Shown here one piece after another: positions 1-64,000 of a stretch of 64,000 nucleotides of DNA. Each line of letters opens with the position of its first letter. Position 1 is the stretch's first letter. The stretch is from Bacteroidota bacterium (GTDB lineage: Bacteria; Bacteroidota; Bacteroidia; Chitinophagales; Saprospiraceae), in the NCBI GenBank assembly GCA_016124585.1, contig WGNL01000023.1:124001-188000 (forward strand). Reading direction: 5' to 3'. A program made the position numbers and the translations under genes. A model generated the notes under the pieces. That model saw only the letters and a list, made by a program, of their open reading frames with translations. It ran no database searches and had not been told where the DNA came from.

Positions 1-938
1 CCGATGAACTGAGAGTTGGTCAGTGGGTGGTGGCTGTCGGCAACCCTTTCAACCTTGAAAGCACTGTGACAGCAGGTATCGTGAGCGCAAAAGGCCGCAA
101 TATCAACATCAACGCCGATAAGGCCCCAATCGAAGCATTCATCCAAACCGACGCAGCTGTGAACCCCGGTAACAGCGGCGGCGCACTCGTCAATATGAAC
201 GGTGAACTGGTAGGCATCAACTCTGCCATCGCCTCCCCAACGGGCAGTTTTGCTGGCTACTCGTTCGCCGTGCCCTCCAACCTCGTGGACAAAGTAGTGG
301 CTGACCTTCGCAAATACGGTGTGGCACAGCGGGCATTCCTCGGCGCCAGAATCCGTACAGTGGACGGCAGTTTTGCGCAAGAAAACAAACTTGATGTAAC
401 TCAAGGCGTGTGGGTGGACGAGGTGAATGACAACTCGGCAGCTGAATCGGCTGGCTTGGAAAAAGGCGACGTAATCACCGCCATCAATGGCGTGGAAGTG
501 AAGGAATCCTCAGCACTTATCGAGCAGATTGGACGCCACCGCCCTGGCGACAAAGTGACGCTGACCTACCTGCGCAATGGTAAAGAACGCAGCACTGAGG
601 CTACGCTGAAAAACGCCAATGGCAACACCGATGAGGTGACAGAAGAAACGGCCTCCATTGGCTTGGCTTCTCTCGGTGCCGATTTCAAGGCATTGAGCAA
701 TAATGACCTAGACCGGATGAACCTTTCGCACGGTGTGCAGGTGGATAAGTTGCGAGAAGGCAAGTTGAAAAAAGCTGGCGTGAAAGAGGGTTTCGTTATC
801 ACCCGCTTGAATAACCAGCCTGTGAGCAGCGCAGACGACATTGAGCGGATACTGGATGAGAACGACGGCAATGGCCTCCTCATTGAAGGTAAGTACAAAG
901 GTGATAACCGTATGACGTACTTAGGCTTGGGGCTATAA
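1..938 (+). CDS. HtrA/DegP-type serine protease, 5' end outside the window
   Basis: This is the C-terminal part of a periplasmic trypsin-like protease/chaperone of the HtrA (DegP/DegQ) family, which degrades or refolds misfolded envelope proteins. The open frame runs in from before base 1 (frame starting at base 3). The catalytic serine lies in the motif NPGNSGGAL, preceded by VVAVGNPF of the beta-barrel protease core; the catalytic His and Asp must lie upstream of the window. Two PDZ-like regions follow: one around the [21 protein letters not shown] segment and a second, more divergent one with [16 protein letters not shown] near the C-terminus. This matches the family's protease-PDZ-PDZ order. 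The gene ends in LGLGL and TAA. The ATG at base 27 is an internal valine-region methionine and not the true start. Confidence 0.93.
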
Positions 939-990
939 TCCGTCAATAGTCCTCGGTCATTTGGGAGACTAGTAATGAATATAACTCTCA

Positions 991-1620
991 ATGGCCAAGG
1001 ACTCAATTATTGACCAAAATTATTTAGCCATGAAAGATACATTCTGGAGCGGCAACAAAATACAATGGTTTGAATGGGTGATGTTGATGATTTCTTTTGG
1101 CGTCATCTTGGAAACCATACGATACACAGATGTGAATTTGATGAATTCAGGTAACCCGTCGGGTGCGGGGCGTCAAAAAGAATTGAAAGCGACCACTTTT
1201 GATAAAACGCAAATGGCAGCCCCGGCATCTTGGCGGCAACTAGCAGAGGAAGCGCTGCTGGTGGAAATGACCTTGAAGGGAGATGAAAATAGGCTGTCCC
1301 TGCCAACAACGAATCGAGATTGGGCGGCTTTTGGCATCCCAGCGGACGAAGTGGCGTTCTTTGAATTCTGGCAGGACAGCTTGGACAGCACCCTGCTCGT
1401 CGACTCGGACGATAGGCTTGACAGGTTACTTGAGGCAAGGGAGCTTTACCGATCAGTCGGTGAAATGATGCAACAACAGTTGGCTCAGGAAGCTTTTTTC
1501 GCAAAAATCGAAAACCGCTACCGAATACCCACCAACCGCTCCCGGATGCATTATTTGTCAAAACAGCCCTCCACGCCAGGGCAATGGGCAACTTTCGTTG
1601 CGCAGCACAAAGGCGGATAA
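991..1620 (+). CDS. hypothetical protein with one N-terminal hydrophobic segment
   Basis: A 209-residue protein I do not recognise. Residues about 28-43 (WVMLMISFGVILETI) form a short hydrophobic segment that could be a membrane anchor. The rest is soluble, rich in Glu, Gln and Arg, and mostly helical in character. An alternative ATG at 1030 (MKDTFWSGN) would bring the hydrophobic segment closer to the N-terminus and is equally plausible; no clear Shine-Dalgarno sequence decides between them, which is normal in Bacteroidota. It lies 52 bases downstream of the HtrA-type gene on the same strand, so co-transcription is possible. Confidence 0.6.
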   Translation: MAKDSIIDQNYLAMKDTFWSGNKIQWFEWVMLMISFGVILETIRYTDVNLMNSGNPSGAGRQKELKATTFDKTQMAAPASWRQLAEEALLVEMTLKGDENRLSLPTTNRDWAAFGIPADEVAFFEFWQDSLDSTLLVDSDDRLDRLLEARELYRSVGEMMQQQLAQEAFFAKIENRYRIPTNRSRMHYLSKQPSTPGQWATFVAQHKGG

Positions 1621-1870
1621 GCGTTTCAAGAAGAAAGAATAGCGAAATAAGAAAAGAGTTACGAGGTGAATCCAGCTTTTTTTAAGAAGGTGTAAAGTAG
1701 TCTATTTTAAGGCGGAGAAAATGCCCGGAGGTGTCTATTTTATTGGGTTTTGTTTGAAAATGAGCCAAAGCTTCCGGGCATCCGCACTTTTCCTTGAATC
1801 TCGAAAAATGTAGATAGCCAGATGGGAAACAAACAATCGCACTTTTATCACAATCAAACTTTTTAAAAAC

Positions 1871-2272
1871 ATGAAAAAGTTCTTTGTTGCAGTCGTAGCC
1901 GTACTTATGTTCGGCACTTATTCCGCTAATGCCCAAAGCACTAGCACACCCGCCAAGCCGCAGCTAAAAACGGCTACACCGACAGCGTCTGCTCAAAAAG
2001 CACCCGCCACAAAACAGGCCAACACCGCTACCCAGAAACCAGCAATTGCTGCAAACAATGCCAAACCTGCCGCGACGAACACAAAGCCCCCTGCTACGGC
2101 CACCACTAAGTCAACGAGTTCTACAACAGAGAAAACGAAGGCTGCCAACACTGGGAAACCGAAAAAGACTCACCGGCTTCACAACAAGGCCAAATCTCAA
2201 ACTTCCACTCAGTCTTCTACTGGGAATACCGACAAGGCTGCAACAAAAAATGCCAAGTCCGGTAAAAATTGA
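1871..2272 (+). CDS. secreted low-complexity Ala/Thr/Lys-rich protein
   Basis: A 133-residue protein starting with a clear Sec signal peptide (MKKFFVAVVAVLMFGTYSANAQ). The whole mature part is low-complexity sequence built from Ala, Thr, Lys, Ser, Pro and Asn, with no hydrophobic core. It resembles the disordered basic tails of envelope or DNA/polyanion-binding proteins, but no family can be named. It is followed by a rho-independent terminator at 2315-2348, so it is probably a monocistronic unit. The strongly biased composition fits a real secreted disordered protein, though function is unknown. Confidence 0.65.
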   Translation: MKKFFVAVVAVLMFGTYSANAQSTSTPAKPQLKTATPTASAQKAPATKQANTATQKPAIAANNAKPAATNTKPPATATTKSTSSTTEKTKAANTGKPKKTHRLHNKAKSQTSTQSSTGNTDKAATKNAKSGKN

Positions 2273-2314
2273 TTTGCTGACTTAGGAAGGCTCATTCCTC
2301 CGATGCTTTCCAAC

Positions 2315-2348
2315 CCGCCGTGGCTACCACTCGCCCGGCGGTTTTTTT
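2315..2348 (+). terminator. rho-independent terminator after the low-complexity gene
   Basis: CCGCCG (2315-2320) pairs with CGGCGG (2336-2341) across a 15-base loop and is followed directly by seven T residues. It lies 43 bases after the stop of the gene ending at 2272. Confidence 0.7.
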
Positions 2349-2369
2349 AGTTTATAAAAAACATGTCCA

Positions 2370-2483
2370 ATGACAGTACGAATAGTAAAAAGCTTATTTC
2401 TGGCGGGGATAGCACTCTACATGGTGTATGTTTTTATTCGAAAGAAGTACATGCAGCCGAAGCTGAAAAAGCGAAAAGAATAA
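2370..2483 (+). CDS. 37-residue putative small membrane protein
   Basis: A short frame beginning MTVRIVKSLFLAGIALYM encodes one hydrophobic segment (about residues 8-23) followed by a very basic tail (RKK...PKLKKRKE), the pattern of a small inner-membrane protein obeying the positive-inside rule. A longer frame in another register (2363-2569) overlaps it but lacks any protein-like pattern. The gene sits just after a terminator and upstream of the channel-like membrane protein at 2559. The evidence is composition and topology only; no homologue is known to me. Confidence 0.4.
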   Translation: MTVRIVKSLFLAGIALYMVYVFIRKKYMQPKLKKRKE

Positions 2484-2558
2484 GTTTGCAACCAATTGGT
2501 TTTCAGCCGATTGAATTTAAAAATGCGGCTTATTTTTGTGCAAACAAAACGCTTTGCA

Positions 2559-2912
2559 ATGGCTTTTGAGCATAAAAAACAACCACTTGCCTCCCCAGCA
2601 GTATTTCGGCGGCGCTTGTTACAGCATTTTCTGGGAGGCTCTATTCTCATCATCTTTTCAATGGCACTTGGCACAGGGGGCTATTGTATCATTGGCAAAC
2701 TCTCCGTACTGGACGGATTCTACAACGCTGCCATGATACTGACGGGCATGGGTCCTGCCACCAGCCCTGAGCAAACCACGCCTGCTGTGAAGGTCTTCGC
2801 TTCTTTGTACGCACTTTATAGTGGGATCGCGTTTCTTGCAGCAGTTTCGGTAGTGGTAGCGCCAGTGCTTCACCGTTTGCTGCACCGATTGAATTTGGAT
2901 GACCAAGAGTGA
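2559..2912 (+). CDS. ion-channel-like two-TM membrane protein without a selectivity filter
   Basis: A 117-residue protein with two hydrophobic helices (SILIIFSMALGTGGYCII and ALYSGIAFLAAVSVVVAPVL) around a re-entrant-like segment GFYNAAMILTGMGP. The arrangement TM-pore helix-TM followed by a His/Arg-rich tail resembles two-TM potassium channels, but the K+ filter TxGYGD is replaced by LTGMGPAT, so K+ selectivity is unlikely. The start at 2559 (MAFEHKK) is preferred because the upstream TTG start at 2496 adds a stretch unlike a membrane-protein N-terminus. Function unknown. Confidence 0.65.
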   Translation: MAFEHKKQPLASPAVFRRRLLQHFLGGSILIIFSMALGTGGYCIIGKLSVLDGFYNAAMILTGMGPATSPEQTTPAVKVFASLYALYSGIAFLAAVSVVVAPVLHRLLHRLNLDDQE

Positions 2913-3013
2913 AGCCGAATGTGCAAGGTGTTAAAATTTGAGCCCTGTCCATCTTGTCAAATGATTTTCCGTTTCCTTGTTTTGATTTCTATAAACGCTT
3001 AAATCTGAACAAA

Positions 3014-3661
3014 ATGAAAAATTTGACAGCCGTGCTTCTCTTTTCCATTCTCCTTGTTTTTTCCTGTAAAAAAAAGGACGATGACCCCATAAACAATACT
3101 CCTCCCCTAACAGTTGCCAATTATTTCCCATTGACCCAAGGCGATTATTGGATTTACCAATGGTATAAGATAGACACCCTTGGAAATGAGACGCTATTAA
3201 ATACCCAAGATTCTGTTTATATATCAGGTGATACAACAATTAATGGAACTGAATATAGCATCATCGAAGGAACTGAATTTAATGGGACTATTAAATATTT
3301 TTACCGTGATTCCAGTGGATATTTGGTGGATGAAAAAGGCAAAGTTATATTTTCAGTGAATAATGATACTGAGGTATTATTTAGGGACACTACTTGGCAA
3401 GGAAATTCTCCATACTTTTATTTAGAGTACAAAATGTTGCCAGAAACAATCAACGACGAAGTGCCTACAGGAAGTTATGAGAACTGCCTAGTCGGGCAGA
3501 AAAGTTTCTATGGATTGGAGTTCATGTCGCCTTATGGAGTAAGGGTGTTCCCATATATTTATGCGCCAGAAATAGGGTTGATTCGCCATAGAGCTGCTTA
3601 TATTGGCCAACCAGATTATCTAGAAAGCAGGCTGATTAGGTACCAATTAGTGGTGCCTTAG
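3014..3661 (+). CDS. putative lipoprotein, function unknown
   Basis: A 215-residue protein with a lipoprotein signal: hydrophobic stretch LTAVLLFSILLVF followed by the lipobox cysteine in FSCKKK, then an Asp-rich linker (KKKDDDP). The mature part is beta-rich with many aromatic residues (GDYWIYQWYKID, YFYRDSSGYL) and resembles the many uncharacterised outer-membrane-facing lipoproteins of Bacteroidota. The start at 3014 is chosen because it gives a normal signal peptide; the frame extends 60 bases upstream without one. The gene is AT-richer than its neighbours. An imperfect long hairpin at 3675-3732 follows the stop. Confidence 0.75.
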   Translation: MKNLTAVLLFSILLVFSCKKKDDDPINNTPPLTVANYFPLTQGDYWIYQWYKIDTLGNETLLNTQDSVYISGDTTINGTEYSIIEGTEFNGTIKYFYRDSSGYLVDEKGKVIFSVNNDTEVLFRDTTWQGNSPYFYLEYKMLPETINDEVPTGSYENCLVGQKSFYGLEFMSPYGVRVFPYIYAPEIGLIRHRAAYIGQPDYLESRLIRYQLVVP

Positions 3662-3674
3662 GCTGTGCCCGGTT

Positions 3675-3732
3675 TATTTAGTCAGTGCAAGACTATCCAT
3701 TTCTTAATAGGTGGTCTTGCCTTGACTAAATA
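3675..3732. repeat. 19-bp imperfect inverted repeat
   Basis: Arms 3675-3693 and 3714-3732 pair with two mismatches across a 20-base loop. It lies 13 bases after the lipoprotein stop and is not followed by a T run, so it may be a transcript-stabilising hairpin or an inverted-repeat element rather than a classic terminator. Confidence 0.7.
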
Positions 3733-3913
3733 TATTTTCTTGAAAATTATAGCCCACTCGATTCATCGCCCATAAGTTGATGAATATCCATCCAGCTCTA
3801 GTTCCGTTTGATATTATTGCTCATTATATAAGCAATTGAACAACCATATCTCTAGCCTTCATTTCGCTTTCCCTCGTTCATGGCATTCCCTTTGCAGCTA
3901 TCCCAAGCAACCA

Positions 3914-4402
3914 ATGAAACATACCTTGTACATATTCTCCATTTTGGCTATGCTGGGCTTAACCTTCCTCGGAATGAAAGCTCCTAGACAGTCCTTTGCG
4001 CAATCCTTTTGCAGCAAACGTTTCGGGTACTGTCTGGACTATCCCGCCTCCATGTTCCCCAATTCCTATTTCTCGCCAGATGAGGACAGCGTGGTGTTTA
4101 GAATTGGAGATACGTTAGGCCTGTTGACCGTGATTTCCACTTTGTCAGACAAGAAACTAGACTCCCATCTCGCATTTGAGCAGCGCCTTCGGGATATGAC
4201 AGCCACTGGCGGCTCGGTCAATATCCTTTCCATCACCAATGGCGACGATTATTACGAAGTAAATTTCCTTTACGGCGACCATTGGTACCACCAAAAAGCT
4301 GGTTTTTTTCGAAATTATGACGTGCTTTTCACCATCAAAGTGCCCGTGAACCGGCCAGAAATGATGATGCGAATGAAGGAAGACGTGAAGATTGAATTTT
4401 GA
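3914..4402 (+). CDS. secreted hypothetical protein
   Basis: A 162-residue protein with an N-terminal signal peptide (MKHTLYIFSILAMLGLTFLG..., probable cleavage near SFAQS). The mature domain begins CSKRFGYCLDYPASMF and has a mixed alpha/beta pattern (VVFRIGDTLGLLTVIS; YEVNFLYGDHWYHQKAGFFR). This resembles small periplasmic proteins of the PsbP-like or serine-hydrolase-accessory type found in Bacteroidota, but I cannot assign a family. The start at 3914 is chosen for the signal peptide. It is convergent with the repeat protein ending at 4409, with only 6 bases between the two stops. Confidence 0.65.
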   Translation: MKHTLYIFSILAMLGLTFLGMKAPRQSFAQSFCSKRFGYCLDYPASMFPNSYFSPDEDSVVFRIGDTLGLLTVISTLSDKKLDSHLAFEQRLRDMTATGGSVNILSITNGDDYYEVNFLYGDHWYHQKAGFFRNYDVLFTIKVPVNRPEMMMRMKEDVKIEF

Positions 4403-4408
4403 AAATCT

Positions 4409-5767
4409 TCAATTGCGCCATTCTAGTGTATTGTCGAATCCCCTCATTTTCAGGCTGTTTATTTTCCCACTCGTCTGTGGTGATCCAACATTTGCCTGCA
4501 CGACTGTTTGGTTGTCTTTTTCCAGGTATTTCATCATTTCTACCCGTTTTTCTGGGTACTTTACTTTGCCATATTTCATGTCCACATCCAATTGGAATTG
4601 GGCGCCGTCCGCTATGCTGACGGTCATCTCCGTGTATTTCCCATCAAATCCAATATAACTGAACCCAGCCGACACCTGTTCCAATTCGACCGTATCATCG
4701 AAGGATTGGCCCAAGTTGAAATTGCTGCCCAGCTGCTGCACCCGGTACTCCGTGTATTTCGAATTGCTCGCTTCCAAACTCCCAATTTCAGCGATCCTAT
4801 AATCATCGTCAAAAACATTGTCGAGTTTCACTCGGCCTACAGCCGTCAGTTTGTATTCCGAGTATTTTGTGTCCCTGATCGACATGTCACCCACTTTTTC
4901 AGCCAAGAATTCCGCATCGAAAATCGTGGACATCTCCACCTCTCCAATATTTTCAAACTTGAATTCAGAATACTTGTCGTTCAGCGATAGTTTGCCGTTT
5001 ACGTCGCCTACCTGCCATTTATCATCGTAGGTTTCGAGGTGCAGGTCACCCGCCACGTTCCCAAGTTCATATTTCGAATATTTGCTGGAAACCTCAGCCG
5101 ATGCTACGTCGCCCACACGCATTTCAGAATTATAAATCACCAATTTGGCCTTGCCTATGTTCTTTGCCTTCACTTTGCCATATTTCAAGTTGAGGTCGAG
5201 GTTGCCAAGGTTGGCAGCCAGTAGGTCCCCGCTGTAAAGCTCCACCCGCAGCGCCCCAGCGTAGTCGTCTGTCAGTTCGATGCGGTCAAATTTGTTTTCC
5301 AGTGTGAGCTTTTCCGGGTTCGGCACTTCGAGCGTCATGTTAACTTTGAAATTATTGACTCCCTTTACTTTTTGGCCGTCCTTGTACTTGATGGTCATCC
5401 GGTTGTTGATGGTATTGCAGCTTTGTATGCCAAGGTCGGTAGTCAGCCGAAGCTCGTTTGCCGACTCCTGAACGGCAATATCGAAACGGTTCAAGACCTC
5501 TTCCATTTCCGCTTCGTTAGAGCCTGTCAGCAACATCTCCGCTGTCAGGTGTACCTTTCCATCCGGTGATTTTTTTACTGCCAATGGCCCATATTGGTGC
5601 AGCGCCACTATTTCGGCTTTGCCTGCAAAATCCTTTTTGATGACTTTGTTCCGTTCTATTTTACCAAGCGCAAATGATTGCATAGCTGCCCAGGCCACTG
5701 CCAAAAACAGCAGCAGACTAAATCCTTTTTTCCAAAGCTTCATGGTATTTCTGTTTATTGATTTCAT
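4409..5767 (-). CDS. secreted 36-residue-repeat protein of a sigma/anti-sigma locus
   Basis: A 452-residue protein with a signal peptide (LLLFLAVAWAAMQSFA). After an N-terminal beta domain it carries regular repeats: Lys-Tyr pairs at residues 195, 229, 265, 301, 337 and 377, with three successive intervals of exactly 36 residues, each followed by a beta strand and NVG/NIG/AVG-type turns. This suggests a beta-helix-like solenoid related to the DUF4097/head-GIN group of putative adhesins. An internal ATG (MKLWKK) at 5743 is an alternative start. The gene overlaps the 3' end of the anti-sigma-like gene, so the two are translationally coupled. Being the last gene of an ECF sigma operon, it is probably an envelope protein in that response. 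Confidence 0.75.
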   Translation of the reverse strand: MKSINRNTMKLWKKGFSLLLFLAVAWAAMQSFALGKIERNKVIKKDFAGKAEIVALHQYGPLAVKKSPDGKVHLTAEMLLTGSNEAEMEEVLNRFDIAVQESANELRLTTDLGIQSCNTINNRMTIKYKDGQKVKGVNNFKVNMTLEVPNPEKLTLENKFDRIELTDDYAGALRVELYSGDLLAANLGNLDLNLKYGKVKAKNIGKAKLVIYNSEMRVGDVASAEVSSKYSKYELGNVAGDLHLETYDDKWQVGDVNGKLSLNDKYSEFKFENIGEVEMSTIFDAEFLAEKVGDMSIRDTKYSEYKLTAVGRVKLDNVFDDDYRIAEIGSLEASNSKYTEYRVQQLGSNFNLGQSFDDTVELEQVSAGFSYIGFDGKYTEMTVSIADGAQFQLDVDMKYGKVKYPEKRVEMMKYLEKDNQTVVQANVGSPQTSGKINSLKMRGFDNTLEWRN

Positions 5768-6452
5768 AATTAATTTGTTCTAAAATCCTGATTTTCAGTT
5801 CGTAATAACGGATCAGCGTTTCCATCAGCCGCTCCTGTTGCGGTATGCCACCTAGGTCACGGCGGGCCTCCGCCACGCTGATTTCCAGTTCATCCAATTC
5901 CTTCAAAAGGTCGGCGTAGGTCGCCCGGTCAAGGGTATCTAGGCCGATTTCCTGTTGTTTTTGCACCACCAATTGTTGCAGTTCCTGCTCTTCAGCGAAG
6001 ATGGTTGTTTGCGCTGCTGCTTCTTCCTCGGTCACTCGTTTCGCCTTCCTCTTGGGCTGCTTCGCAATGGACGGGGGGACTTTACGTTCAGCCGCTGCAA
6101 TTTGCTCCTGCGTTGGCTTGTCTGGTTGCCGCGCAGCAATCGGAACAGTTTGCTCCACTGCGGGCATCTCATTTTCTTCTAGCGGTTGCTCCGCAATGGG
6201 CACCTCCTGCTTCGGTGGCGTCACAACCGGTGGCACAGTTGCTTGTTTTTTGAAAAACAAAAGCCCCCACCCTGCCACCGATAGCACCAAGGTGGCAATG
6301 GCCAGCAACTTCCAATTGAACCCAGTTCGGGTAGGTGGCTTTTGCGGTATTGAATTAGCACGTATTTTTTTCCACATCGCTTCCTCCGGCACGGGCTCCA
6401 AGTGGTCCAACTCGTCCCGATTTTTGAGGATATATTTTTCTAGGTCGTTCAT
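5718..6452 (-). CDS. anti-sigma-factor-like single-TM protein
   Basis: A 244-residue protein starting MNDLEKYILKNRDELDH, an N-terminal cytosolic helix-rich region typical of Bacteroidota anti-sigma partners, with one membrane helix around residues 47-64 (LLAIATLVLSVAGWGLLFF). The periplasmic part is rich in Pro, Glu, Gln and Lys, then a long helical region with LDELEISVAEARRDL and IRILEQINYEIN. It follows the ECF sigma gene by 40 bases and overlaps the next gene. No conserved ZAS (HxxxCxxC) zinc motif is visible, so the assignment rests on context and topology. The frame opens at a TTG at 6458, but ATG 6452 is the better start. Confidence 0.65.
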   Translation of the reverse strand: MNDLEKYILKNRDELDHLEPVPEEAMWKKIRANSIPQKPPTRTGFNWKLLAIATLVLSVAGWGLLFFKKQATVPPVVTPPKQEVPIAEQPLEENEMPAVEQTVPIAARQPDKPTQEQIAAAERKVPPSIAKQPKRKAKRVTEEEAAAQTTIFAEEQELQQLVVQKQQEIGLDTLDRATYADLLKELDELEISVAEARRDLGGIPQQERLMETLIRYYELKIRILEQINYEINKQKYHEALEKRI

Positions 6453-6492
6453 TTTCAATGTTTTATTATCACATAAAACGTTAACTCAAGTC

Positions 6493-7044
6493 CTAATTTC
6501 CAACCATTAATTTCTCGCGCAATATCCGCTTCGCACGCATGTACTGGGTCTTCGAAGTGGACTCCGTGATGCCCAGCATTTGCGCAACATCCTGGTGCCG
6601 ATAGCCTTCCAGCAGGTGCAGGTTGAAGACCAATCGGCAGCCATCGGGCAGCTCGCCCATCGCTTCGTGAATGCGGCGAATGTCGTTCGCCCAAGCTGTT
6701 TCATCCACTTCCGGCTCGGCTTCGGGCGGAAGGTTTTGGCTTTCCACGGCCACCATTTTTAGGCGGTTGGCCTGTCGGAGGAAATTGAGCGTGGTGTTCA
6801 CCGCCACCCGTTTTATCCAAGCTCCCACGGTGCTCTCGCCCCGGAATGAGTCCAGTTTTTCAAATACTTTGATGAAAACCTCCTGTGTAAGGTCTTCAGC
6901 ATCTTCCCGATTGGCTGTCAGGCGCAAAACGGTGTGAAACATCGCCCCTACGTATCGGCTGTAAAGCTGGCGTTGTGCCTGCTCATCACCGTTGCGGCAA
7001 AGCTGCACCAGTTCTATTTCCGATATAGTTTCGATGGCTGTCAA
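6493..7044 (-). CDS. ECF sigma factor (RNA polymerase sigma-70 family)
   Basis: A 183-residue extracytoplasmic-function sigma factor. Region 2 is recognisable from LCRNGDEQAQRQLYSRY through EDAEDLTQEVFIKVFEKL; region 4 from MGELPDGCRLVFNLHLLEGY to the recognition helix HQDVAQMLGITESTSKTQY. It binds core RNA polymerase and directs it to its own promoters, probably including one in front of this operon. The start is a TTG at 7044: region 2 begins only a few residues later, no ATG is available upstream, and a perfect AGGAGG lies 10 bases before it. The anti-sigma-like and repeat-protein genes follow on the same strand. Confidence 0.93.
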   Translation of the reverse strand: MTAIETISEIELVQLCRNGDEQAQRQLYSRYVGAMFHTVLRLTANREDAEDLTQEVFIKVFEKLDSFRGESTVGAWIKRVAVNTTLNFLRQANRLKMVAVESQNLPPEAEPEVDETAWANDIRRIHEAMGELPDGCRLVFNLHLLEGYRHQDVAQMLGITESTSKTQYMRAKRILREKLMVGN

Positions 7045-7054
7045 GTCAGTTTTT

Positions 7055-7060
7055 CCTCCT
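7055..7060 (-). promoter_or_regulatory. AGGAGG ribosome-binding site deciding a TTG start
   Basis: On the minus strand AGGAGG stands 10 bases before the TTG that opens the ECF sigma gene. Strong Shine-Dalgarno sites are uncommon in Bacteroidota, so this one supports the non-ATG start. Confidence 0.6.
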
Positions 7061-7137
7061 AATAAGCTTAATGTCGGGTGATTTCGTGGTAAGGACGCAG
7101 CACGGGTTGGATGGTTGGAAAAAGGAGCAAAGTTTTT

Positions 7138-8244
7138 TTACCGTACATCTATCGCATCTATTTTGAGGTGGTAAACTGCATCGTTCAGCAACCAATGTGT
7201 CACCACCCCTTCTCCACCCAATGGCGATGAATAACTTTCAGAATTGTACACCAAAAATCGATTCAAAGGTATTTGCTGATTTAAAGGTAGGTTGTGGGAG
7301 CCTTGGAAGATAGCATCCCACTGCACCATGACAACGCCGTTTTTGATGAATTTCAAATTCAGTTTATTTCCACCTGTTGAAGCGATGAAAAGGGAATCAT
7401 AATCACCCAAGTGCAAGTACCTTGCAAAGACATCAATATGCCATTTTGCCCAATTGGAGTAGGCAAAAAGGGAGTAGTCTCTCAAGCTTGAGCTTGCTTT
7501 CCATTGGAAAAAAGTCGCCCAATTCTTTATTTCCAAACCTGAATCCTTCAATTTGAAATAGACATTTCCGTTTTCCATTTCATGCAGCAAACTATCCAGT
7601 TTGTTCTTGGGCATTCTCTGCAAATCAGCTGGCGTTTTTATCCACTGGTCTATTTCCTCTTCTGTTGTTTCAATGGGAATCCATTTGTTTTTAGGGAGAT
7701 TAATGGGGTGGAAACGCAGGGAGCTTAATATGCCTTCAATCGTGGCAACATATTCTTGGTATAATTCCTTTTTACAACGGACGGTTATATAAAACATCGT
7801 AGTCTCATCGTAGCGCAGATAATAGTCACGTTGCACATTTGACAGGTCGTCCGAATCCAATAAATAGCCTTTCAGCCCACCCAGTGAATCTTTCCGTACG
7901 CCAAGTTTTTTTATCAGTTCCTCACTGCCTGGATACTCCAAGTAAAACATATACTCTTTCATCGCCTTCATAAAGATGGGAATCTCTGCACCGTATTCAC
8001 TGCTGCACCGCACCAAAATATAAGGATTAAGGTTGGGAGAGGTATTGGGCAGTTTCAGGTTTAATATTGCTCCACCATATGACTCATATTGCCATTCCTT
8101 CGGAAAATCAATATCAAAATATTTATCCGACAAGTGAAAATCAAGCCTCAATGAGGTTTGTGCCAAAAGCGCATTGCAAAGCGATATTGATACAATCAAA
8201 ATAATCTTAAAGCACTTTATGATATTGCTTAAATTACTGCACAT
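7138..8244 (-). CDS. secreted hypothetical protein
   Basis: A 368-residue protein with an N-terminal hydrophobic signal (IILIVSISLCNALLAQ, cleavage likely after LLAQ). The first mature half (FHLSDKYFDIDFPKEWQYE...) resembles small PsbP-like beta domains; the C-terminal half has many Trp residues and no motif I recognise. ATG 8283 would add 13 residues before the signal peptide and is an alternative start. It stands alone on the minus strand between the ECF sigma operon and the amidinotransferase-fold gene. The base composition is AT-richer than the adjacent enzymes. Function unknown. Confidence 0.65.
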   Translation of the reverse strand: MCSNLSNIIKCFKIILIVSISLCNALLAQTSLRLDFHLSDKYFDIDFPKEWQYESYGGAILNLKLPNTSPNLNPYILVRCSSEYGAEIPIFMKAMKEYMFYLEYPGSEELIKKLGVRKDSLGGLKGYLLDSDDLSNVQRDYYLRYDETTMFYITVRCKKELYQEYVATIEGILSSLRFHPINLPKNKWIPIETTEEEIDQWIKTPADLQRMPKNKLDSLLHEMENGNVYFKLKDSGLEIKNWATFFQWKASSSLRDYSLFAYSNWAKWHIDVFARYLHLGDYDSLFIASTGGNKLNLKFIKNGVVMVQWDAIFQGSHNLPLNQQIPLNRFLVYNSESYSSPLGGEGVVTHWLLNDAVYHLKIDAIDVR

Positions 8245-8354
8245 AAAATACAATTTAATCCTCTGGTTGATATTTGGCAGCATTGGATCTCTTAAAATTT
8301 TTCAACTAGCCTACAGAGCATGAATTATCCGCAACTTGAGTTAATTTTCAAAAA

Positions 8355-9122
8355 CTATTCATCCAATAGCACACTACAACACGTCACCCCACCCTCCGCC
8401 TTTATCACCTCCGAATTGTCCACCAGCAACAGTTCAATACCCTCTTCCGCCAATAATAGCGCCGTGTACGGAAAATCAGATGGGTAAATGACCGTATCGC
8501 CTATCATCAATGCATTGGCGGCATCAGGTTCTTCTGTGTCAGTTTCTAGGATGTCGAAATCAGGAAAATAGGCGTCATCCACCCAGTCTGGGTTAAGGAG
8601 GAGCAGGTCGTCGGCCACTTGCGTCACAGCCGACTTGAGGTGCAGGCAGCCACCCCGCAGGCGAACAGCATCCACGGAGTAACCGTAGGGTTTTAGAATG
8701 GCCTGCATTTGCAGCACGGCGTCGGCATTGGTGCGGCCACCCACCCCCACCCAGATTTGCTGACCGATTCGCAGCACATCGCCACCGTCTAAAGTGCCAG
8801 GTGCTTCGATGTAGTAAATGTTTTCCCGGTAAGGCACTAGAGCATCGGCGATGCTGAACACCTCGTCACGACGGCTCTCGGCACCGGGGCGAGTGATGAT
8901 GGCCAATTCCGGAACTACTACGACACAGTCCTCCACGAAGACAGAATCAGGATAAAAAGGCAGTTCGTCAGCCAGCACGATTTCGCAGCCAAGGCGCCGC
9001 AGAGCATCCACATACTCCTCGTGCTGTTTTTCCGCCAGAGCTATGTTAATGGTTTGGCGGTCGAGGTGGGTCAATTCGCAGTCGCCCATGCGAGGGCTGA
9101 TATTTCGGACGATGGCTTTCAT
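8355..9122 (-). CDS. dimethylarginine dimethylaminohydrolase-like enzyme
   Basis: A 255-residue member of the amidinotransferase/DDAH superfamily, which hydrolyses methylated arginines (to citrulline and an amine) or related guanidino compounds. Recognisable elements: the substrate-binding loop FYPDSVFVEDCVVV, the GTLDGGDVLRIG segment, the histidine-bearing GGCLHLKSAV and the C-terminal nucleophile region GGVTCCSVLLDE with a paired cysteine. The length matches short bacterial DDAHs. The start at 9122 (MKAIVRNISPRMG) fits family N-termini; the frame extends further upstream without homologous sequence. The sulfatase gene lies 114 bases upstream on the same strand. Substrate cannot be fixed from sequence alone. 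Confidence 0.88.
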   Translation of the reverse strand: MKAIVRNISPRMGDCELTHLDRQTINIALAEKQHEEYVDALRRLGCEIVLADELPFYPDSVFVEDCVVVVPELAIITRPGAESRRDEVFSIADALVPYRENIYYIEAPGTLDGGDVLRIGQQIWVGVGGRTNADAVLQMQAILKPYGYSVDAVRLRGGCLHLKSAVTQVADDLLLLNPDWVDDAYFPDFDILETDTEEPDAANALMIGDTVIYPSDFPYTALLLAEEGIELLLVDNSEVIKAEGGVTCCSVLLDE

Positions 9123-9236
9123 GATAATGAGGATTCTAGCATTTGAGGGATGGTTGGCGAAGGTTTGGAAAATGTAGTACAAAAGAAAGCAAGCGTGATG
9201 ATTCTTTTGCCTGACATGCCTAATTTCATGCAATTC

Positions 9237-10808
9237 TCAGCTTTCGGGCACCTTGTATTGTTGCCTTAATGCTATCAGCCTAGTTTTTAATTCTTCAATA
9301 TTTGCCTGCTGTGCAGGATCGTTGATTAGGTTCTTCAGTTCGTTGGGGTCGTTTTGTAGATCATACAGTTCCCAAGCATCCAGTTCCGGGAAGTAATGGA
9401 TAAGCTTGTACCGTTCCGTTCGGATACCATAATGCTTTCGTACTTGATGGGCGCCCGGATATTCAAAATATTGGTAAAATAAGTCTTTCCGCCAATCGGC
9501 AGGTGGTGGACCTTCCAGCAGCGGGCGCAGCGAACGGCCCTGCATCTCGGCAGGAATGGGCACCCCAGCATAATCAAGGAAAGTGGGTGCAAAATCGAGG
9601 TTGAGCGTCATGGCATCGCAGGTCTGGCCGGGCTTCACGCCAGCCGGATACCGGGCTACCAAGGGCATCCGCAGAGATTGTTCGTACATGAAGCGCTTGT
9701 CATACCAGCCGTGTTCGCCCGTGTAAAAACCTTGGTCGGAGGTGTAAACGACGATGGTATTTTGCGCTAACCCTGTCGAATCGAGGTAAGCCAACAGCCG
9801 ACCGATGTTCTCATCCACCGAGACCACGCAGCTCAAGTAGTCTTCCATGTACCGCTGGTATTTCCACTCCAGCAAGTCCTTAGCCCCCCGCTTGTTTTCC
9901 CTGAAATCTTGTCGAATGGGGGCATAGTAGGCATCCCAAGCGCTGCGCTGTTCAGGTGTGAGCCGAGCAAGGTCATTGGCCCACCACTGCTCGGGATTGG
10001 ACTGTTTCATGCCGCCTGTATTGTCATCTTTCTCGTAATCATCGGGCATCATTTTCAGGTCGTAGGAAAGGAACATATTCTCAATGCGCATGTCCTGCAG
10101 GCGGGCAGCATCGGAGCGGGTGGCGTAGTCATCGTTGAACGTTTCAGGCAACGGGAACTTCTTGCCCTTGAAAAAACCGAGGTGCTTGGTGTTGGGCATC
10201 CAGTTGCGGTGCGGTGCTTTGTGGTGAAAAAGCAGGCAGAACGGCTTGTCTGTATCTCGGTCGTTGAGCGTCTGGAGGGCTTGGTCGGTGATGATATCCG
10301 TGGTGTAACCCATAAAGCGGGTCGTGTCGCCGTCCACGATGAGGTCGGGATTGTAGTACGGGCCTTGGTCCACTAGCACGCTGTACTTGTCGAAGCCGGT
10401 GGGGAGCGAGCCAAGATGCCATTTTCCCATCACAAAAGTTTGATAGCCAACTTGTTGCAATAATTTTGGAAAAGTGGTCTGGCTACCGTCGAACACATCG
10501 CCGTTTTGCCGGAAGCCGTTCAAATGGCTGTATTTGCCCGTCAGCAGCACGGCACGGGATGGGCCGCAAAGCGAATTAGTGACAAAGCTGTTTCGGAACA
10601 ACACCCCTTCCCGTGCGATGCGGTCGATATTCGGGGTCTGCAAAAGGTCACTGCCATAGCAGCTCATGGCCCGACTGGTGTGGTCGTCGGTCATGATGAA
10701 AATGATGTTCGGGCGGGTGGGCTTTGTGGTGGTTTCCGAAGGGTCACTGCTGTTGCAACTTGCTAAGAAAAGCAGAAGCGAAAGGATAAGGAAGGGCATT
10801 TTTTTCAT
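9237..10808 (-). CDS. type I sulfatase, lipoprotein
   Basis: A 523-residue arylsulfatase-family enzyme that hydrolyses sulfate esters, probably on glycans. A lipoprotein signal (LSLLLFLASC, lipobox Cys18) places it at the outer or periplasmic membrane face. The metal-binding start NIIFIMTDDH and the formylglycine site CGPSR (Cys81, converted by a sulfatase-maturating enzyme) are intact; downstream are GKWHLG, VVYTSDQGFYTGEHGWYDKR and the C-terminal ELYDLQNDPNELKNL typical of S1 sulfatases acting on N-acetylglucosamine-6-sulfate or similar sugars. The start at 10808 (MKKMPFL) is chosen for the signal peptide. It is followed by the DDAH-like gene and divergent from cydA. Confidence 0.92.
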   Translation of the reverse strand: MKKMPFLILSLLLFLASCNSSDPSETTTKPTRPNIIFIMTDDHTSRAMSCYGSDLLQTPNIDRIAREGVLFRNSFVTNSLCGPSRAVLLTGKYSHLNGFRQNGDVFDGSQTTFPKLLQQVGYQTFVMGKWHLGSLPTGFDKYSVLVDQGPYYNPDLIVDGDTTRFMGYTTDIITDQALQTLNDRDTDKPFCLLFHHKAPHRNWMPNTKHLGFFKGKKFPLPETFNDDYATRSDAARLQDMRIENMFLSYDLKMMPDDYEKDDNTGGMKQSNPEQWWANDLARLTPEQRSAWDAYYAPIRQDFRENKRGAKDLLEWKYQRYMEDYLSCVVSVDENIGRLLAYLDSTGLAQNTIVVYTSDQGFYTGEHGWYDKRFMYEQSLRMPLVARYPAGVKPGQTCDAMTLNLDFAPTFLDYAGVPIPAEMQGRSLRPLLEGPPPADWRKDLFYQYFEYPGAHQVRKHYGIRTERYKLIHYFPELDAWELYDLQNDPNELKNLINDPAQQANIEELKTRLIALRQQYKVPES

Positions 10809-11025
10809 AGTGCGATATTTATGAAAACCAAAGTAGATTCTAGATTTTGACCCTAAATAAACATGAAAACTGGAAATGACGAAATATGCTGCAAGATTTG
10901 ACGGCCACCTGGAAGTTTTAACCAAAAGCCTTCGTTCCGCATGCTTTCTTTTACCCTCAACATTAGTATTGTTTATCACAAACCAAGTTGACGATTGCTG
11001 ATTACATTTGCCCAAACTAACCGTC

Positions 11026-12402
11026 ATGGACGTAGAAATACTTTCCCGAATTCAGTTCGCCTTCACCATCGCTTTTCACTACATCTATCCGCCGCTGAGC
11101 ATCGGGCTGGGGCTGGTCATGGTCATCATGGAGGGCATGTACCTCCGCACGGGCGACAAGGTGTACGAGCAGATGACCAAGTTTTGGACGAAGATTTTCG
11201 CCCTGACTTTCGGCATCGGAGTGGCCACGGGCATTGTCATGGAATTTGAATTTGGCACCAACTGGGCCACCTATTCCCGCTACGTCGGCGACGTGTTCGG
11301 CTCGGCGCTGGCGGCGGAAGGCATCTTCGCTTTTGCGCTGGAAAGCGGTTTTCTTGGAGTGCTGATTTTTGGATGGAACCGGGTCAGTTCCCGAGTGCAT
11401 TTCATTTCCACCATCGGCGTTTTTCTTGGCTCCATGTTTTCCGCCATCTGGATTGTCGTCGCAAACAGTTGGCAGCAGACCCCAGCGGGCTACCACATCG
11501 TGGGCGAAGGGATGCAGGCCCGTGCCGAAATCACCGACTTCTGGGCGATGGTTTTCAACCCCAGCAGCGTGGACCGGGTGCTGCACGTCTGGATTGGGGC
11601 ATTCTTGGCTGGAGCGTTCCTGATTTTGAGCGTACATGCTTACTATCTACTGAAGGGAAGGTATGTGGAGCTTTCACAGAAAGCCTTCAAAATAGCACTG
11701 GCCGTGGCTGCTTTTTTTTCGCTTGCGCAATTGTTCGCCGGCAGCCGCTCCGCCGATGTGGTCGCTGAGCATCAGCCCGTTAAGCTAGCGGCGATGGAAG
11801 GGCATTTCGACAGCCTCGCCGTGGCAGATATGTACCTCTTCGGCTGGGTGGACAAGGAGACCCAACAGGCACACGGACTGAAAATCCCCGGCGGTCTGAG
11901 CTTCCTCACGCACGGCGATTTCAAGTCAAAAGTCGTCGGCCTCAATCATTTCGACCCCAAAGACCGCCCTTCGGCCCTGAACGCCATCTTCCAATTTTAT
12001 CACCTGATGATTGTCATCGGCATGGCATTGATAGGGCTTTCACTGCTCGGTGTTTTTTATTGGTGGCGAGGAAAGCTATTTGAGAAAAAATGGCTGCTCA
12101 GGCTATTCGCATTAGCCGTACTGCTCCCACAAATCGCCAATCAAGTAGGCTGGTTCACTGCCGAAATGGGTCGGCAACCGTGGGTAGTTTATGGACTGCT
12201 GCGCACCTCAGATGCCCTCTCCTCAACGGTGAAGGCGAACCAGGTTCTGTTCTCGCTGGTCATGTTCACACTGCTGTATTTGCTGCTTTTCACGTTGTTC
12301 ATTTACTTGTTGAACAAAAAAATAAAACACGGCCCCTACGATGGGCGGGAGGACGAAATCCGTCCGCAACAGGAAGACATGGCAAGTCTTTTTGAAAAAT
12401 AA
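11026..12402 (+). CDS. cydA: cytochrome bd oxidase subunit I
   Basis: A 458-residue multi-TM subunit of the quinol oxidase that reduces O2 to water at high affinity without proton pumping. The N-terminus MDVEILSRIQFAFTIAFHYIYPPLSIG carries the heme-ligand histidine, and the signature EMGRQPWVVYGLLRTSDA is present. The quinol-binding Q loop is of the short type. The frame also opens at a TTG at 11008, but ATG 11026 matches family N-termini. A TACATTTG sequence at 11003-11010 resembles the Bacteroidota -7 element, although no -33 TTG lies at the right distance. cydB follows 83 bases downstream. Confidence 0.96.
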   Translation: MDVEILSRIQFAFTIAFHYIYPPLSIGLGLVMVIMEGMYLRTGDKVYEQMTKFWTKIFALTFGIGVATGIVMEFEFGTNWATYSRYVGDVFGSALAAEGIFAFALESGFLGVLIFGWNRVSSRVHFISTIGVFLGSMFSAIWIVVANSWQQTPAGYHIVGEGMQARAEITDFWAMVFNPSSVDRVLHVWIGAFLAGAFLILSVHAYYLLKGRYVELSQKAFKIALAVAAFFSLAQLFAGSRSADVVAEHQPVKLAAMEGHFDSLAVADMYLFGWVDKETQQAHGLKIPGGLSFLTHGDFKSKVVGLNHFDPKDRPSALNAIFQFYHLMIVIGMALIGLSLLGVFYWWRGKLFEKKWLLRLFALAVLLPQIANQVGWFTAEMGRQPWVVYGLLRTSDALSSTVKANQVLFSLVMFTLLYLLLFTLFIYLLNKKIKHGPYDGREDEIRPQQEDMASLFEK

Positions 12403-12485
12403 TTTTCGGTTCCAGTTTTTTGCGGTTAAGGTATCCTGCCATGACCCGCAGAAACTTGAACCAACAACCAAAACCCTGCTGAAAT

Positions 12486-13520
12486 ATGGCAACTTTTCTT
12501 GGCTTGGATTATCCTACATGGTGGTTTCTCGTAATCGGCGGCGTGTTTTCCGGTTATGCCATACTCGATGGCTTCGACATGGGGGCTGGTGCATGGCAAC
12601 TGTTTTTCAAAAAGGAAGAAAGCCGCCGGGTGGCGCTCAACGCCATTGGGCCAGTCTGGGACGGCAACGAAGTCTGGCTGGTGATTGGCGGCGGGGCGCT
12701 GTTTGCAGGCTTCCCCATCGTGTATGCCAACCTATTTTCGGCGATGTACATCCCGTTCATGCTCTTCTTGATGTTCCTGATTCTACGGGCCATTTCGATT
12801 GAGTTTAGGAGCAAAGAGCCTGGAAAGCTATGGCGGCAGGCTTGGGACGTGACTTTTTGCATTTCCAGTGGGATGATGGCTATGCTGCTGGGCGTGGTGC
12901 TGGGCAATGTGCTGCAAGGCATTCCGCTTGACAAGAACCACGAATTCCAAGGTCATTGGCTACAGTTCATCAATCCATTTTCCCTGCTGACTGGCATTAC
13001 TACATTGGCACTTTTCATGATGCATGGAGCTATTTTCTTGGCGATGAAAACCCAAGGTAGGCTTTTCACCAAAGTTACCATACTACTACGGAGGGCTATC
13101 ATTTTCTTCATTATTAGCTTCGCAATAACAACATTGTACAGCCTGCTGTATATCCCTCAATTGTCAGATGGATTGAAGGCGCAGCCTTCCTTATTCATCG
13201 TACCTTTATTAGCGTTTTTGAGCATAGCCAATGTTCCACGTCTAGCCAGCAAACAGCGCTTCATCCAGGCTTTTATCTTTTCTTCCTTGACTGTTGGGTT
13301 GTTGCTAATTTTAGTGGCCATTGAACTGTATCCAGTCATCATATATTCGTCGCTCGACCCCGCCAATCACCTCGACATCTACAATGCTGCCGCTTCAGAA
13401 AAATCGCTGGGCTTTATGCTACTGATTGCCGCCATTGGTGCGCCACTGGTGCTGGCGTACACGGTGTTTGTTTACAAAACCTTTTGGGGGAAAGTGAAGA
13501 TGGATGATACGAGTTATTGA
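12486..13520 (+). CDS. cydB: cytochrome bd oxidase subunit II
   Basis: A 344-residue integral membrane protein, the second core subunit of the bd oxidase. Family features: N-terminal FLGLDYPTWWFLVIGGVFSGYAILDGFDMGAG, then IGPVWDGNEVWLVIGGGALFAGFP, followed by further TM helices up to the C-terminus. Together with the adjacent cydA it encodes a complete heterodimer. No cydX-like small frame or cydCD transporter genes are visible downstream; the next gene is convergent. A bd oxidase suggests growth at low oxygen or under respiratory stress. Confidence 0.96.
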   Translation: MATFLGLDYPTWWFLVIGGVFSGYAILDGFDMGAGAWQLFFKKEESRRVALNAIGPVWDGNEVWLVIGGGALFAGFPIVYANLFSAMYIPFMLFLMFLILRAISIEFRSKEPGKLWRQAWDVTFCISSGMMAMLLGVVLGNVLQGIPLDKNHEFQGHWLQFINPFSLLTGITTLALFMMHGAIFLAMKTQGRLFTKVTILLRRAIIFFIISFAITTLYSLLYIPQLSDGLKAQPSLFIVPLLAFLSIANVPRLASKQRFIQAFIFSSLTVGLLLILVAIELYPVIIYSSLDPANHLDIYNAAASEKSLGFMLLIAAIGAPLVLAYTVFVYKTFWGKVKMDDTSY

Positions 13521-13646
13521 TTTTTAAAGACCATTTAAATCCCAATCATAATGATATATTTTAGATTAAACACCTGAATCATCAACACCTAATTCTGGCA
13601 TTATAGTTACCATTCACACATGACTACAACCGTGTAATAAACCAGC

Positions 13647-16600
13647 CTAAATCTTTACAAACTGCCCATTGTACAATTGTCCGTCAATATTAAGCCCCAA
13701 AAAATAAACACCGGGTGCGAAGGCCGTTATATCCAATGGTTCATTACCTTTATAATGGCCAACATATACCGCCACCCCCTGAGCGGAGTAAATAGTGACC
13801 TTCCCGTGCGAACCAAGGGCACCGTGGTTTGGAACTGAAAGCACAAGCCTCCTCGTAGACGGGTTCGGTGATACCGAAAGTTGAAATGACAATGCCGTTT
13901 CATCTTCCGTGGCCAAGGTCTGGCTGACCTTTATCGTGGAAGTATTAGTAATAACTGGCGAATTGAAATCAAAATAAATATAGGCCGTATTGTCAATCTG
14001 GTCACCTAACACAAGGGAGCGTAATGGCCGAATTGCATATTTCACAAAACCATGACTGGCAGCCTCGTTAGAAATAGAATCTGGCAGATTAATGTTGTCG
14101 AAATGCAGGTTCAGTACTCGACCCTGACGCAATTCCCAAGTATAATCGTGGCTGGCAGATAATATCTGAAGGGTACTCAGGTCAAGATTGCTGGAAATGG
14201 TGTCCTGTATTTCAACAAAAGAGGCAGGGTAGCTTCCGACATTTTGGAAATGCACCGTGTATTCCAACGCTGTACTATCTTGAATCATAGTTGGCGTAAG
14301 ACCAGCAGGTCTCACCTCTTTATAGTTTGGGTCATAAGAACCAACGACCTCCAAATTCAAAAAATATAAATTGTCTTCAGGTGTAGCATCATCCTGCACA
14401 GGCCCTGCTGTTGCCAAAAATGCCATATTCTCGCCTAATTGAACATCTATTGGAGTGTAGATTTCTACGAGATAGTTCAAGCGGGCAAAAGGCAAGAGGT
14501 TATCAAAATCCCAAGTAAGCACACTGTTTAAGAAGGAAATCGAATCGGGCGTGGTACTCACGACTTCTAATTGGTCATTCATTTCAAGCGTCAACTGGCC
14601 ATTTTGTGTGGCTGTTCCATTGTTCGCTAAAGTCAGGATAAATTGTGTAAAAAAACCTGGACGTATAGACCCAGCAGCGGTTAAAGTCACTGAAAGGTCT
14701 TTGATGCCAGGGATGAAATTGATGCCGAAATCAAGGTCAGTAGCCCCGTCGTTTAGTTGGTGAAACGAAGGGTCAACCGTCAAATACGGAGATGGGAGGT
14801 GCAAGAAAACCGTATCGGCATTGAATGATTGAGCATAAACGGTATAATCACCGACTGAATCGGAGGCAACATAACTGTTTTCGTCATGGGTGAAAAGCAA
14901 AGCATCGGGAAGGCCCTGCTCACCATTGTCGTAATTACCGGAGGCATTCGCATCATAATAAACTTTACCAGCGGCATTTGAGAGGTAAGCTGTTGAAAAA
15001 TCACGCCGCCACAATGAGCCATCATATCCTGCTATGTAAAATGCATCGGCAGTAGCTACACCTCCAACCGTGTAAATATCTGGCATATTGTCAGTAAACA
15101 ACATCCAAGTTTGGCCAAAATCGGGCGAGAAAAACAAGTCGGTAGTGTTATCAATTAGAATTCCTGCCTCTGATACGATGGCATCATAAATGTAGCTGCC
15201 TGCCAATAGACCCTGAAGCCCATTATCTATGACTTCCCAGTGGTCACCTTCGTCAATACTTTTCAAGAAAACCCCACCGTTGGTATGAACGTAAAGAGTG
15301 CCTGCCCTTGACTCCATGTTTTCCAGTGTATAGGAATCGCCAGCGGGCAATCCATCCTGAAGAAGCGGAGTCCAGTTTGCACCATAATCCGCAGATCGTA
15401 AGATAGAGCCTGACAGGGAGGTAAACATTTGGTCGTTGTGATAACAGATATAATCAGAAGTGATATTGCCCGGCAAGTTAAAGCTGGGCGTCCAGTTTTG
15501 GCCGCTATTGATGGACACATAAAGTTTATTATTGTCCCATGCGTATAAGCCGTCATTAGTTGAGAGGAAGCCAAGCGCAAAGGGTGGAAACCCAACCGTG
15601 TTCACCACCGACCAAGGGCCGCCAACATCAAACTGCGACTTGAAAAATAAGTCCTCAAAAATGTCGTAGGCGTAGTAGTTTCCTTGATGAAAGGTTAAAT
15701 CGTCCAGTTCCCAATCAGGGTTCAGAACCGGCCTTTTCCAAGTGACGCCTTTAGAAGTTGAGAAGTAGGCTGGGTCAGCGGAGCCTCCCGTTGTATAAGT
15801 TGAAGTTGCTCCTAATGAGTTACCCTGCTTGGACAGTTTGAAATATGTACCTGAAGAACCGTCACTCAGTAAGCCCGCATTGGAATAGTACCAAAAAGAT
15901 CCATTATTAATTGACCTAAGGCACCCGCTTGAGGTTGGGGTCACTAAGAGACTCCCCACTTTGAACAAATCGCCCAAAGTATATTCTTGACATATCGAGG
16001 CCCAACTATTGCCCATATTTTGGGAGACATACAATAAAGCAGAAAGGCCATAAAGCTTGCCATCTATTATTTTGAAGCCAATAGGTTGGCTAATATTGTT
16101 CATCTGTGACATATTAGACCATGTCTGCCCACCATCATAAGATCGGCGGCATTTATTGTCACTCATACCGACGAAGATAGTGTCACCATATACATCCAGT
16201 GCAGTGACGTCCCAATTAGGCTGGAACGTGTCCCAGGTTGAGCCCATATCACTAGTCCGAAAAATACCATGCTCACTGCCAATCCATAATTCATCTTCAT
16301 ATGACTTGAAAAAACCATAACCTCCCTGCGGAATTATTAATACAGGTTGGCCGTCCCGAAAAACATAGCTTTGGTAGTCCATGTAAAAATGGCTGCCGTT
16401 ATGGTAGATATAATCTACCTCAACTGTACCAAACCAAGGAAGGGCAGTGATGTCAGTTCCATTTTCTTGCAGTTTATAAACCCCTTGACCTTCCCAAACA
16501 ACGAACAATTCACCATCCTCTACAAACAATTTAGAATCCCAAGTAGTACCAGGGTTTTGGAAGACCACCTCCCAATTCGCCCCGTAGTTATTTGAGCGAT

Positions 16601-16772
16601 AGACAGCATTCATGGACAAAGCATAAAGCTTTCCGTTGTAAAACTCCAAATCCCTCAAGTTGTCATAATTGGGAACATTAATTGGTTGCCATTGAGATAT
16701 CCCGCTCACACTGAGCATAACCATAGAGAAGACAAACAGCCCTATTTTTAGAAAAGTATTGTGGTAGTTCAT
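13647..16772 (-). CDS. large T9SS-secreted beta-propeller protein, type A sorting domain
   Basis: About 1041 residues with a signal peptide (IGLFVFSMVMLSVSG). The first about 600 residues hold many BNR/Vps10-like propeller motifs of the form S-x-D-x-G-x-x-W (SNNYGANWEV, SDMGSTWDTF, SADYGANWTP, SIDEGDHWEV, SPDFGQTWML). Then a short SdrD-B-like module (GKVYYDANASGNYDNGEQG), a T9SS-associated beta region containing GSYDPNYKEVRPAG and AYIYFDFNSPVITNT, and a C-terminal type A sorting domain beginning near SVSPNPSTRRLVLSVP and ending GQFVKI. It is exported through the type IX system and probably retained at the surface. The frame begins at ATG 16778, two codons earlier; either is possible. Ligand unknown. 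Confidence 0.9.
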   Translation of the reverse strand: MNYHNTFLKIGLFVFSMVMLSVSGISQWQPINVPNYDNLRDLEFYNGKLYALSMNAVYRSNNYGANWEVVFQNPGTTWDSKLFVEDGELFVVWEGQGVYKLQENGTDITALPWFGTVEVDYIYHNGSHFYMDYQSYVFRDGQPVLIIPQGGYGFFKSYEDELWIGSEHGIFRTSDMGSTWDTFQPNWDVTALDVYGDTIFVGMSDNKCRRSYDGGQTWSNMSQMNNISQPIGFKIIDGKLYGLSALLYVSQNMGNSWASICQEYTLGDLFKVGSLLVTPTSSGCLRSINNGSFWYYSNAGLLSDGSSGTYFKLSKQGNSLGATSTYTTGGSADPAYFSTSKGVTWKRPVLNPDWELDDLTFHQGNYYAYDIFEDLFFKSQFDVGGPWSVVNTVGFPPFALGFLSTNDGLYAWDNNKLYVSINSGQNWTPSFNLPGNITSDYICYHNDQMFTSLSGSILRSADYGANWTPLLQDGLPAGDSYTLENMESRAGTLYVHTNGGVFLKSIDEGDHWEVIDNGLQGLLAGSYIYDAIVSEAGILIDNTTDLFFSPDFGQTWMLFTDNMPDIYTVGGVATADAFYIAGYDGSLWRRDFSTAYLSNAAGKVYYDANASGNYDNGEQGLPDALLFTHDENSYVASDSVGDYTVYAQSFNADTVFLHLPSPYLTVDPSFHQLNDGATDLDFGINFIPGIKDLSVTLTAAGSIRPGFFTQFILTLANNGTATQNGQLTLEMNDQLEVVSTTPDSISFLNSVLTWDFDNLLPFARLNYLVEIYTPIDVQLGENMAFLATAGPVQDDATPEDNLYFLNLEVVGSYDPNYKEVRPAGLTPTMIQDSTALEYTVHFQNVGSYPASFVEIQDTISSNLDLSTLQILSASHDYTWELRQGRVLNLHFDNINLPDSISNEAASHGFVKYAIRPLRSLVLGDQIDNTAYIYFDFNSPVITNTSTIKVSQTLATEDETALSFQLSVSPNPSTRRLVLSVPNHGALGSHGKVTIYSAQGVAVYVGHYKGNEPLDITAFAPGVYFLGLNIDGQLYNGQFVKI

Positions 16773-16928
16773 GAGCATTGGTGTTGATATGCTGCTAAAC
16801 CCTAGGTGTTTGCGTGACTGGTAAAGACTGGTGATTATGTCATTAACAACTGACTAAGCGCAAACCCAAAGTTGCGAGCGGTAATTGGCCTCAAATATAG
16901 TTTCAATGTGAATACCAGCCTAATTTAC

Positions 16929-17750
16929 TCAAAACCAAACCCCCGTCCCCACTGCCACGCTAGGCAAGCGCACATCGCCCACTTTAGTGCCTTGGAAGCC
17001 AGCGTACACCATGAACTGTTTGAGGTGAACCTGCACCCGAAGCTGGTTTTGGCGGGCCAAGACGCCGTTCGGGGCGCCCAATTGCGTATCAGCATAAAGG
17101 CTGAGCGGTTTTTTGAAATACCAAGTGAAACCGCCATTGAAGGAAGGACTGCCGTATAGAATCTCGTTGCCACCACCATTGAGGAGCATAAGGCCAGCAC
17201 CCCACCAAAGCTGGAATTTTTCGTGGTGTATCCGGTTATAAGCGAAATTGAAATTGGTGATAGAAAAATGGTCAGTACTGGTGCCGCCTTGGTCATCGTC
17301 CAAGGTTTCGAGGAGTTGAAGACGGTTCACGTCAAGGCTGATGGCTCGGTTTGGGGAAAACCTCGCCTGCAGATAACCACCGTACACAGCATCCTCATCG
17401 GTTTGGAGGTGACCTGTCAATTGGAGTGACATTTTCTTCACAGGTTCGTATTCGGCAGGAAGGTAAAGCCCGTTTTCGTCATCGGCATAGGGATAGTCGT
17501 TGTAGCCCACATAGTTTGGGCGAATCTCGTTGGGGCCTCCGTAGAACAGCCACCACATGGGCTGCCAAGCCAAATCAAAAATCAGTTCGGCAAGAAAACT
17601 GTTGTCGTTGCCGCCGCCGCCACGGCCCTCACCACGGCCACCGCCCCCGGACGAGCCAGTGCGCAGGGCATCTTTCATTCCTTCTAGTTTTTGGGACTGT
17701 GCCAGCATGGGCAGCAGGGATACGGCTAACAGTATGCAAATTTTTTTCAC
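16929..17750 (-). CDS. outer-membrane-associated hypothetical protein
   Basis: A 273-residue protein opening at a GTG (17750) with a signal peptide (MKKICILLAVSLLPMLAQSQ). A Gly/Arg-rich low-complexity run (TGSSGGGGRGEGRGGGGND) follows. The remainder alternates amphipathic strands with aromatic girdle residues (LYLPAEYEPVKKMSLQLTGHL, ISLDVNRLQLLETL, KFQLWWGAGLMLLNGG, LRVQVHLKQFMVYAGFQG) as in outer-membrane beta-barrels. It ends VGTGVWF, an aromatic terminus as expected for a barrel. Function unknown. The next gene upstream on this strand is the truncated one at 17772. Confidence 0.65.
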   Translation of the reverse strand: MKKICILLAVSLLPMLAQSQKLEGMKDALRTGSSGGGGRGEGRGGGGNDNSFLAELIFDLAWQPMWWLFYGGPNEIRPNYVGYNDYPYADDENGLYLPAEYEPVKKMSLQLTGHLQTDEDAVYGGYLQARFSPNRAISLDVNRLQLLETLDDDQGGTSTDHFSITNFNFAYNRIHHEKFQLWWGAGLMLLNGGGNEILYGSPSFNGGFTWYFKKPLSLYADTQLGAPNGVLARQNQLRVQVHLKQFMVYAGFQGTKVGDVRLPSVAVGTGVWF

Positions 17751-17771
17751 GGTTCTTAAAGTTTTAGGTTT

Positions 17772-18161
17772 TCACCAAATAACGTTTTTGAAAGCAGCTC
17801 CGTTGCATGGGCCTGGCCACTTTCTTTTACCATGACATTTTGAGGGCCGTATTCCCCTAAGATGTCGATCACAAATTACAAGCCTCCACATGCGCACTGC
17901 CTCATAGCTGGGCAACCCCGACGCCGACGTGATGGCTGCCTTTGCATCGTCGGCCATAGTTTGGGTGTACATGGCGCTATAAGCCGTAAAATCCGGCAGC
18001 TTCACCAGATAATTGTCCCAAGCTAGGTTCGAATAAGAATAAAGGTTTTGTTGCGTGCCCGGGTAGGAGGCGGATTTCCTTGCCTGTGTCAGCAAAGCAG
18101 CCACACTCATGGGTTGAGCGGATCTTGCAGCCGTAGGGCTGGCCATATTTTTTGTTTTCAT
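17772..18161 (-). pseudogene. truncated gene of an uncharacterised Bacteroidota helical family
   Basis: The frame starts with a normal N-terminal region: SVAALLTQARKSASYPGTQQ, then NLAWDNYLVKLPDFTAYSAM and TQTMADDAKAAITSASGLPS. I recall this style from uncharacterised helical proteins of Saprospiraceae that are about twice as long, but I cannot check this. After about residue 93 the sequence loses protein character (VICDRHLRGIRPSKCHGKR...) and soon stops. The likely explanation is a deletion or frameshift that removed the C-terminal half. An intact unrelated short gene is a less likely alternative. Confidence 0.5.
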
Positions 18162-18397
18162 GATTAAATTGTTTGAAATGGTGAATCTAGCGTTATCAGA
18201 GCGTTTGGTTTAACCGGATAAGAGTAAATTGTTGAGCCAGAAAATATTAAAGGTAGGGCAAGTTTTTTCGACGAGCAATAATTGTTAGAAACAGGATTTT
18301 TTCAGGATCCTATCACAATACTGCCATCATGCATGCTTTTTTTTCATAAATTACACATTTGGCATATCTATTGGGGATATATGAAAAAATCCTAATT

Positions 18398-18550
18398 ATG
18401 GATGAGCTGATACATACTTTGAGCAACTTAAGATTGGTTTTGAAAAACTTGAAGGAAAGGGTTGATGACAAGGAAGTAAAGAATGATATCGATGAAGCCA
18501 TTATATACTTGCAGAATACCATTAATCGCTTACATCTGGGAGGGTTATAA
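18398..18550 (+). CDS. 50-residue helical protein next to the EAD11 gene
   Basis: A short frame starting MDELIHTLSNLRLVLKNL with strong heptad-like Leu/Ile spacing and balanced charges; it is almost certainly helical and possibly coiled-coil. It ends 4 bases before the stop of the EAD11-domain gene on the opposite strand, so the two are tail to tail. A longer opposite-strand frame over the same bases (18313-18558) has no protein-like pattern. The frame can be extended upstream by 13 codons (ATG 18359). The adjacency suggests, but does not show, a relation to the EAD11 protein. Confidence 0.45.
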   Translation: MDELIHTLSNLRLVLKNLKERVDDKEVKNDIDEAIIYLQNTINRLHLGGL

Positions 18551-18554
18551 TCGG

Positions 18555-19277
18555 TCAATTATCCTTAATTCCTTGGTCAAGTTTTAAAAAGCATTCCAAG
18601 ATGCCTGCCTTGTCGTCATCCTGGATTTCCTTGCTTATTCCTACCCGTTGGCTCAATAGCGCTATCCCCAACCTAGCCTCCGCTTTTGTAAACTCCTTGA
18701 AGTTAAATATAAACCCGGGTTCTTTTAACCATTCTAAACTGTCGTTCAAATAGGATTTGATCGCAAATCGAAGGGCAAACTTTAAATTGGAACTAAATTC
18801 AAACTCATCCTTATTTTCAGCTTCCAGAATATCAAAAGTCCGGGCACTAACCTCATCAGTAATTGAAAGCATGTTTGCTTTCCACCATTCCAACAAATAT
18901 TGCTTTTCCCCATAATCCTTATCTTTTTCCAAAGACTTGGAAATCGAAAGTATCTTGCGTTCTGCTGTTTCGACCACGTTCGGAAGCTCCGACTTCCAGC
19001 GCCTGATTTCTTCTGGATTACCATTTAAAAATAAAGATTCGTTCATCCGAACCACTTCGAGCAGTCGATTGGTAATGCTGTTTATTTCTATGTTCATAGT
19101 TTCATTCGACTTGTCATTTTCAATTTTGCTTTTCTTGTATCGAACATATTGGCCCCTTAAAAGAATGAGCTGGCTTGCGACTTCAGGGTCTTGAACAATT
19201 GCCTGCTCCTGCAATGCCTTCAATGCGCTGTCCAGCCTATCATTAGCAATCATTTCTAAAATTTCCAATTGTTGCAT
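18555..19277 (-). CDS. EAD11-domain protein with unknown helical C-terminal region
   Basis: A 240-residue protein whose first about 75 residues match effector-associated domain 11 (EAD11), a small death-like adaptor domain used in Bacteroidota and cyanobacterial conflict systems for homotypic recruitment of effectors: IANDRLDSALKAL, a middle ILLRGQYVRYKKSK segment, and the closing helix INSITNRLLEVV. Residues 80-240 are helical with several Trp (IRRWKSELPNVVE, YLLEWWKANM, FNFKEFTKAEARLGIALLS) and match nothing I know. A second EAD11-like domain occurs at the C-terminus of the 7-TM protein at 51218-52225. No classical effector (caspase, trypsin, TIR) lies next to it. Signals of secretion are absent. 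Confidence 0.75.
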   Translation of the reverse strand: MQQLEILEMIANDRLDSALKALQEQAIVQDPEVASQLILLRGQYVRYKKSKIENDKSNETMNIEINSITNRLLEVVRMNESLFLNGNPEEIRRWKSELPNVVETAERKILSISKSLEKDKDYGEKQYLLEWWKANMLSITDEVSARTFDILEAENKDEFEFSSNLKFALRFAIKSYLNDSLEWLKEPGFIFNFKEFTKAEARLGIALLSQRVGISKEIQDDDKAGILECFLKLDQGIKDN

Positions 19278-19466
19278 AACCGACTATTGGGCTCCGGGTA
19301 TATTACTCGCCGCAAGGTAAAAATAAATCATGTTTCATCAAACCTGTACAACTCTCCCCCATAGCTTCTTCCTAGTCCAAAATGCATTGTAGTGGTGCCG
19401 CTCTGATGGTAGCTGTTGTTTCCTTCAAGCACTGCCCGCACCATGCGTTAGCAGAAGTGGCATATT

Positions 19467-20132
19467 TCACCTGCCCAACAGAAATCCATATCCAGCACTC
19501 AAAATAATGCCGTGATTCCTGATGACACCATTTGGAGAACTGGAACCGCTCAGGGGAAGCAGGCCGAGGTTGTAGCGCAGATCCGTCACCAAATACCCAG
19601 GACCCAAGGGCAACTCCACCCCTCCAGCAAAAACCATCCCTGCATCCGCATGCCTGAGCGAAACCCCACCATTGAACTTGTAGGGACTTGTCTTGCCATT
19701 TTCCATGATTGTTATCTTGCCAGCACCAGAATAGCCCACAAATGGCCCCACCAATAGGCAAGCATGAAACTGCATCTTTTTTTTCCGGTTATCATCGATA
19801 TTGACAAAACTGTACTTGAAGAGCACTGCCAAATCATAATAATTCAACCGATAGATGCGGCCACCAAGGGGCGTTTGCCGGATAAAACCTTTCTGGATAA
19901 AATTGAGCTCGGGTCGAATTGCCGTACGCTTCGACCGGTCAATATCAACATAGAAACCCGCAGAAACGCCCCAGATTTTCCTGTTGGTGACACCACCCCC
20001 ATCATCCTTGGAGTGTGACACATATGCTAGGTTTGCACCGCCCTTGAACCCAAGAATGCTCTGCGCCTGTACGGAAACCGCCAATGCACCCAGCAGGATT
20101 GGTAAGATGAAGTTTGAAATGAATTTTGACAT
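19467..20132 (-). CDS. PorT-like outer-membrane beta-barrel protein
   Basis: A 221-residue protein with signal peptide (FILPILLGALAVSVQAQ) and a beta-barrel pattern starting SILGFKGGANLAYVS, typical of the outer-membrane beta-barrel (PorT/OmpA-like) domain common in Bacteroidota. Alternating strands include YYDLAVLFKYSFVN, FHACLLVGPFVGYSGAG and PGYLVTDLRYNLGLLPL, with terminal strand HGIILSAGYGFLLGR. About eight strands are expected. A transport or adhesion role cannot be inferred. Upstream on the same strand is the frameshifted metallopeptidase gene, 143 bases away. Confidence 0.8.
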   Translation of the reverse strand: MSKFISNFILPILLGALAVSVQAQSILGFKGGANLAYVSHSKDDGGGVTNRKIWGVSAGFYVDIDRSKRTAIRPELNFIQKGFIRQTPLGGRIYRLNYYDLAVLFKYSFVNIDDNRKKKMQFHACLLVGPFVGYSGAGKITIMENGKTSPYKFNGGVSLRHADAGMVFAGGVELPLGPGYLVTDLRYNLGLLPLSGSSSPNGVIRNHGIILSAGYGFLLGR

Positions 20133-20275
20133 GGTTGGTGTTTAAGTGTTGTGTTGTTAGGAGGTATTTTCAAGTTACCTCCTACTTTATGGCATTCTTA
20201 AAAGGGTGCAGATGACTTGGAACAATAGGTGTATGAATCAGGGTTCAAACAGTATTCGCTACATAACGCAACCAT

Positions 20276-21213
20276 CTATTCAAGCTTCGAAGCCACCACC
20301 CTATCAAACACCTGCCCCCCCTCCAGCACCAGGACGTCCATGGATTCAACTGGTGCTGCTTCCCGATTGTGAATAAGCCGGTAATTGATATAGAAGAACA
20401 TCATACCGTGCATGAAGCGCATGGTGAACTTCACGGGCGTGCCTTCGTGCCAATCGATGCCGTTCAGGAAGGGATAATGGATAAAGCGCCTGCCCTTGTA
20501 ATATATATTCGTTCGCCGTTCGGTTGGAGCCAGCCGATGTATTTAAAATCCATGTTGTAGTCCCCAAGTTGGAAACTGATATTGGCCAAACTGTCAAAAA
20601 ACAGTTCCACCTGAAAATCCTCATTCCCAATGCTGTCAATACTGGCAGACTGGCCCTCGGATTCAAAAAAATCAACCAAGGGTGTTTGTAAGAAATACGC
20701 CGTATCCATGTTTATCCAATCGGGTTCTACGGCCGGCCCAAATAGCTCCTGCAAATAATATTCCCGCCACATGGGAGAGGATACATCTGTTCCACACTGT
20801 GACCCACCTACTATCGCAGTCATCAAGCTTTTGCAGTTGTAAAACCTCAACATTTGTTCATCATGCCCCCTTCTGAGCGCACAGTGGCCCAGCTCATGGA
20901 AAATTAGGACTTCCCGATAGATGCTATCCGGCCCATCCCAAATGGGTCGTGAAACCTTAATTTCATAGCCGCCTAACTTAGAGCAATTACCATAAATCCC
21001 TGTATCCAATTCACCCGGATTCGCAAAGCGGACAATGAATTGTGAAAAGTCAATGCTCGTATCGGGCGCCCTTGCATTCATCTCCTCTACGAATGCATCA
21101 AAATACGGTTGAAATTCCTTGTCAATGGTTGATCTGGGCGCTTCATCGTCATCCCGGCAGCTTGGGGCAATCACTGATAGTATGGCGAGGAATAGTAGGA
21201 GCTTTTGTTTCAT
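20276..21213 (-). pseudogene. zinc-metallopeptidase-like lipoprotein with an apparent frameshift
   Basis: The first frame (21213 down to 20464) has a lipoprotein signal (FLAILSVIAPSC, Cys19) and a zinc-protease motif HELGHCALRRGH (His106, Glu107, His110). At the sequence GERIYIT it switches to an unlikely 11-residue tail and stops. In another frame translation continues as GRRFIHYPFLNGIDWHEG, then TPVKFTMRFMHGMMFFYIN and EAAPVESMDVLVLEG, ending in VVASKLE and TAG at 20276-20278. The switch point is an (AT)4 tract at 20501-20508. Joined, the protein would have about 312 residues. The cause may be a slipped dinucleotide (real mutation, phase variation or sequencing error). The start 21213 is chosen for the signal peptide; ATG 21243 is 10 codons upstream. 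Confidence 0.75.
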
Positions 21214-21353
21214 ATACTTGTAAAGCTTACGGTTTTGCTTCATTTGCTGCCTGATTATGGTGCATGGCCAAAGAAGATAGCTACAAAAACATAACCGGAA
21301 AGTAAAATATCATCAGGGCTGCCACGTCGAACAATAACCCTCAATAAGCAAAG

Positions 21354-22814
21354 TTAACCCTTGACAATAGGTCTGACATCTTTTACCAAGCTTGCCAATT
21401 TGTGGTCGGGAGACGATTCCATTTGAATCTGCCAATCCCTTGAACTTAGATAATCCATAACCCTAGGGTCGTCTTTGCCAAGAAAACCTGGCACCCCTTT
21501 TTTGACTACAATACATAACACGCTCATACCATGATGCCCTGAACGGTGAACGCCTGCCAACAAACCAGCAAACCATTCATGTGCTTCATAAAAGCTGGTA
21601 CCCGCATCAAATTCGAGAAAAATATTCTTTCGTTTACCATCATTCCATCCTTCGAAAAGACAAGTAATAAACCGTTCGTGTTTCTCAAGGTATAACCCCT
21701 GACAGCTTTGACCTTCCGTAAGCTTCAAAGAAGTTTGTACCCGATGCGCATGCTCGTCTAGCCATATATTAAATTCAAGCTCATCCACCTCAACCGTCCC
21801 ATTGTTGAGTTTCATCAGATGGTAAATCATGTACTCGCCACAATAGGGTTCAATTGATTTTGTTCGAAATCTTTCAGAACGGTCCTCAATCACCCAGTCC
21901 AAAAGGTCTTGGGCAGATGTGATGTGCCTATTGGGGGAAATAAGCTTGCCACCGCCACCATCATAAAAAAAGGACCTGATTGAGGGATGTAGCTTTTCGA
22001 AATCCCCATTTGCGGGGTCATAAGATTCAAGGGCCAAAGGGCATCGGCCTTGTACATATTTTTCCGTGGGGTTAGGAGCCTTCATCAAAACAAAATGGTC
22101 GGAAATAATCAAACTTTCGTGTGAGGCAATAAAATTTGCTTGGCCTACTAGGCAGTCCGGCTTGGCATCTACCTGTATTTTTATCTTGAAGTGAAGGTCT
22201 TTATGCTTAGATTCTTCTGTGAAGAGGTTGATGATGATGAAAGATTTGCTTTCATCCAAACCTGCCCATCCGGTATAATCGTGATAGTTGGGGTAAGCAT
22301 TGAAAAGTCGCACTTTGTTTAGCTTAACTTCGGTCTCGTTTGAAAAAAAAAGTACGTGCTTGTAGATTTTACCTTTGATGTCCAAAATGTAGAGATGCCA
22401 CCAGGTGTCGTGGTAGTGCTTATCAAGCTGTTGGAAGACCCTAAGCAATGGGTTTTCGTTGAAAAATAGCACATATTCATCAAAGTAATGGTCGTGAAGT
22501 TTCTTTTTGACCTCATTTTTGGTAGGAATCTGCTGAAGTTTGCCCTCGTGGTGCAATACGTATAATGCTAGAATATCTTTTGCCTTGTTCCTTTTCCACT
22601 TACCAGGCGTAGTTGCCTCCCAGAGCCTCTTAACTGAATCGGCTGAAACCTCGAAAACTGAATCGAATTTTAGAAGTTTAGCGGAAAGTGCCAGAAAATC
22701 TGACCTTAAAAGGTGGTCGGGTTGCTGAACATTAATACCAGCGAATTTGAAAGCTTTTAAAACAAGTTCATTTTTAAGCTTTTCCTCTTGCGAAAAAGTT
22801 TCAGTGCTTGCCAT
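21354..22814 (-). CDS. large hypothetical protein with a possible N-terminal helical DNA- or protein-binding domain
   Basis: A 486-residue soluble protein I cannot assign. The N-terminal about 110 residues (LRSDFLALSAKLLKFDSVF, VSADSVKRLWEATTPGKWK, AKDILALYVLHHEGK) look like a small all-helical domain with helix-turn-helix flavour, reminiscent of N-terminal domains found in Bacteroidota proteins of unknown role. The central region is beta-rich (WWHLYILDIKGKIYKHVLFF), and the last third includes YCGEYMIYHLMKLNNGTVEVDE and GHHGMSVLCIVVKKG. No signal peptide or TM helix is present, so it is cytosolic. It lies downstream of the RNA-like region on the same strand as the minus-strand terminator hairpin there. 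Function unknown. Confidence 0.65.
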   Translation of the reverse strand: MASTETFSQEEKLKNELVLKAFKFAGINVQQPDHLLRSDFLALSAKLLKFDSVFEVSADSVKRLWEATTPGKWKRNKAKDILALYVLHHEGKLQQIPTKNEVKKKLHDHYFDEYVLFFNENPLLRVFQQLDKHYHDTWWHLYILDIKGKIYKHVLFFSNETEVKLNKVRLFNAYPNYHDYTGWAGLDESKSFIIINLFTEESKHKDLHFKIKIQVDAKPDCLVGQANFIASHESLIISDHFVLMKAPNPTEKYVQGRCPLALESYDPANGDFEKLHPSIRSFFYDGGGGKLISPNRHITSAQDLLDWVIEDRSERFRTKSIEPYCGEYMIYHLMKLNNGTVEVDELEFNIWLDEHAHRVQTSLKLTEGQSCQGLYLEKHERFITCLFEGWNDGKRKNIFLEFDAGTSFYEAHEWFAGLLAGVHRSGHHGMSVLCIVVKKGVPGFLGKDDPRVMDYLSSRDWQIQMESSPDHKLASLVKDVRPIVKG

Positions 22815-22954
22815 GTGGGTCTAGTAGGTGTAGTTGGTTATCGTAATATTATATTTTGGCCGAATAAAATTCAAATATGCGACAAATATAGGATGGAAAA
22901 AAAAATTGCGCCCGCTAACTTTGCGCTTTAGCGCATACCTAATTCCTTACAAAT

Positions 22955-23103
22955 AAAAAAGTAGCCCCACAAGGGGGCATACTCGTAGCTCAATCGAGCC
23001 GCTGCAAAAGTGGTCGAATGACGCTAACTGACCTCTTTGGTTTTTTGATTTTCCGCGTAAAAGGGACTATAGCCTGCTTCCTAAAAAAGCGGGGGCAAAG
23101 ATA
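22955..23103 (-). ncRNA. candidate minus-strand small RNA with terminator
   Basis: On the minus strand, GCCCC-cttgt-GGGGC (22978 to 22964) followed after three bases by TTTTTT (22960-22955) is a good intrinsic terminator, yet no protein gene precedes it. A TATCTTTG sequence (minus strand, 23103-23096) matches the Bacteroidota -7 element, giving a transcript of about 135 bases. The body contains a CTCG/CGAG hairpin and the element repeated at 23454-23507. It could alternatively be a leader of the gene starting at 22814. The tRNA-like words here do not fold into a tRNA. Confidence 0.35.
22996..23053. repeat. repeat element copy 1
   Basis: Shares with 23454-23507 the pattern GAGYCGCTGYAAAWG, then ATGNCGCTAACTGAC, then GATTTTC in the same order and spacing, with small insertions between the blocks. 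Conserved blocks separated by variable sequence suggest a structured RNA or binding element rather than a simple duplication. Confidence 0.5.
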
Positions 23104-23280
23104 GGATTTTTTCAAAAAGTAGCGATCATTGCCAAAAAAATATTATCCACATTAGAATTTCATGAGTATTTGCTACTGCCTAGCTACAGACTTTTACGTA
23201 CCTTTGTCATGTTAGTTTTTTTATGCAAAAAAGCAGTAAAGCAACCTGAATGAGCCGTAACGAAATGATATTAACAAAGA

Positions 23281-23424
23281 ATATAGTTAGCTATAACGTC
23301 GGGAAAAACTTTGCATTACATTCCGATGGCGTAAATCCCAATTTACAAAAGCATCGAGGAGTACAATCAAATAGTTTCTGAACTATTTGTGCAGGCCCCC
23401 TCGATTTGAGAAAGGGCCTTTTTT
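23281..23424 (+). ncRNA. candidate structured RNA with intrinsic terminator
   Basis: A series of local hairpins reads along the plus strand: TATAG-ttag-CTATA (23282-23295), an imperfect TCGGGAA/TTCCGA pairing (23299-23326), GTAAAT-ccca-ATTTAC (23331-23346), and CAAATAGTT-tctg-AACTATTTG (23368-23389, 9 bp perfect). It ends with AGGCCC...GGGCCT plus a T run (23393-23424). In addition ATCGAGG (23353-23359) is complementary to CCTCGAT (23399-23405) in the terminator loop, allowing a pseudoknot or a competing antiterminator helix. The pattern fits a small RNA or an attenuator. The next plus-strand gene starts 320 bases later. I do not recognise a known RNA family. Confidence 0.5.
23393..23424 (+). 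terminator. intrinsic terminator of the candidate RNA
   Basis: AGGCCC (23393-23398) pairs with GGGCCT (23414-23419), loop of 15 bases, followed by a run of T to 23424. Confidence 0.75.
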
Positions 23425-23453
23425 ATTGACGGGCATTGCTCGTTGCTTGAAAA

Positions 23454-23507
23454 GAGTCGCTGTAAATGAAAAAAGGCGGATGTCGCTAACTGACAATTTC
23501 GATTTTC
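23454..23507. repeat. repeat element copy 2
   Basis: Diverged copy of the element at 22996-23053; the 11-base block CGCTAACTGAC is identical. It lies just after the terminator of the candidate RNA and has no terminator of its own on either strand. Confidence 0.5.
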
Positions 23508-23632
23508 TCACCTTTTTTTTCCCAGTTTAGACTCCTATTGCAACAGCGCTGTGCTACCCCTAGCTGCACCCATCACTTGGGGTTAAATTCTTGTGCTTGC
23601 CTATGGTATAAACAATTGAAGTAAAGCTGTAG

Positions 23633-23659
23633 TCAAGGCTTGCTGGTGGCAAGCCTTGA
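23633..23659. repeat. 11-bp perfect hairpin
   Basis: TCAAGGCTTGC (23633-23643) and its exact complement (23649-23659) surround a 5-base loop. It lies 88 bases upstream of the small membrane-protein gene; no T run follows. Confidence 0.6.
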
Positions 23660-23746
23660 AGGGGCAATTCCACCTTTCAGCGACAATGCATGAACATTGC
23701 AGGGGCATTCTCATGCTTGTAAAGGATGCTTACACACAACATTTTC

Positions 23747-24067
23747 ATGAACAAAACTACAGAAGTGATGAGCAACAAAATTCGGGAATCAAACAATGAC
23801 CGTTACCTGCCAGGTGACATTGGCCCAGGTGTAAAGATTAAGGAATACTGGAGAGGTGACACTAAAATCACAGAAATCACCCGCAGCTATTACATGCCTA
23901 TTTGGCTTGTGATGCTCATGGTGATAATGGCCCTTAGTGCCGCTGCCTATTTTGTTTTGGGAGGTTTGCCATACAAAGCGGAGGATTCCAAAGCCAGCAA
24001 GAAGGAAATGCGGCAGCAAGCGCCGCCAGAAGAGCTTAAGAAGCCCTGGGAAAAGAAGTGGGACTGA
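23747..24067 (+). CDS. single-TM hypothetical protein
   Basis: A 106-residue protein with one central membrane helix (IWLVMLMVIMALSAAAYFVL, about residues 51-70). The N-terminal half is polar (DRYLPGDIGPGVKIKEYWRG) and the C-terminal tail is charged and ends PPEELKKPWEKKWD. Starts at 23726 or 23768 are also possible. It is convergent with the two-TM small protein at 24089-24262. No family is recognised; the topology suggests a small inner-membrane accessory protein. Confidence 0.55.
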   Translation: MNKTTEVMSNKIRESNNDRYLPGDIGPGVKIKEYWRGDTKITEITRSYYMPIWLVMLMVIMALSAAAYFVLGGLPYKAEDSKASKKEMRQQAPPEELKKPWEKKWD

Positions 24068-24088
24068 TGGCAAATACATCACACTGCG

Positions 24089-24262
24089 TCATCGCCTTGC
24101 GTAAAAGAACAATGGCGTGATGATCAGTGGGAGAGAAATGATGAGAAACCATGTAGCCCAGCGTGTGTCAAATTCGGAAGTGCTGTTGAAGAGCTTTGAC
24201 GCGAATATAAGGCCAGCAACGCCTACGAGGCTGCACATCAATCTGAAATGTTTGTTTTCCAT
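24089..24262 (-). CDS. 57-residue two-TM small membrane protein
   Basis: The frame from ATG 24262 (MENKHFRLMCSLVG) encodes two hydrophobic helices, about residues 7-22 (RLMCSLVGVAGLIFAS) and 36-53 (TWFLIISLPLIITPLFF), joined by a polar loop (NSTSEFDTRW) and ending in ARR. The same frame is open upstream to 24400, but that part is not protein-like. Hydrophobic helices with a basic end support a real small membrane protein. Function unknown. Confidence 0.45.
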   Translation of the reverse strand: MENKHFRLMCSLVGVAGLIFASKLFNSTSEFDTRWATWFLIISLPLIITPLFFYARR

Positions 24263-24429
24263 ATTGAACGGGTTGCACTCCAGTCGCCTCCTCAAAACTG
24301 GAATAACAGGGTTTACGGTGGTGGGTGTTGATGGTTGCCTTTTTTGAAAAAATCTTGGAGCTAGGGCATTCTTGGTCATTTGCCCTAGTTCCTTTTTCAT
24401 TCATTCTTTAACTAAACAACAATACAGTC

Positions 24430-25584
24430 ATGGGAAATTCATATCAAGATTTTCATCAAAAACCTCAGAAACAGCCCAAGCCTTTTTTCAATTGGAAAAG
24501 TGGGTTAGGGCTTGGAGTAGTCTTACTGTTTCTGATATGGAATAGGTCTGGCAAGATAACACTTCCTGGCGTCGAAGTGCAACTTGACCAGAAAGTAGAA
24601 TCCATGCGGAACGACGAGGCCGCACTTAAAAAGCTTTTGGATGAAAGCAACAATTTGAATAGGAAGCTGAAAGACAGCATTGCCACTATGTTGTACCAAA
24701 GGCGCTTGGATATTTCCGAAGGTGAGGAGCTGTCCGCAAAATTTAAGCAATTCAAAGATTTACCAGCCGCAGATAAAGAAGCGCTTCTGAACAAAGTGAA
24801 TCATTTTCTGTCACCAGACACCAACCCTGATGTCAATATAGATTACGGGCTGTTGGCAGCAGAAAGGTTGAGGCAGCTTCAGAATAATGAAATTGAAACA
24901 CTGCGCAAGAGGCCAGTTTCAAATCCAGCTACTGAGGACGCCTTAAGGTCGGAAGTTGAAAAACTTTCCTCCAAAATCAGGCAGCTTGAAAATGACAAAA
25001 AAGCCACTTTAGCCCGCTATGAGCAACTTAAAAGTGATTACGAAGGACTTAAGAGGAAATTGGCAGAATACGGAGAAGGCAATACAGCCGATTCTATTGC
25101 TATCGTAGCAGTACTTGACAACATGAAGAACAAACTTGATAGTTTGGCGAATGCTAATGTGGCATTGGCAGATGCCATTGACAACACCATCAGCCTGAGC
25201 ATCATAGGAGGTGTTTTAGAACCGGAAGGCTCTAAGCGAAGTAAGCAAAAGGTCTTTACAAAGGATTTCAAAGCTTTTACGTTTACATTTCTGCCAAAAT
25301 CTACCAATACTAGATATAAAGGTGCAGGTCATGTAAGGTTAAGGCTCATTTTCTCAATCCCTAAGCCACCAGGTGAAAGGTATGACATTGAAAGGATCAT
25401 TGATGTAAACCTCGACCAGAAAGAATTGGTAAAAATTGAATACGGAAGCGACCACGACGCAAACGGAAAGGCAATTGAATTTGCAGATGGTACTTATGCT
25501 GTACAGGTTTTTCTTTTCGAAGACGAAGTGATCAAAGAACCAATATCATGGCATAGGTTTGAATTCAAAAAGAAAAGGCTTTGA
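24430..25584 (+). CDS. membrane-anchored coiled-coil protein
   Basis: A 384-residue protein. Residues about 24-40 form a single TM helix (SGLGLGVVLLFLIWN) after a short basic/Gln/Pro-rich cytosolic leader. Residues about 55-250 are a long charged helical region with heptad-like spacing (LKKLLDESNNLNRKLKDSI, LRSEVEKLSSKIRQLENDK, ARYEQLKSDYEGLKRKLAEY). The last about 120 residues are a beta-rich globular domain (FTFTFLPKSTNTRYKGAGHV, RLRLIFSIPKPPGERYDIER) that may be a periplasmic sensor or binding module. No family recognised. A 30-bp inverted repeat follows 9 bases after the stop. Confidence 0.7.
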   Translation: MGNSYQDFHQKPQKQPKPFFNWKSGLGLGVVLLFLIWNRSGKITLPGVEVQLDQKVESMRNDEAALKKLLDESNNLNRKLKDSIATMLYQRRLDISEGEELSAKFKQFKDLPAADKEALLNKVNHFLSPDTNPDVNIDYGLLAAERLRQLQNNEIETLRKRPVSNPATEDALRSEVEKLSSKIRQLENDKKATLARYEQLKSDYEGLKRKLAEYGEGNTADSIAIVAVLDNMKNKLDSLANANVALADAIDNTISLSIIGGVLEPEGSKRSKQKVFTKDFKAFTFTFLPKSTNTRYKGAGHVRLRLIFSIPKPPGERYDIERIIDVNLDQKELVKIEYGSDHDANGKAIEFADGTYAVQVFLFEDEVIKEPISWHRFEFKKKRL

Positions 25585-25592
25585 AGCAATAT

Positions 25593-25684
25593 AAACTAGG
25601 CGTGACCTAATCTAATGGTTTTGGCAGAATCTGCAACTCACGGATTTCAACACTAAAACCGTTAGATTAGGTCACGCCTAGTTT
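25593..25684. repeat. 30-bp near-perfect inverted repeat
   Basis: Arms 25593-25622 and 25655-25684 are complementary over 30 bases with a single mismatch (a G-U pair in RNA), around a 32-base loop that holds its own small GCAGA/TCTGC palindrome. It lies directly after the coiled-coil gene. It could act as a terminator or transcript-stability hairpin, or be a MITE-like element; it encodes no transposase. Confidence 0.85.
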
Positions 25685-25956
25685 AAGGCCTCATGATAGT
25701 TGTACTAACCCCATTAATTTTTTCCAAGTCAAACCTGCTTTAACCAAAGGCGGTTTGAGTTATATAAAGTAGGGGAATAGCAGTCAGACCACAAGGGATA
25801 TGGCTTGGCAGAAGGCCCCCTTGATTCAACAGAAGCTCCTTAATGCCCAACCAGCATAAAATATGGCTTAATCCAAGTTCTCTCCCCCAAAACCGAAGAC
25901 AACCTGAGCCCAAATTCCCCCAAGCCATATGTCAATCGTCAATTATCCATTCTCAA

Positions 25957-27618
25957 TTACTCCCAAACCACCTTCCCTGCCAGTTCAAACCACCCATGCA
26001 CCTGCTTCGCAAACGCCTTCTCAACTTGGTTCCGCTTGATTTTCAGCGAAGGCGTCATCAGGTTATTTTCCACCGTCCACGGCGATTTCATCACCACCAG
26101 TTTCTGCACCCGCTCGTAGGGTTTCAGCTTGGGGTTTAGGGTGTCCAAGGTTTGGGTCAGGTGCGCCTTGATGGCCTCTTGGCTTTCCTTGGCCGCTAGT
26201 TCCGACAGCACCACCAGCCCGACAGGCTGCGGCAGCCCCTCTCCCACTACGCAGATCTGTTCGATAAAAACATCCGTGGCAAAGCCCATCTCAATTTGCG
26301 CTGGTGCCACGTATTCGCCTTTACTGGTCTTGTACATTTCCTTCACCCGGCCGGTGATTTGGAGGAAGCCGTCGGCGTCGAGTTCACCCACATCGCCAGA
26401 GTGCAGCCAGCCGTCAGCATCGATGGTAGCTGCGGTCATTTCCGGTTCGTTGTAGTAGCCACTGGTATTTGCGGCAGACTTGGTGCAGATTTCTCCGGTC
26501 TCTGGCAGTATTTTGATTTGCACGCCGGGTGTTGCCTTACCCACCTTGCCGGGGCGCACGTCGTTGCGGGGAGTTACGGTCACGATGGCCGTATTTTCTG
26601 ACATGCCATAGGCTTCCTGTATCACAATGCCCAATTTTTTGTACCACTTCAACAGGCTGACAGGCATAGGCGCTGCCGCCACGAGGAACACCTGCACGGC
26701 ATCGAGGCCCAGGGTGCTGATGATTTTGCGACGGATCACGTTGTTGATGACGGGTATTTTCAGCAAAAAATCCAAGCGGCTTTGCGGCATTTTGGATAAA
26801 ATCCCCTGCTGGAATTTCATGTAAATCCTCGGTACGCCTCCGAAATGCGTAGGACGGGTTGCCACTAGGTTTTTGGCAAAAGTATCCAGCCGCTCCGCAA
26901 AAAAAACGGTGGCACCGAGAGCATAGACCACGTTCACCAGCACCCCCCGCTCGGCGATGTGACAAAGCGGCAGATAGGAAATCAAACGGGGGTCCTCCAC
27001 GTCCAAGCACAAATATTCCCTTGAGTTGTAGAGCATATTGGACATGTTGCTGAAAGTAATCATCACGCCCTTGGGATTACCTGTGGTGCCGGAGGTATAA
27101 ATGACCGTCATCAGGTCGCTGGGCTTCGGAAGCGGCGAGGTGGATAGCGGGGGCTGGCTGTCCATGATTTCCTGCCACTGTACATGCCCGGGGTCGGGAT
27201 TGTAGGTAGGGAAGGAGATGCACTTCAGACCTTGTGGCACACCGGATTTCATGCCAGCCCAGTCGTCAAGCTTACCGACCAGCAGCACTTGGCAGCCGCT
27301 GTGTCTCATCACAAAATTTAGCTGGTCACCTGTCAGCGTCGGGAAAAATGGCACGGAGACATGCCCCGACATCATGATGGCGAGGTCGGCGATAAACCAC
27401 TCGGCGCAGTTCTTCGAGACGAGGCCGATGTGGCTATGCGGCGGCAAGTCAAGGGAAAGCAAGTAAGCAGCCAGCCTTCGGGCTTGCTCCCCAGTTTCCA
27501 TCCAAGTGTAATCTTTCCATTGGTCACCAAAGGGTTGTTTTAGGAAGACCTTGTGGGGCGTGGTTCTTTCCCAGTGGTAAAAATGTTCGAGCAGGGTGGT
27601 TTCGGCGGTGAAATTCAT
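25957..27618 (-). CDS. long-chain acyl-CoA synthetase (AMP-forming)
   Basis: A 553-residue adenylate-forming enzyme that activates fatty acids to acyl-CoA with ATP. The phosphate-binding loop VIYTSGTTGNPKGVM, the A5 motif EAYGMSENTAIV, the hinge-region GWLHSGDVGELDADGF with ITGRVKEMYKTSKGEYV, and the catalytic-lysine region near the C-terminus (NLMTPSLKIKRNQVEKAF) are all present, in the arrangement of the eukaryotic-like long-chain acyl-CoA synthetases of Bacteroidota. No signal peptide, so it is cytosolic or membrane-peripheral. It is divergent from the MscS-type channel gene. Probable role: fatty acid uptake and activation for lipid synthesis or beta-oxidation. Confidence 0.92.
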   Translation of the reverse strand: MNFTAETTLLEHFYHWERTTPHKVFLKQPFGDQWKDYTWMETGEQARRLAAYLLSLDLPPHSHIGLVSKNCAEWFIADLAIMMSGHVSVPFFPTLTGDQLNFVMRHSGCQVLLVGKLDDWAGMKSGVPQGLKCISFPTYNPDPGHVQWQEIMDSQPPLSTSPLPKPSDLMTVIYTSGTTGNPKGVMITFSNMSNMLYNSREYLCLDVEDPRLISYLPLCHIAERGVLVNVVYALGATVFFAERLDTFAKNLVATRPTHFGGVPRIYMKFQQGILSKMPQSRLDFLLKIPVINNVIRRKIISTLGLDAVQVFLVAAAPMPVSLLKWYKKLGIVIQEAYGMSENTAIVTVTPRNDVRPGKVGKATPGVQIKILPETGEICTKSAANTSGYYNEPEMTAATIDADGWLHSGDVGELDADGFLQITGRVKEMYKTSKGEYVAPAQIEMGFATDVFIEQICVVGEGLPQPVGLVVLSELAAKESQEAIKAHLTQTLDTLNPKLKPYERVQKLVVMKSPWTVENNLMTPSLKIKRNQVEKAFAKQVHGWFELAGKVVWE

Positions 27619-27846
27619 GCTGAGCTTTTTTTTGTTGACAAGGTAATTAGGTGAGCGAATTCTGGGTAAATATTTTACTTGATTTCAAAATCAACAAGAC
27701 ATTATCAGCGACTTGCAAGCTGTAAAAGCCTTGCTTTACCGGTGAACTTTATGTCGATTTTACCATTTAACAAGATAGTGGCCTTGGCCAAACCCCTCTG
27801 TTTTCTAGATAATTTAACTTGTTCATCCTAAAATTAACAGCTTTTC

Positions 27847-28641
27847 ATGATTGACCTTTCGAATATCATTGCCGTTTACGGCCCCAAATTATTATTGGCC
27901 ATCCTCATATTCGTGGCGGGTGGTTTTGCTATTAGCCTTATTCTCAAGGGCATTCAAAAAACAATGGACCGCTCCAATGTAGATCCGAATCTACGCCCAT
28001 TCCTCTTCACCCTGATTCGTGTGATTCTGCGGATACTGGTCATTCTGGCTGCCTTGGGCACGATGGGTGTTGAAATGACCTCTTTCGTTGCCATTCTCGG
28101 TTCGGCAGGTTTGGCCATTGGTTTAGCACTGAGCGGCACTTTGCAGAATTTTGCAGGTGGGGTCATTGTGCTTTTATTCAAACCCTACAAGGTTGGTGAT
28201 GTTATCAAGGCACAAGGTTTTCAAGGTACTGTGAAGGAAATCCAAATCTTTAATACCATATTGGTCACACTTGACAATCACGAGGTCATCATCCCTAACG
28301 GCGGCCTCTCCACCGGCACTTTGGAAAACTTTTCCAGCCAAGAAAGAAGGCGGATCGTCTGGACTTTCGGCATCGGCTACGGCGACAGCGTGGAGCAGGC
28401 TAGACAGGTTTTAAGGGAGGTTTTGGCGACCAATGAAATGATTTTGACAGAGGAAGAACCCTTCATCCAAGTGGCTGAACTGGGCGACAGTTCCGTGAAC
28501 CTGACCGTACGGGTTTGGGTGAGAATGGAAGACTACTGGGCCGTCTTTTTCGATATCAACGAAAAGGTTTACAACGCTTTCAATGCTGCTGGCATCAATA
28601 TACCGTTCCCGCAGATGGACGTGCATTTACACCGAAACTAA
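27847..28641 (+). CDS. small-conductance mechanosensitive channel, MscS family
   Basis: A 264-residue MscS-type channel that opens on membrane tension to release solutes during osmotic downshock. Three N-terminal TM helices (LLLAILIFVAGGFAISLIL; LILVILAALGTMG region; the Gly/Ala-rich pore helix AILGSAGLAIGLALSGTLQN) precede the beta domain (FKPYKVGDVIKAQGFQGTVK, IIPNGGLSTGTLENFS) and the alpha/beta C-terminal domain ending in INIPFPQMDVHL, the usual family terminus. Length matches E. coli-type MscS (286 residues). A bidirectional terminator hairpin follows at 28687-28730. Confidence 0.95.
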   Translation: MIDLSNIIAVYGPKLLLAILIFVAGGFAISLILKGIQKTMDRSNVDPNLRPFLFTLIRVILRILVILAALGTMGVEMTSFVAILGSAGLAIGLALSGTLQNFAGGVIVLLFKPYKVGDVIKAQGFQGTVKEIQIFNTILVTLDNHEVIIPNGGLSTGTLENFSSQERRRIVWTFGIGYGDSVEQARQVLREVLATNEMILTEEEPFIQVAELGDSSVNLTVRVWVRMEDYWAVFFDINEKVYNAFNAAGINIPFPQMDVHLHRN

Positions 28642-28686
28642 ATATTCAGTTTTGGATTACGCATTGTAAAAATCATAATGCGGAGC

Positions 28687-28730
28687 AAAAAAAATGGGCT
28701 TCCACCTCTTCGGCGGAAACCCATTTTTTT
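28687..28730. terminator. bidirectional terminator between convergent genes
   Basis: An A run and ATGGG (about 28689-28698) pair with CCCAT and a T run (about 28720-28730), with a continued inner stem TTCCACC/GGCGGAA. The T run on either strand makes it usable for both the MscS gene and the convergent metalloprotease gene. Confidence 0.75.
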
Positions 28731-28774
28731 CAATACACATACTTCAAGAAAGGAAATAATCCTTTCAGTTTCTA

Positions 28775-31700
28775 TCAATTCATCAACATTAAACGCTTAG
28801 TCATTGGCTTGTTGCCAGGTATTTTGACCGTAACGAAAAGGAACTGTGCAGCACTGTTCAATTCGTCCAGATCGATGCTATAGCTGTTTTGACCAGCGAT
28901 TTCGAAGCGGCCGATTTGCACGCCAAGCATATTCGTCAACGTAATCTCTGCTGTCTCTGGCGTGGTTTCAAACTGGAGTGACACTTGGTGTTTCGCTGGG
29001 TTCGGGAACATGCCAAAGCTGTTCGCCTGCGCCTGTGTTTCATCCTCACCAATCACGCTGCCACCCGGTAGCGGCGCTGCACCACAGTAAGTAACGGTTG
29101 AGAAGTTAACGCTCATAGTCAAGCTAGATGGAGTACCGTCACCATCTCTCAAGCTGACTGACACCGACTGTACTGCCCCCGGAATATTGATGGAAACAGT
29201 AGAGTATTGGTCAGCGGAATAGACACCTTCCGTCACAGTGTTTCCATTGCCGTTTACATAGGTCACGGTCACTTCTTCTGTGTACCTTTTGCTGTTGTTA
29301 CCGTTTTGCTTGTTCAAGTTGCTGATGGTAAAAGCTACGTCAGTGCTGCCTGCCGGAAAGCCCACAGTCGCTGAAGATGAACCTGCACCCGTGTGAGTCA
29401 ACGGATTTGGATTTAACGAAGTGGTGTTCTCGATGCAATTGGTATTATCGCATGCGTCACCAATTCCGTCGCCATCTGTGTCAGCCTGGTTCGGATTGAA
29501 AGTGTCAGGGCAGTTGTCAATAGCATCACAAACGCCATCGCCGTCGCTGTCGCCAGATGGAGTGCCTTGGCAGACGCCTCCATTCGCACCACAAACCCAA
29601 ACATCGCCTGTTGTGCAGTCATCATTGTCGTCACAAGTGGTTCCCAAAAGGTTGTCATCGAAATTATCACAAACATCGTCGCCATCACAAACCCCATCGC
29701 CATCGCTGTCCGTGCAGCCGAGGCAGTAAGTGATGGTTGAAAGGTTCACAGAGAGCGTTCCGCTGTAATTACCATCGTAGCCATCTTCAAGACGCACAGT
29801 GACTGATTTCACAATCCCGAAAATATTCACGTTCACCGTGTTCACCTGACTACCAAGGAAAATGCCGTAGGTCACGGTGGCGTTATTGGCGTTAACGTAG
29901 GTGACCGTCACTTTTTCATCATATCTACTTGAAGGATTTCCATTCAGCTTAGAGTTTAAGCCTGAGATGGTAAATGCCACGTTTTTATCATCTGTCGCAA
30001 AAGAGACGGAACTTGCACTGAAACCTGCACCCGTGTGTGTCAATGGGTTTGTCGCAAAAGCCTTGGTCGAGGATACGCACTCCAAGCAATCGGGGACATT
30101 GTTACCGTTCAAATCCTCATTGTCATCAAAACCGGGGCACTGGTCGTTGGCGTTGCAAACACCGTCACCGTCATCATCTGCAAAATTGAAATTGGAAGAA
30201 GCGGAATCATTGGAAGTGTTTTCATCAGAAGCACCATTTGGGTTCAGTGTGCTGGCCGTGAAAGTATGCGCACCTGAGGTATAAGTGATATTTGGCAAAA
30301 TGACATTCACGGAAGCATTGCTGGCCAGATTGCCTGTCCAACTGTAGTTCTGCAATGTGCCAGCATCCACCCTGTACCTAATGGTTACGGATGTCAAGGC
30401 CGCACTGCCGAAATTTTTAAGTGTCACCTGCGGTGTTGCGGTGAGCACACAAGTACTGCCGCTCGGTGCCAAAATGGCCGTGATACCTGCATCATTCACA
30501 GCGGGAGGAGCGCAGCTCGTCATGCAAGGCTTGTTGTAAACATTGTTCTGGATAACGGCACGAGGCTGTGGCCCAAATCCACCGCCATTTCCTACCGAAA
30601 ATGAAATGCCAACTCCCGTCAAGTGGCAATAGCTCATGATGGTGCCGACGGATGGGTTTGGCACGGTACAGTTGTAGTTAGAACCGCAAGAAGATTCACC
30701 ATAGCCCGCATTGTAGCCGCAGCAATCGATAGGGGTGTTGTTGCCGTTCCAAACACAGGCATGAGTATGGTTGGAGCCGAGGTTGTGGCCGATTTCGTGC
30801 GTCAAAACTTCAATTGTCCAACTATAAGTCGGCACATTGGAATAGCTCAAATTGACATCGCTGTACCCCACCCCGTAAGGCTTGTTGCAAAGCACATTGA
30901 TATAGGCAATACCACCGTTGCCCTGCGTGCCCACCAAATGGGCAAGGTCGCCATTGAAATTGCCGTTTTTCGCTGAACGGAACTGGTTGAGGTAATCACT
31001 GGTCGTAGGGCCAGTGTAGGGGTCTGTGGTGTTCCATGCATAGATTTCATTCACGGTAAAATTCACCGCTTCGTTGGCGTAAAGAATCGCTACTTGGCTG
31101 AAAGCACCTAGCATGTAATCCACGGCCTGTGTGACGCCACCTTTGGCCACTACCAGGTCGTTGTCAATTTCGACGTACATTTTCACGCAGTTGTCGGCAC
31201 TTTTTTCATGACCAATCACTTCGCCTTTGCCCATGTCGTGCAGCACATCGTTGGCGCCGCAGTCGAAACTAGGCGGCATAATCAAATCGCCTTCTTTGTA
31301 GAAAACATGAACGCCTTCGCTGTTTCCCTTGACCTTGCCGATGACGTAATTGTCATTCCCGATGCTCACGAAGCCCATAACCTCATCGCCCGTAACAGAA
31401 ATGGCCGCCAAGGAATTGGTGTTCCCCTTCACGATACCCCAGTAGTAGGCACCCAATTGGTATTTGTAAACTCCATTTGTGGAAGAAACCATCACCCGGA
31501 ACTCAGGGGTCGTCACTTCCGCCTTGAATAATTGAAGTTCGATGGGAGCCATGCCGTTCACGGGAAGCTCCAGGGTCAGCAGTTCGCTTGGGTTTTGGAG
31601 CAATTGCTGGATTTCAGCAGACTGCATTTTGAAGAGGGTGGCTTTCGTTACTTCCGTGTCCACCCCTTTTGATTTGAGGTCTTGGGTGGGCAGTTTTTCC

Positions 31701-31849
31701 AGTAGTTGTGTGGGTTTAAGAGAATGAAATCCGTCGGTTTTGCTAAGAATCTTTGTAGCGATGGGCGCTACGTTTTGAGCGGATACCTGAAAGAAGCCCA
31801 GGCATAGCAGCAATAGCAATGCGGGGGTAAAAGTAGTTTGACGAACCAT
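28775..31849 (-). CDS. reprolysin-type T9SS metalloprotease with thrombospondin-3 repeats
   Basis: A 1024-residue secreted protease. Signal peptide LLLLLCLGFFQVSAQ; metzincin zinc site HEIGHNLGSNH (His351, Glu352, His355, His361) with the Met-turn GTIMSYCH, characteristic of M12B-like (adamalysin/reprolysin) peptidases. After the catalytic domain come a CARDB-like segment, calcium-binding thrombospondin type 3 motifs (DDDGDGVCNANDQCP, DSDGDGVCDAIDNCP, ADTDGDGIGDACD) and two copies of an about 105-residue beta domain starting NPLTHTGAG and ending near STITYC/STVTYC. A type A sorting domain closes the protein (NSFGMFPNPAKHQVSLQFE to TKRLMLMN). The product is probably cell-surface or released through the type IX system and digests proteins. 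Confidence 0.93.
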   Translation of the reverse strand: MVRQTTFTPALLLLLCLGFFQVSAQNVAPIATKILSKTDGFHSLKPTQLLEKLPTQDLKSKGVDTEVTKATLFKMQSAEIQQLLQNPSELLTLELPVNGMAPIELQLFKAEVTTPEFRVMVSSTNGVYKYQLGAYYWGIVKGNTNSLAAISVTGDEVMGFVSIGNDNYVIGKVKGNSEGVHVFYKEGDLIMPPSFDCGANDVLHDMGKGEVIGHEKSADNCVKMYVEIDNDLVVAKGGVTQAVDYMLGAFSQVAILYANEAVNFTVNEIYAWNTTDPYTGPTTSDYLNQFRSAKNGNFNGDLAHLVGTQGNGGIAYINVLCNKPYGVGYSDVNLSYSNVPTYSWTIEVLTHEIGHNLGSNHTHACVWNGNNTPIDCCGYNAGYGESSCGSNYNCTVPNPSVGTIMSYCHLTGVGISFSVGNGGGFGPQPRAVIQNNVYNKPCMTSCAPPAVNDAGITAILAPSGSTCVLTATPQVTLKNFGSAALTSVTIRYRVDAGTLQNYSWTGNLASNASVNVILPNITYTSGAHTFTASTLNPNGASDENTSNDSASSNFNFADDDGDGVCNANDQCPGFDDNEDLNGNNVPDCLECVSSTKAFATNPLTHTGAGFSASSVSFATDDKNVAFTISGLNSKLNGNPSSRYDEKVTVTYVNANNATVTYGIFLGSQVNTVNVNIFGIVKSVTVRLEDGYDGNYSGTLSVNLSTITYCLGCTDSDGDGVCDGDDVCDNFDDNLLGTTCDDNDDCTTGDVWVCGANGGVCQGTPSGDSDGDGVCDAIDNCPDTFNPNQADTDGDGIGDACDNTNCIENTTSLNPNPLTHTGAGSSSATVGFPAGSTDVAFTISNLNKQNGNNSKRYTEEVTVTYVNGNGNTVTEGVYSADQYSTVSINIPGAVQSVSVSLRDGDGTPSSLTMSVNFSTVTYCGAAPLPGGSVIGEDETQAQANSFGMFPNPAKHQVSLQFETTPETAEITLTNMLGVQIGRFEIAGQNSYSIDLDELNSAAQFLFVTVKIPGNKPMTKRLMLMN

Positions 31850-32362
31850 AAGTGAATGAGTTTAGTGAAATAAATTGTGATATATACCCTCCAATGGCCA
31901 AACACCCAGCCAGTGGTTTGATGTACATGGATTTGCCTGAAGAAGCTTTTCTCAAAAGCTGCACAGGCTGACGAATTTAACGAAAGGGATACTGCGTATT
32001 CAGAAAAAACAAACTCGGTAGAACAACCGATTCAAATCCTAGGGAAGGTGAGCCGTAAAATTAGGCAATGGATTTGGAAAAAACAAATACTAAGCGGGGG
32101 GATTTGAAATTCTTTTGGGTGTGTCTTCTGTGTGAAAAATTGAAATGTCCTTTTGTAAAGAAATTGCCCCCTGCTCCAAGGCTACCCATCCTGTTATAGA
32201 GCGCCCACACTTCTAGCAGAAGTTCAGCGCAGCGGCTCTTATGGCATTCTGCCATGAACTCGCCAGAGTCACTGTGCTAAGCACTGGCTTGAATTTGTTA
32301 TATTATTTTAAGAAATTATGCGCTTTTGGGAGCCACGCAAGACTTGACGCACATTGTAGAAA
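31850..32362. other. 513-bp stretch without a supported gene
   Basis: Short frames here (for example 32061-32255 on the minus strand) lack protein-like sequence. A small ATGGCA-ttc-TGCCAT hairpin lies near 32237-32252. I see no promoter with both elements and no terminator for the gene stopping at 32363. Confidence 0.5.
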
Positions 32363-33595
32363 TCAATTTGCATAGATAGCAATTATAACCTTGCGTTGAT
32401 TATAGGAACCTACACCTTTTTTTCCATATGCTGTTGTATGTTGCTTATAGGTTGGAATGCCTTTGTCTGAAAGATATAATTCAACGGTATTTGCCCTATC
32501 CCAACTCAATCGCTCATTCACCGCCGCAGACCCAGTTTTATCTGCAAATCCGCTAATCGTAACCATGCATTTTCCGCATTCCTTGTACTTAGATACCAAA
32601 TTGTTGAGCTTAATCTTGCCATCATCGGAAATATTGTGTTTACCTGTAGCAAAAAAAATCTCGTCTGAAAAATAAGCTCCAATTGGCGGATGATAATCAT
32701 TACCTGTTTGTGTTTCACAGGCATCACCTCTAGCATCGCCATAAGTGTTCTCCTGACCTGGATTACTCACTGTCGGGCAGTTATCACAAACATCACCCTT
32801 CCCATCGCCATCGCTGTCGATTTGGTCAGGGTTTGGTTTGTGGGGACAATTGTCTTTGGAATTCTTTACCAAGTCATTATCATCATCCAAATCACCTTGA
32901 GGTGTTTCACAAACATCACCCTTCCCATCGCCGTCTTTGTCTGCCTGATCGGGATTTGGCATATTGGGACAGTTATCACAAACATCGCCTTTTCCGTCAT
33001 TATCCTTGTCCGCTTGGTCTGGGTTTGGCTCATTAGGGCAATTGTCACAAACATCGCCCTTCCCATCGCCGTCTTTGTCTGCTTGGTCAGGATTTGAGAT
33101 ATCTTTGCAGTTATCATCCACATCAGGTACTCTATCATTGTCAACATCCGAACTCGTCTCAACCATTTCCACTAAGCTTTTCAAGCAGCATCTGTTCGTA
33201 TTAAAAAGGCTAAATTCGGTTGAAGTTCCTGTAAGGAAATGTTTACCATCTCCTGCTGGAACCTTATGTAACTCCGCTATTTGCTTGTCAAACCCATTTC
33301 CCATATCATCATAGCCATCAATTATCTTTTTTGCATAGCCCAACCAAGAAGAGGCACTTGGATTTTTTGAGTCTCTGTGATAGGTGCAAATTAGGTTCAA
33401 TACTGGGAATTTCTTCTTATAGCCTGACCTTCCAGTGAATTGCTCAACTCCTTTTGCCATATCTTTGCTCATACTGCATACGATAGACTGAATTGCTGTT
33501 TTTTCATCTTGGCAACAGTCACAGGGATATGTGTTGGCCAGACTCCGAATGGATAAAACCAGTATTAGTAATAGAGTAGATGTTAAAGATTTCAT
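32363..33595 (-). CDS. outer-membrane thrombospondin-3/OmpA-like protein
   Basis: A 410-residue protein with a signal peptide ([16 protein letters not shown]). The N-terminal about 140 residues are of unknown fold with several Cys. Residues about 155-275 carry at least five tandem calcium-binding thrombospondin type 3 repeats of the form DNCP[18 protein letters not shown]. The C-terminal about 110 residues are an OmpA-like peptidoglycan-binding domain ([58 protein letters not shown]). The combination is common in Bacteroidota outer-membrane proteins that link the cell wall and surface. It overlaps the next upstream gene by one base (TGATG), so the pair is an operon. Confidence 0.88.
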
Positions 33596-34035
33596 CAGTT
33601 TTGTTTTTTAAAGTAGATATATTCTCCAATTTGCAGATAATTGCCAACTAAAATAATGAGGTAGGGATCTGGTTTATTTTCTGGGTAAGAGTACAATATT
33701 AGGTTATCATATTTACCCTTACCTGACTCTACCTCAAACCGAAAATACCTTTTACCAAAAAGCTCAATTTGGTGGGCACCATCTATATCTCGCAATAAGC
33801 CATCCTCTGTGAAAGTAATTCCATCTACTTTCAAATTGTCTTCCCAAGTGCCTACCACTTTTGACGTCAAATGATGATTAATAATTCCCAATACTCCAAA
33901 GTAAAAACCCGACGCAACCAATGAGGCGACAAGAACTATTGCAATTGCTTTGAGTTTGTCTCCTTTCTCTAAAAAAATTACAAGTGTGCAAAATATAGTG
34001 TTGACTACACTCACGAAAATAATAAAATTTTCCAT
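33595..34035 (-). CDS. two-TM hypothetical membrane protein
   Basis: A 146-residue protein with two N-terminal TM helices ([19 protein letters not shown] and [20 protein letters not shown]) followed by a polar beta-rich domain ([53 protein letters not shown]). Its stop overlaps the start codon of the thrombospondin-3/OmpA gene by one base, giving translational coupling. The gene is AT-rich relative to the restriction-modification remnant upstream. Function unknown. Confidence 0.65.
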
Positions 34036-34090
34036 TGTCCAATATCATTTTATTAATGCTTATCTTCAATAAACTATTATCGGCCAAAGT

Positions 34091-34750
34091 CTATAATCCC
34101 ACCCCATCCACCTCCCCCATCACCCTCCCCGTCTCCACCAGCGCCACGATGATTTTCTGATAATGCAATATCTCCTCAAACCCCAGCACCCGCTCCTTCC
34201 TGTCCTTTAGCCACTTCTGCGCAGGCTGGTAGCCGCCGATGTAGAAGTTCCAGGCCAGTTCCGGCACATTGGCGAAATACTGGGTGTCGTTGATGTAAAC
34301 CTTTCCATCCTCGTAGCGGGGCTTCGCCACCCGGTTATCTCCATCCACGGGGTATTGGGTGAGGTACTGCTCCACCACGGGGCTTTCCAGCAGGTGGAGC
34401 TGTCGTAGCTCGCCGCCCAAGCGCACCAATTGCCAGAACTTCCCTGCATCGCTGGGATACGGAACCCTCGGAAAGTCTATCTTCAAAAACTCCTTGTACC
34501 GCTCCCGGTAGCCGGGCGAATGCAGCACGGCGTAGATATAGTCAAGGAGGTCGAACGGGGTGAAGGTTTCGGGGGGAGTGGGGGGAGAGTAGGAACTGAC
34601 CGGGTGACTCAGAGTCACCCGGTCAGTAGCGGCGGCTTCTGGCTCGAAGTGAAGCCCCAGCCCCTTCGCTATTTGCTGCACGATGTCCATGTTTAGGTTC
34701 GGGCGGCGCTGCTGCTCGGCGAAGTAATTAGAATCATTGAATTCGGTCAT
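34091..34750 (-). pseudogene. C-terminal fragment of a type ISP/IIG restriction-modification enzyme
   Basis: A 219-residue frame matching the C-terminal end of single-chain restriction-modification enzymes (N6-adenine methylase plus specificity region): RRPNLNMDIVQQIAKGLGL, then FDLLDYIYAVLHSPGYRERY, KEFLKIDFPRVPYPSDAGKF, RLGGELRQLHLLESP, and a closing KIIVALVETGRVMGEVD. The corresponding methylase core (NPPY motif) and nuclease domain are absent. The N-terminal part of the same enzyme lies at 36139-36438 in the same orientation, and the HEPN-domain gene fills the place between. It may still be translated from ATG 34750 but cannot form a working enzyme. Confidence 0.8.
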
Positions 34751-34753
34751 CTC

Positions 34754-34768
34754 GTCAAGCTATTTTAT
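34754..34768. repeat. left imperfect direct repeat at the HEPN insertion
   Basis: GTCAAGCTATTTTAT; compare GTCGAGCATTATTTTAT at 36131-36147. The two copies differ by one substitution and a 2-base insertion and flank the HEPN coding sequence almost exactly. Confidence 0.4.
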
Positions 34769-36128
34769 CGACGATTGAATTTTTAGACCAAGGTACAAAC
34801 ACCTCACCTCCACTATGGAAAACTCCAGAACATCTGTCGTGGAATTTCCCTTCATAGCGAAGAATTTTAAGCAAAGCTAACTCCACGTACATTATTCCCA
34901 ATTGCAGAGATTCATATTTTACCATATCAGGAATTTTAGAAATCTTTTTCCTTTGTTCAGATTGAGAGTGTACAATTGCATTTCTTATTTGAACAAAGAT
35001 TTCAGGTGCATCTATTTTCAATTTGTTGTCAATAAGGTATTTTTTTAAACGATTTAGACCAATTGGTACTTCATTTGACATTTCTAATTGCGAAAGCAAT
35101 AATCTAATTTTATTGGCAGCTTGAATATTCTCAGAATCCTTGCCTAATATCAATTTTTTCTGTTCAACAATAAACCAATTATAAATCAATTCTAACGCAA
35201 TTTGCGTCATGAGAATTGAACCTTCAATAAAACCAGAATTACCATTTGCCTCAACGTACCAATGAATTGATGTTGTCAAAAAATCTCTATCATTTTCATT
35301 ATCCCAAAGTTCTTTAAAGACAGCCCACATCTCATTTAGTCCTTCAATTGAAAATTTTGGCGGCCAACTGCTTACAGACTTATATTCATCTATGAAATAG
35401 CCTGAATAATCGCACCAAACTAATTCTGTTTCAAACATCCCATGCCTGAAAATGGCTGAACACCTTCTTCCATTTAGGAAACTTAAAAAGGTAGAAAATG
35501 CATAAAGGATTTCTTTTGATTCTTCATAACTAATCCCACCGCTTTTTTTTGTGATTTCTCCACAATACAATACCATATATCCGCCTTTTGACATAAGCTG
35601 ATTATTATAATCACTAAATTTATGCCTTTTATCCAACACTATTTGGAAGCTTTTATCTTCAAAACCAATCCTATTTCTTCCTATAGTTCCTTCTTTTATT
35701 TCAATCAACTCCCCCAGAAATTCCCTAAAATTTGGAATGGAAAAGCAGATTTTGTCGACAACGATTGTCCTATCCCCCTTAACAACATCTGAGCTCAATA
35801 CACCTTCAATCTTACCATCTGAGCTTTTACTCGTTATGAAACAATTACCAAAAAAAAGGTTATTGATAAATAAACATAACTTTTCATCCACTCCCAATTT
35901 CATAAAAGACTCAAATGTAATATTAACAACCTCACCAGAAAATTTTGGCCTTGAGTTAGGAAACCATTCAAAGCATATTTTTCCCATTATTTCAAATTCC
36001 GATTTATTACATTTTAAAGTAAATATGCCAGTGTATATAAGGATGTCTTCATTTGGAGTCTCCATCTGAAGCATACATTGTTTGATAAATGAGTATTTTT
36101 CAGAAAAATTTTCAATTGCCTTTTTCAT
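34755..36128 (-). CDS. HEPN-domain protein, probable defence function (ApeA-like C-terminus)
   Basis: A 457-residue protein. The C-terminal about 200 residues resemble the HEPN module of ApeA-type proteins: SIHWYVEANGNSGFIEGSI, ALELIYNWFIVEQKKLIL, a KIRLLLSQLEMSNEVPIGLN segment and the RNase-type HEPN motif RNAIVH (Arg382 and His387), then a closing helix YESLQLGIMYVELALLKILR. The N-terminal half is beta-rich (YTGIFTLKCNKSEFEIMGKI) and may sense the invader. HEPN proteins of this kind cleave RNA in anti-phage abortive responses. The gene is clearly AT-richer than the GC-rich restriction-modification fragments on both sides, which indicates recent transfer. No cognate antitoxin is visible. Confidence 0.7.
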   Translation of the reverse strand: MKKAIENFSEKYSFIKQCMLQMETPNEDILIYTGIFTLKCNKSEFEIMGKICFEWFPNSRPKFSGEVVNITFESFMKLGVDEKLCLFINNLFFGNCFITSKSSDGKIEGVLSSDVVKGDRTIVVDKICFSIPNFREFLGELIEIKEGTIGRNRIGFEDKSFQIVLDKRHKFSDYNNQLMSKGGYMVLYCGEITKKSGGISYEESKEILYAFSTFLSFLNGRRCSAIFRHGMFETELVWCDYSGYFIDEYKSVSSWPPKFSIEGLNEMWAVFKELWDNENDRDFLTTSIHWYVEANGNSGFIEGSILMTQIALELIYNWFIVEQKKLILGKDSENIQAANKIRLLLSQLEMSNEVPIGLNRLKKYLIDNKLKIDAPEIFVQIRNAIVHSQSEQRKKISKIPDMVKYESLQLGIMYVELALLKILRYEGKFHDRCSGVFHSGGEVFVPWSKNSIVDKIA

Positions 36129-36130
36129 TG

Positions 36131-36147
36131 GTCGAGCATTATTTTAT
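36131..36147. repeat. right imperfect direct repeat at the HEPN insertion
   Basis: GTCGAGCATTATTTTAT, partner of 34754-34768; it begins 2 bases upstream of the HEPN start codon. Confidence 0.4.
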
Positions 36148-36438
36148 ATTAATTCTGAATATTGAAATCCAAATCTTTGCTCCCAAGGCGTCTCCACCAC
36201 GTGGTCTTTGTAGCCAGAAGTTGAGCGCTTGTCGCGGGTGGGCACTTTTCTTCACCTTGCTGATGTCGGCGAGGCCGCTGGGCAGCCCGAACTCGGTTTT
36301 CAGCACCTCGTCCACGGCCCGCACGATGAAGCTGACCACGGGGGCGGGCATGTACCAGACGCCCCGGAAGGTATGTTCGGTGGCGTTGCCAAGGGCGTAG
36401 CGCTGGGCGATGTTGTCGAGGTATTGGGAGAGGGTCAT
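36139..36438 (-). pseudogene. N-terminal fragment of a type ISP/IIG restriction-modification enzyme, internally deleted and frameshifted
   Basis: The frame begins with a family N-terminus, MTLSQYLDNIAQRYALGNAT followed by EHTFRG, but then jumps straight to the start of the methylase domain, VWYMPAPVVSFIVRAVDEVL followed by KTEFGLPSGLADISKVK, so the nuclease/helicase region is deleted. At an AAAA tract near 36248-36251 the frame shifts: the continuation with coding-like third-base composition is VPTRDKRSTSGYKDHVVETP in another frame. The open frame instead runs into KSAHPRQALNFWLQ and on into AT-rich DNA. Decay is complete: deletion, frameshift and truncation. The C-terminal fragment is at 34091-34750. 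Confidence 0.75.
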
Positions 36439-36843
36439 ATTTGAAGGGAGGTGCTAGCAAGACTTCGGAAGTCTTGAGCTAGTGCCGAAATGCTTGGAAG
36501 GTGAACGGGTTTCATTTTTCAGGATTCTAGTACGGTGCAAGATAGGGAAACAGCACAAAATCATCATTATTTCTAAATATTTCACGACCCGTCAAACACT
36601 AAATTTTGCACTTTGAAGCTACGATTTTGAGCTTTGAGCACAAGGATTTGCCCTTGTCCACCTGCCACCTAGTCATGTTCACAGAAGATTTAGGCTTGTT
36701 CACCTGCCATCCAGTCATGTTCATGGAAGATGTGGGCTTTGAAGGCAAAATGCAGGGATTCGAACCAGAATAGCATTAACTGAATTGGCATATAAATTGA
36801 ATATAATATTTTAATAATTTGTTTAACGCTAAAATTTTATCCA
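36439..36843. other. 405-bp intergenic stretch with a tandem repeat and tRNA-like fragment
   Basis: It contains an AAGACTT/AAGTCTT palindrome (36459-36475), two tandem 42-bp copies (36654-36737), and GGGATTCGAACC (36755-36766), which on the minus strand reads like the T arm of a tRNA but has no matching acceptor or anticodon stem. No supported gene. Confidence 0.55.
36654..36737. repeat. 42-bp tandem duplication
   Basis: Copies at 36654-36695 and 36696-36737 match at 35 of 42 positions by my count, both starting TTGTYCACCTGCCA. They are directly adjacent and of identical length. Confidence 0.85.
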
Positions 36844-37623
36844 ATGAAAGAGACATTAAGCAAAAAATCAAAATCCTACCTCCGCATCAAGAAGGTCTTG
36901 GCCGATTATCCGACGGCGGTAAGCAGTATTCCCATCCTGCAAACAGCTGCTGGGACATTCCAAACCAACCTTGACCTGGTGCAAGGCATGGAGGTGCCAG
37001 AGGTGGATGCTACCATTCCCGGCACCAACTACAAAAACAATAAGTTCGAGGAGTTTGGTGAAAATATGCTCCCAATCTGCAATGGGCTGAAGCTCTATGC
37101 CAGGGATACAGGGAATATGGTCCTGTCGGGAAAGGTGCCAGTGGTGATTACCAATTTGATGGAAGGAGACCAAATGACACAGGTTCAGCGGTTTAAGTCT
37201 ATCGTGAATGCCGCCAAGGCTATCACGCCTGCCGAACTCGTGCCCTATGGCATCACGGCCGCCGACCTGACGGCTTTGGAAGATGACATCGCCGTCTTGG
37301 AAAGCTTGATTGACGGCCCCCGCAGCGCCGTTGACGATAGGATGGTGAAGCGTGATGTGCAGGAAAAGGCGTTTGGTCAAATGGATGATTTCCTGAACGA
37401 AACCTTTGACCTTGCCGTCCGCACCCGCAAAATCGCCTTCCCCGATTTCGTGTCAGCTTATTTCTTGGCCCGCAAACTGCACGACGGCCCTGGCCCCGAT
37501 AACACTCCCGATGATGGTGAGGGCCTACAACCTAAAGAAGTCGCCGATATGCCCAGCAATAAAGATTTACAGGATGCACTGACACCGTTCGTTGACCAGC
37601 CCACCATGAACGGCGTGCATTGA
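36844..37623 (+). CDS. cytosolic helical hypothetical protein
   Basis: A 259-residue protein without signal peptide or TM helix. It is mostly helical (YLRIKKVLADYPTAVSSIPI, VQRFKSIVNAAKAITPAELV, LTALEDDIAVLESLIDGP, MDDFLNETFDLAVRTRKIAF). I do not know its family; the style recalls uncharacterised proteins of Saprospiraceae such as the truncated gene at 17772-18161, but no direct homology between the two is visible to me. It is preceded by an AT-rich region and followed by a terminator at 37690-37717, so it is probably monocistronic. Confidence 0.65.
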   Translation: MKETLSKKSKSYLRIKKVLADYPTAVSSIPILQTAAGTFQTNLDLVQGMEVPEVDATIPGTNYKNNKFEEFGENMLPICNGLKLYARDTGNMVLSGKVPVVITNLMEGDQMTQVQRFKSIVNAAKAITPAELVPYGITAADLTALEDDIAVLESLIDGPRSAVDDRMVKRDVQEKAFGQMDDFLNETFDLAVRTRKIAFPDFVSAYFLARKLHDGPGPDNTPDDGEGLQPKEVADMPSNKDLQDALTPFVDQPTMNGVH

Positions 37624-37689
37624 AGGATATAACTGACCCTTAAGGGTTCTGCAAAGATTGTTTTCTTAGTTTACATTTTGAGTTTAGAT

Positions 37690-37717
37690 GCCGGATTGTT
37701 TTCAGTCCGGCTTTTTT
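37690..37717 (+). terminator. rho-independent terminator
   Basis: GCCGGA (37690-37695) pairs with TCCGGC (37706-37711), followed by six T residues; it lies 67 bases after the stop at 37623. Confidence 0.8.
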
Positions 37718-37772
37718 ATGTCCTGTAATCTCTCACCCACTTTTAAATAATGCAGACACCTTCTCCGACCTT

Positions 37773-37883
37773 ATTTCTTTTAGCAGTTGAGCTGTCCAAT
37801 ACCCGTTAAAAACTAAACCCTGTGTGAGCGAAGCGAGTTTGGGTTAGTTTAGGGTATTGGACAGCTCAACTGCTAAAAGAAAT
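37773..37883. repeat. 32-bp perfect inverted repeat with nested stem
   Basis: Arms 37773-37804 and 37852-37883 are exactly complementary over 32 bases. The 47-base interior forms a second imperfect stem (AACTAAACCC with GGGTTAGTT) topped by a GAGCGAAGCGAG loop, so the whole 111-base element can fold into one hairpin. No transposase and no T run; a MITE-like or structural-RNA element is possible. Confidence 0.9.
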
Positions 37884-37978
37884 ACAGCCTTGATTTTTGG
37901 TGCTGTTCATCAAGGAAAAGAACAAGCGTAGATTACACAAGCCATAATAATGTTCCCTTCTCATAATAGACGAATGCA

Positions 37979-38012
37979 ATAGGTGACACCTTTTAAAAAA
38001 GGTGCCACCTAT
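37979..38012. repeat. 16-bp inverted repeat
   Basis: Arms 37979-37994 and 37997-38012 pair with one mismatch and only a 2-base loop. It lies 95 bases after the larger inverted repeat. Confidence 0.75.
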
Positions 38013-38299
38013 CTCCTACCCTGCCTCTCTTCCGGCAACTCATAATAACTGATTACCCGCCTACTCCACGGAAAGACAATACTATTCCCACACAATCAAG
38101 ATATGTCCCAGCCCTTGGGGCAATTCCTCCCATACCTTGGCCCATAAGTCCGAAAGCGGACGGAAGGGGTGACCACATCTTTGCGACGTACTCAAAAATG
38201 GTTTTAGGTTTCAATGGTTTCAAGTTTCAGGGCGGATCTGCTAGCGCCTCCCATGAAACCAGAAACCCAAAAACCTGAGACCATCCAAAATCATCCGAC

Positions 38300-38713
38300 A
38301 TGAAAAAACAAATCAAATTAATCGTCGCAATGCTGCTGCTAGGCGCAGCCACCACCTTCGCAAACCAGCTTCCCAACAGCCCAAGCCGCTTGTTGGTGAA
38401 CATTGAAAAATCCACGGACGCCCAAGCCTGCCTCGATCTCCGGCTGGCAAACTTGGAAAAACAGGGCACGACCATCCTGCTGCAAGACCTCAGCGGTAAC
38501 CAATGGTTCTCGCAGTACGTCTGGCATAAGGCGGGTTACGCCAAAAGGCTGAACCTCCAGGGAATGCCCGACGGTGTGTACACCCTGTCGGTCAAACATC
38601 GGGATGCAACGGTGATACAAGTCTTGCGTCTTTCGAAAGGCAACTTGGAACTGTCCAAGCAAAAACAAGTGGAAATGCCAACCGTAATTGGCAATGAACA
38701 AGTTAGCAAGTGA
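38300..38713 (+). CDS. secreted small beta-domain protein
   Basis: A 137-residue protein with a signal peptide (LIVAMLLLGAATTFA). The mature part resembles a beta-sandwich of the T9SS C-terminal-domain type: LLVNIEKSTDAQACLDLRLA, TTILLQDLSGNQWFSQYVWH and the family-like ending GMPDGVYTLSVKHRDATVIQ. It lacks the upstream cargo, so it may be a stand-alone periplasmic protein (DUF3244-like) rather than a sorting signal. A terminator at 38828-38859 separates it from the hybrid two-component gene. Confidence 0.65.
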   Translation: MKKQIKLIVAMLLLGAATTFANQLPNSPSRLLVNIEKSTDAQACLDLRLANLEKQGTTILLQDLSGNQWFSQYVWHKAGYAKRLNLQGMPDGVYTLSVKHRDATVIQVLRLSKGNLELSKQKQVEMPTVIGNEQVSK

Positions 38714-38827
38714 AATTAGGATTTATGGCTTGAATAGGGTGGCTGTCGAAAAATAACCATCCAATATCTAAAACTATCAATCCTAAGCCCTGCTGTGGAA
38801 GATACTTATAGTTTTATACAATCTTGG

Positions 38828-38859
38828 GCAAGGCGGGTACGAGGCCCGTCTTGCTTTTT
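38828..38859 (+). terminator. rho-independent terminator
   Basis: GCAAGGCGGG (38828-38837) pairs with CCCGTCTTGC (38845-38854) with one mismatch; five T residues follow. Confidence 0.75.
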
Positions 38860-38913
38860 CGATACGCTGTTCAAGACTCATGAAATCTTGAGCAGCCTCA
38901 AGCAACCCGACTT

Positions 38914-41900
38914 ATGAAAAGATTAATCACCCACCTACTCCTGCTGTTCCTACTGCCCATCAACGGCAGTTTTGCGCAGCAAGGCAAAGACCCAGCGAAG
39001 GGCCGCTTGGATGGCCTCGACCTGCAACTGTTCGAACTGCCGAACGGTGAAGCGGGCAACCACGTACAGGCCATCGTGCAGGATAAATACGGCTTTATGT
39101 GGTTCGGCTCACAGTACGGTCTGCACCGCTGGGACGGTAGCCAATTCAAGACCTACTTGAACGACCCGGGCAATTCCAATTCGCTGACAAGCGACTACGT
39201 GGAAAGCATCTATGTGGCCAAAGATGGCACGCTGTGGATTGGCACCTGGGGCGCTGGCCTCAATCATTTTGACCAAAAAACAGGGAAATTCACTCGCTAC
39301 TACCCCGACCGCCGAAACGGACTCAGCGATGGTTTTGTCAACGTCGTAACGGAAGACCGGGAAGGGAATATCTGGATTGGCACCTTGAACGGGCTTGACC
39401 GCCTGAACCCGAAAACGGGCGATATTTTTCACTACCGAAACATCCCCGCCGACAAGCACAGCCTAAGCTGCAACCAAGTACGTGCCCTGCTCGTGGATTC
39501 GGAGGGAACGCTCTGGGTCGGCACGGGTTTTTTCTTCGACGGCTCCAGCGCTGGCGGCTTGAACCGCTACAACCCCGAATCCGATGATTTCGAGCGCTAC
39601 ATGGCAAAGCCAAAGGACGAAGAAAGCTTGAACGGCAACGAAATCCGCACCCTTTTCGAAGACACACACGGCAATTTCTGGGTGGGAACGAATGGCGATG
39701 GCCTCCACCTGATGAACCGCAAAGCAGGAACTTTCGAGCGCTTTCAGGAACATGGCGATGGCGACAAAGCATTCAGTATGCCCAAGGGCTACAGCCGCAG
39801 CAATTCGCAGCTCACCTTCATGATGGAGGACGCCGAGCACCGCTTCTGGCTAGGCAATTGGAACGGTGGCATCAAATGCTACGACCCGCTCAGCGACGAT
39901 GCCCGGCTTTTCAATGAGAGCGGTAGTAAAGGCAGCCATTTGTTGGAGAACAACGCCTGGACGGGCTTTCAATCGAAAGATGGTGTGCTCTGGTTCAGCA
40001 CGGCGAGCGGTGGCGCAAGGGTCTATCGCACGGCCGGCAAACGGGGCATGTTCAACAGCGTTGGGTTGCCCTCCAAGACCGATGCCGTGGTCAGTTTTGT
40101 CGAAGATGATGATGATAACTTGTTGTTTTACACCAAGGAAAACCTGGTAGGGAAACTGTATGCACAGCCCGCCAATGAATGCCGTGGCCCGGAATACATT
40201 AAGCAGGACGAAGCTTTGGCGGGCAGCGATAAAATCGTGAAAGATGCCGACGGCAATATGTGGGGCATGAAGTCTTCTGGCAGCCTCACCCGCTTCGACC
40301 CTGAAACGAACACGGCCAAGCAGTTCACCCACGAAAAAGACAATCCGCAGAGCTTGCCCCCTGCCCCACTCCGTGACCTTTTGCCCGATAAAAAAGGTAA
40401 CCTCTGGCTGGCTACCTACGGTGCTGGCTTGGTTTTTTTCGATGGAAAAACAGAACAGTTCACGGCGTTGCGCAGCAAGAAAAATGATGAAAACAGCCTC
40501 CCGCATGACTACACGGGCAAGCTGTTTATGGACGCCGAAGGCTCACTTTGGATTACGGGCGGCGGCAAGGACGCCTCCAAAATGCCGTTTTTTATCACCC
40601 GTTTTGCGCCAGCAACCCATACCTTTACCCGTTACAAAATCAACGACGTGCCGGAGGGCAGCAATTTCTGGCAAAGCCCGCCCGCACAGGACAAGAACGG
40701 CTTCATCTGGGTCTGCCTCGATGCGGGCATCCTGAAACTGAACCCGGAGACGGGGCAGTGCGGCTTCTACGACCAGAACCGCCTCGGCAAGAAAGGCGCC
40801 CACCTCAAGGGCATGACGATGGACAACGAAGGTAGGCTTTGGATTCTTTCGGATAAACTGTTGGCCTTCGACCCCGTGAAGGAGACTGTTTTTTCTTACG
40901 GAATCGGCAGCGGCTTGCAGACCATGCCCTTCGAGCAGGACGCCATTTACAAAAATGAAAAAGGCGAAATCTTCGTCGGTGGGCGTTACGGCTTCCATTT
41001 TTTCGACCCCAGCCAGCTCGACAGCATGAACATGACTCCGCCCGATGTGCGCATCACGGGTTTTGACCTGTTGGACAAGGACGGCCCTGAAAACCGCTTC
41101 GATGCCAGTGTGCTCGAAGGACATCCCATCAACCTCAGCCACGAGGAAAACGTGTTCACCTTTAGTTTTTCCACTTTGGATTTCAACGACCCTGCGGCCA
41201 ATCGCCTCGAATTCCGCCTCGAAGGTATGGACGATGACTGGCGGGTGGCAGGCCAAGACCTCAAGGCTACCTATGTGAAAGTGCCGCCGGGCACCTATAC
41301 CTTCCGGGTGCGTGGAGCGAACAGCTTCGGCGTTTGGGGCAAGGAAATGATGGTGGTCGTGCATATCGCTTCGCCGTGGTGGAGCACTTGGTGGGCTTGG
41401 GCGCTGTACTTGGTTTTGGTCGCTTGCGCCATCTTCATGGCCTACCGCTTCCTACTGAACCGCAAAATGGAGAAGGCGGAAACCATCCGTTTGAAGGAAC
41501 TGGATTCGGTGAAAAACCGCTTGTTTGCCAATATCACGCATGAGTTCCGGACGCCACTGACGATTATTTTGGGTGTTGCGGAGCAACTGAAGTCGGGCAA
41601 AATGGCAGATGCGGAGCAAGGTTTGGAAATGATAGAACGCAATGGAACCAACCTCCTCGGCCTTGTGAACCAGATGCTGGAACTGTCGAAAATGGAAAAC
41701 GGTTCGGTCAGCCTGAACCTCCAGCAGGGCGATGTGGTGGCTTATCTGAAATATGTTACCAACAACTTCCAGTCCTTGGCTGCCGACAAGAAAATCGGCC
41801 TGCATTTCCTCTCTGACTTGGATGGACAATTGATGGATTTCGATGCGGAACAGCTTCAGAAAGTGCTGTCCAACCTGCTATCCAATGCCATGAAATTCAC

Positions 41901-43185
41901 GCCTGCGGGAGGGAATGTGTATGTCAGCGTGGCTGGTCAATTCATTCTGGAAAATGGCCCCACTACCCTACTGCTCAAGGTTCGGGACACTGGCGTCGGC
42001 ATTCCGCAAGACAAGCTGCCGCATATTTTCGACCGCTTCTTCCAAGCATCAGAAGGTGCGAAACAGGGCACGGGCATTGGCCTCGCATTGACGAAGGAAT
42101 TAGTGAAATTGATGGGCGGCGACATTAGCGCCAGAAGCTGGAAAGAGGAAGGAACGGAGTTCATCGTTACCCTGCCAATCACTCGTAAGGCAGAGAAGGT
42201 TCTGTCGTTGGGCATTGAAAATGCACCAACTGAGGCCGTCGTTGAACCTGAAATTTCACAGGAAATCGAAGACGAATTAACAGCTTCCCTTTCTGTTTTA
42301 TCAACTTTTTCAATGGGGGAAAATCTTGGCGGAGTATCCCAATTACCTGACTCCCCCTCCTTGGGAGGGGGCCGGGGGGAGGCCGAGTTACCGCTCCTTT
42401 TGCTCATCGAAGACAACCCCGATGTGATGACTTATGTAAAAACCTGCCTATCAGGTAATTACCGCCTGCTCACCGCCTCCAACGGCCAGGAAGGAGTTGA
42501 ATTAGCCACCCAGCATGTGCCCGACCTTGTGGTCACTGACGTGATGATGCCCGTGATGGACGGCTACCAAGTTTGTAATTTTTTGAAAAACGATGAACGC
42601 ACCAGCCATGTCCCGGTTATCATGCTCACGGCGAAGGCAGGGTTAGAGAGCCGACTGGAGGGCCTGGAACTGGGAGCGGATGCCTATTTAGCGAAGCCGT
42701 TCCATCGGGATGAACTGCTGGTGCAAATCAGGAACCTGCTGGCCACGAGACGGCGGCTACAGCGCCATTACCGCAGCGTGGCGGGCATTGGCAACGAGCA
42801 TTTTCCCATTAAATTCACCAAAACCGCAGCCCCCGAAATGAAGGAGTCAGAGGATTATTTTGTGAAAAAACTCCGCCGTGCCGTGGAGGCGCATTTGGAC
42901 GACGCAGAGTTCAACGTGGAAAGTCTGTGCAAGGAAATCGGCATGAGCCATTCGCATTTGCACCGCAAGCTCTCCGCTGTGACGGGCTGCTCGGCGAGCA
43001 AATTTATCCGACAGATCCGGCTCAGCAAGGCCAAGGAGTTGCTCGAAGACCCTAACTTGACCATTACTGCCGTCGCTTTCGATTCTGGTTTCAACGACCC
43101 CGGCTATTTCGGTCGGGTTTTCAAGCAGGAGTTCGGGATGACGCCGGTGGAGTGGCGGGAAAGACTGCAAGGGGTGGAGAATTAG
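38914..43185 (+). CDS. hybrid two-component system regulator (sensor, kinase, receiver and AraC output in one chain)
   Basis: A 1423-residue protein. After a signal peptide (HLLLLFLLPINGSFAQ) about 700 residues form the Reg_prop two-bladed periplasmic propeller (repeats like GTLWIGTWGAGLNHFD, GNIWIGTLNGLDRLNP, GNFWVGTNGDGLHLMN). A Y_Y_Y domain leads to one TM helix at about 823-845. The cytosolic part has HisKA (RLFANITHEFRTPLTIILG, phospho-His876), HATPase_c (FDRFFQASEGAKQGTGIGLA), a receiver domain with Asp1209 in DLVVTDVMMPVMDG, and a C-terminal AraC helix-turn-helix (SKAKELLEDPNLTITAVAFD, FNDPGYFGRVFKQEFGMTPV). Such regulators sense glycan fragments and activate nearby uptake genes. A TonB-dependent receptor gene follows, but no SusD or glycoside hydrolase is nearby. 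Confidence 0.96.
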   Translation: MKRLITHLLLLFLLPINGSFAQQGKDPAKGRLDGLDLQLFELPNGEAGNHVQAIVQDKYGFMWFGSQYGLHRWDGSQFKTYLNDPGNSNSLTSDYVESIYVAKDGTLWIGTWGAGLNHFDQKTGKFTRYYPDRRNGLSDGFVNVVTEDREGNIWIGTLNGLDRLNPKTGDIFHYRNIPADKHSLSCNQVRALLVDSEGTLWVGTGFFFDGSSAGGLNRYNPESDDFERYMAKPKDEESLNGNEIRTLFEDTHGNFWVGTNGDGLHLMNRKAGTFERFQEHGDGDKAFSMPKGYSRSNSQLTFMMEDAEHRFWLGNWNGGIKCYDPLSDDARLFNESGSKGSHLLENNAWTGFQSKDGVLWFSTASGGARVYRTAGKRGMFNSVGLPSKTDAVVSFVEDDDDNLLFYTKENLVGKLYAQPANECRGPEYIKQDEALAGSDKIVKDADGNMWGMKSSGSLTRFDPETNTAKQFTHEKDNPQSLPPAPLRDLLPDKKGNLWLATYGAGLVFFDGKTEQFTALRSKKNDENSLPHDYTGKLFMDAEGSLWITGGGKDASKMPFFITRFAPATHTFTRYKINDVPEGSNFWQSPPAQDKNGFIWVCLDAGILKLNPETGQCGFYDQNRLGKKGAHLKGMTMDNEGRLWILSDKLLAFDPVKETVFSYGIGSGLQTMPFEQDAIYKNEKGEIFVGGRYGFHFFDPSQLDSMNMTPPDVRITGFDLLDKDGPENRFDASVLEGHPINLSHEENVFTFSFSTLDFNDPAANRLEFRLEGMDDDWRVAGQDLKATYVKVPPGTYTFRVRGANSFGVWGKEMMVVVHIASPWWSTWWAWALYLVLVACAIFMAYRFLLNRKMEKAETIRLKELDSVKNRLFANITHEFRTPLTIILGVAEQLKSGKMADAEQGLEMIERNGTNLLGLVNQMLELSKMENGSVSLNLQQGDVVAYLKYVTNNFQSLAADKKIGLHFLSDLDGQLMDFDAEQLQKVLSNLLSNAMKFTPAGGNVYVSVAGQFILENGPTTLLLKVRDTGVGIPQDKLPHIFDRFFQASEGAKQGTGIGLALTKELVKLMGGDISARSWKEEGTEFIVTLPITRKAEKVLSLGIENAPTEAVVEPEISQEIEDELTASLSVLSTFSMGENLGGVSQLPDSPSLGGGRGEAELPLLLLIEDNPDVMTYVKTCLSGNYRLLTASNGQEGVELATQHVPDLVVTDVMMPVMDGYQVCNFLKNDERTSHVPVIMLTAKAGLESRLEGLELGADAYLAKPFHRDELLVQIRNLLATRRRLQRHYRSVAGIGNEHFPIKFTKTAAPEMKESEDYFVKKLRRAVEAHLDDAEFNVESLCKEIGMSHSHLHRKLSAVTGCSASKFIRQIRLSKAKELLEDPNLTITAVAFDSGFNDPGYFGRVFKQEFGMTPVEWRERLQGVEN

Positions 43186-43262
43186 AGGGTGAGAAAGTGA
43201 GAGCGTGAGCGTTCACGCCGCTTTTGTCATCCAGATGGGAACCGCAATATCTCAGAACAAGT

Positions 43263-43347
43263 CGCTTTTGTCATTGCCGCAGGCAATCTCTGCGTCATAC
43301 ATGAAACCACCTCTGACACAGAGGTTGCCTGCGGCAATGACAAAGCG
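43263..43347. repeat. 29-bp near-perfect inverted repeat between regulator and TonB receptor
   Basis: Arms 43263-43292 and 43319-43347 pair over 29 bases with one bulge and one G-U, loop of 26 bases. It lies in the 258-base gap and could control readthrough; its core TTGCCTGCGGCAATGAC is itself rich in palindromes. Confidence 0.85.
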
Positions 43348-43443
43348 GCACACAGCGGGGCTTACAACTCAAACAATTCAAACCAATCAAACCAAAACCA
43401 AGCCCACCAAACCAAAGTATAAAATCACCTAAACAAGATTGTT

Positions 43444-45870
43444 ATGAACTGTTACAGAATTGCTGCAGCACTACTGCTCGGCCTAAATTTCCTTTGCCTT
43501 TCCAATACCTTTGCGCAAGCACAAGTGAGCGGAAAAATCACCGATGCGAAGAACCTGCCACTTCCTGGCGCTTCCGTTTTGCTCTTGAATGCAGCGGATT
43601 CTAGCCTAACCAAAGGCAATATTTCCAATGATGATGGAACGTTTCGACTGGATGAAATTGCTGGGGGAGACTACCTGCTTAGGATCACTATGGTAGGGTT
43701 TGCAGAGTACCTATCAAGTGTTTTTACAGTAGAAAATACTGGGCGTAAGTCATTGGAAACCATTGTGTTGAACGAAGAAGCTGCACAACTAAAAGAGGTG
43801 CAGGTAGTGGCCAAAAAGCCGTTTTTCGAACAGAAGATTGACCGGATGAACATCAACGTGGCAGCAAGCAGCGTGAATGCCGGGGGCAATGCCTTGCAGG
43901 TGCTACAACGTTCGCCGGGTGTGCTGGTCAACAAGCAGTCGAACAGCATTTCGATGAGTGGCAAAAACGGTGTCATTATCATGATTAATGGCAAAATCAG
44001 CCAGTTGCCGCCCGACGCCATTATTTCGCTGTTGGAAGGCACTTTGGCGGATAATATTGAACGCATTGAACTTATCCATACACCGCCTGCCAGTTTCGAT
44101 GCACAGGGCAGCGCTGGTGTCATCAATATTGTGCTGAAAAAAACGGCGGATGCGGGAATGAATGGCAGCTTTTCCATCAACGGCGGATATGGCAGACGAG
44201 AGAAGTATGGCACAGGCTTGAACCTAAACTTCCGGAAGGGAAAACTTAACCTCTTTGGCAATTATTCCATGCAGTTTGACCACAATCCGCAGAATTTCAC
44301 CAATTACCGTGGCATTCGGCGGGATGGAAATTTCATCGAAACAGATGGTAGCAGTCGGCGCTCACCAGACCTTTGGACGCAGAACGGGCGCTTTGGGGCT
44401 GATTACCAACTGACCGAAAAAACGACAGTGGGCGTTCTGGGAAGTTATTTTGACCGTTACTGGGATATGGACGCAGAAAACAAGATTTTTCACCGTACCA
44501 ATGGCATCCAAGATAGCGTGACCCGCATGTACACTCATGAACTTAATCGCTGGCATTCACTGGCCGGGAATTTTAATATACAGCATAAATTCAATGAAAA
44601 TCAAACCCTCAGTTTTGACGCTGATTATATTGATTATTATATCAAAAACCCCAGTGAATACCGATATTTTACAGAATTCAATGATGGGGAAACAGGAGAT
44701 GAACATCAATTGCGTCTGACAAAGGACACCCCCATCAACATTGCCGTTGCAAAGGCAGATTATACACAGTCATTCAAGAATGAGACGCAATTGGAGGCGG
44801 GATTAAAATTCGCACAATCGAATTTTGACAATGATGTGCGGGTGGAAAACCTTGAATCCACTGGCTGGATGGCCGACTCTATGTTGACTTCCCGCTTTAA
44901 ATTAACAGAAGATATAGCTGCCGCATATAGCTCCATATCTTTTAAATTAAATGACAAAACAGATATGAAGCTGGGATTAAGATATGAATATACGAACACC
45001 AACCTTGGCTCCGAAGAACAGCCGAATGTGGTGGACAGAAAATATGGTTCTTGGTTTCCGAGCGTATATTTAATGCGGAAAATCAATGATGACCAAAGCA
45101 TCAATCTATCCTATAGCCGCCGCATATTCCGCCCAGGATTTACGCAACTTGCACCCTATCTTATTTTTTACGACCCGAGCACTGTTTCTGGTGGAAACCC
45201 TTCCTTGCAACCTGCGTTTGTCCATGCCATCCGCAGCGATTATCGTTATAAGGTTATCGGGTTAACGGTAGAGTACAACAAAGAGACTGAGTCAATGCGA
45301 GACTTACCACATGTGGACGTGGAGCATAATTCACACATCACCTATCCTGAAAATAATGGATCCACACAGACATTATACGCCATGATTAATGGAGCTTTTC
45401 AACCCACAAAATGGTGGGAAACACAGAACAATATGTTCTTGGTTTGGCAAGGATTTGATGTAGAATTGGAAGGTAAAAACTATGATTATAATTCTTATTT
45501 TCTGGGGGTAAATTCAAATCATAGCTTCAAATTGCCAAGTAAATTCTCCATTGACCTCTCCGCATTTTTCATTACCGCCAACCGCTACGGTGCAACCAAA
45601 TACCAGCCAAACGGGACGCTAAATGCTGGTATTTCAAAAGACTTTGGCGATAAATGGGGCAAAATTACGCTCAATTGCAATGACATCTTCCAGACCAACA
45701 ATTACCGTGGCACTACTCGGCAAGACGACCAAAACCTCTACGTGAAATCCGGCTACCTACAAGCTGAACGGGTTTTTATGTTGACTTGGAGCGGGCAGTT
45801 TGGAAACCGGAAACTGCGGGAAGCTAGGCAACGGTCTGGTGGAGCAGATGAGGAAAGAAGGCGGCTGTAA
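43444..45870 (+). CDS. TonB-dependent receptor with carboxypeptidase-regulatory-like N-terminus
   Basis: An 808-residue outer-membrane receptor. Signal peptide (LLLGLNFLCLSNTFAQAQ), then a carboxypeptidase-regulatory-like beta domain at about 28-100 (QVSGKITDAKNLPLPGASVL, FRLDEIAGGDYLLRITMVG), a plug region (VLQRSPGVLVNKQSNSISMS, GSAGVINIVLKK), and a large 22-strand-type barrel of the OMP_b-brl_3 group. The C-terminus is a poorly structured basic tail (KLREARQRSGGADEERRRL) rather than the usual terminal Phe strand, so the last strand may be slightly further in. Function: energised uptake of a ligand such as siderophore, peptide or glycan. It lies directly downstream of the hybrid two-component gene and may be its target. 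Confidence 0.92.
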   Translation: MNCYRIAAALLLGLNFLCLSNTFAQAQVSGKITDAKNLPLPGASVLLLNAADSSLTKGNISNDDGTFRLDEIAGGDYLLRITMVGFAEYLSSVFTVENTGRKSLETIVLNEEAAQLKEVQVVAKKPFFEQKIDRMNINVAASSVNAGGNALQVLQRSPGVLVNKQSNSISMSGKNGVIIMINGKISQLPPDAIISLLEGTLADNIERIELIHTPPASFDAQGSAGVINIVLKKTADAGMNGSFSINGGYGRREKYGTGLNLNFRKGKLNLFGNYSMQFDHNPQNFTNYRGIRRDGNFIETDGSSRRSPDLWTQNGRFGADYQLTEKTTVGVLGSYFDRYWDMDAENKIFHRTNGIQDSVTRMYTHELNRWHSLAGNFNIQHKFNENQTLSFDADYIDYYIKNPSEYRYFTEFNDGETGDEHQLRLTKDTPINIAVAKADYTQSFKNETQLEAGLKFAQSNFDNDVRVENLESTGWMADSMLTSRFKLTEDIAAAYSSISFKLNDKTDMKLGLRYEYTNTNLGSEEQPNVVDRKYGSWFPSVYLMRKINDDQSINLSYSRRIFRPGFTQLAPYLIFYDPSTVSGGNPSLQPAFVHAIRSDYRYKVIGLTVEYNKETESMRDLPHVDVEHNSHITYPENNGSTQTLYAMINGAFQPTKWWETQNNMFLVWQGFDVELEGKNYDYNSYFLGVNSNHSFKLPSKFSIDLSAFFITANRYGATKYQPNGTLNAGISKDFGDKWGKITLNCNDIFQTNNYRGTTRQDDQNLYVKSGYLQAERVFMLTWSGQFGNRKLREARQRSGGADEERRRL

Positions 45871-45929
45871 ACATCTACCCTCTCATTAAAATAATACTAA
45901 GATTCGGCTTAATAATTTGTGATACAAAA

Positions 45930-45961
45930 AATCCTGCCCGGCCTATGCCCCGGGCAGGATT
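45930..45961 (-). terminator. bidirectional terminator hairpin
   Basis: AATCCTGCCCGG (45930-45941) and CCGGGCAGGATT (45950-45961) form a perfect 12-bp stem around an 8-base loop. On the minus strand a T run follows, ending the Spy-like gene; it also separates the convergent TonB receptor gene. Confidence 0.85.
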
Positions 45962-45983
45962 ACAATTTAAAACCGACTGAATT

Positions 45984-46709
45984 TTATCCTTTTTTCAAGC
46001 CTTCCTTGTCTGGCTTGCCCTTCTGTTTGCCATGTTCGCCACGTTTAGCTTTTTGTTCTGCTTTCATTTGCTCCCATTTGGCAGCTTGATCTTTCGTGAG
46101 CACTTTGCTGATTTCAGCGTTATGGGCTTTTCGAAGATCTCGGTTAGCAGCTTTCTTCTTGCTTTTGTCGTCCGAAGGATTGGCCGCATCATGGTTGGCT
46201 CTTGCCTTTTCCGCATACTTCAGATTGATGGCTTTGATTTTGGCAGCTTGATCGGCGTTGAGTCCCAATTTTTCAGTCATCATGGCCGTTTCCCGCTCAG
46301 CACGTTGGGTAGGGTCGGATGGTCGACCGCCCATTTTGCCCCTGCCCTGACCCTGGCGTTCTGCTTTAATTTGCTCCCACTTGGCAGCTTGTTCCTTTGT
46401 GAAAACCTTGCTCAATTCGGCCTGCTGTTCCGTCCGCATAGCCTTGTGTGCTTCCTTCATTTTAGCCTTGTCGCCAGCATCTTTATTGGCAAAGTCGGCC
46501 TTCGCCTTTTCAGCGTACTTTAAGTTGATGGCCTTGACTTTAACTACTTGGTCGTTGCTGAGACCAAGTTTTTCGGTCATCATGGCAGTCTGTTTTTCGG
46601 CACGCTTGACCGGGTCAAATTCGTGGCCACCTTTTTTCTGAGCTTGGACAGCAGTGAATGCGAACGCTAGCAAGATGGCTAGCAGGACTGATTTCTTAAG
46701 CATTTTCAT
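45984..46709 (-). CDS. Spy/DUF4890-like secreted helical repeat protein
   Basis: A 241-residue protein with signal peptide (KSVLLAILLAFAFTAVQAQ). The mature part consists of two nearly identical helical units of about 95 residues, each starting RAEKQTAMMTEKLGLSNDQV or the close variant RAERETAMMTEKLGLNADQA and ending KVFTKEQAAKWEQIKAE or KVLTKDQAAKWEQMKAE. The unit resembles LTxxQ-type Spy/CpxP-like periplasmic chaperones that bind unfolded proteins. A basic Lys/Gly tail follows. The duplication is clear and recent in appearance. Its promoter region is shared with the divergent LytS/LytTR pair, which contains candidate LytTR boxes. Confidence 0.82.
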   Translation of the reverse strand: MKMLKKSVLLAILLAFAFTAVQAQKKGGHEFDPVKRAEKQTAMMTEKLGLSNDQVVKVKAINLKYAEKAKADFANKDAGDKAKMKEAHKAMRTEQQAELSKVFTKEQAAKWEQIKAERQGQGRGKMGGRPSDPTQRAERETAMMTEKLGLNADQAAKIKAINLKYAEKARANHDAANPSDDKSKKKAANRDLRKAHNAEISKVLTKDQAAKWEQMKAEQKAKRGEHGKQKGKPDKEGLKKG

Positions 46710-46788
46710 AATTATAGATTTTGATTGTTTGATTTAAAAATGATGGAACAAAGCTGCGAGGAAACGTCCTGCGCCACCAATTTATTCA

Positions 46789-46815
46789 ATGAACACCAAA
46801 TATTTATCCATGAAC
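46789..46815 (-). promoter_or_regulatory. candidate LytTR binding boxes (direct repeats, 21 bp apart)
   Basis: Two ATGAAC hexamers (46789-46794 and 46810-46815), which read GTTCAT on the minus strand, start exactly 21 bp apart, i.e. two helical turns, which matches the direct-repeat spacing bound by LytTR-domain regulators. A third, oppositely oriented GTTCAT is at 46872-46877, and 46803-46815 with 46872-46884 form a 13-bp perfect inverted repeat. The site lies between the Spy-like gene and the LytS/LytTR operon. Confidence 0.45.
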
Positions 46816-46922
46816 AAAGCACCTAAGTAGGTATTCCTGAGCAAAATAGTTTTCGTTGATAAATTGGCTTCGTTCATGGATAAAACTTTGGCGCAAACGC
46901 AGCATTTGTCCACATTTGCCGC

Positions 46923-47978
46923 ATGAACCTACAGTTGCAAAAGAACACGGTACTGCAAATCCTCTTCTGGGGAAGTTTCTGGGTACTCGTCCCGGTACTA
47001 CTTTCCGGTGACTGGGGAAGGGCAGACCGCTTCATTGTTCGCAACCTCGTGGTACTGGTCGGCATTAGCTTAATTGTCTGGGCAAACCTGGAATTGCTGC
47101 TCCCCCGACTTTTTTTTCAAAACAAACAACTAGCCTACGTGCTCGCAGGCACTGGCCTGTTGCTGGCCGTCGTGTGGCTGGTTGACTGGGACATGGCACC
47201 TTGGGCAGACTATTTTCACCATCCTCCAATCAAGGGAAAATTCAACGACCGGGACGGCCTATCTGCTCGGCAATGGATGCGGATACTCAGCGAAGCCATG
47301 CCCTATTTCACGGCATGGATTGGCAGTTCGCTCTTCGAAACAGCTGCATACGCCCGGCGGAAAGAAAAGGAAATGGCCGTTTTGCGAAGCGAAAAACTGG
47401 AATCGGAATTAAAATTCCTGAAATCCCAGGTCAACCCGCATTTCTTGTTCAATGCCTTGAACAATATCTACACCCTGTCTGTCCTGAAATCGGATGCTGC
47501 ACCGGAAAACCTGCTCAAGCTCTCCGCCATGCTGCGCTACGTTTTATACGACTGCAAGGAGGCAACAGTGCCGCTGGGCAAGGAAATTGAGTACCTGCGG
47601 CATTTCATAGACCTGAACCTGCTCAAGGACAGCCGTGGAATGAACGTGAAGGCTCATTTGGACGAAAGCCGCCCGAACCTGCGCATCGCACCGATGCTCT
47701 TCCTGCCCTTCGTAGAGAATGCGTTCAAGCACAGCAAAGTCGAGGATTTGGCAAAAGGCTGGATTGACATTCAACTAGAAACGGCAGAAAACACTGTTGT
47801 TTTGGAGGTGAAAAACAGTTTGCCGAAGGAGAATTTTACCAAAAACGAAGTTGGGGGCATCGGGTTAGAGAATGTGCGGCGCCAGTTGGAATTGCTGTAT
47901 CCTGACAGACATGAATTAACGATTTTGAAGGAAGACGGCGTTTTTTCAGTACACCTAAAATTGTCACTAGCTAACTGA
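46923..47978 (+). CDS. LytS-type sensor histidine kinase
   Basis: A 351-residue kinase of the His_kinase/5TM-Lyt style: four N-terminal TM helices (ILFWGSFWVLVPVLLSG, VLVGISLIVWANLELLL, VLAGTGLLLAVVWLVDW and one near 115-140), a phospho-acceptor region QVNPHFLFNALNNIYTL (His173) and a HATPase domain with MLFLPFVENAFKHSKVE and GIGLENVRRQLELLYP. It phosphorylates the response regulator encoded 3 bases downstream; the pair is an operon. The signal sensed is unknown; related systems regulate envelope and surface functions. Confidence 0.93.
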   Translation: MNLQLQKNTVLQILFWGSFWVLVPVLLSGDWGRADRFIVRNLVVLVGISLIVWANLELLLPRLFFQNKQLAYVLAGTGLLLAVVWLVDWDMAPWADYFHHPPIKGKFNDRDGLSARQWMRILSEAMPYFTAWIGSSLFETAAYARRKEKEMAVLRSEKLESELKFLKSQVNPHFLFNALNNIYTLSVLKSDAAPENLLKLSAMLRYVLYDCKEATVPLGKEIEYLRHFIDLNLLKDSRGMNVKAHLDESRPNLRIAPMLFLPFVENAFKHSKVEDLAKGWIDIQLETAENTVVLEVKNSLPKENFTKNEVGGIGLENVRRQLELLYPDRHELTILKEDGVFSVHLKLSLAN

Positions 47979-47981
47979 CAA

Positions 47982-48710
47982 ATGACGAAATTTAACTGCC
48001 TTGTTGTGGATGACGAAGAGCTGGCCCGTGACCTGCTCGAAAACTATATCGTCAGGTTGCCGCATTTGGCACTGTTGGGCAAATGCCGTGACCCCTTTGA
48101 GGCACTTGACGCCCTAAGTTCACAGGCTGTAGATTTGCTTTTCCTCGACATCCAGATGCCAGGTATGACGGGCATGGAGTTCCTTCGGACGCTAAAAAAC
48201 AAGCCGCTAGTGGTATTTACTACGGCCTATTCCGAGTTTGCCCTGGAAAGCTACAATGTAGATGCCACGGACTACCTGCTGAAGCCATTTTCTTTTGAGC
48301 GTTTTGTGCAGGCAGTGAATAAGGCAACTGACATATTAGCGCTCCGTAAAGCTGCCGCTGCTGGGCCAGTGGCGCTGGAACCGGCAGTGGGAGCACCCGT
48401 ACCCAAGGGTTTTATTTTGGTGAAATCGGAACACAAAGTCCATCGCCTGCGCTACGAAGATATTTCCTACGTCGAGGGTATGCGGGAATATGTGGCCTAC
48501 CACACCCCACAAGGCCGCATTTTATCACTGAACTCCCTCAAAAGTTTAGAAGAAGAACTGCCCTCAGACCAGTTTTTGCGGATACACAAATCGTATATTG
48601 TAGCGGTGGATAGAATCAGCGCCATTGAAGGAAATCAAGTGGTGATCGGAAAGGAAAAACTGCCGATTGGGGCTAGCTACCGTGAGGTGGTAATGGAAAG
48701 GCTGATGTAA
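47982..48710 (+). CDS. LytTR-type response regulator
   Basis: A 242-residue regulator with an N-terminal CheY receiver (phospho-acceptor Asp56 in LLFLDIQMPGMTGMEF) and a C-terminal LytTR DNA-binding domain from about residue 135 (VEGMREYVAYHTPQGRILSL, FLRIHKSYIVAVDRISAIEG). Its kinase is the gene immediately upstream (3-base gap). It binds direct repeats with two-turn spacing; two candidate boxes lie in the upstream divergent region. A separate orphan LytTR fragment follows at 48729-49124. Confidence 0.94.
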   Translation: MTKFNCLVVDDEELARDLLENYIVRLPHLALLGKCRDPFEALDALSSQAVDLLFLDIQMPGMTGMEFLRTLKNKPLVVFTTAYSEFALESYNVDATDYLLKPFSFERFVQAVNKATDILALRKAAAAGPVALEPAVGAPVPKGFILVKSEHKVHRLRYEDISYVEGMREYVAYHTPQGRILSLNSLKSLEEELPSDQFLRIHKSYIVAVDRISAIEGNQVVIGKEKLPIGASYREVVMERLM

Positions 48711-48728
48711 GACAGAAGGCTTTTGTAG

Positions 48729-49124
48729 CACCCGCTGGCTTATTCTGGAACTCATCGCTGCCATCCAGCACAAACCCCTACCCTCGTTCCCAATGAGCCA
48801 AACTGCCTTTTCGTGAAGGCAGACCGCAAGGTCGTCAAAGTGGTTTTAGAGGAAATACTTTACGTGGAAGGCGTGAAAGATTACGTCAAAATCGTATTGC
48901 CAACGCAAAAAATCACTACTAAAATTTCCATTGGAAACTTCCTTAAGGAACTACCAGAAGACCGCTTCGTGCAAGTGCACAAATCTTTTATCGTAGCCAA
49001 AAACAAAATCAGCGCCTACACTGCACACGATGTGGAAATTGGGGAATTTGAAATACCTATCGGGCGGGTTTACAAGGAGGTGTTTTTGAAAACTATTGGC
49101 TCAATGCCAGTATCAGGGAAATGA
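48729..49124 (+). pseudogene. orphan LytTR domain, probable response-regulator remnant
   Basis: The reading frame is open from 48729 (after a TAG) to 49124 and encodes a LytTR domain: VKADRKVVKVVLEEILYVEG, then VKDYVKIVLPTQKITTKIS, DRFVQVHKSFIVAKNKISAY and a C-terminal IGRVYKEVFLKTIG. It is similar to the LytTR domain of the regulator just upstream. The receiver domain is missing; the only possible start is a GTG at 48813 directly before the domain, giving 103 residues. It may be a truncated paralogue or a small single-domain regulator. The preceding residues (TPTLVPNEPNCLF) are compatible with an interdomain linker. Confidence 0.6.
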
Positions 49125-49289
49125 GTCATGTCGGTGAACATCCACCAAATGCAACGGTTCAACTTATAAACCCCTTGGCCATTTAACCTAAGCTTTCAGG
49201 CTAAAATGCCGTTCCGAACGGCACCTAAAACCTACAAAAAAGTTCCGGAATGGAGTTTTGTCCTGACAACTTTTCAAAAAGAAATCGAC

Positions 49290-49715
49290 ATGAAAAATTT
49301 CATTCATTCCACCGCTACTTGGGCTTTGACCGCCCTGTTTTTCCTGATTTGCACCAATGCTTTTTCGCAGGTAACCACCACTTGGAAGGGAGGCACACCT
49401 GGCATGGAAAACGACTGGAACTGTGCCAAGAACTGGAGCAATTACAAAGTACCGGATGCTTTTTCCAATGTCATTATCCCCGATGTTTCCACCACTACGC
49501 AGGCTACACCTTTGATCAGACAGGGGCGTGCGGAAGTGAACACCTTGTACTTGGATTCAAACGCCAACTTAACGATTGACGAGTCAGCCCAATTGGTCAT
49601 CCATGAATCAGAAGGAAGTTTTATCCCCGATAATATCCGCTGCAAGGATTTGCTATGGTTCCTCAACGAATCAGAAGGACATAGCACCAAGCAAAGCACG
49701 GCCAGTCTGAAATAG
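49290..49715 (+). CDS. secreted hypothetical protein, T9SS-cargo-like N-terminal module
   Basis: A 141-residue protein with signal peptide (TWALTALFFLICTNAFSQ) and a module GMENDWNCAKNWSNYKVPDA followed by FSNVIIPDVSTT that is often seen at the start of large adhesin-like surface proteins of Bacteroidota. Here the protein stops after about 120 mature residues (LWFLNESEGHSTKQ), with no sorting domain. It could be a stand-alone secreted protein or a truncated large adhesin. The start at 49290 is chosen for the signal peptide. A bidirectional terminator follows at 49731-49773. Confidence 0.6.
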   Translation: MKNFIHSTATWALTALFFLICTNAFSQVTTTWKGGTPGMENDWNCAKNWSNYKVPDAFSNVIIPDVSTTTQATPLIRQGRAEVNTLYLDSNANLTIDESAQLVIHESEGSFIPDNIRCKDLLWFLNESEGHSTKQSTASLK

Positions 49716-49730
49716 GCGATCCACTTAATA

Positions 49731-49773
49731 AAAAAGCCCCGGCAGTTTACAACAAAACTGCCGGGGCTTTTTT
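49731..49773. terminator. bidirectional terminator
   Basis: An 18-bp stem (49731-49748 with 49755-49772; core GCCCCGGCAGTTT/AAACTGCCGGGGC) with A run before and T run after, usable for both the plus gene ending at 49715 and the minus gene ending at 49790. Confidence 0.9.
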
Positions 49774-49789
49774 ACACGGTTCGATAACC

Positions 49790-51082
49790 TTATTTCTCTA
49801 TCGAAATTTTGCTCAACAGCTTCAAGTTCGACCTGTCGTTGAAATCGTATTGGTAGAACCCGTCTTCGCCGATGACCATGGCTACATTATTGTTGCCAGG
49901 CAGCGAAATTACGTCCTGCGCAAAGAAATTATCGGCCTTGTCCAACAGGTGGTTACCTACGGTTTCAGGGTCAGTATTGTCATAAATCTCTAAACCGTAT
50001 CTGCCTTCGCAAAGTAGCAGGCTGTTGCCTTTGACGGAAAGACCATGTGGGTTTTTCATCGAAAACGATTTCTTCAGAATGGGGTTTGTTAGGTCAGTAA
50101 TGTCAATAACATCAAGTTGGTTGGGGCCTGCGCCACAGGCACTTCCGTCCCAGAGCGTTACGTAGGCATGGTTGCCATGGACAAAAACGGGGTCGCAGGC
50201 ACGGGCATGCTCAAAAACACTGAGTTGGACTGGGTTCAACGGGTCGCTGTTGTCGTAGATGTACATGCCCACGTTCGAACCGACGAAGAGCTTGTCGCCG
50301 TAAGGGAAAAGGGTTTCGAGATGAACGCCAATGGGTACTGTGGTTGCGGGTGTCGGACTGGTGGGTTGTTTCACATCGTAGATGCTCAGGTCATAACCAT
50401 CGTGCTGGATGGTGTAAAGATAATCGCCGATGATGGTGAAATGTGACAGTGAGCCGCCGGTACCGACATTTGAACTGCTGTTGCTTTCGGCAGAAGAGCT
50501 TAATGCTGCGTCAAAAGCAACATCGTTGGCAAAGCCGCCGCCACGTTTAACCCAACCGCCATTGAACTCATACAGACTGGACTGGTCGTCGCAACTCATT
50601 TCCTCCGTCACCTGGGTTTCTTTGTACTCCACAATGATCTGGTTATTGGCAATGTCCATCCAAAGCGGCTGCAACACGTTTTCGGCACGGCCCTCCACCA
50701 CAAAGTTGTTGAGGTTTATGACCAGCAAATCCACGTAACTATTGGCAAAAAGATAGCCGTCCTTGATAGCAAGATCAGTGATGCCTGGCACTTTGATAAA
50801 GTCTGTGTTCAATGGGTTGGCGGGGTTGCTGTTGTCAATCACATGGATACCCTCTGCCTTTTCCACAACGAACATCCGGTTGTTGTAGTAATTGATCTGG
50901 CCTGGGCTTTTAAGTTCCCTCGGTGCTTCCCGCACGGCGGTGCCGCTATGAACTTCATCCAAGGTCTTGTAAACGGGGTCAATGCGGGTATAGGTAACGG
51001 TTCGCTGGCATTTGTCCTTGATACAGCTCTGAAAGGTCAATGCTGACAAGGAAAGCAGCAGTAGCAGTGAAAAATTCTTCAT
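49790..51082 (-). CDS. LVIVD-repeat lipoprotein
   Basis: A 430-residue protein with a lipoprotein signal (SLLLLLSLSALTFQSC) and repeated beta-propeller-type LVIVD motifs: EGIHVIDNSNPANPLNTDFI, NVGMYIYDNSDPLNPVQLSV, NQLDVIDITDLTNPILKKSF, YGLEIYDNTDPETV. It is expected to be a surface or periplasmic propeller of unknown ligand. The frame extends upstream to 51124, but the start at 51082 gives a normal lipoprotein signal. It is convergent with the small secreted gene, with the terminator at 49731-49773 between. Confidence 0.85.
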   Translation of the reverse strand: MKNFSLLLLLSLSALTFQSCIKDKCQRTVTYTRIDPVYKTLDEVHSGTAVREAPRELKSPGQINYYNNRMFVVEKAEGIHVIDNSNPANPLNTDFIKVPGITDLAIKDGYLFANSYVDLLVINLNNFVVEGRAENVLQPLWMDIANNQIIVEYKETQVTEEMSCDDQSSLYEFNGGWVKRGGGFANDVAFDAALSSSAESNSSSNVGTGGSLSHFTIIGDYLYTIQHDGYDLSIYDVKQPTSPTPATTVPIGVHLETLFPYGDKLFVGSNVGMYIYDNSDPLNPVQLSVFEHARACDPVFVHGNHAYVTLWDGSACGAGPNQLDVIDITDLTNPILKKSFSMKNPHGLSVKGNSLLLCEGRYGLEIYDNTDPETVGNHLLDKADNFFAQDVISLPGNNNVAMVIGEDGFYQYDFNDRSNLKLLSKISIEK

Positions 51083-51217
51083 GATTTTTAGCATTTGATT
51101 TGGTTGAAAATTTGGCTTCAACAAGAAACGAGGGCGCCTCTTTTCTTCAATTTTGAAGACAGCGGAGCAGGTGGAAGTGGTTGGGTAAGCTGAAATTATT
51201 GGTATGAATCATAGCTT

Positions 51218-52225
51218 TTAGTGTTCACTATTTTTGGTCAAACTTATCAGAGAATTGGAAACCTTGTTCCTGTTCAATTGGTATTCCTCATAGGAAATAA
51301 TGCCCTTCAACTGATTGTTGTTGTTTCGGGTGTTTTGCGAAGCGATGCTGAGGAGCGTTTCGATGTTTTCGTTCCGGTGTTTTTTTAGGATTATCATTTC
51401 TTCAATAACTTTCTCAAGGTCATCATCAGCGATTTTCTCCAGCCAAGTTGTGCGGTTTGCCGAGGTGGTCAACTTAGCATACGCATCTTTTTTCTCCTCG
51501 ACCGTTTGACCATCACTTATCCATATATTCGACAGTTCGTAAAAATTTAATTCATTAATCCAATTAAAGGTATAAGCCAGTACAATCACGGAAAGCGGCA
51601 ATGCTGGCCCAATGATTATACTGTTCATGTGTACAAATTTACCTTCGATGAGGCCATCAGGTTGGTGTATTTGCAGCAAGATAAATATGCTAAAATATCC
51701 CACAGTTATAAGCGCAATAAAATTAAGCCCTCGACGAATAAAGTAACGTATAATCAAGGTACCTAAAAATAAAAGCGCCAATACACTGAAAGCAATGTCC
51801 AAGTAATATACCAACTGGAGGCCATTGGCTACTGAAATCGCAATGATCCAAGCCAAACCAGCGTACATGACACCATTTTTCCAATAAACATTCGTAACAA
51901 TTTTATCGACCACACTTGTGCCTAAGGAAAAATAGGATAATGACCATAAATAACACATGCTGATTAAACCAGAAATAATAAGATAGGTCTGCTGGTTGGA
52001 AAAATAGACAGAAATGACCCCAATTAAAAAATATAGCAAATTAGCGATGGACAAATATACTAGCCCATTTCCATCTTTATTGTTTGCCTTGATCTTACTT
52101 CTTGAGATTGCCCAAAAATAAATAAGGATAAAGAAAATCAATAAGCAAAATGAAGACAAAACCAGCCTATTCTTCATATCGGAAGATAGTCCATTAATAT
52201 TAAAAAAGTCGAGTATGGCTTGCAT
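51218..52225 (-). CDS. 7-TM membrane protein with C-terminal EAD11-like domain
   Basis: A 335-residue protein. Seven TM helices are visible at about residues 21-41, 55-76, 80-99, 119-138, 139-160, 166-186 and 202-223, in the style of 7TM sensor domains. The cytosolic tail from about 260 reads TTWLEKIADDDLEKVIEEMI, then ENIETLLSIASQNTRNNNNQ, then GIISYEEYQLNRNKVSNSLI, which matches the effector-associated domain EAD11 and lines up with the N-terminus of the protein at 18555-19277 (LEMIANDRLDSAL, ...). The start at 52225 removes an unlikely N-terminal extension to 52303. The combination suggests a membrane receptor that recruits effectors through homotypic EAD interactions. The gene is AT-rich. 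No effector gene is adjacent. Confidence 0.7.
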   Translation of the reverse strand: MQAILDFFNINGLSSDMKNRLVLSSFCLLIFFILIYFWAISRSKIKANNKDGNGLVYLSIANLLYFLIGVISVYFSNQQTYLIISGLISMCYLWSLSYFSLGTSVVDKIVTNVYWKNGVMYAGLAWIIAISVANGLQLVYYLDIAFSVLALLFLGTLIIRYFIRRGLNFIALITVGYFSIFILLQIHQPDGLIEGKFVHMNSIIIGPALPLSVIVLAYTFNWINELNFYELSNIWISDGQTVEEKKDAYAKLTTSANRTTWLEKIADDDLEKVIEEMIILKKHRNENIETLLSIASQNTRNNNNQLKGIISYEEYQLNRNKVSNSLISLTKNSEH

Positions 52226-52311
52226 ATCAATAATTTCTAGTTGGGCATTCTCAAAACCTTGGTATAGTGAAATATGGTGCGAGTGTAAAGTCACTCGCAC
52301 CATAATTTACA

Positions 52312-54903
52312 TCAATTTTTCATCACGACCACCACTTTACGGCGGGCAGTGCTTACTTCCGTAATTTGCACGAAATAGGTGCCAGCAGGCAACGCAGCGC
52401 ATGCAATCTGGGAATTGTCTGTGGCAACGGCATTCGCTATGGTTTGGCCAAACACATTTACCAGTTTTACTTCATAACCAGTAGCAGGAAGGTTCTCCAA
52501 GCGGATTCTGTCTGAGAACGGGTTCGGGTAAACTTGGATATTCAGCTCTGCCAATTCATCGGTACCTGTCATCAGGTCTTGGCCATCGCAGTCTTCGTCA
52601 ATACCATTATTGGCAATTTCTGTGGCGCCTGGGTAGATGGTAGCGCTGCTGTCGTCACAGTCGTCAGCATTTGCCACGTAATCCGTTGGGGCATCACAGG
52701 CCTGCTGGGTGGCAGATGCCGAGCCAAAGCCGTCACCATCCGAGTCGAGGTAGAAAGTGTTCAGCACACCTTCATCGACTTGACCATCGCAGTTATCGTC
52801 GAGACTGTTGCAGATTTCAGCTGCACCGGGGTAAACGGAGGCCGCATTGTCATCGCAGTCATCGCTGTTGGCCACATAGCCAGTCGGAGCATCGCAGGCC
52901 GAAGCCGTCATTGCGGAGCCACCAAATCCGTCACCGTCCGAATCGAGGTAAAAAGTATTCAAAACACCTTCATCTGTAGCACCATCACAGTTATCGTCAA
53001 GGCCGTTGCAAATTTCAGTGCCGCCAGGGTTTATGTCGGCATTGGTATCGTCACAGTCGTCGCTGTTCGGAACATATCCGGTCGGTGCCGAACAAGCGAG
53101 TTGCGACATAGCTGCCGCCCCAAAACCATCTCCGTCTGCGTCAAGGTAGAACGTGATGAGCAAGCCTTCGTCCGTCAGGCCGTCGCAGTTGTCGTCAATA
53201 CCGTTGCAAACCTCTGTAGCACCGGGGCCAATGTCAGCATTGGTGTCATCACAGTCATTGCCGAAGGCAACATAATCGGTTGGCGCATCACATGCCTGCA
53301 CCGTCATCGCTGAGTTACCAAAGCCATCGCCATCACCATCGAAGTAAAAAGTAGTTACCAAACCCTCGTCCGATTGGCCGTCGCAGTTTTCATCAAGTCC
53401 GTTGCACAGCTCAATTGCTGCTGGATTTATGTCAGCATTGGTATCATCACAATCCCCATCAAGCAGCACGTAGTCCGTACCAGGCGATTGGCAGTCATTG
53501 AGGGCAGTGCCCGTTCCAAAACCATCACCATCGGCGTCCAAAAAATAGTCCTGATAAGTGATATTGTCATCAATGGTTCCGTTGCAATCGTTGTCCACGC
53601 CATCGCAGGTTTCGACGGCATCAGGATAAATCGCCTCGTTTGTCTCATCGCAATCGCCGGTCGTGGCCGTCAATTCATCCTCCAAGTAATAGTCAGCGGG
53701 CCGCAGACAAGCCGCCAGTGAGGTGCCGTCCCCGTAGCCATCTCCGTCAGCATCTGCGTACCAAATTTGGCCAGGGAATTCGTTTTCGTTGTTGTCGTTG
53801 CAATCATCCGCATTGTCCACGTAGTCAACGGGCGCCGAGCAAGCCTGAATTGAAGTCAGCGGGCTTCCGAAACCATCACCATCCGCATCGAAAAAGTAGG
53901 TGGATAGCAGGCCTTCGTCAATTTGGGTATTGCAATTATCGTCGATGCCATTGCAAACCTCCGTGGCGTCAGCGTTGACATCGGGGTTGTTATCGTCGCA
54001 ATCCCCACCTATCAGGACATAGTCGGCTGGTGGTGAACAGGCCAATTGTGACATCGTCAAGTCTCCAAAGCCATCACCATCGCTATCCAAATAGTAGGTG
54101 GTTAGCAAACCCTCATCTACCTGCCCATCGCAGTTGTCGTCGATACCGTTGCAAATTTCCGTGGCACCAGGATTAACGGAAGCGTTGGTGTCATCGCAAT
54201 CCACGTCAGAAGCAAAGCCATCCCCGTCATCATCGGTGACCGATTCAAAGCGGATATTATCCACTAGAAAATAGTTGTCGTTATTGGTTGTCGTGAAAAT
54301 CAGCAAGGAAAAAGTGTCAACCGGGAAATTGGGATCATTGACATGAATCGGGTAGGTAAAAGTTGTGTAATCAACGTTTCCATCCATGATGATAGAATCC
54401 AAGAAATAGCCCGCCAATGTATCCAAAGCTGCTTGGTCGGTTTGGAGGGGTGGCAAATTTTCATCATAGGCACCGAAGATATACAGGGTATCGGCACTTG
54501 TGCCAACGTGCTTGATGTCAATCTTGGCAATGTCAGCGATTTCTGAGCAGGCATGGTTGGTGTAAATATCGCAGACGTTGATTTCAGGGTCATTCTTCAG
54601 TTTGACCGCATACTGCCCAGAACTGGCATCCGTTGATTTTTCCATGCCCCAAAAAGTCACAGGATCATTTTGAAACATGTCAAATGTATAAGGGTCACCA
54701 ATGAATTCAATCAAAAAGAAAGTTATGAAAAACCTCACCGTAGAAATATGTTCGGTGGGGGTCTCTATGTTCCGTTCAACGTTGTTAAACTCTAAAGGGA
54801 AAGTTTGCCAATCCTCGAAGTCTCCGTTGATGTAGGTACACTGGGCACTTGCAAAAATGCTAGTGAAAGAAAGAAGTAAAGCGAGTAAAAATGTTTTTTT
54901 CAT
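52312..54903 (-). CDS. MopE-type calcium-binding repeat protein with T9SS type A sorting domain
   Basis: An 863-residue secreted protein. Signal peptide (TFLLALLLSFTSIFASAQ) and an N-terminal galactose-binding-like beta domain (about 25-215). Residues about 220-775 hold at least nine tandem 50-60-residue MopE-type repeats built from DGDGFG, DCDDTNADINPGATE, ICNGIDDNCDGQVDEG and TFYLDSDGDGFG. These Asp-rich loops bind calcium. A C-terminal type A sorting domain follows (LNIQVYPNPFSDRIRLENLP to KVVVVMKN). The type IX system exports it; the role is probably adhesion or surface structure. The high repeat similarity makes assembly errors and copy-number change plausible. Confidence 0.92.
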   Translation of the reverse strand: MKKTFLLALLLSFTSIFASAQCTYINGDFEDWQTFPLEFNNVERNIETPTEHISTVRFFITFFLIEFIGDPYTFDMFQNDPVTFWGMEKSTDASSGQYAVKLKNDPEINVCDIYTNHACSEIADIAKIDIKHVGTSADTLYIFGAYDENLPPLQTDQAALDTLAGYFLDSIIMDGNVDYTTFTYPIHVNDPNFPVDTFSLLIFTTTNNDNYFLVDNIRFESVTDDDGDGFASDVDCDDTNASVNPGATEICNGIDDNCDGQVDEGLLTTYYLDSDGDGFGDLTMSQLACSPPADYVLIGGDCDDNNPDVNADATEVCNGIDDNCNTQIDEGLLSTYFFDADGDGFGSPLTSIQACSAPVDYVDNADDCNDNNENEFPGQIWYADADGDGYGDGTSLAACLRPADYYLEDELTATTGDCDETNEAIYPDAVETCDGVDNDCNGTIDDNITYQDYFLDADGDGFGTGTALNDCQSPGTDYVLLDGDCDDTNADINPAAIELCNGLDENCDGQSDEGLVTTFYFDGDGDGFGNSAMTVQACDAPTDYVAFGNDCDDTNADIGPGATEVCNGIDDNCDGLTDEGLLITFYLDADGDGFGAAAMSQLACSAPTGYVPNSDDCDDTNADINPGGTEICNGLDDNCDGATDEGVLNTFYLDSDGDGFGGSAMTASACDAPTGYVANSDDCDDNAASVYPGAAEICNSLDDNCDGQVDEGVLNTFYLDSDGDGFGSASATQQACDAPTDYVANADDCDDSSATIYPGATEIANNGIDEDCDGQDLMTGTDELAELNIQVYPNPFSDRIRLENLPATGYEVKLVNVFGQTIANAVATDNSQIACAALPAGTYFVQITEVSTARRKVVVVMKN

Positions 54904-55033
54904 TGAAAAAATTTTTGATTAAAAATGGTTCAGCACAACGGCTTTTGTTGGCGAAGGTAGCAAGGAAATAGCGTAAATCAGATAACAAAAACCAGAATAG
55001 GAAGCAGTCCGTCGTTGATTCAGCGTTCCACAT

Positions 55034-56164
55034 TTAACCCACCGTTCCCGAACTTTTTATGGCCGAATATTTCCCCTTCAAACGGAGGAACTTTATTTCA
55101 AAAAAATGATAGGAGATGAATGCCACAATAAGTGTTGATATCAGTACCGAAAGATAAACCATAAAATAGTTGCTGGGGCTTGAAGCGTTATTAAAGGAAA
55201 TTATTTTTGATAAATAGTATATTATCAGTGGATGAAAAACGTAAATCCCATACGACACTTTACCTATTTGATCAAACAGGTGATTTTCCAGATTAACTAC
55301 TCTGTTTACTTTCTGAACTTGGCCAATAATGAGGACAACAGCGACCAAAGAAATAAGCTCATTGTCTATAAAAGATGCCACATGAAACTTATTAATTGCA
55401 GCAAGAAAGATTATACCCAAAGCCAGCATCTGCATGGGTAAGCTGTTGGTTAACCTTAAAAAAAGTTCATTCCTTTGAAAAAAGAGAATAGCCGCCACTG
55501 CACCCATCAACATACAATGAAACCTTGTTACATGTACTGCTAAATATGGCAAATGAACCTCACCGTTGCACAAGTATAAATCATAGAACTTAAAGCAGCA
55601 TTTGAGCGAAAATATAAAAACAGCCAGCAACACCGTAGTTCGCAGCAAGTCTTGCCTTTTTTTGACAACCCAAGGCCAAAAGGAATAAAACTGTTCCTCC
55701 ACACCCAATGACCAATAATGCCCTAAAAAAGGGAATGTGGTGCCCAAAATAAAGGGAATATTTGCCATCAAGAAAACATAGAAAAGAAGAATATCAATTC
55801 CAAAAGTGACATTAAAAATGAGACAGGTCAACAAGCTTAAAACAAGATAAAGATAATAGAGTGGCCATATCCTTAAAATTCTTCTGACATAAAAATGCCT
55901 GATATTGATTTCACCATACTGTTTTTCCTGCAAAAGAAGATAGGTGATGAGGAACCCGCTCAAAACGAAAAAAATTGTAACGCCAAACTGCGCCAATAAT
56001 GTCGAAGCAGGTTTGCCATCAGTGCGAGTACCGAAAATATAGGAGTCAAGCCCAAAATCCGTTAGCCGCTGTGTAGTATGTGAAAATAAAACAGCAATTG
56101 CGGCGATTGCCCTTAATCCATTTAACCCACTAAAATGCAAAACCTTTCCAAGCGCTTTTTCCAT
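55034..56164 (-). CDS. acyltransferase family 3 (OafA-like) membrane protein
   Basis: A 376-residue integral membrane O-acyltransferase. The N-terminal motif LNGLRAIAAIAVLFSHTTQR includes the catalytic-region histidine, FFVLSGFLITYLLL is the typical second motif, and GHYWSLGVEEQFYSFWPWVV the third; about ten hydrophobic helices follow to the basic C-terminus. Such enzymes acetylate or otherwise acylate surface polysaccharide or peptidoglycan sugars. The frame opens at TTG 56173, but ATG 56164 is preferred. The neighbouring alpha/beta hydrolase is on the same strand, 50 bases upstream. The gene is AT-rich. Confidence 0.9.
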   Translation of the reverse strand: MEKALGKVLHFSGLNGLRAIAAIAVLFSHTTQRLTDFGLDSYIFGTRTDGKPASTLLAQFGVTIFFVLSGFLITYLLLQEKQYGEINIRHFYVRRILRIWPLYYLYLVLSLLTCLIFNVTFGIDILLFYVFLMANIPFILGTTFPFLGHYWSLGVEEQFYSFWPWVVKKRQDLLRTTVLLAVFIFSLKCCFKFYDLYLCNGEVHLPYLAVHVTRFHCMLMGAVAAILFFQRNELFLRLTNSLPMQMLALGIIFLAAINKFHVASFIDNELISLVAVVLIIGQVQKVNRVVNLENHLFDQIGKVSYGIYVFHPLIIYYLSKIISFNNASSPSNYFMVYLSVLISTLIVAFISYHFFEIKFLRLKGKYSAIKSSGTVG

Positions 56165-56213
56165 TTCATCCAATTTGGCGGATCGAACACCCTATCCAAG
56201 TAGCAAGCAGCAC

Positions 56214-57167
56214 TTATTTTCCCAAAAAATCCCGGATCATTGGCAGTTCAACCGAGGGTTCTTCCACTTGCGGGTTGTGGCCGCTGTGCTCAAACATCAC
56301 AAAGGTTGCCTGTGGGCAATATTCCTTGTATTTGACCATCATCCTAGGAACAGCCACCCGGTCGTAACGCCCAGCCACAATGAGGATGGGCATCTTCAGG
56401 CTCTTCAAATCCTTCCGATAATCAAAGGTGCCGATGTCGCTGCCAACGATGAAATCACCGTCCTTCCCCACCATTTGATAATATAATTCAGCGTTAAAAG
56501 AATTGGGATATGGCTTGCGTCCTCTTGCCCGGAATTTATCGGGATTATAGGCATATAGAAAGCCATAAGGAACCCGACCATAGATTTCCTGATGAATTGA
56601 GTCGCTTGAAATATTACCTTGTTCCCGCACGGTCATCAATGTGTCCCATACTTCCGGATAATTGGTCATTATTTCATGGTTGCAATTATCATCATTGGCC
56701 TGCCACATGAGGTAGCTGTGAAAAGTATTGGCCAGTATTAAATGCTTAACGTGTTGAGGGTATTTGATGGCATAACCCTGCGCTACTACCCCACCGTACG
56801 AGTGCCCAAGGATATTGATCTGCGCAAATCCCATTGCTTTGCGCAAGCCTTCCAAATCCTCAATATCGTTGTCCAGCGAGTATTCAGTTGGGCTTTTTGC
56901 CACATCGGATTTTCCCCGGCCATATCCATCAAAATAGACCAACGTTGAATTAACGCTTAGGGAATCAAAGCTACGCAACCCGTAATGTGTACCGCCCGGC
57001 CCCCCAGCGATGAAGAACAAGGGATCCCCTTTTCCGAAGCTGACCGTCCAGATTTTGTGGCCGTTTACCGTGTAATATTTTCCGTCGGTCTGGCTATCAG
57101 GGAATCCCTGCGCTTGCATGGCGCAGCTCAGCAATAATAGCAAATAAAGTAGGATGCCTTTTTTCAT
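56214..57167 (-). CDS. secreted alpha/beta hydrolase, prolyl-aminopeptidase-like
   Basis: A 317-residue hydrolase with a signal peptide (GILLYLLLLLSCAMQAQG). The oxyanion region FFIAGGPGGTHYGLRSFDSL (GGPG as in proline iminopeptidases), nucleophile elbow NILGHSYGGVVAQGY, catalytic Asp region ILIVAGRYDRVAVPR and catalytic His in FEHSGHNPQVEEP are all present. It probably cleaves N-terminal residues or small esters in the periplasm. It lies on the same strand as the acyltransferase and DUF4256 genes, but gaps suggest separate transcription. Confidence 0.9.
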   Translation of the reverse strand: MKKGILLYLLLLLSCAMQAQGFPDSQTDGKYYTVNGHKIWTVSFGKGDPLFFIAGGPGGTHYGLRSFDSLSVNSTLVYFDGYGRGKSDVAKSPTEYSLDNDIEDLEGLRKAMGFAQINILGHSYGGVVAQGYAIKYPQHVKHLILANTFHSYLMWQANDDNCNHEIMTNYPEVWDTLMTVREQGNISSDSIHQEIYGRVPYGFLYAYNPDKFRARGRKPYPNSFNAELYYQMVGKDGDFIVGSDIGTFDYRKDLKSLKMPILIVAGRYDRVAVPRMMVKYKEYCPQATFVMFEHSGHNPQVEEPSVELPMIRDFLGK

Positions 57168-57224
57168 GCGTTCAATTTAGGTTGAATTAAACGCCAAAGT
57201 TAAAAAGACTGCCGATATCGAAGT

Positions 57225-57788
57225 TCAGACCCGAAGCGAGCCCCGAAAACCCCGTGCGGCATAGTATGACTCCGCCCCATTGTGGTACAGGAAAACCGTA
57301 TCATAGCGGCGGTCGCAAAAGACGGCACCGCCAAGTTTCCTAATGTTTTCGGGCGTTTTCACCCAGCTCGACGTTTTTAAGTCGAATTTTCCCAGTTCTT
57401 GAAGCGACCGGTATTCTTCTTCCGACAATAGCTCGGCACCCATCGAAGCCGCCACTTCCAACGCATTATCCGCTGGTTTATGTTCTTTCCTCGACTCCCA
57501 AGCCGCACGGTCGTAGCAAAGGCTACGGCGGCCTTTTGGGCTTTCCGCTGCGCAATCATAGAAAATGTACTCACCCGTTTTTTTATCCTGGCCAACGACA
57601 TCCGGCTCACCGCCCGTTTCTTCCATGATGGAAAGCGACCAGCATTTTGTTGGATTTGCTTCCAATTTTGCCAGCACATCCGCCCATTTCATCCCTGAAT
57701 GGCGGCTCATGTTTTTTTCAAAACGTATTTTGAGGGTTTTGAGCAGTTCTTCGCTTTGGGCAGCGGTCAGTGTTTTATCCTTGTTCAT
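57225..57788 (-). CDS. DUF4256 family protein
   Basis: A 187-residue protein whose sequence style matches the DUF4256 family: N-terminal LLKTLKIRFEKNMSRHSGMK, then WSLSIMEETGGEPDVVGQDK, YDRAAWESRKEHKPADNALE and a C-terminal FLYHNGAESYYAARGFRGSL. No signal peptide. The family has no known function. It is the last gene of the arsR-SRPBCC-DoxX group on the minus strand (gap of 13 bases after the DoxX-like gene), a co-occurrence that suggests a shared response. Confidence 0.85.
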   Translation of the reverse strand: MNKDKTLTAAQSEELLKTLKIRFEKNMSRHSGMKWADVLAKLEANPTKCWSLSIMEETGGEPDVVGQDKKTGEYIFYDCAAESPKGRRSLCYDRAAWESRKEHKPADNALEVAASMGAELLSEEEYRSLQELGKFDLKTSSWVKTPENIRKLGGAVFCDRRYDTVFLYHNGAESYYAARGFRGSLRV

Positions 57789-57801
57789 TTTCTTTTATTT
57801 T

Positions 57802-58188
57802 TTAATTAATGGTTGTTGAAATGAGTGTCCGGTCTGATGGTCTAAAATACCATGATACCACGGTTAAAACCAGCAATAATGTCGGCCCAAAATACTCCTT
57901 GGCAGCATCGGCTACGGCAAAATGGGAAATAATGGCACCAGTCATGGTAAAGAAAAAGCCCGCATAAGCCCATTCTTTTAGCAACGGGAGCTTGGGCACA
58001 AGCACCGCCACCACGCCCAATAGTTTCCATATCCCAATAATCATGAGAAAATAAAGCGGATACCCAAGCCGCTGCATCAATTCCACCTCTTTGTCCATTT
58101 TTATTATTTGCACAATACCTGTGGAAGTCATGCCTAAAGCCAGCCATAGTGTGGCAATCCAATAAATGATTTTATCCCGTTTATTCAT
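57802..58188 (-). CDS. DoxX-like membrane protein
   Basis: A 128-residue four-TM protein of the DoxX family: WIATLWLALGMTSTGIVQII, YPLYFLMIIGIWKLLGVVAV, YAGFFFTMTGAIISHFAVAD and LLLVLTVVSWYF. Members associate with redox or lipid-related stress functions. It lies between the SRPBCC gene (6-base gap) and the DUF4256 gene, all in one apparent operon starting with arsR. Confidence 0.9.
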   Translation of the reverse strand: MNKRDKIIYWIATLWLALGMTSTGIVQIIKMDKEVELMQRLGYPLYFLMIIGIWKLLGVVAVLVPKLPLLKEWAYAGFFFTMTGAIISHFAVADAAKEYFGPTLLLVLTVVSWYFRPSDRTLISTTIN

Positions 58189-58194
58189 GTTTTG

Positions 58195-58659
58195 TTATTT
58201 TATATGGTTGAAATAATCCTGCAAACGATTATGCGCCATATTGATGCCCTGCCGGAATGGCATTTGCAGCATTTGGTCACGGTCGGCCACTGATTTATAG
58301 ATGATATGCATGGTGAGCTTGCTCGTGTCAGTGGTCATTGATTCAAAGCTCAAAAACTCCAATTGCACCGGAAATGGCGTACCCTCCATTTCAAAAGTCC
58401 GGGTGATTTTCTGCTCCGGCTCAAACTCATGGATGGTACCGTTGAACAAATGCTTGTTGCCCATCGGGTCGGTGGTCTCGAATTGGTAGCTGCCGTGCCG
58501 TTGGTTTTCCAATTTCAGCACTTTCGTACCCATCCATTGCTCCACGATTTCCGGTTCAATGTAAGCCCTGAAAAGCAGGTTCAAGGGCAGTTCGAACTCC
58601 CTCGTAATCACCAGTTCCTGCTTGCCGTCTTCGGCATGGACGTTTGTTTTTTGCTGCAT
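58195..58659 (-). CDS. SRPBCC (AHSA1-like) ligand-binding protein
   Basis: A 154-residue START-like protein of the activator-of-Hsp90-ATPase group: LVITREFELPLNLLFRAYIE, IVEQWMGTKVLKLENQRHGS, YQFETTDPMGNKHLFNGTIH, and the C-terminal helix MPFRQGINMAHNRLQDYFN. Such proteins bind hydrophobic ligands; in arsR-linked operons their ligand is usually unknown. It lies 6 bases downstream of arsR and 6 upstream of doxX-like. Confidence 0.92.
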   Translation of the reverse strand: MQQKTNVHAEDGKQELVITREFELPLNLLFRAYIEPEIVEQWMGTKVLKLENQRHGSYQFETTDPMGNKHLFNGTIHEFEPEQKITRTFEMEGTPFPVQLEFLSFESMTTDTSKLTMHIIYKSVADRDQMLQMPFRQGINMAHNRLQDYFNHIK

Positions 58660-58665
58660 GTTTCC

Positions 58666-58980
58666 TTATTTGAATTTTTTCATGACGGCTTCCAATTTAT
58701 TAAACCTATCGTCCCACCTCTGTCGGAACGGCTCAATGAAATCAGCGACTTCCTTCATTTTTTTAGCATTGATATGGTAGAAAATCTCCCGCCCGTTCTG
58801 CTCCTGTTGCAGCAGTTCGCATTCAGTTAGGATTTGTAGATGCTTGGAAACGGTCGGCCTCGCTGTATCAAAATTGGAGGCAATTGCCCCGGCGGTCAGG
58901 GATTGCGTAGCGACCAAAAGCAGGATGGCCCGTCGGGTCGGGTCGGCGATGGCTTGAAAAACGTCACGTCTCAGGTTCAT
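58666..58980 (-). CDS. ArsR-family transcriptional repressor
   Basis: A 104-residue winged-helix regulator: [20 protein letters not shown], recognition helix region [20 protein letters not shown], and the wing [20 protein letters not shown]. It lacks the CxC metal site of arsenic/cadmium sensors, so the signal is probably not a thiol-bound metal. It heads the operon with the SRPBCC, DoxX-like and DUF4256 genes. Two copies of a palindromic operator flank its promoter, so it very probably represses itself. Confidence 0.93.
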
Positions 58981-58983
58981 TGT

Positions 58984-58999
58984 GTAGCTATTTGACTAC
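58984..58999. promoter_or_regulatory. ArsR operator copy 1
   Basis: GTAGCTATTTGACTAC, an imperfect palindrome with GTAG/CTAC ends; it covers the expected transcription start region 4 bases upstream of the arsR ATG. Its twin lies 26 bp further upstream. Confidence 0.7.
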
Positions 59000-59030
59000 A
59001 AATGTATGTGTAGTTATTTGGCTACGCAAA
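58999..59030 (-). promoter_or_regulatory. Bacteroidota-type promoter of the arsR operon
   Basis: On the minus strand TTTG (59030-59027), a 20-base spacer and TACATTTG (59006-58999) match the Bacteroidota housekeeping promoter pattern TTTG-N19/20-TAnnTTTG. The -7 element lies between the two operator copies and the second operator fills the spacer. Confidence 0.75.
59010..59025. promoter_or_regulatory. ArsR operator copy 2
   Basis: GTAGTTATTTGGCTAC, differing from copy 1 at two positions; located in the spacer of the promoter. Confidence 0.7.
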
Positions 59031-59228
59031 TTCTATGTAAAGATTTTTTGAAGAACAGTTAAAATTAACAGCAGCGCAGCATTGAACCTTGCAGTTGCAA
59101 GGCGGCAAAAATGCTTGCCCTTGGCGTGCAACAAGGTTGCATAAACGAGGGAACTCTCGAAGGGGACTTTAGAGTCGCTGTACTGAACGCTTACTGAAAG
59201 AAGGGGAATATTTAGGAGAAACAGCTTC

Positions 59229-60128
59229 CTACAATTTTTCAACGTCAACAATTTTGAAAAAATCCCTGTCAAATATCCTGAAATACAGCCATGCAGGGTA
59301 CCAATTGTAATAAGGCCATATTTTCTTCAAGGAATTCTGCTCGGTAGTATATGCCAGCATAGCCTTCTTTTTCTGTTCAGCATAAGGTGAAATGTCAAAC
59401 TGCACATCCGGCAATGGCATCCCGTCGCATTCATACACTTTTTTGGCAGCTACGTATGCTGGCATTTTTCCAATTACCCGCTCAGCAAGTGACGGAGCAA
59501 ACACCGCCTGGTAAATCCTTTTTACGCTGAAGCCATCGTCGTTTTTGTGCGCCCGGCAATAATTTAAAACCGATTGGCTCACCACAACATGGTCAGGATG
59601 GCCATATCCACCCACCTGACTGTCAAGGGTGAAAAGGACTGACGGTTTATACTGTTCGATATAGTCGCCAATATATTTCGCCAACGAGTCCAGTTTATAA
59701 TTTACTGGGAAATCACTGTACGGCATGGGCATATACGGTTTTTCCGTTTGCATATCGTTCCTGAAATTAAAATCAATCGGGTCAACACCGGCAAAACCTT
59801 GTATTATGGCCACCCGTTGCAAATCGGTTTTGCGTATGGAGTTCCTGTCTCTGATTTCTTCACTGTACTTTCCGCCTTCCTGGTAAAAACACATTTCCCG
59901 AATTTTCCAATCCTCTTGGCAAAGTTTGGTCATGGTGCCACAACTTCCCACCATATCATCATCGTGGGCCACAATTATCAAAGCTGTTTTATTGGCCTCA
60001 TTTTGCAAATAAGTGTCCGATGGATAAGTCTCTGTCGCAGATAAGGTCGTCAAGTAAAATACATGCGCTCCAATGCCAATCAACACAACCAATAGTAGGT
60101 AAGTCAAGTTTTTCATTCGTTTTTTCAT
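59229..60128 (-). CDS. PIG-L family deacetylase, membrane-anchored or secreted
   Basis: A 299-residue LmbE/PIG-L-type enzyme that hydrolyses N-acetylglucosaminyl or related amides with a zinc ion. An N-terminal hydrophobic segment (YLLLVVLIGIGAHVFYL) anchors or exports it. The zinc-binding motifs are visible: IIVAHDDDMVGSCG and the downstream GGYGHPDHVVVSQ. The frame opens at TTG 60134, but ATG 60128 is used. It stands between the arsR operon and the 109-residue hypothetical gene, on the same strand but with long gaps. Substrate unknown. Confidence 0.9.
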   Translation of the reverse strand: MKKRMKNLTYLLLVVLIGIGAHVFYLTTLSATETYPSDTYLQNEANKTALIIVAHDDDMVGSCGTMTKLCQEDWKIREMCFYQEGGKYSEEIRDRNSIRKTDLQRVAIIQGFAGVDPIDFNFRNDMQTEKPYMPMPYSDFPVNYKLDSLAKYIGDYIEQYKPSVLFTLDSQVGGYGHPDHVVVSQSVLNYCRAHKNDDGFSVKRIYQAVFAPSLAERVIGKMPAYVAAKKVYECDGMPLPDVQFDISPYAEQKKKAMLAYTTEQNSLKKIWPYYNWYPAWLYFRIFDRDFFKIVDVEKL

Positions 60129-60390
60129 GCTCAATTTTTGATGAGAAAGGCTAAACGATTTTCAAATCCGCTTCGTATGTCCAAGTCCAAAAAGAAGGGC
60201 CAAAGGGAAAGGAAATGGTTGTGGAGATTGGTTGTATTTGGTCGAATGAACGTCGGAGAGGTTTTGAGCCTCGCCAATGTTTGAATCGATGAAGTACCCT
60301 AACTTTCCCCATAAACCATCACCATCCAAACAAACTATGAAGCCATCGGCAATGGCTCCGGCATCACCATCTGCTGGGCAGCCAAGTAGC

Positions 60391-60720
60391 TTACTCAGGC
60401 ACTTTACTCAATAGCATTTCGATTCCTTCCTTTGTTGAAACCATTCTATAAAATAGTTGGTCGTCACTGAGAGAAAGTACATACCCGTGCATGCTCGGCG
60501 CTCCCCGTGAATCTATACCTATTTTTATTCTAAAACCAAGGGAAGAATTTCGGATTACATCATTGGCATTAAGCTGAATGGCTTTTTTGCAAAAATTGGC
60601 ACCATGCTGCGTTTCGGCAGGAATCCATTTACCTTCGACATAGCCCATATCAACAATTGAATTTACCAACTCGCCAACATATTCCTCTTTCCACCAAATA
60701 AAAAGTGGTTCCGATTCCAT
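60391..60720 (-). CDS. small soluble hypothetical protein
   Basis: A 109-residue protein with Trp-rich N-terminus (PLFIWWKEEYVGELVNSIVD) and a beta-rich end (LGFRIKIGIDSRGAPSMHGY, VLSLSDDQLFYRMVS). No signal peptide. The size and style recall small immunity or adaptor proteins, but there is no partner toxin nearby and I cannot name a family. Confidence 0.5.
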   Translation of the reverse strand: MESEPLFIWWKEEYVGELVNSIVDMGYVEGKWIPAETQHGANFCKKAIQLNANDVIRNSSLGFRIKIGIDSRGAPSMHGYVLSLSDDQLFYRMVSTKEGIEMLLSKVPE

Positions 60721-60942
60721 AATTATTATTTAATTCAGCAATTTACTGTTCAAAATATGCAGTGACAAATTTAGCTTAATCCCCACCACCACCCACATCT
60801 CAGTGCCTACACAGCCAAGTAGCTTTGGCTCGACCTAACCCGCAAATTTATATCTTGCCGCCAAACTTAATCTTAAACTACCAGTTACTCCTGTACAGTG
60901 TCAATCGACAATTCAATCAAAAAATTCATTTGAAATAAACCT

Positions 60943-61986
60943 ATGGAATATAGAAAACTAGGCAAGACCGATTTAGAGGTGAGCAAAATATGCCTCGGCA
61001 CCATGACCTGGGGGCAGCAAAACAGCGAAGCTGAGGCCCACGAACAGATGGACTTTGCGCTGGAACAAGGCATTAATTTTTTCGATACCGCAGAGCTGTA
61101 CGCCATACCTTCCACGCAGGAAAACAACGGCCTGATAGAGACTTATGTTGGTTCATGGTTCAAGAAAACAGGCAAACGGGAGCAGGTCATACTTGCCACC
61201 AAAATCACGGGGCCACGGGCCGACCTTCATTTTATCCGCAACCACGAACTTGATTTTTCCAAAAAACAGATCAATTTGGCGCTGGAAGGTAGCCTGCGAC
61301 GATTGCAAACGGACTACGTGGACATTTACCAACTGCATTGGCCGCAACGCAAGACCAACACCTTCGGCAAACTGGGCTTCCGGCACGAGCCCACCGACGC
61401 TTGGGAAGACGATTTCTTGGAGGTTTTGGAAACGATGAGTGGTTTAGTGAAGGCTGGGAAACTGCGGCATTTTGGCCTCTCCAACGAAACGCCGTGGGGG
61501 CTGATGCACTGCCTCCAACTAGCCGAAAAACACGGCTTGTCGGCCCCGGTCAGCATCCAAAACCCGTACAACCTCCTCAACCGGACCTTTGAAATTGGCT
61601 TGGCCGAATGCGTCGTTCGGGAAAACTGCGGGATGATGGCCTATTCGCCGCTGGCATTTGGACTGCTTTCCGGCAAATACCACCGAAAATCGGATACCCC
61701 CAGCGACCGTCTCAACCAGTTCAAAAACTTGGCCCGGTACAACAACCCCCTGGCTTGGGCCGCTACTGAAAAATACCTGGCCTTGGCCGAAAACCACGGC
61801 TTGAACTTGGTGGAAATGGCCTTGGCCTTTGTGACACAACAGCATTTCACCACCTCAAACATCATCGGTGCAACGAATATGGCGCAGTTGAAAGCTGATA
61901 TTAAATCGGCGGAACTGGTTTTGTCTCCCGAAATCCTAATGGAGATAGATGCCATCCATACCGAAATACCGAACCCTGCGCCCTAA
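60943..61986 (+). CDS. aldo/keto reductase, Tas-like
   Basis: A 347-residue NADP(H)-dependent oxidoreductase with the (beta/alpha)8 barrel. N-terminal MEYRKLGKTDLEVSKICLGT and the catalytic Asp48 and Tyr53 in FFDTAELYAIPSTQEN; then SLRRLQTDYVDIYQLHWPQR, the NADP-binding SNETPWGLMHCLQL and ISIQNPYNLLNR-like segment, and SPLAFGLLSGKY. The similarity to Tas/YdjE-type reductases is close. Substrate not predictable; typical roles are reduction of aldehydes or ketones. No partner genes nearby. Confidence 0.95.
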   Translation: MEYRKLGKTDLEVSKICLGTMTWGQQNSEAEAHEQMDFALEQGINFFDTAELYAIPSTQENNGLIETYVGSWFKKTGKREQVILATKITGPRADLHFIRNHELDFSKKQINLALEGSLRRLQTDYVDIYQLHWPQRKTNTFGKLGFRHEPTDAWEDDFLEVLETMSGLVKAGKLRHFGLSNETPWGLMHCLQLAEKHGLSAPVSIQNPYNLLNRTFEIGLAECVVRENCGMMAYSPLAFGLLSGKYHRKSDTPSDRLNQFKNLARYNNPLAWAATEKYLALAENHGLNLVEMALAFVTQQHFTTSNIIGATNMAQLKADIKSAELVLSPEILMEIDAIHTEIPNPAP

Positions 61987-62103
61987 CGGCGGGGTCAAAG
62001 CCATGGTTCAGGCGAAGCATAACATTATTGGGTATGGGTAATTTAATTGAAAGCAGCTAGAATATATTTCAACGCTATTGAATGGCAATAAAGCCTTTTA
62101 AAA

Positions 62104-63165
62104 TCACCGCAACAACATGAGCTCTCCCCTGCTCATTTCCCAAAAATTGGAATAAGAAAAACGGTACCTGGACAGGAAAGTATAAACCCCAGGCAGCGCT
62201 TGCTTGTGGCCAATCAGCCCTTCCCACCCCGCTGAACTGTCGTTTGTTCGGTACACCAATTGCCCCCAGCGGTCGAAAATGAGCAACTCAAACACCAAGA
62301 ACTGGCAGGGAGTAAATGCCCTAAAATCATCGTTGATGCCGTCGCCTGTGGGCGAGAAGGCATTGGGGAAATAGACCGGGCATTCACATTGGTTTTCCAG
62401 CTCGGAAAGCAGGATGGAATCCTTGACCACACAGCCGTCATAGTAGCCTTCCACGCTGTATAACCCTGGCCCGTCCGCTACGATGCTGGTGGTGGTAGCG
62501 CCTGTGTTCCAGCGCTGGCTGTCGAAGGCGTTGCTGATGGACAAGACCGTTCCGGCCACTTTGCACAGCACTGTGTCGTTGCCCAATTCGATATCCGGGC
62601 AGCCGAATCGGAAATCATCCACGAAGACCCAGCCATCACCATCCGGCACGATGCCCACGTAGCGGTAAGGCGCATCGGCGGTGAAGACAAGCTTTTGTTC
62701 CGTCCAGTCAGCGCCTGCTGGTTCCGATTTGTATTTCAATTCGCCCAAGCTTTTTTCCACCGAAAAACCGATACGCAGCTTGCCCACTGGCAAACCAACG
62801 CCCAAGCCATCTTTGCTGGCAAAAAGCAGCACGTATTCCTTGCCCGGCAGCAAGGCTTCATCCAATTCCAAGGCGATGGCATCCAAGTAAAAACCGCCGT
62901 ACAGTGCCACGAAATCCTTACCCTCGAAGGCTGGGCCAAAACCGCAAGTATCGGTTATCACGTCCATTTCGCTTTTCGTGCCAAGGGCTGTCACATACGG
63001 CACATGCTGGTCAAAATCTGAGTTGGCCAGGTTGTAGGCGCACCCATAATCGTTCTGCTCGAAGCTGCCGTTGAGGAAATGCTGGGCATAAAGGCTGCTG
63101 GGCACCGCTTGGAGCAGGGCAAGAACAAATAGCAAGCAGCTTAATTGTGGTAATTTTGACCGCAT
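62104..63165 (-). CDS. T9SS type B sorting domain protein (gliding motility-associated C-terminal domain)
   Basis: A 353-residue secreted protein. Signal peptide (LSCLLFVLALLQAVPSSLYA), an N-terminal beta-sandwich of about 170 residues starting HFLNGSFEQNDYGCAYN (carbohydrate-binding-like), a short Ig-like segment (GNDTVLCKVAGTVLSISN), and a C-terminal type B sorting domain recognisable from CPVYFPNAFSPTGDGINDDF and FELLIFDRWGQLVYRTNDS, with GWEG and GVYTFLSRYRFS. Such proteins are exported through the type IX system. Isolated on the minus strand. Confidence 0.92.
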   Translation of the reverse strand: MRSKLPQLSCLLFVLALLQAVPSSLYAQHFLNGSFEQNDYGCAYNLANSDFDQHVPYVTALGTKSEMDVITDTCGFGPAFEGKDFVALYGGFYLDAIALELDEALLPGKEYVLLFASKDGLGVGLPVGKLRIGFSVEKSLGELKYKSEPAGADWTEQKLVFTADAPYRYVGIVPDGDGWVFVDDFRFGCPDIELGNDTVLCKVAGTVLSISNAFDSQRWNTGATTTSIVADGPGLYSVEGYYDGCVVKDSILLSELENQCECPVYFPNAFSPTGDGINDDFRAFTPCQFLVFELLIFDRWGQLVYRTNDSSAGWEGLIGHKQALPGVYTFLSRYRFSYSNFWEMSRGELMLLR

Positions 63166-63271
63166 TAGAAGGGCAATTTAGGTAAAAATTTGGAGCAAGC
63201 ACCCTGCTCTGCCGAACCAAATCCCTAGCAATCCTGTTTGCCGAGCTTCACCTTTTTATCCAACACAGTCC

Positions 63272-63619
63272 ATGACTCGAAAAGAACTTATCGCAGAATA
63301 CAAGAACCTTAAGCCCCGCATCGGGGTGTTTCAAATTAGAAATACCACCAACGGCAAAGTTCTCATTGAGGGCAGTACAAACCTCGATAAAATCTGGAAC
63401 CGCCACTCCACGGAACTCCGTTTTGGCAACCACCGAAACAAGGCCCTCCAACAGGATTGGAACGAGTTCGGCGAGCACAGTTTTGTCTTTGAAATCCTAT
63501 CGGAAATAGCGCAGCCGGAAGATAACAGCCCCTTCGATGCGGGCCGGGAAGTGAAAATGCTGGAAAAGCTCTTTCTGGAAGAGCGACAACCATTCGGGGA
63601 AAAGGGGTATTGCGGTTGA
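63272..63619 (+). CDS. GIY-YIG nuclease-like protein
   Basis: A 115-residue protein of the GIY-YIG-fold group. The core is recognisable: GVFQIRNTTNGKVLIEGSTN in place of GIYxIxxxxxGKxYIGxSxn, then LDKIWNRHSTELRFGNHRNK and FGEHSFVFEILSEIAQPEDN. The usual Tyr residues of the GIY and YIG motifs are changed to Phe (GVF) and Glu-Gly (IEG), so catalysis may be lost. Related small proteins occur in many Bacteroidota and Firmicutes without known function. A divergent upstream gene and no obvious partner are present. Confidence 0.75.
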   Translation: MTRKELIAEYKNLKPRIGVFQIRNTTNGKVLIEGSTNLDKIWNRHSTELRFGNHRNKALQQDWNEFGEHSFVFEILSEIAQPEDNSPFDAGREVKMLEKLFLEERQPFGEKGYCG

Positions 63620-63716
63620 ACTGACAGGAGCTGCCAGCTCGTTTTAGCCTTTCAAAAACTGACTAACATCTGGCTATGTGCTCCCACCATTTTGCCAATA
63701 AAACCAGCAACAAAAG

Positions 63717-64000
63717 TTAAGCCTCCACCAACTCCTCGCTTGCTTTTTGCAGTACTTCCACCCCACCCCGTCGGCGCATGATTTCTACCATATTGTCGTG
63801 CGCCCATTTCACCAGGCCTTCGATGTGGGGGATGAGGCTCTTCCCCAGTGGGGTAATGGCGTATTCGACCCTCGGAGGCACTTCCGGGTAAACTGTGCGG
63901 CTCACCAAGCCATCGGTTTCGAGGGTGCGCAGGGTGACCGTCAGCATTTTTTGGGAGATGTCGTCAATGGTCTTGTGCATCTCGTTGAAGCGCATGACCT
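63717..64000 (-). CDS. HxlR-family transcriptional regulator, 5' end outside the window
   Basis: The C-terminal part (about 94 residues) of a HxlR-type winged-helix regulator: MRFNEMHKTIDDISQKMLT, the recognition region VTLRTLETDGLVSRTVYPEV and the family's PPRVEYAITPLGKSLIPHIE. The frame runs on past base 64000, so the start is outside the window and the methionine at 63995 is internal. It probably regulates a divergent or neighbouring gene in response to a small electrophile or redox signal; its target is not in view. Confidence 0.9.
   Translation of the reverse strand, partial: VMRFNEMHKTIDDISQKMLTVTLRTLETDGLVSRTVYPEVPPRVEYAITPLGKSLIPHIEGLVKWAHDNMVEIMRRRGGVEVLQKASEELVEA

Follow-up and report, generated by a model that had tools for sequence, protein, structure and literature searches.

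The locus described here lies within a 64,000-nucleotide stretch of contig WGNL01000023.1 from a Bacteroidota bacterium, hereafter called the window. It consists of three reverse-strand frames: an N-terminal remnant of a type ISP/IIG restriction-modification (RM) gene (36139–36438), a gene for a 457-aa HEPN protein that is putatively a stand-alone RNase-type defence gene (34755–36128), and a C-terminal remnant of the same RM gene, covering the end of its specificity domain (34091–34750). The spacing is very tight—10 bp separate the N-fragment stop from the HEPN ATG, and 4 bp separate the HEPN stop from the C-fragment ATG. Base composition sets the middle gene apart, with 32% GC against 59–62% in the RM fragments and 47% in the window. 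The coordinates and strands given in an earlier note on this DNA are correct, as is its description of an AT-rich 457-residue gene with the motif RNAIVH filling the gap. A hairpin scan also found an in-frame palindrome with 16-nt arms in the linker of the C-fragment (34596–34626; 34595–34627 in the scan); its core is present at 10 places in this genome by whole-genome pattern search, with 0 for a reversed-pattern control. On the forward strand, a 259-aa gene (36844–37623) anchors the site.

The two outer fragments come from one gene, in the same order and orientation, as the earlier note had proposed. The C-terminal fragment matches Pfam Type_ISP_C (E 5e-54) and positions 880–1066 of the PADLOC type IIG model PDLC03610, the N-terminal fragment matches positions 312–339 of that model (E 1.2e-9), and both are colinear, on one strand, with an intact congener homologue (L055 8237–11440; 1,067 aa from the first ATG). 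An origin from two different genes is ruled out, because both match a single model and a single intact gene. In the numbering of the 1,069-residue query L055:8237-11446, where the first Met of the intact gene is residue 3, the C-terminal homology (34094–34723) corresponds to residues 855–1063 at 79–80% identity; the homologous part begins at 34723, and the first 9 codons of the fragment derive from the junction. The N-terminal fragment is not a simple N-terminus: tblastn and blastp against the intact congener gene align residues ~3–28 joined in frame to 322–360, with homology continuing past a frameshift to about residue 383 (36189). The internal junction sits at the 7-nt repeat CGGGGCG, which the intact G008 copy has at both places. 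No frame holds the complete nuclease, methylase and specificity parts—residues ~29–321 and ~384–854 are absent, in addition to the frameshift—and the missing centre, previously described as the methylase part, extends beyond the methylase core: the nuclease region is gone too, as is most of the specificity domain.

The frame of the C-fragment remains open, and its pairwise Ka/Ks to the intact copy is 0.165, so it may still be under some constraint. Private changes number 12 nonsynonymous to 20 synonymous in two gutted tails against 1 to 17 in two intact tails (Fisher p 0.018), an excess that suggests relaxed constraint; the remnants are probably dead and decaying. No DNA conserved beyond the ISP stop was seen by eye in 28 loci, and upstream of the ISP start five congeneric copies have only about 6–9 nt in common.

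The 457-aa protein comprises an N-terminal beta-rich part and a C-terminal helical HEPN part (about 264–422), with R-N-x3-H at 382–387. All 28 aligned sequences have R382, N383 and H387, and in an AlphaFold2 model (pLDDT 89.5, pTM 0.89; a model from 4 sequences reached pLDDT 48) the R-x4-H motif falls in an all-helical C-terminal domain. The alignment (A3) omits L114 and L125, whose matched stretch ran past a stop codon, L116, which is the same as L063, the broken or partial L121, L122, L128 and L129, and the short L064 piece. Structure comparison of the HEPN part returned HEPN chains (HepT, Csm6, HEPN) at ranks 1–3, 5 and 6, among them 6m6w_B (Z 8.0, rmsd 2.7, 112 aligned), the Csm6 chain 6tug_G (Z 6.6, rmsd 4.6, 128 aligned) and 4nqf_B (Z 6.5, rmsd 4.8, 135 aligned); Z values of this size, 8.0–6.5, are middling for helical domains. 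Foldseek with the whole model found nothing at E <= 0.001, phmmer and a profile search of the PDB gave one weak, unrelated match each, and PADLOC and NCBIfam gave no match.

ApeA is a single-gene defence with a separate N-terminal part and a C-terminal HEPN domain. The window protein resembles it in this layout and in the RxxxxH motif, and 17 of the 28 family sequences match HEPN_Apea (PF18739) at E<=0.1 (best 4.7e-6); in contrast, the window protein itself scores 13.2 bits, under the gathering cut-off of 24.4, only 1/28 matches ApeA_NTD1 (PF18862), and PADLOC, as above, does not recognise it. ApeA is named as a HEPN protein in PMC10952713 and PMC13405049. The 457-aa protein belongs to a HEPN family found mainly in Bacteroidota, in which R-N-x3-H is invariant and which is distantly like ApeA; its predicted anti-phage role follows from family and motif.

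The arrangement recurs in the genus. Searches with C-terminal queries found 10 close ISP/MmeI-type loci—4 intact, 5 gutted ones whose two ends enclose a foreign gene, and 1 tail only—and since the counts rest on such queries, they do not include RM genes without a C-terminal end. Intact ISP copies are present in two congeners (G008 and G011) and, with both fragments from one gene, they bear out the core claim of a defence-type gene in place of the middle of an RM gene. Another congener carries two gutted ISP genes with different cargo, apparently complete type II RM systems: an Eco47II-type REase and a C5 methylase between ISP residues 208 and 863 (L057), and a methylase and REase between residues 129 and 861 (L056), where the equivalent of the window C-fragment is frameshifted. 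A second gutted gene in this genome, of MmeI type, holds a 139-aa gene. Three right-hand ISP breakpoints lie within ~25 bp of each other, and the internal deletion of the N-piece preserves the frame in three gutted genes (window, G011 and G000:C6). Elsewhere in the genus, only one more HEPN homologue was found, in G011; it occupies the same position inside an unrelated MmeI-type gene, whose remnants end at residue 365 and resume at residue 870 of 959, with a contig gap cutting the gene. These pieces lie on two contig ends, linked through abutting HEPN residues, and belong to one MmeI-type gene (PF20473 at the start and PF20467; PDLC03598 246–376 and 836–905). The HEPN-in-RM-remnant arrangement at 34091–36438 is far more than chance.

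Wider searches drew on family and class samples of 398 and 395 genomes. In the family sample, 48/59 MmeI_C matches lie in frames >= 800 aa, and of the remaining 11, the two that belong to this genus were the only ones where both ends were found around a foreign gene. Outside the genus, this layout was seen in 0/6 of the other short MmeI_C loci examined, which include a frameshifted gene (L154), a contig edge (L156) and tails alone (L157–L159). At L155, an MmeI tail is fused to an SNase domain, next to AbiH. The short-frame ISP loci L144–L147 and L149–L151 have no foreign gene in the middle; two of them, L144 and L145, are ISP genes that have decayed and are free of foreign cargo. Relatives also have a split ISP form with a DUF1016 gene between the RM and S parts (L073 and L076; also L148, recognised by eye, where all parts look intact). 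One ISP search scored at most two candidates per genome, and a second G006 locus found by another search is absent from it; L061–L064 are omitted from the locus table behind the ISP layouts.

Homologues of the HEPN gene in other genera have no adjoining ISP or MmeI remnants. Across 33 genome and 3 plasmid loci, with flanks of up to 6 kb and many contigs shorter than this, such remnants occur only at L116, a locus identical with the G011 contig; nesting in RM genes is therefore unsupported as a rule for HEPN genes. The earlier note had named two observations that would tell against its reading, HEPN genes at unrelated places in relatives and flanks from different genes—the first is seen in other genera, whereas the flanks here belong to one gene. 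A type I methylase-like match occurs at two homologue loci (L125 and L131), and two of the three plasmid relatives inspected adjoin RM-type genes. No homologue was found in the viral contigs searched, nor when species genomes were first scanned with the HEPN protein alone as query. Repeat arrays surround the homologues L097 and L103. An integron gene cassette at the window was rejected, because the RM tail begins about 30 bp after the HEPN stop, which leaves no room for an attC-like 3' repeat.

In defence hotspots, or islands, the defence genes next to a conserved anchor gene vary. The present site is similar: the region of the 259-aa gene is 72% identical in DNA over 36781–37487 to one relative (G001), in which a defence island with a type I methylase, a HEC-06-type protein and Pycsar genes begins about 460 bp upstream of the homologue. 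In contrast to exchange between anchors, exchange here also occurs inside a defence gene. An anchor-gene homologue (66%) was found in only 1/30 relatives, so the fixed site of the earlier note has thin support from that one relative. The suggested comparison of relatives did reveal other cargo, in G001, but an intact ISP gene in exactly this place was found in none of the 30, and for this reason we infer that before-state.

We favour defence-gene replacement, with a probability of about 0.85: the middle of an ISP/IIG RM gene was lost, and its place is now taken by a foreign HEPN gene, a single-gene defence of the RNase type. In this sequence of events, the single-chain RM gene would lose its interior and the HEPN gene would come to occupy the gap between both RM ends, through illegitimate recombination on the left and, on the right, through recombination perhaps aided by the conserved RM 3' part, where the three ISP breakpoints fall close together. 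The HEPN gene may then act as an ApeA-like, phage-activated RNase. With takeovers at four other RM genes of the genus, replacement looks like a recurrent route by which defence genes are swapped.

A quite different reading is that the three frames form one working operon, in which an N leader and a C specificity fragment are retained for positioning, expressing or regulating the HEPN protein; PrrC, an RNase that guards RM in type I loci, would be the model. The tight spacing, the open frames, the frame-preserving deletion in three N-pieces, the split ISP form with a gene between RM and S parts, and the plasmid relatives next to RM-type genes all fit such an operon. However, the N-piece stops before motif I and has a frameshift, the kind of cargo varies among loci, the C-fragment in L056 is frameshifted, homologues in other genera do without adjoining remnants, and the private changes suggest relaxed constraint, which together make an operon very improbable. 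A pure chance pile-up in a defence island, where internal deletions in RM genes leave neighbouring genes between the remnants, is distinctly unlikely too. It would agree with the predominance of long MmeI_C frames in the family sample, with paired ends in only 2/11 others, both in this genus, and with the decayed ISP genes L144 and L145; but 5/10 loci in one genus with same-orientation ends around a foreign gene, and three coinciding right breakpoints, argue against it.

Somewhat less unlikely, though still doubtful, is that RM 3' ends serve as docking sites, with a foreign gene and RM tail integrating with a long duplication, and the interior and first tail being deleted later. In 5/41 ISP loci, part of the ISP 3' end occurs again downstream on the same strand, with a gene between the two, and copies of other ISP parts downstream occur in 0/41 (L089, L092, L145 and L150 were set aside as frameshift neighbours in this count). 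By one DNA criterion, 3' copies elsewhere were found for 4/35 ISP genes against 4/461 other long frames (p 0.0012), one of the latter four being itself the RM portion of a split ISP (L074), while 5' or middle copies were found for 0/35 against 3 and 1 of 461; L066, whose ISP gene lies at a contig end, was excluded and two loci holding the same stretch twice were removed. In this genome, the 139-aa gene is flanked by two copies of a tail that are 90% identical. The flanks of the window cargo, however, share a match of only 17 nt (E 0.30), which rules out a long target duplication there, and the window holds only one ISP tail match; no duplication remains around the L057 cargo, and the L056 flanks share a 24-bp match (E 0.013). 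Retained tails of ~200–208 codons also exceed the duplications observed (~80–230 bp). Intact MmeI loci have extra 3' copies in 0/42 cases, and repeats bracketing the whole gene are not enriched for ISP (3/37 against 16/323 control frames, p 0.40) and number 1/40 for MmeI. A broader version is possible but rather unlikely: large single-chain RM genes in these Bacteroidota would be recurrent docking places for single defence genes, with entry at the 3' end or interior of ISP and MmeI-type genes, often with a tail copy, and the RM core then lost, so that one defence gene would take over from another inside the old gene's frame. Both docking readings are given lower odds because bracketing repeats are not enriched, MmeI loci gave 0/42, the short MmeI_C loci outside the genus gave 0/6, and the short-frame ISP loci named above have no foreign middle gene.

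Replacement of an RM gene that leaves end fragments is already known. According to PMC4615327 (Kojima & Kobayashi 2015; Ando 2002 as cited there), hrgC replaced PabI-family genes in Helicobacter pylori, leaving a 78-bp 5' end and an 88-bp 3' end; replacement of RM genes there also involves hrgA. The likeness is a foreign toxin-like gene in the place of an RM gene with short 5' and 3' ends left; the difference is that a two-gene type II system was affected there, whereas here single-chain ISP/MmeI-type genes are affected at several loci, with several cargo genes and in different species. Long target duplications accompanying the insertion of RM genes, and of other genes, have also been described (Nobusato 2000, Furuta 2010, as cited in PMC3031569). 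These insertions are gene-sized, and their long direct repeats resemble those at ISP 3' ends in relatives, and once in this genome, but the window insertion has no remaining duplication. Among the first-listed papers, none shows the present layout, and we make no claim of its absence from the literature. New here are the genus-wide recurrence and the genes bracketed by duplicated ISP 3' ends.

Defence-gene swaps within islands are mostly inferred from tables of gain and loss; at the present loci, several in one genus and holding different cargo, the junctions can still be read. If docking were true, RM genes would be landing sites, more than passengers of islands, and searches for paired RM ends could reveal new defence genes—a 584-aa gene and the 139-aa gene, neither with a family above cut-off, were found in this way.

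The minus strand of the window holds three consecutive reading frames in the frame map: a 99-aa frame (36139-36438), a 457-aa frame (34755-36128) and a 219-aa frame (34091-34750). Both outer frames are matched by a single PADLOC type IIG model, and the 219-aa frame also by Pfam Type_ISP_C; a search of the 6.6-Mb assembly to which the window belongs with the latter fragment returned one match, itself. An intact homologue is available in the congener G008 (L055 8237-11440; 1,067 aa from the first ATG), which carries Type_ISP_C and N6 methylase domains; both window pieces align to it in a single order on a single strand. Numbered on the 1,069-residue query L055:8237-11446, in which the first Met is residue 3, the C-fragment corresponds to residues 855-1063 (79-80% identity) and the N-fragment to residues 322-360 (95% identity) with residues ~3-28 before them—residues ~29-321 are absent in frame, the loss falling at a 7-nt repeat present at both places in the intact copy. 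The N-piece then goes out of frame, and its homology stops at about residue 383, a few codons short of methylase motif I, which lies at residue 390. The earlier note had proposed two fragments of one type ISP/IIG restriction-modification (RM) gene, in the same orientation and order and with the central methylase part missing; the shared model, the colinearity with the intact gene and these end points bear this out.

Against the intact copy, the C-fragment has a pairwise Ka/Ks of 0.165, a value that may reflect mostly the time before gutting. Two gutted tails together carry 12 nonsynonymous and 20 synonymous private changes, and two intact genes carry 1 and 17 (Fisher p 0.018); this comparison, with few sites behind it, fits relaxed constraint on the gutted tails. 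The linker of the window C-fragment also contains an in-frame 31-nt palindrome (34596-34626), the core of which occurs at 10 places in its own genome (reversed control, 0), and the same linker in two gutted copies of the congener G006 (L056 and L057) contains a different palindrome.

The gene that fills the gap has a GC content of 32% against 59-62% for the remnants, and its HEPN residues R382, N383 and H387 are invariant across 28 aligned sequences, in agreement with its initial description as an AT-rich HEPN-motif gene. Its homologues are sparse: among 60 relatives, one was found only in the congener G011, on two contig ends (54% identity over residues 129-451, 31% over 21-130); among 395 class genomes, only in G648 (40%), plus a marginal one in G445. 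A two-pattern scan of 84,980 species genomes gave 33 family loci; going by record titles, most are Bacteroidota and a few are Cloacimonadota, Leptospirales and Planctomycetota. In the family tree, the G011 piece clusters with the window protein (support 0.86). The structure model is confident (pLDDT 89.5, pTM 0.89) and shows a beta-rich first part followed by a helical C-terminal one; for the latter, the best structural matches were HepT (Z 8.0), Csm6 (6.6) and a HEPN protein (6.5), scores that the tool itself notes as middling. Pfam HEPN_Apea matches 17/28 family members at E<=0.1 and ApeA_NTD1 matches 1/28; the window protein itself scores under the HEPN_Apea cut-off. We take the protein to be a divergent ApeA-like HEPN RNase, with its activity inferred.

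Other members of the family occur in varied settings. L095 6577-8523 (G648) encodes a 648-aa fusion whose C-terminal part looks by eye like a GNAT acetyltransferase. In L103 2909-7002 and L097 5779-8274, the homologue lies between same-orientation repeats in short arrays (~200 nt, 4 copies, and ~96 nt, 3 copies), the ends of which resemble integron attC sites by eye; simple core hexamers flank both sides in these two loci only, out of 25. In some genera, family members may move as integron cassettes.

Gutting of RM genes around foreign genes recurs in the genus. G006 has two ISP genes gutted in the same orientation: L057 runs from residues 1-208 through an Eco47II-type REase and C5 methylase to residues 863-1061, and L056 from residues 1-129 through a type II methylase and REase to residues 861-1062 with a frameshift. 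The G011 HEPN homologue has an MmeI-type N-piece upstream, stopping at motif I, and an MmeI_C piece downstream; this nesting rests on two contig ends because a contig gap cuts the HEPN gene. The genome carrying the window has a further RM gene, of MmeI type, that is gutted around a 139-aa gene (L140 3304-4407, contig C6); 114 bp of the RM tail occur twice, on either side of the 139-aa gene, with 90% identity between the copies. The 139-aa gene has weak, sub-threshold membrane-protein-like Pfam matches, and an HD-CE/HATPase gene comes next. Across the 14 genomes of the genus, 5/10 ISP and MmeI_C loci are gutted with a foreign gene: three of six close ISP loci (two intact, one tail only) and two of four MmeI_C loci (two intact), counting ISP loci at >=70% identity, leaving out distant type IIG genes and missing genes without a C-terminus. 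The three right-hand ISP junctions all fall within ~25 bp; left-hand junctions vary. Outside the genus, six short MmeI loci were fetched, and none was found to keep both ends of the gene with a foreign gene between them. In L155 3138-4896 an AbiH gene adjoins an SNase-MmeI_C fusion, which gives one more case of an MmeI tail next to a defence gene. In a further family genome (G326, L079 3044-4798), a 584-aa gene without Pfam or PADLOC match lies between decayed ISP ends; by position it is a candidate defence gene.

ISP systems are also interrupted in other ways. In the related ARRANGEMENTS, several are split after residue ~629. In L073 and L076, DUF1016 genes separate the RM part from the specificity part, with one part broken in each; L148 601-5297 has a DUF1016 (YhcG) gene, recognised by eye, in the same place and is apparently intact. 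KilA-N and DUF1016 genes precede a short ISP tail in L074, and L075 is a split ISP with a DUF3800-like gene. Directly upstream of ISP genes, L082 (4192-5247) and L078 (5650-6699) encode a Rep_1-type rolling-circle replication protein—a possible carrier element—and L089 has a similarly sized frame.

How foreign genes enter could be sought in the 3' ends of RM genes, which might act as landing places for a foreign gene with an RM tail, the core being deleted later. We searched 41 loci that contain a long ISP frame for further copies of any gene part, four frameshift neighbours having been removed; 5/41 have one, always from the last 75 codons, downstream and on the same strand. One or two frames intervene: a ParE toxin gene preceded by a small frame, a RhuM-PLD gene, an HNH gene, a 106-aa frame, and 98-aa plus 521-aa frames. 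MmeI loci gave 0/42. By a single DNA criterion over 149 stretches, a 3'-end copy occurs elsewhere in the stretch for 4/35 ISP versus 4/461 other long frames (p 0.0012, a guide only, the loci being interrelated), and 5' or middle copies for 0/35 versus 3/461 and 1/461. The arrangement resembles the insertion with long target duplication cited in PMC3031569. Repeats of 138-143 bp bracket two ISP genes; such bracketing of whole ISP genes is not commoner than in controls (3/37 versus 16/323 frames). Docking of this kind suits the window poorly: neither its cargo nor that of L057 has a flanking duplication, L056 has a 24-bp match (E 0.013), and the retained tails exceed the duplications in length.

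Replacement within the RM gene remains our preferred reading. The end states and junctions are observed directly; the route between them would run as follows. An already dispensable RM gene would most likely have lost its nuclease part first, and a foreign gene, from a putative donor and by a putative recombination route, would then have displaced the methylase together with most of the specificity region. The RM ends would persist as debris, possibly still lending a promoter, and the function of the HEPN protein in this scenario is one that we infer.

The proposal of a fixed site with defence-gene turnover has thin support. At the neighbouring 259-aa gene, the stretch 36781-37487 shares 72% DNA identity with the relative G001, where a type I methylase lies ~460 bp upstream of the homologue; after it come a HEC-06-type protein (resembling DUF262 by eye), two Pycsar cyclases, a Pycsar TIR effector, a protein that several nuclease-type defence models match weakly, and a type II methylase. 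This island differs from the window genes, and therefore the defence genes at one position differ between two species, in a comparison limited to a single relative. An intact ISP gene at the window site was found in no relative compared.

Replacement of RM genes with end fragments remaining is already described in H. pylori, where hrgC left 78-bp and 88-bp ends (PMC4615327). The placement of the HEPN gene in the gap of a decayed RM gene is confirmed and the replacement reading supported. As far as our searches go, what is new is the tendency of duplicated pieces to come from the ISP 3' end, and the recurrence of such replacement over loci and species of one genus, in single-chain RM genes and with defence cargo.
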